Shown piece after piece: positions 1 through 11,737 of a DNA stretch of 11,737 bases; the stretch's first letter is position 1; each line of letters starts with the position of its first letter. The notes beneath the pieces are model-generated. The model had not been told where the DNA came from. It made no database searches and saw only the letters and a list, made by a program, of their open reading frames with translations. The translations under genes were made by a program, and so were the position numbers. The DNA is from a bacterium (GTDB lineage: Bacteria; Vulcanimicrobiota; CADAWZ01): NCBI GenBank assembly GCA_024409025.1, contig JAKSUM010000012.1, positions 1 to 11,737 of the forward strand. The letters run 5' to 3'.

Positions 1-1164
1 GGATTCTCCTATATGTCTGCGCAGTATTTCGCAGGCTTTATATGCGATTGATTCTTCCTTTATTGCTTCATGACCCAAATAAGGTATCTCGTTGTTGTCT
101 ATTTTTTGTACAAAATCATTCTGGAGGCTCTCATTGAGGGTTTCAAGCTGCCTTATCTGCTCTATAAGTCCTTCCTTTTCGCTGAGTATGAATTTTATCG
201 TGTCCTCTGTCTTTTTAAGCTGCTTCTGGAGGCGGAGGATTTCTATTGCGGATGTTTCCTTCTGGAGGAAGTACTCCTTTGCCTTGTTCCTTGCTTCATC
301 AAGCTCTTCGCTTCTTATTTTCAGCTCTTTTCTCGAGATTTCGAGGTACATGTCTTTTTCCCAGAGCTCTTTTTCCAGCTCTTCATTTCTCTTTTTCGTC
401 ATGTCCTCTTCCTCAGTAGCCTTGTTAAGGCTTTCCATAGCCTGTTTTTCAAATGTATCTATGGCTTTTTTTGCTGTCGCTATCTGATCTTCGGCGTCTA
501 TAAGCTGGAAGGCAAGCTCGGTATTCTTTTCCGAAAGGACGAGGTTCTGGGACTTGAGGCTTATATTTGCCTTTTCGAGATCATGGGCGATTTTGAAAAT
601 TTCGCTGTTTGAATTTTCTGATGTGCTTGAATCGGCCTCGAGGCTTTTTATTTTTTCCTGAAGGCTTTTTATTTTTCCTGATACGCTTCCTAAAAGAGTC
701 GCTTCGTCAGAGATTATTTTTTCAGGGGTGAGATATTCTGCTCCGGACTTTTCCTCGAATGATACGTCAAAAAGGAATCCGCTTCCGGTATCCATTATAT
801 CATTTATGGCGCATATGCCGAAAAGCTGGGCTCCGGCTGAAAGTATTATTCCCTTGAAGAAGGATTTTATATCTCCTATATTGTCTGCTTTTTCTGTTGG
901 AGACAGCGCTATCATTGACGATTTGCCGTCAGTTTTGACGTCAGCCACATAGTCATATATTCCTGCAGTCTTGCTGATTATTTCGGAAAAGCTCTCTTCG
1001 GGCTGCATCCCAGTATTTCCGTTATGCAGAGCGTCTGTTCCTGTCAGTATGCCGAGGTATTTGATATTCCCGGATATTTCTCTTTGGGGATAATATGTCT
1101 CTATAAAAGAGAATATGTCGTTCATGACTCTTTTTAGCATGGACTTTGTTATGTTGTCTGTCAT
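1..1164 (-). CDS. Coiled-coil protein of unknown function (C-terminus outside window)
   Basis: This frame is open from an ATG at 1164 to the left edge, giving 388 codons with no stop, so the C-terminus is missing. The start is supported by AGGAG nine bases upstream. About residues 1-150 look globular, with mixed hydrophobic and charged sequence and segments such as IKYLGILTGTDALH and SFFKGIILSAGAQLFGICA; I do not recognise the fold. From about residue 158 to 355 the sequence is rich in Glu, Lys, Leu and Ile with heptad-like spacing, for example KIKSLQEKIKSLE, so a long coiled coil is likely. There is no signal peptide or membrane segment, which suggests a cytoplasmic protein. It is transcribed divergently from the antiporter gene. 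The layout of a sensor-like head plus coiled coil would suit a scaffold or signalling protein, but that is a guess. Confidence 0.8.
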   Translation of the reverse strand, partial: MTDNITKSMLKRVMNDIFSFIETYYPQREISGNIKYLGILTGTDALHNGNTGMQPEESFSEIISKTAGIYDYVADVKTDGKSSMIALSPTEKADNIGDIKSFFKGIILSAGAQLFGICAINDIMDTGSGFLFDVSFEEKSGAEYLTPEKIISDEATLLGSVSGKIKSLQEKIKSLEADSSTSENSNSEIFKIAHDLEKANISLKSQNLVLSEKNTELAFQLIDAEDQIATAKKAIDTFEKQAMESLNKATEEEDMTKKRNEELEKELWEKDMYLEISRKELKIRSEELDEARNKAKEYFLQKETSAIEILRLQKQLKKTEDTIKFILSEKEGLIEQIRQLETLNESLQNDFVQKIDNNEIPYLGHEAIKEESIAYKACEILRRHIGES

Positions 1165-1258
1165 TGGGTTTGGCTCCTGTCTTTTTATTGCAAAGGAATT
1201 TATTCTGATTTTAAAGAATAATTTCTAATTAAGCATTTTTTCGGTTTTTGAGGTTATA

Positions 1259-3274
1259 ATGGATTATAAAATTCTTGCAGAGCTTATAATCATATCTGCA
1301 ATAGCTATTCCTGTGGTATTATTATGCAGAAAAATGAAAATACCGGTCATTGTCGGTTTTTTGCTGTCAGGAATTATTATAAACCCTTCTGCTGCTTTTT
1401 TCAAGAATATATTAAGTACTGAAAGAATTGACATTCTTGCAGAGCTTGGAGTAATTTGCCTTCTTTTTTCTATAGGCCTTGAATTTTCACTGAAGCAGAT
1501 TAATGATATGAAAAAGCCTCTCCTTATAGGAGGAACATGCCAAGTTGCGTTTACTATCGCGGGAATTGCTGCATTTGTCCATTTTGTCTCGGGCATGACA
1601 TGGAATGTGGCCATATTCTACGGATGCGTAATATCTCTTAGCAGCACTGCGCTCGTTCTGTCCTTTCTGCAGGCAAAGGGGGATATATCAAAGCCTTATG
1701 GTAGAAATTCCATGATGATACTAATATATCAGGATATAGCTTCCGTCGTCATGGTTATTTTGTGCCCTCTTCTTGAAAACGGTTCCGCAGCAGGCGGTCC
1801 AATCGGCGGTATTTTAATAAACCTTGCTTTAAAATTCTTAATTATTATTGCAATATCCTTTGTCGCTTTCAAATGGATTGTCCCGAAGCTCCTTTATAAT
1901 GTGGCAAAAACTCAGAGCCGCGAGCTTTTCCTTATGGCTATCATGCTTGTATTTCTGTCTTTTGTCGCAATAAGCGGCGCCCTTGGCATATCCCTTGCTC
2001 TTGGCGCATTTATAGCCGGAGTAATAATTGCTGAATCTCCTTACAATCACAGGGCTCTGGGGGTTGTAACATCTTTTAAGGATATATTTACCAGCATTTT
2101 TTTTGTGTCGATAGGAATAATGCTCGATTTCCGCCTTGCCGTGGCAAATATCGGCTCCATAACCGTTATTGTTGCCTTGTGCCTTGTTTTGAAGGCTATT
2201 ATCGGCTCTTTAGCCGTTAGTGTTCTTAAATGCACTCCTAAGACCGCTATTCTTACCGGCATCGCATTATGTCAGATAGGGGAATTTGCTTTTGTTCTTT
2301 TTAAGATGGGATATGGGATTAATCTTATTAATAAGTCGGATCTGAACATTATGCTTGCCTCTGCCATAATGACGATGATTCTGACTCCGTTTATTCTTCA
2401 GGCTGCGCCTAAGATATATGATTTTGTCGCAAGATATTTGAAGCTTGACATTTCTGAAGCTTCGGAACAGAATGAAGACGACTGTCTTTCATCCCATGTT
2501 ATTATTGTTGGCTTCGGAATCGCAGGAAGAAGGGTCGCTTTTGGAGCAAAGATGGCTGGACTGCCTTACTGCGTTATCGAGTCAAATCCTGACACTGTAA
2601 AAACGGAAGCATCTAAGGGAGTCAGGATACTTTATGGCGATGCCGCGCAGGAGGCTGTTCTCGAACATGCTGGCGTAAAGCGCGCTTCAATAGCTGCTAT
2701 TACTATGCCTGAGACTGAAGCTACAAAAATTATTGCAGAACAGATAAGAAGAATGAATTCTAATATTAATATTATTGCAAGGGCGCAATTTGAAAAGGGA
2801 ATAGACGCTATTGTTGATGCGGGTGCAACATCGGCGGTTTCTGATGAAAAGGAGGCGTCCTTCGGAATGCTTGCCCAAATTCTTAAGGATTCTATGGTTG
2901 AGAGGGGCAGGATAAGAGAGATTATGCATGAGCAGTCTAAGAAGGCGGCTGATTCTCTCGATTTGGCGATTGGCCAGTCCATAACAAAGCAGTTCCTTTC
3001 TGACGGGCTCGCATATGTAAAGATTCTGAAAGGCTCGCCTCTTGCAGGCAAATCTCTTGCAGGCTGCGATTTGAGAAAGAAGTATGGCATTATAGCTGCT
3101 GCAATAGATAAGGGAGGCGGACAGGCGGAGGTTCCGAATCCTGATGAGATAATAAAGCCCGGCTATAATATTCTTTTTATAGGGGCAAGAGAAAAAATTA
3201 AAGGATTTATGAATGACAATGGTGTAAAAAAAATGAATGGCGCAGATGACCTGCATGCCTGCGACAGAAGCTGA
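1259..3274 (+). CDS. KefB/KefC-type monovalent cation:proton antiporter (CPA2) with TrkA-N and TrkA-C domains
   Basis: An inner-membrane antiporter of 671 residues that should exchange K+ or Na+ for H+. Residues 1-395 are a run of hydrophobic segments typical of the Na_H_Exchanger domain. They include Q158-D159, in the position of the conserved QD of Kef proteins, and QIGEFAF at 339-345, the match to the Kef QGGEFAF signature. Residues 414-540 form a Rossmann-type TrkA-N domain opening with VIIVGFGIAGRR, with an acidic residue (IESNPD) after the second strand, which favours NAD(H) binding. Residues of about 565-655 resemble a TrkA-C ligand-binding domain (LAYVKILKGSPLAGKSL). The length suits the family. 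GAGG lies four to five bases before the ATG. No KefF/KefG ancillary subunit gene is adjacent, and glutathione gating cannot be inferred. Only 23 bp separate it from nfo, so cotranscription is likely. Confidence 0.9.
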   Translation: MDYKILAELIIISAIAIPVVLLCRKMKIPVIVGFLLSGIIINPSAAFFKNILSTERIDILAELGVICLLFSIGLEFSLKQINDMKKPLLIGGTCQVAFTIAGIAAFVHFVSGMTWNVAIFYGCVISLSSTALVLSFLQAKGDISKPYGRNSMMILIYQDIASVVMVILCPLLENGSAAGGPIGGILINLALKFLIIIAISFVAFKWIVPKLLYNVAKTQSRELFLMAIMLVFLSFVAISGALGISLALGAFIAGVIIAESPYNHRALGVVTSFKDIFTSIFFVSIGIMLDFRLAVANIGSITVIVALCLVLKAIIGSLAVSVLKCTPKTAILTGIALCQIGEFAFVLFKMGYGINLINKSDLNIMLASAIMTMILTPFILQAAPKIYDFVARYLKLDISEASEQNEDDCLSSHVIIVGFGIAGRRVAFGAKMAGLPYCVIESNPDTVKTEASKGVRILYGDAAQEAVLEHAGVKRASIAAITMPETEATKIIAEQIRRMNSNINIIARAQFEKGIDAIVDAGATSAVSDEKEASFGMLAQILKDSMVERGRIREIMHEQSKKAADSLDLAIGQSITKQFLSDGLAYVKILKGSPLAGKSLAGCDLRKKYGIIAAAIDKGGGQAEVPNPDEIIKPGYNILFIGAREKIKGFMNDNGVKKMNGADDLHACDRS

Positions 3275-3297
3275 TTTTTTTTTGAAAGGACGTATTT

Positions 3298-4128
3298 ATG
3301 CTTAATATAGGGTGCCATCTCTCCTCTTCAGGAGGTTTTTGCGAAATGGGTAAAAGGGCTCTTTCCATAGATGCCGGCACATTCGCTTGTTTTTTGAGAA
3401 ATCCAAGGGGAGGGGATGCAAAGCCTGTCAAGGCTGATGACATTGAAAGCTTCATGATTATGAAGAAAGAGCATTCCTTTGGTCCTCTTGTTGCCCATTC
3501 CCCTTATACTATGAATGCCTGCTCTGCCGACCCGTCAATAAGGGATTTTGCCCTGAGGGTTATGAAGGAGGATATTCGGATTATGGATTTGATTCCAGGA
3601 AATTATTATAATTTCCATCCGGGATCACATGTTAAGCAGGGAGTTGATATCGGAATCGGCTTTATTGCCGGAATGCTTAATGATGCTCTTTTTGATGAGC
3701 AGAGCACTATAGTCCTTCTTGAAACAATGTCAGGAAAGGGAAGCGAGATTGGCAGAAGCTTTGAGGAGCTCAGGAGGATAATTGATTCCGTTAATCTGAA
3801 AAACAAGATAGGCGTATGCTTTGACACATGCCATGTCTGGGATGCCGGATATGATATTGTTGGAAATCTTGACGGGGTTCTTGATGAATTTGACAGGGTT
3901 ATTGGTATTGAATATCTGAAGGCTGTGCATCTTAATGACAGCATGAATACCTGTGGTTCACATAAGGACAGGCATGCCAAGATAGGCGAGGGGCATATAG
4001 GCCTTGAAGCTATTGTCAGGACCGTATGTCATCCGGCTCTTAAAAATCTGCCTTTCATTCTTGAGACTCCGAATGACATGGATGGCTATGCATCGGAGAT
4101 AAGGCTTCTTAAATCACGCTCTATTTGA
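3298..4128 (+). CDS. nfo: Endonuclease IV (AP endonuclease, EC 3.1.21.2)
   Basis: A 276-residue TIM-barrel AP endonuclease that cuts the backbone 5' of abasic sites in base excision repair. All nine metal ligands of the trinuclear zinc site are found at positions close to those of the E. coli enzyme: H67 (VAHSPY), H107 (NFHPGSH), E142 (LLETMSGKG), D176 and H179 (CFDTCHVWDAGYD), H211 (AVHLNDS), D224 and H226 (KDRHAKIGEGHIG) and E256 (ILETPND). It is therefore expected to be active. GAAAGGA lies eight bases before the ATG. It follows the antiporter by 23 bp and its last 8 bp overlap the end of the convergent acetyl-CoA-synthase-like gene. Confidence 0.96.
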   Translation: MLNIGCHLSSSGGFCEMGKRALSIDAGTFACFLRNPRGGDAKPVKADDIESFMIMKKEHSFGPLVAHSPYTMNACSADPSIRDFALRVMKEDIRIMDLIPGNYYNFHPGSHVKQGVDIGIGFIAGMLNDALFDEQSTIVLLETMSGKGSEIGRSFEELRRIIDSVNLKNKIGVCFDTCHVWDAGYDIVGNLDGVLDEFDRVIGIEYLKAVHLNDSMNTCGSHKDRHAKIGEGHIGLEAIVRTVCHPALKNLPFILETPNDMDGYASEIRLLKSRSI

Positions 4129-4954
4129 TATTCTTTGATATTCTTGCTCTTCCTGTGATCCCCGGAATCTGGCCACGTCCTATGCAGATGCTTATCGCTT
4201 CATGGTATGAAATACCCATGAATTCCGATTCTTGGTCTTTCCTGTCTATGGCAAGCTCCGTTTCGCCATCGGATATTACGGCTGTTTCAGCGAGGGGGCT
4301 CATTGGCATAGGAAAATCTGTAATTGAATTTAGTGTTATTCTTTTTATTCGGCCGAAGGTAAGCTCTTCGGCTGTTTCATTTATCTCCTTCCATTCACCC
4401 TTTTCTTTGTCCAATTCATGGATTAGCTTTGTTTTTCTGCAGGGACCGTTGGGGCTCAGGCCTATCATAAGCTCTGCATCTGATGCGCTCATGCTTCCGC
4501 ATTGTCCTTGTGAGGAATCCGTAATTACGCATATGTGATGCATTGAAAGGTTCTGGCACATGGAGCAGAAATATGCGCATCCTGTTTCTGCAGAATTTTC
4601 GCTGTGTTCTTTGGGCATTTCCGAAGAGAATGATATTTTTATTTTTATATCGGATGATCTGCAGAATTTTCGCAGCTCTTCCTCAACCTTTTTCGCATAC
4701 GACTCTATCTCTTCTGCTGTTCCGATCTCTGATTCCGGAAAATCCATGCTTATGTTTTTTTCTTTGCGCAGGAATGATATTATTTTCTTTCTTAGAGCGC
4801 TTTCATATTTTGTTTCAAGGCATAGGGAGAAGGCGTCGTATACTGCGGTAACCGCTTCCCCTTCAAGCTTTGGAGGTAATTTCGGATTTATTCTTGCATC
4901 TATAAAAAAAGAAGCCTTTCCTGAGGGGACGGCTTCCATTATATTGTCCGGCAT
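4121..4954 (-). CDS. Acetyl-CoA synthase (CODH/ACS beta) A-cluster-domain-like protein lacking the CGC nickel motif
   Basis: A 277-residue protein whose C-terminal half resembles the A-cluster domain of acetyl-CoA synthase (AcsB/CdhC). It carries C130-x2-C133-x8-C142-x9-C152, the spacing of the four [4Fe-4S] cysteines of the Moorella enzyme, within CSMCQNLSMHHICVITDS, which mirrors the family's CQSFAPNHVCVIT. Further similarity lies in LSPNGPC, DKEKGEWKEINE (family: GIWKSVND) and GRGQIPGITG near the end (family: GGGTQTPGFMGIG). The Cys-Gly-Cys that holds the distal nickel should fall 67 residues after the fourth cysteine; S219-P220-L221 stands there instead. A complete A cluster is thus not possible and acetyl-CoA synthesis is unlikely. 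Residues 1-115 have no family I recognise. The start is uncertain: ATG at 4954 lies one base past the upstream stop, while an in-frame ATG at 4999 would add 15 residues overlapping the upstream frame. Neither has a strong ribosome site. No other CODH/ACS gene is in view. Confidence 0.8.
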   Translation of the reverse strand: MPDNIMEAVPSGKASFFIDARINPKLPPKLEGEAVTAVYDAFSLCLETKYESALRKKIISFLRKEKNISMDFPESEIGTAEEIESYAKKVEEELRKFCRSSDIKIKISFSSEMPKEHSENSAETGCAYFCSMCQNLSMHHICVITDSSQGQCGSMSASDAELMIGLSPNGPCRKTKLIHELDKEKGEWKEINETAEELTFGRIKRITLNSITDFPMPMSPLAETAVISDGETELAIDRKDQESEFMGISYHEAISICIGRGQIPGITGRARISKNIK

Positions 4955-4955
4955 T

Positions 4956-5437
4956 TTATTTGCTAAAGCTTTCTGCTGCCTTCTGAAATTCGGGGGCATA
5001 TTTGCCCATCAGGCTTTTAGAGGTTGCGCATGTCATTATGTACATGCTGTTGTCTGCAATTATTCCATACTGGCAGAATTGGGCTTTGCCTTTATTCATG
5101 GAGTATTTGAGCACGAATGCCGGGTAGTCATTTATTTTTATTGTTTTTGATTCGGTAACGTCAAATCTGCTCATTTTGAGCTGCTTTGTTATGACTCCCT
5201 CTGCTTGTCTATATCTGCGCTTTTTTTGTCCAGCTTCTGGCTTGCAAGAGTTATATTGCTTTTTTTGTCGGAATAAGTGGCGCTCCCTGGATATGACAGG
5301 TATTTGTCGTTCTGGTATTCTTTTGATAAGACAATCTTATATCCGTTTGCTATCTGTATTTCCTGCTGCGCATATGCCGGAAGCGCAAGTATTATGAATG
5401 CTGCTGCTAAAATGGCAGTTATTATTGCTCTTTTCAT
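4956..5437 (-). pseudogene. Small exported protein, PsbP/DcrB-like in appearance, broken by one frameshift
   Basis: Two adjacent minus-strand frames read as one protein of about 160 residues. The first (5437-5189) begins with a clear signal peptide, MKRAIITAILAAAFIILALPAYA followed by QQE, preceded by AAAGGAC at good spacing. It stops after DKKSADIDKQRES. The second frame continues from near 5200 to 4956 (ITKQLKMSRFDVTESK, then INDYPAFVLKYSM and a C-terminal QKAAESFSK). Adding one base in the GGG run (plus-strand CCC at 5197-5199) joins them as DKQRGVITKQLK. An alternative is slippage at the A7 run within codons for DKK. The combined layout of a signal peptide, a short beta-rich body with YPAF and a terminal SF resembles small PsbP/DcrB-type periplasmic proteins; this is a weak family match. 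It may be a pseudogene, a sequencing error or a recoded gene. The 3' end abuts the acetyl-CoA-synthase-like gene. Confidence 0.65.
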
Positions 5438-5591
5438 ATTTGTCCTTTTATATTTGTTTAGAGCCTTAACAGGCTCATCTGGTTAATATTTTGCTGTTGT
5501 TTAATTCTATATTCTTCGCCTCTTTCCTTCACTGAGAGGCAATTGGATTCTTTTGGCGAAATAAAGGCAGATATATTTTTTAGGGGTTTCT

Positions 5592-6206
5592 ATGAGCAGG
5601 GATAATGAATTTTTTGAACATGAGGAGCCTGAGGTTTGCTCTGTCGGAAGAAGCGGAGACTATATTTTCAAGACATTATGTCTTATTCAGGCTGGAGTGC
5701 TTGCTGTCGCCGTAATATGGGGGCTTTTCCGAAAGGTTTATTTTTGGAATAATGTCAGGCTTGATTCGGGATTGCTTTGGGGAGTTGCCGCTGCTATTTT
5801 CCTTTCAGTATGCTCTTGCTTAATGTATGCTTTCAGAAAGCATATTCCTTTTATGAATTATGATTGGATAATGGAAGAGTGCTATAAGCCGATGTTCGGC
5901 AGGCTGTCGCTGGCACAGATAGCGGTTGCGTCTGTTCTTTCAGGAGTTTGCGAGGAGGCTTTGTTCAGAGGCGTTATGATGCAGGAATGGGGCGCTTTTG
6001 CCTCATCCGTTATATTTGGCGCATGTCACTTAGGTGACAAGAGGCTTATTGCTTCTTCTGTATGGATAGCAGCTGCCGGATATGGTTTTTCCTTAATATT
6101 CGGTCATACGGGAAATCTTGGCGCATGCATGATTGCGCATTGCATGAATAATTTTATTTCCTTCCTATTTGTAATGCGTCTTTCCGGAAGGCTTAGGCTT
6201 CTTTAA
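5592..6206 (+). CDS. CPBP-family intramembrane glutamic endopeptidase
   Basis: A 204-residue integral membrane protein of the CPBP (Rce1/CAAX-like, ABI) family. The family signatures are all present: E121-E122-x3-R126 (CEEALFRGV), F142-x3-H146 (FGACH) and H183-x3-N187 (HCMNN), which together form the intramembrane active site. Hydrophobic segments lie at about 27-45, 60-80, 107-120, 133-147, 152-170 and 178-195. The first 20 residues are acidic and probably cytoplasmic. AGGGG sits six bases before the ATG. The gene is divergent from the broken exported-protein gene, and a zinc-ribbon/FHA gene follows in the same direction after about 128 bp. The bacterial substrate cannot be inferred; relatives act in bacteriocin immunity, protein maturation or membrane proteolysis. 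Confidence 0.88.
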   Translation: MSRDNEFFEHEEPEVCSVGRSGDYIFKTLCLIQAGVLAVAVIWGLFRKVYFWNNVRLDSGLLWGVAAAIFLSVCSCLMYAFRKHIPFMNYDWIMEECYKPMFGRLSLAQIAVASVLSGVCEEALFRGVMMQEWGAFASSVIFGACHLGDKRLIASSVWIAAAGYGFSLIFGHTGNLGACMIAHCMNNFISFLFVMRLSGRLRLL

Positions 6207-6334
6207 TTTTTTTCAAGGTGAAGGATTTTTTTTGAATAGGATTGAATAGTGTAGAATAAACAAAATGTTGTAATTCTTGCGGGGACGCATCCTTGTTTTC
6301 GGAGCGGTTCCGCATTGCGGAGGGTATGCTTATT

Positions 6335-6775
6335 ATGATAAAATGTCCTTTCTGCGGCGCTGAAAATCAGGAAGGCTCGGCTTATTGCGAAGACTGTGGG
6401 GAAAAGCTGTTTGTACAGAACGGTGCAGAGCCTGCTGCCGTTTCTGCGGTTCCTGCCGGCGGCATTGTCGCGCAGCTTACTATTGACGGAATGAATTTTC
6501 CTCTTTCAAGAGCCTGTAATAGCATAGGAAGAAGAAGCCCGGCTGACGGAGTTTATCCTGACATAGATCTTACTGATTTCGATCTTGATTCATACATATC
6601 TCGCAGACATGCCCAGATAATAAGAGAAGGCGATGATTACTTCTTTGAAGAGCTCGGCAGCTCGAACGGAAGCTATGTTAATGGAGAATTTATGGTAAGA
6701 GGCACGCGCTGCCCTCTGAAGAACGGAGATATAATCAAGCTGGGAAAAACCGAGGTTATTTTTGTGATTATGTAA
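6335..6775 (+). CDS. Zinc-ribbon plus FHA domain protein
   Basis: A 146-residue cytoplasmic protein. Residues 1-25 are a zinc ribbon with C4-x2-C7 and C18-x2-C21. After an Ala/Pro-rich linker, residues 47-146 form a forkhead-associated domain with the phosphopeptide-contact motifs G65-R66, S89-R-R-H92 and GSSNG at 108-112, then N116-G117. All are intact, so phosphothreonine binding is expected. I chose the ATG at 6335 because the zinc ribbon starts there (MIKCPFCG) and GGAGGG at 6319-6324 is ten bases upstream. An ATG at 6326 is too close to that site, and a TTG at 6293 adds residues unlike the family. FHA proteins usually read out Ser/Thr kinase signalling, but no kinase or phosphatase is adjacent. 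A strong terminator follows the stop. Confidence 0.88.
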   Translation: MIKCPFCGAENQEGSAYCEDCGEKLFVQNGAEPAAVSAVPAGGIVAQLTIDGMNFPLSRACNSIGRRSPADGVYPDIDLTDFDLDSYISRRHAQIIREGDDYFFEELGSSNGSYVNGEFMVRGTRCPLKNGDIIKLGKTEVIFVIM

Positions 6776-6785
6776 GCGTTTAGTG

Positions 6786-6816
6786 AATAGGCGGATAAAA
6801 TCCGCCTATTTTTTTT
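6786..6816 (+). terminator. Intrinsic terminator after the FHA gene
   Basis: A perfect 10-bp stem (AATAGGCGGA pairing with TCCGCCTATT) with a TAAAA loop is followed by an eight-base T run. It lies ten bases past the FHA stop codon and separates that gene from the mobile-element remnant and methyltransferase. Confidence 0.92.
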
Positions 6817-6898
6817 GTCTGATTCTCTGAAAATATATTTTTAGAGGCATTTGCAGGAATAGACATGGTCATGACGAATTTTTTTAAAATTGTCTGGA

Positions 6899-6948
6899 TC
6901 TGCCGGAAAAATTTCACTTGGAACGGCCGTTCCGGTAATTTTGGCAGA
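6899..6948. repeat. Long imperfect palindrome (hairpin) containing a perfect 14-bp palindrome
   Basis: TCTGCC at 6899-6904 pairs with GGCAGA at 6943-6948, AAAATT (6908-6913) pairs with AATTTT (6937-6942), and the centre GGAACGGCCGTTCC (6920-6933) is a perfect palindrome. It lacks a T run and lies away from a stop codon, so it is not a typical terminator. It could be the left-end hairpin of the element, since IS200/IS605 transposases recognise subterminal hairpins. It could also be a protein-binding site. Confidence 0.7.
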
Positions 6949-6966
6949 ATTCAGGAACCATATAAG

Positions 6967-7131
6967 GCAGATACGCTGATGGGCTAAATGCCCGACAGGC
7001 GTAAAAAATACCGATGGACAATCGGAAATCTACGCTCATGGAGAAAGTGTAAGCCGGGTACTATTCTTCGGAATAGGTACGCTGTTTTCGTTGAAGTGGG
7101 AATCCCTTGGCTTTAGCTATGGGGAGTGTCA
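6967..7131 (+). ncRNA. Orphan omega-RNA (TnpB-type guide RNA scaffold)
   Basis: Four consecutive hairpins can be drawn. (1) ACGC 6973-6976 with GCGT 6999-7002, enclosing GGGC 6981-6984 with GCCC 6990-6993. (2) CCGAT 7011-7015 with ATCGG 7021-7025. (3) GTAC+TATTC with GAATA+GTAC at 7058-7080, one bulged G, closed by a C(UUCG)G tetraloop. (4) UCCCUUGGC with GCUAUGGGG at 7103-7124, containing one U-U mismatch. The last stem followed by AGTGTCAA is the conserved 3' end of TnpB omega-RNAs, after which the guide starts. Here the guide would begin at about 7133, inside the methyltransferase gene. No tnpB overlaps the RNA. A HEARO/IscB-type RNA is the main alternative, but there the guide is at the 5' end and no iscB follows. 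Expression is not shown. Confidence 0.6.
7121..7126 (+). promoter_or_regulatory. Shine-Dalgarno site of the methyltransferase embedded in the omega-RNA terminal stem
   Basis: GGGGAG lies five bases before the ATG at 7132, ideal for ribosome binding. Its first four bases are also the 3' arm of the last omega-RNA stem (paired with UCCC at 7103-7106). Folding of that stem would therefore hide the ribosome site. The alternative ATG at 7174 has only a poorly spaced GAGG. Confidence 0.5.
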
Positions 7132-8040
7132 ATGGTTTCTCCTCTTAGCTTTAGAGGCTTTAATCAGAATATTATGGCGGACGATTTATTCATAAAATCT
7201 AATGAAGATTCATCAATTAAGCCTCCCAAGCACAGCAATTCAGTATTTTCCGACATTGAAATGTCACGCTGGAAGGACTATCTCGGAGATATAATAACCG
7301 ATACGCTATGGCTTCTCGGTTCGCGTGATAAGACTGATACGCATGCCGGTGATTATCATGGTAATTTTGTTCCTCAGATTGCATATCAGGTCATAACAAG
7401 ATATACAAAGCGGGGAGACACTGTCCTTGATCTGTTCAGTGGCATGGGGACGACAATGATTGAATGCTGTCATCTCGGGAGAAACGGCATAGGAGTGGAG
7501 CTGAATCCTGATGTGGTAAAAGCAAGCTCTGCCAGAATTGCCATGTCTGATAATCCGTTCGGAGTGAAGACCAGTCTTATAAACGGCGATTCCGCATCGG
7601 AAGGCATTGTTGCCCGTGTGTTAAAAAAATGCAGTGAATATGGCTGCAGGAGTGTCCAGCATGTAGTTCTGCATCCGCCTTATTGGGATATAATCAAGTT
7701 CAATAAGGATGAGAGGGATCTTGCATGCTCTTCCACATGTGATGAATTTCTTGAAAAGTTCGAAAAAGTAGCGGTAAATGCCTATAGGCTTCTTGATGAC
7801 GGTCGCTTTATGACTCTTGTTATTGGTGACAAATATGCCAAGGGCGAGCTTGTTCCGCTCGCTTTTGAATGTATGAACGTATGCCGTAAGGTTGGATTCA
7901 GGCTGAAGGCTATAAATGTCAAGGATATTCAGGGAAATGAGAGAGGCAAGGGCAGGCAGGGGAATCTTTGGAAATACCGAGCCCTTAAACAGGGATTTTA
8001 TCTCTTCAAACACGAATATATTATAATATTCAGGAAATGA
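7132..8040 (+). CDS. Solitary DNA methyltransferase (N4-cytosine/N6-adenine class)
   Basis: A 302-residue SAM-dependent amino-methyltransferase of the N6_N4_Mtase type. Motif I, the SAM-binding loop VLDLFSGMGTT, starts at residue 98 and is followed by GRNGIGVELNP, where the Glu should bind the SAM ribose. The catalytic motif IV reads HPPYW at 181-185, with His in place of the usual D/N/S of (D/N/S)PPY. The order motif I then IV is clear, and the segment DYHGNFVPQIAYQ before motif I is also typical of the class. No restriction enzyme or specificity subunit is adjacent, so it may be an orphan modification enzyme. Substrate base and site cannot be read from sequence. Start choice: ATG 7132 has a good ribosome site inside the omega-RNA end. 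GTG 7126 lies within that site, and ATG 7174 would remove 14 residues ahead of any motif. Terminators on both sides make it an isolated unit. Confidence 0.85.
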   Translation: MVSPLSFRGFNQNIMADDLFIKSNEDSSIKPPKHSNSVFSDIEMSRWKDYLGDIITDTLWLLGSRDKTDTHAGDYHGNFVPQIAYQVITRYTKRGDTVLDLFSGMGTTMIECCHLGRNGIGVELNPDVVKASSARIAMSDNPFGVKTSLINGDSASEGIVARVLKKCSEYGCRSVQHVVLHPPYWDIIKFNKDERDLACSSTCDEFLEKFEKVAVNAYRLLDDGRFMTLVIGDKYAKGELVPLAFECMNVCRKVGFRLKAINVKDIQGNERGKGRQGNLWKYRALKQGFYLFKHEYIIIFRK

Positions 8041-8055
8041 TTTTTGTTGAATCAT

Positions 8056-8106
8056 GCGGCCGGCACGGCTGGAAGTTATCTTCCTGGCCGCCGGTCGTTT
8101 ATTTTT
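8056..8106 (+). terminator. GC-rich intrinsic terminator after the methyltransferase
   Basis: A long GC-rich hairpin with small bulges (GGAAG-TTAT-CTTCC at the tip, CGGCCGG-type pairing at the base, 8056-8097) is followed by TTTATTTTT. It lies 15 bases past the methyltransferase stop and just before the next gene's ribosome site. It is notably richer in GC than the surrounding sequence. Confidence 0.8.
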
Positions 8107-8120
8107 GAAAGGGGACAATG

Positions 8121-9050
8121 ATGGAAATCAAATCTGTTGACGATATCCTTAAATTCGCTTCAGACTGCCCTTCGGCAAGAATGGCGGTTGCCGCTCCGGA
8201 AGACGATGCTTCTCTTGAGGCCGTTAAGACAGCTGTTGAAAGAGGAATTGTTACAGCTGTCTTTACTGGCTGCAGGCATAAGATAGAAGCGGCAATGAAG
8301 AGGCTTGGTATGACGTTTGAAAATATCGATATTGTCGACGCTGACGGATATGAGGACGCCTCTTCAAAAGCCGTTTCTCTTGTTAAAAACGGCGATGCCC
8401 AATTACTTATGAAGGGTACTGTGCATACGGATCAGATTTTAAGGGCTGTTCTTGACAAGAATAACGGTCTTAGGACTGGAGCTCTGCTTAGCCATGCCCT
8501 TATATTTAACCATGAAAAGCTTTCAAAGCCGGTTGTTCTGACTGATGCTGCGATGAATATAGCTCCCGATCTTTCCCAGAAGGTAGGCATCCTGAAAAAT
8601 GCGGCTCATCTTATGAAAGTAGTGTTTGGAAAGGAAACATGTAAGGCGGCGATACTTGCAGCTCTTGAGACTGTCAATCCTAAGATGCAGGCTACTCTTG
8701 ATGCCGCATATATATCAAAAATGTCCCAGCGGGGACAGATTCCTGGAGTAATTGCTGACGGGCCTCTTGCTCTTGACAATGCTCTTTTCGCTGAGGCTGC
8801 CAGAACGAAAGGTATAGATTCTCCTGTGGCTGGAGATGCCGATATTCTTCTTGTTCCGTTTATTGAATGCGGCAATGTTCTTTATAAGTCTCTTACGCTT
8901 CTTGCTGGGATAAATGCCGCCGGAGTTATATGCGGAGCGGCTGCACCCGTTGTTCTGACATCGAGAGCTGACGATATGCGCCTTAAGCTTAATTCCATTG
9001 CTTTGGGTGCGGCTGCCGCCGACAGAGGCTACGGGAAAATAAGATCATGA
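8121..9050 (+). CDS. Phosphate butyryltransferase / phosphate acetyltransferase family enzyme
   Basis: A 309-residue member of the PTA_PTB family, which interconverts acyl-CoA plus phosphate and acyl-phosphate plus CoA in the cytoplasm. Landmarks are MSQRGQIPGVIADGPLALDN from residue 201, GDADILLVP from 238 (followed by IECGNVLYKSL) and a C-terminal VVLTSRADD then LNSIALG. These match phosphotransbutyrylases of about 300 residues better than the longer or shorter Pta types, so butyryl-CoA or a related short branched acyl-CoA is the likely substrate. Two ATGs are in tandem; GGGGA is only two bases before 8118 but five before 8121, so I prefer 8121. No butyrate or acetate kinase gene is adjacent. 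The stop overlaps the next start as ATGA, so the pair is probably translationally coupled. Confidence 0.9.
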   Translation: MEIKSVDDILKFASDCPSARMAVAAPEDDASLEAVKTAVERGIVTAVFTGCRHKIEAAMKRLGMTFENIDIVDADGYEDASSKAVSLVKNGDAQLLMKGTVHTDQILRAVLDKNNGLRTGALLSHALIFNHEKLSKPVVLTDAAMNIAPDLSQKVGILKNAAHLMKVVFGKETCKAAILAALETVNPKMQATLDAAYISKMSQRGQIPGVIADGPLALDNALFAEAARTKGIDSPVAGDADILLVPFIECGNVLYKSLTLLAGINAAGVICGAAAPVVLTSRADDMRLKLNSIALGAAAADRGYGKIRS

Positions 9051-10105
9051 ATAATTCCGTCTTATATATCAAGGGCTGTGTAAAAAACGGGTTTGGAGCC
9101 GTTGGCTGCATAATATGCGACGCATGGGGAAGGGTCGTCAGAAAAGAATCCCTTTTCATAGGCGAATCGGAACCGTCGAGAGTTGACTTTACAGCTCTGC
9201 TCTCAGGTCTCGAGTGCGTTGCTGAAGCCGGATATTCGTCCGTAAAGATAATGACTGATAATGAGGGCCTTGTAAGGGCAATGACAAGACCTTCAAAGAT
9301 GATAAGCCCTGATATAGCTTCGCTTATAAACGATATCAGGGAGGTTGCCGAGGGAATCTCCTTTGAGTTCATGTATGTCCATCCTTCACGGAACAGGGAT
9401 GCTGAGGCTCTCGCTGTTTCCGCCCTTGAAGCAGGTATTAAGGAATTCAGGGAACAGCAGGAGAATGAGGAGAGAAAGAGGGCTGAGTTCAAGGCCAAGG
9501 CAGAGGCGGAAAGGCTTGCTAAAAGGAAGGCCGATAATAAAACGGACTCCTCAAGGCTGGCCGCAGTAGCAGCATTCAGGAGGGCGATGCTATTTGACGA
9601 TATCGCAGCTCCAAGGACAGAACGTAAGAAAAAAATTTCGTCTTCTTCGAAAAATGACGATCTTATCGCTGAAGAGCGTGAGGAAAGACAGATATCCGCT
9701 GGGGGAGTCGTATATAAAAAGGAAGGCGGAAAGATTCTTGTATGCCTTATAAGCAAGAAAAACGGGAGGATATGGGCTTTGCCTAAGGGAAGGGTGCTTC
9801 CTGGCGAAGATCTTCAGGATACCGCCAGAAGGGAAATTGCCGAGGAAACAGGCCACCTTACGCATGTCTCGGATATTCTTGATGAAATATCGTACTATTT
9901 TTATGTGAAAGAGGAAAGCGTTCTTTACCATAAGACCGTTTATTTCTTTCTGCTGCCACTTCTTCAGGAGGATTTCTGTCAGCCTGACGGAGAGGCGGAC
10001 AGCATTGTATGGATGCCTCCGGGAGATGCATACAAGAAGCTTACATATATAAACGAAAAAGAGGTTATGAAGAAGGCTCAGAAAATATTTTCTCTTCTTA
10101 GATAA
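9047..10105 (+). CDS. Fusion of a degenerate RNase H-like domain and a Nudix hydrolase
   Basis: A 352-residue cytoplasmic protein with three parts. Residues 1-130 have the RNase HI pattern, but the catalytic D-E-D-D set reads K9 (IKG for VDG), D47 (RVDFTALLSGLE), D71 (MTDNEG) and E120 (RDAEALA). The first Asp is lost, so nuclease activity is doubtful. Residues 131-205 are a highly charged Glu/Lys/Arg/Ala helix, probably a coiled coil or linker. Residues 212-352 are a Nudix domain starting ISAGGVVYK, with a Nudix box at 248-270: G248, x5, E254, x7, R262-E263, then E266-E267 and G269. All metal-binding glutamates are intact. The domain looks like the MutT/Ap4A-hydrolase group, which removes nucleoside diphosphates linked to another moiety; the substrate is unknown. 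The start overlaps the phosphotransbutyrylase stop by four bases, and a terminator follows directly. Confidence 0.85.
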   Translation: MNNSVLYIKGCVKNGFGAVGCIICDAWGRVVRKESLFIGESEPSRVDFTALLSGLECVAEAGYSSVKIMTDNEGLVRAMTRPSKMISPDIASLINDIREVAEGISFEFMYVHPSRNRDAEALAVSALEAGIKEFREQQENEERKRAEFKAKAEAERLAKRKADNKTDSSRLAAVAAFRRAMLFDDIAAPRTERKKKISSSSKNDDLIAEEREERQISAGGVVYKKEGGKILVCLISKKNGRIWALPKGRVLPGEDLQDTARREIAEETGHLTHVSDILDEISYYFYVKEESVLYHKTVYFFLLPLLQEDFCQPDGEADSIVWMPPGDAYKKLTYINEKEVMKKAQKIFSLLR

Positions 10106-10108
10106 TAG

Positions 10109-10140
10109 AAAAAATCCGGATGAAAGAATCCGGATTTTTT
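10109..10140. terminator. Bidirectional intrinsic terminator
   Basis: AAAAAATCCGGA (10109-10120) and TCCGGATTTTTT (10129-10140) form a perfect 12-bp stem with an 8-base loop. The A and T runs make it work in both directions. It sits between the convergent Nudix-fusion gene, ending at 10105, and the membrane-protein gene, ending at 10146. Confidence 0.93.
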
Positions 10141-10145
10141 GTTTT

Positions 10146-10667
10146 TTAATCGCAGTCGTTCTGCTCCTCTTCTTCGTTTTTTTTCTGTTTTACATGTACT
10201 TCGTCGATTATGAATTCAGAGAGACGAGCAATGCCTGCTCCAAGCACATTGAGAACCGTGCTTGCGTTCCATATGTAAATGTATCCGGGTGAAAGCGCTC
10301 CGAAGAGATTGCCGCCGACGACCCATGCTACTATGCAGAATGAGAGAAAAAGATCGATAGCGACGCCTATTCCATGTATTTTGTCCGCATATTTGATTTT
10401 ATTTTCAATAACAGCCAGAATGCAGACGTTTTTAGGATACTTTCCACTGATTATTACTGACATGAGCGCATTGAAATTCAGAAGAAAATCTATTGCCGCC
10501 CATATTATGAACAGGTAGAAAAAAAATATTCCTGCAGGAGAGCCGCCACTTAAATTTTTTATTGCATCTCCTGCAAGAAATTTGTATGCCGCGAAGGGAA
10601 AACCTACACTGACAACGCTTAGTATGTTGTAAAAATGCTTTATGAAAAATTTTCTTGCTTTTATCAT
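10146..10667 (-). CDS. Small integral membrane protein of unknown function
   Basis: A 173-residue protein with about four hydrophobic segments, near residues 14-31, 44-63, 98-120 and 126-148. A basic N-terminus (MIKARKFFIKH) and a very acidic, hydrophilic tail (KQKKNEEEEQNDCD) flank them. The even number of segments suggests both ends are cytoplasmic. I recognise no family or catalytic motif. Its start overlaps the stop of the exported Ig-like protein gene by ATGA, so the two are probably coupled and may act together at the cell envelope. The shared bidirectional terminator closes the unit. Confidence 0.8.
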   Translation of the reverse strand: MIKARKFFIKHFYNILSVVSVGFPFAAYKFLAGDAIKNLSGGSPAGIFFFYLFIIWAAIDFLLNFNALMSVIISGKYPKNVCILAVIENKIKYADKIHGIGVAIDLFLSFCIVAWVVGGNLFGALSPGYIYIWNASTVLNVLGAGIARLSEFIIDEVHVKQKKNEEEEQNDCD

Positions 10668-11407
10668 TTCATGGTTACTGTAAAGGATGCCGGCAGCGAT
10701 CTCTTTCCATCGCTGTCCATAGCGCTGACATAAAATTTAAATTTCATATTGACAATCGGGACCTTGATAGGAAACCCGTAATGAACTTTGAAATACCCTT
10801 TGTCATCTGATGCCGTCTCTATCGCTCCTGGAACAGAGCCCAAAGCGCTTTTGCTTGATGATGCGAAAGGGTTCATGCCGCCGATGCTTGCTGCTGGGGC
10901 TATAAACACCTTTACGTTTGGTCTTGTCCTTCCTTGAATATCAAAATAAAGATCGGTTTTTGAATCATTTTCCGGAGATATTATTCTTACCTTGAAAAAA
11001 TATGCCGATACTGTAATCGGGTTTGTGGCTGATGCCTCTGCAGAGCCTGACAGTGATTCGTATGATGCTTTCAGAATACCGTTTTTCAGCCGATCTCCAT
11101 ATTTTATTTTATATGTCCCTTTATATTTTCCTGTCTCATATTCGTACATATCTGTTTCAAACAGAGGATTGTTTCCTGCTTTCAGTGTCGCCTTTCCTCC
11201 CGACGGAGCCGTAAGGACTGCCTCTATTTCGTCCCCCTCTTCAAATGGCTCGTTTTTATGATTATATTCGAGGTTCAGATCCGAGGCTGTTATTTTTTTT
11301 ATTGAATGGCATTCATCCCTGTATGGCTCTTCAGAGCCAAATGAGGCGGTTACTGATAATAATATTATTGCTAAGGCGGTGGCTGCTGTTTTTATTGGGC
11401 TTGGCAT
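10664..11407 (-). CDS. Exported protein with Ig-like (beta-sandwich) domains
   Basis: A 247-residue exported protein. An ATG at 11470 would add 21 residues, but I prefer 11407. It is preceded by AAAGGAGAG at five bases and begins a clean signal peptide (MPSPIKTAATALAIILLSV, cleavage near SFGS). The mature part is beta-rich with no cysteine pairs. About residues 30-125 form one domain of unknown type. About 128-247 read like a bacterial Ig-like domain: VRIISPEND, then FDIQGRTRPNVKVFI, then DDKGYFKVHY and a final ASFTVTMK. There is no lipobox, LPXTG or membrane anchor, so a periplasmic or secreted location is likely. The downstream membrane protein overlaps by ATGA. Function unknown. Confidence 0.8.
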   Translation of the reverse strand: MPSPIKTAATALAIILLSVTASFGSEEPYRDECHSIKKITASDLNLEYNHKNEPFEEGDEIEAVLTAPSGGKATLKAGNNPLFETDMYEYETGKYKGTYKIKYGDRLKNGILKASYESLSGSAEASATNPITVSAYFFKVRIISPENDSKTDLYFDIQGRTRPNVKVFIAPAASIGGMNPFASSSKSALGSVPGAIETASDDKGYFKVHYGFPIKVPIVNMKFKFYVSAMDSDGKRSLPASFTVTMK

Positions 11408-11495
11408 AATACTCTCCTTTGCTTGCAATATCAAATTTTGCAGGATTATTCTTTTTATGATAGAAAACATTCAGACGGATTTATTCTATTGCTTT

Positions 11496-11524
11496 TTGAA
11501 AAATAAAACAATATGCTTTAAAGA
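11496..11524 (+). promoter_or_regulatory. Possible sigma-70-type promoter for fabF
   Basis: TTGAAA (11496-11501) and TAAAGA (11519-11524) are separated by 17 bases in the AT-rich divergent spacer upstream of fabF. The -10 match is weak and this is a guess from spacing. Confidence 0.25.
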
Positions 11525-11582
11525 AAAAGCTCAGGATATATGCAGTTTGATTATGTGATAAAAAATAAATAATGAGGTGTTT

Positions 11583-11737
11583 ATGGAAAGAAGAGTTGTC
11601 GTTACAGGTATCAGCGTACTTTCCTGCGTCGGAAATGATATAGATACGTTCTGGAAAGCCGTAACTGACGGAAAATCCGGAATAGCCCATGTTGAATCTT
11701 TTGATACTGAGAAATATTCAGTGAAGATAGGCGGGGA
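11583..11737 (+). CDS. fabF: 3-oxoacyl-ACP synthase II (KAS II), N-terminal part only
   Basis: The first 51 codons of a beta-ketoacyl-ACP synthase, cut by the right edge. RRVVVTGISVLSCVGND, then FWKAVTDGKSGIAHVESFD, is the standard FabF N-terminus (family: RRVVVTGMGVVSPLG and GKSGI). The enzyme elongates fatty acids by condensing acyl groups with malonyl-ACP. GAGGTG lies just before the ATG at 11583. The catalytic Cys-His-His lies outside the window. No acpP is upstream, so the usual acpP-fabF order does not hold here. A FabF-like synthase from polyketide or other pathways cannot be fully excluded on 51 residues. Confidence 0.88.
   Translation, partial: MERRVVVTGISVLSCVGNDIDTFWKAVTDGKSGIAHVESFDTEKYSVKIGG

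Follow-up and report, generated by a model that had tools for sequence, protein, structure and literature searches.

Acetyl-CoA synthase (ACS) acts in a pathway regarded as the most ancient one for fixing carbon and is defined by its nickel site, the A-cluster, for whose two nickel ions both cysteines of a Cys-Gly-Cys (CGC) motif are required. Phe512 is described as the CO alcove residue of this enzyme in the available text of two studies (PMC11321310, PMC11474084). The nearest described situation to the one reported here is that of Dehalococcoides, where AcsB and AcsCD occur without CODH. According to the accessible part of PMC7005905, the AcsB of Dehalococcoides mccartyi cleaves acetyl-CoA, and AcsE and MetF are missing from its incomplete Wood-Ljungdahl pathway while a core-MetE is present. 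The genomes described below share with it the combination of AcsCD and an ACS-family protein without a match to CODH. Acetogenesis without canonical CODH/ACS (PMC7000372) was considered and set aside as a different case, no acsBCD homologue having been found there as far as the available part of that paper states.

We found an ACS relative without the nickel ligands in a stretch of 11,737 nucleotides from a bacterium of the Vulcanimicrobiota, the whole of which is called the window here. The gene and its key residues are located as follows:

4121 to 4954, minus strand: ACS-derived gene without the nickel-binding CGC, encoding 277 aa from the ATG at 4954 (P0001)
4499 to 4567, minus strand: four cluster-type cysteines C130, C133, C142 and C152 (P0001 numbering), arranged CxxC-x8-C-x9-C
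4547 to 4549, minus strand: Leu136, aligned with the CO-alcove residue Phe512 of Moorella, where the ACS/CdhC rows have Phe
4439 to 4441, minus strand: Cys172 of a Gly-Pro-Cys motif, family-invariant (8/8 aligned rows)
4292 to 4300, minus strand: Ser219-Pro220-Leu221 in the columns of Cys595-Gly596-Cys597, in gap-free alignment

The open frame covers 4121-4999 on the minus strand, and an alternative in-frame ATG at 4999 would extend the protein to 292 aa. The start at 4954, which is also the collection's own protein prediction, is consistent with its distance of one base from the upstream stop; the corresponding gap is 4 bases in two homologous loci (L004 and L005) and 18 bases in a third (L003).

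The A-cluster domain PF19436 matched the window protein with an E value of 5.3e-22 (79 bits against a Pfam cut-off of 25) and three homologues with 117-143 bits. Matches were also obtained with the NCBIfam ACS models (best E 1.8e-20) and with the solved AcsB chain 6ytt (E 1.4e-18), and together these results exclude a chance similarity to ACS. The window protein stayed below the scores of full-length equivalogs: NF040764, whose cut-off is 800 bits, gave 72.7, and cdhC, whose cut-off is 356, gave 56.6. That it plainly descends from the ACS family, or is a sister to it, we regard as solid at the level of sequence comparison. A RecR-type zinc finger (PF02132) reached 16.1 bits against a cut-off of 22, and a zinc-finger identity was rejected.

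The first-pass annotation of this DNA had described an ACS-like protein that keeps the [4Fe-4S] cysteines and has lost the CGC, and it had proposed a profile search with the ACS family as a check. Both the significant PF19436 match and the residues agree with this description. The claimed cysteine spacing of x2, x8 and x9 was recovered by a pattern check, and the four cysteines are invariant in both alignments made (A1 and A2). The claimed offset of 67 residues is also correct, since C152 is the fourth cysteine and the Ser is residue 219. The interval 4292-4567 given there is bounded exactly, on the minus strand, by the codon of C130, the first cluster cysteine (4565-4567), and by that of the Leu in Ser-Pro-Leu (4292-4294). 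The ACS-defining Cys-Gly-Cys for the distal and proximal nickel is thus absent from the window protein and Ser-Pro-Leu stands in its place. Every family row has Leu at the position of Phe512, so that the Phe of the CO site (Phe512/Phe195) is lacking as well. Judged by the defining nickel ligands, the family protein is no acetyl-CoA synthase.

Two further cysteines might point to a rebuilt metal site, in which the Cys before Ser-Pro-Leu, the Gly-Pro-Cys motif and a cluster cysteine would, in most members, bind a different or single metal that accepts the methyl group of the corrinoid. The residue before Ser-Pro-Leu is Cys in seven of the eight aligned family rows and Cys172 is found in all eight, but the window protein has Met before the motif. 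The Cys172 column, which holds Asn in the two CGC-bearing ACS rows compared, is also Cys in the true ACS of C. autoethanogenum, and the modelled loop (pLDDT <50) is too low in confidence for its geometry to be read. We consider such a site distinctly unlikely.

The N-terminal domain, which the first-pass annotation had called unknown, turned out to be recognizable. While the sequence profile aligned the A3 part alone, this region of the predicted model aligns to the ACS middle domain (A2), and it models as a shrunken version of this domain preceding the A-cluster domain. The models are middling (mean pLDDT 66 and 67, and <50 in the loop of the lost CGC), and three of the 11 rows of the modelling alignment are ACS or CdhC, which biases the result towards that fold. 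With bacterial AcsB (Moorella, Carboxydothermus, C. autoethanogenum) the family shares the A3 sequence, the four cysteines, a conserved His between the cysteines, the modelled middle-domain fold and the partner AcsCD encoded in its genomes. Unlike AcsB, it has no CGC, no Phe512 and no N-terminal CO-tunnel domain, its C terminus is shorter, and no CODH was matched. Archaeal CdhC (the ACDS beta subunit, as in Methanosarcina) resembles the family in the missing N-terminal A1 domain, the A2-A3 order and the four cysteines, but has both CGC and Phe195; the family moreover scores lower against CdhC than against the bacterial models, and its proteins of 277-315 aa compare with a CdhC model of 460 positions. 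The losses of CGC, of the CO-alcove residue Phe512, of the bacterial CO-tunnel domain and of CODH cohere with each other.

A protein search of 98 related genomes including the window's gave matches in the window's genome (G000), in G001, G002 and G003, and in the more distant genome G008, and the same five were recovered when 149 genomes from the phylum were searched with a profile. G001, G002 and G003 belong to the same taxonomic family as the window's genome and represent two further genera, with 39-42% identity. The gene of G008 encodes a true AcsB of 725 aa with the CGC present. As all four carriers of the CGC-less gene have a single ACS-family match each, a hidden canonical ACS elsewhere in these genomes was rejected. 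A scan of genome contigs led to the same three sister genomes (3/35 matched stretches confirmed).

Searching alignment A1 against 5.8 billion proteins yielded 11 hits, namely the window's own protein, six family members (P0003-P0008, from sources without organism name), two fragments or chimeras (P0009 and P0010) and two CdhC-type proteins. With the window protein as sole query only itself and P0002 were found, and with the G001 copy only itself (P0012); this search depends on shared exact words, and remote relatives may be missed. P0009 (249 aa) begins like a PadR protein, continues as the second half of the family protein and looks like a chimeric assembly. P0002, a CdhC-like protein of 446 aa, also has no CGC and keeps the four cysteines, but in this case the CGC stretch is missing altogether instead of being exchanged for another motif, Phe512 is still there, and the tree groups the protein with CdhC. 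It is encoded on a single contig and could be an assembly or gene error.

Ser-Pro-Leu replaces CGC and Leu replaces Phe512 in all ten distinct family sequences that span both motifs, i.e. the window protein, those of the three sister genomes and P0003-P0008; four of these come from genomes of three genera, and the G003 copy is near-identical to P0004 and the G002 copy to P0003. The first-pass annotation had suggested that homologues be checked for the CGC and that they might form an undescribed paralog family with a role other than acetyl-CoA synthesis, for which it named electron transfer, cofactor assembly and sensing as candidates. No sequence had the CGC restored, and the family is supported by this consistent absence (10/10) together with the significant profile match; that the CGC was mutated or decayed locally in a single genome was rejected because all ten share the swap. 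Ser, Pro and Leu are each invariant in 8/8 aligned family rows, six of which come from one close group so that their independent weight is about three lineages, and the swap is gap-free. Of 147 core positions 53 are invariant within the family, and 22 of these are shared with the two ACS rows that have CGC. For the one sister pair compared, the copies of G003 and G002, a Ka/Ks of 0.18 (303 codons) indicates purifying selection. In a small tree with only three outgroup rows the family stood apart from the AcsB and CdhC rows with 100/100 support. In a limited search of the open-access literature no description of a nickel-free ACS paralog was found.

The neighbourhood of the gene is shared among the window and three homologous loci (L007, L008 and L009): a protein with FHA and zinc-ribbon domains, an Rce1-like protease, and, divergent from these, a PsbP-like gene together with the ACS-derived gene. 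In L007 one further gene is interposed. The neighbours in the window are:

4956 to 5437, minus strand: PsbP-like secreted-protein gene, directly upstream of the ACS-derived gene
5592 to 6206, plus strand: Rce1-like (CAAX/CPBP) membrane protease (PF02517, E 6.3e-15)
6293 to 6775, plus strand: zinc-ribbon and FHA protein (PF00498, E 1e-16), the next neighbour in 4/4 loci

The Rce1-like protease is the divergent neighbour in all four loci (E 1.8e-14 for the L005 homologue; those in L007 and L008 were identified by eye from translations), and the zinc-ribbon/FHA homologues in L007, L008 and L009 were likewise identified by eye. The PsbP_2 match of the L005 homologue of the PsbP-like gene (E 2.4e-4) is below the cut-off. 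This gene is one open frame in L003, L004 and L005 and is split in the window over 5189-5437 and 4956-5174, either by a real frameshift or by an assembly error. At 9047-10105 (plus strand), the window encodes RNase H-like (RVT_3) and NUDIX domains fused in one protein.

In 4/4 loci the gene is paired not with genes of metabolism but with one for a PsbP-like protein that is predicted to be secreted. This pairing might indicate a redox sensor or regulator, which would report the state of the corrinoid system or oxygen and have no part in catalysis. Among the Pfam matches over cut-off, neither the window protein nor the three homologues showed a DNA-binding or signalling domain, and we regard this role as improbable.

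The state of the window copy raises another explanation, that an ACS gene shrank after the loss of CODH and nickel and is now decaying without present function. The window protein ends before its relatives and lacks their C-terminal GG segment, it has Met for one more cysteine, and it sits on a long branch (0.86). Its shortening and the splitting of the paired PsbP-like gene between frames suggest that the window copy itself may be degrading, and in G003 an AcsV-type gene is similarly broken over two frames. Decay of the family as a whole is, however, at odds with the Ka/Ks of 0.18 between the G003 and G002 copies, with Ser-Pro-Leu and 53/147 core positions invariant across three genera, and with the same neighbourhood in 4/4 loci. 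Fixation of a new motif is not expected from decay, and we consider a mere relic unlikely. The fixed Ser-Pro-Leu argues for a putative new function of the family protein.

The genomes carrying the family encode a corrinoid iron-sulfur protein, PF03599 being over the cut-off in 4/4. As these genomes are close kin, this co-occurrence does not represent four independent events. The CODH/hybrid-cluster family PF03063 gave no match in G000, G001, G002 and G003, which are 69, 98, 97 and 89% complete, respectively; the same search found it in G004 (a hybrid-cluster protein) and in G008 (a CODH). AcsD, an AcsV-type activator and AcsC follow each other in this order in G001 and G002, and also on contig C106 of the window's genome, where AcsC is cut by the contig end. 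In G003, AcsC lies on a short contig together with an activator gene that is split between two frames and with AcsD, which the contig end cuts off after 32 residues. The broken gene (L027:467-2132, minus strand) might be real or an assembly error. Of the NCBIfam models, the one for AcsC was exceeded in G001, one AcsD subfamily cut-off was just exceeded in G002 and just missed in G000 and G001, and the activators matched AcsV best with 253-343 bits, well below the curated 800.

AcsE (over the cut-off of one NCBIfam model) and MetF are both present in G001, G002 and G003. AcsE was not found in the 69% complete G000, and FTHFS is found in all four family genomes, the G000 copy being an end piece. 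The ACS-derived gene lies outside the AcsCD operon. Contig C36 of G001 holds MetF, the ACS-derived gene and the AcsCD operon at 20.7, 38.3 and 58-62 kb, and the three are not on one contig in G002 or G003. In G002, an AAA-type ATPase and three small proteins were noticed by eye at a distance of about 4-6 kb from the AcsCD operon (L026:16439-18817). In G008, G009 and G005 the genes for the corrinoid protein have next to them a gene with the NCBIfam name of a MinD/ParA-type ATPase, whose product we take to be an ATPase for nickel insertion similar to CooC. The operon stretches of G004, G012 and the four family genomes gave no match to the G008 protein by tblastn. With neither CODH nor this ATPase matched and with AcsCD, AcsE, MetF and FTHFS present, the CO and nickel functions appear to be missing and the methyl branch kept. 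The statement of the first-pass annotation that the gene sits away from any CODH/ACS genes thus stands for CODH, for which the 69% complete genome gave no match, and has to be corrected for the partners of ACS, since this genome has AcsD, an AcsV-type activator and a contig-cut AcsC.

Across the phylum, PF03599 matched 104/149 genomes at E <= 0.001, 65 of them over the cut-off. Strong matches were restricted to nine (G000-G005, G008, G009 and G012); elsewhere they were partial and weak (4e-9 or weaker) and mostly lay within frames of about 1,200 aa, which we infer to be MetH. G004 and G012 encode AcsC, AcsD and AcsV without any ACS-family match, and the missing ACS in G005 (62% complete) and G009 (75%) may be a gap. 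The order AcsD-AcsV-AcsC was seen at L025:8251-12169, L026:8689-12646 and L028:56-3533, in genomes without a CODH or nickel ACS match. Such loci, and those of G004 and G012, look like a putative orphan corrinoid iron-sulfur protein system.

The family genomes differ from Dehalococcoides mccartyi in that three of the four possess AcsE and MetF, that core-MetE went unmatched, and that their ACS relative is without CGC. Core-MetE as an outlet for the methyl group was rejected, as PF01717 had no match in 6/6 genomes searched. The MetH/BHMT-type domain PF02574 was found in G000, as a fragment at a contig end, and in G004, with no match in G001, G002, G003 and G008. The fragment in the window's genome (L041:3-320, minus strand) is of the homocysteine S-methyltransferase type and is unmatched in the three sister genomes. 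For homocysteine synthesis, PF01053 (MetY/MetB family) matched in 9/9 genomes searched and was full-length only in G005 and G009; the matches in the four family genomes were weak and partial and were taken for other PLP enzymes. Since G001, G002 and G003 thus gave no match to MetE, to MetH/BHMT or to a full-length MetY/MetB, the bacteria of this family may import methionine.

These gaps could also suggest that the family protein belongs to an unrecognised route, in effect a new methionine synthase, in which homocysteine would receive the methyl group carried by the corrinoid. G001, G002 and G003 lack PF01717 and PF02574 matches and yet have MetF, AcsE, AcsC and AcsV-type genes, and for Dehalococcoides the available part of PMC7005905 proposes that core-MetE takes the methyl group from AcsCD. 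Against this, the weak and partial PF01053 matches in four genomes leave room for methionine import, the window's own genome has the PF02574 fragment, and the protein has no recognisable homocysteine site. We consider this route very improbable.

Our best reading, which we offer tentatively and as somewhat less than probable, is that the family protein, derived from ACS, carries a [4Fe-4S] cluster without nickel and is a partner of the corrinoid protein. Without the CGC, the four remaining cysteines would bind an ordinary [4Fe-4S] cluster in the absence of nickel, and the protein would dock on AcsCD via its A-cluster face. It would then pass single electrons to or from the corrinoid, or hold it in a given redox state, alongside AcsV. 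We infer this docking and one-electron relay because, of the partners known for the A-cluster face, AcsCD alone was found in these genomes; the partnership is suggested by the genomes and could not be seen from the window alone. The protein would not make acetyl-CoA in the established way, for which the proximal nickel is required. Activation is already the task of AcsV, and the occurrence of AcsC, AcsD and AcsV without an ACS relative in G004 and G012 indicates that the corrinoid system can run without the family protein. The protein therefore probably plays an auxiliary part or one linked to a certain methyl acceptor.

Several observations speak against a corrinoid partner. The gene lies outside the AcsCD operon and is paired with a PsbP-like gene that this model leaves unexplained. 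The AcsV-type scores are under the curated cut-off and the G003 activator gene is split between two frames. In the window, the protein has a shortened C terminus, a Met in a column that is Cys in the seven other rows and a long branch in the tree, and the gene upstream is split.

The presence of AcsCD, AcsE and AcsV-type genes in bacteria without a match to CODH, nickel ACS or core-MetE raises the question of the destination of the methyl group. According to the available part of PMC11474084, there is no structure of a complex between ACS and the corrinoid protein, and a small partner without the CO-side domain could ease the capture of an ACS-corrinoid protein complex. A fixed motif in place of the nickel ligands represents a natural experiment, in which the role of the protein for the cluster and the corrinoid partner would be separated from that of nickel.
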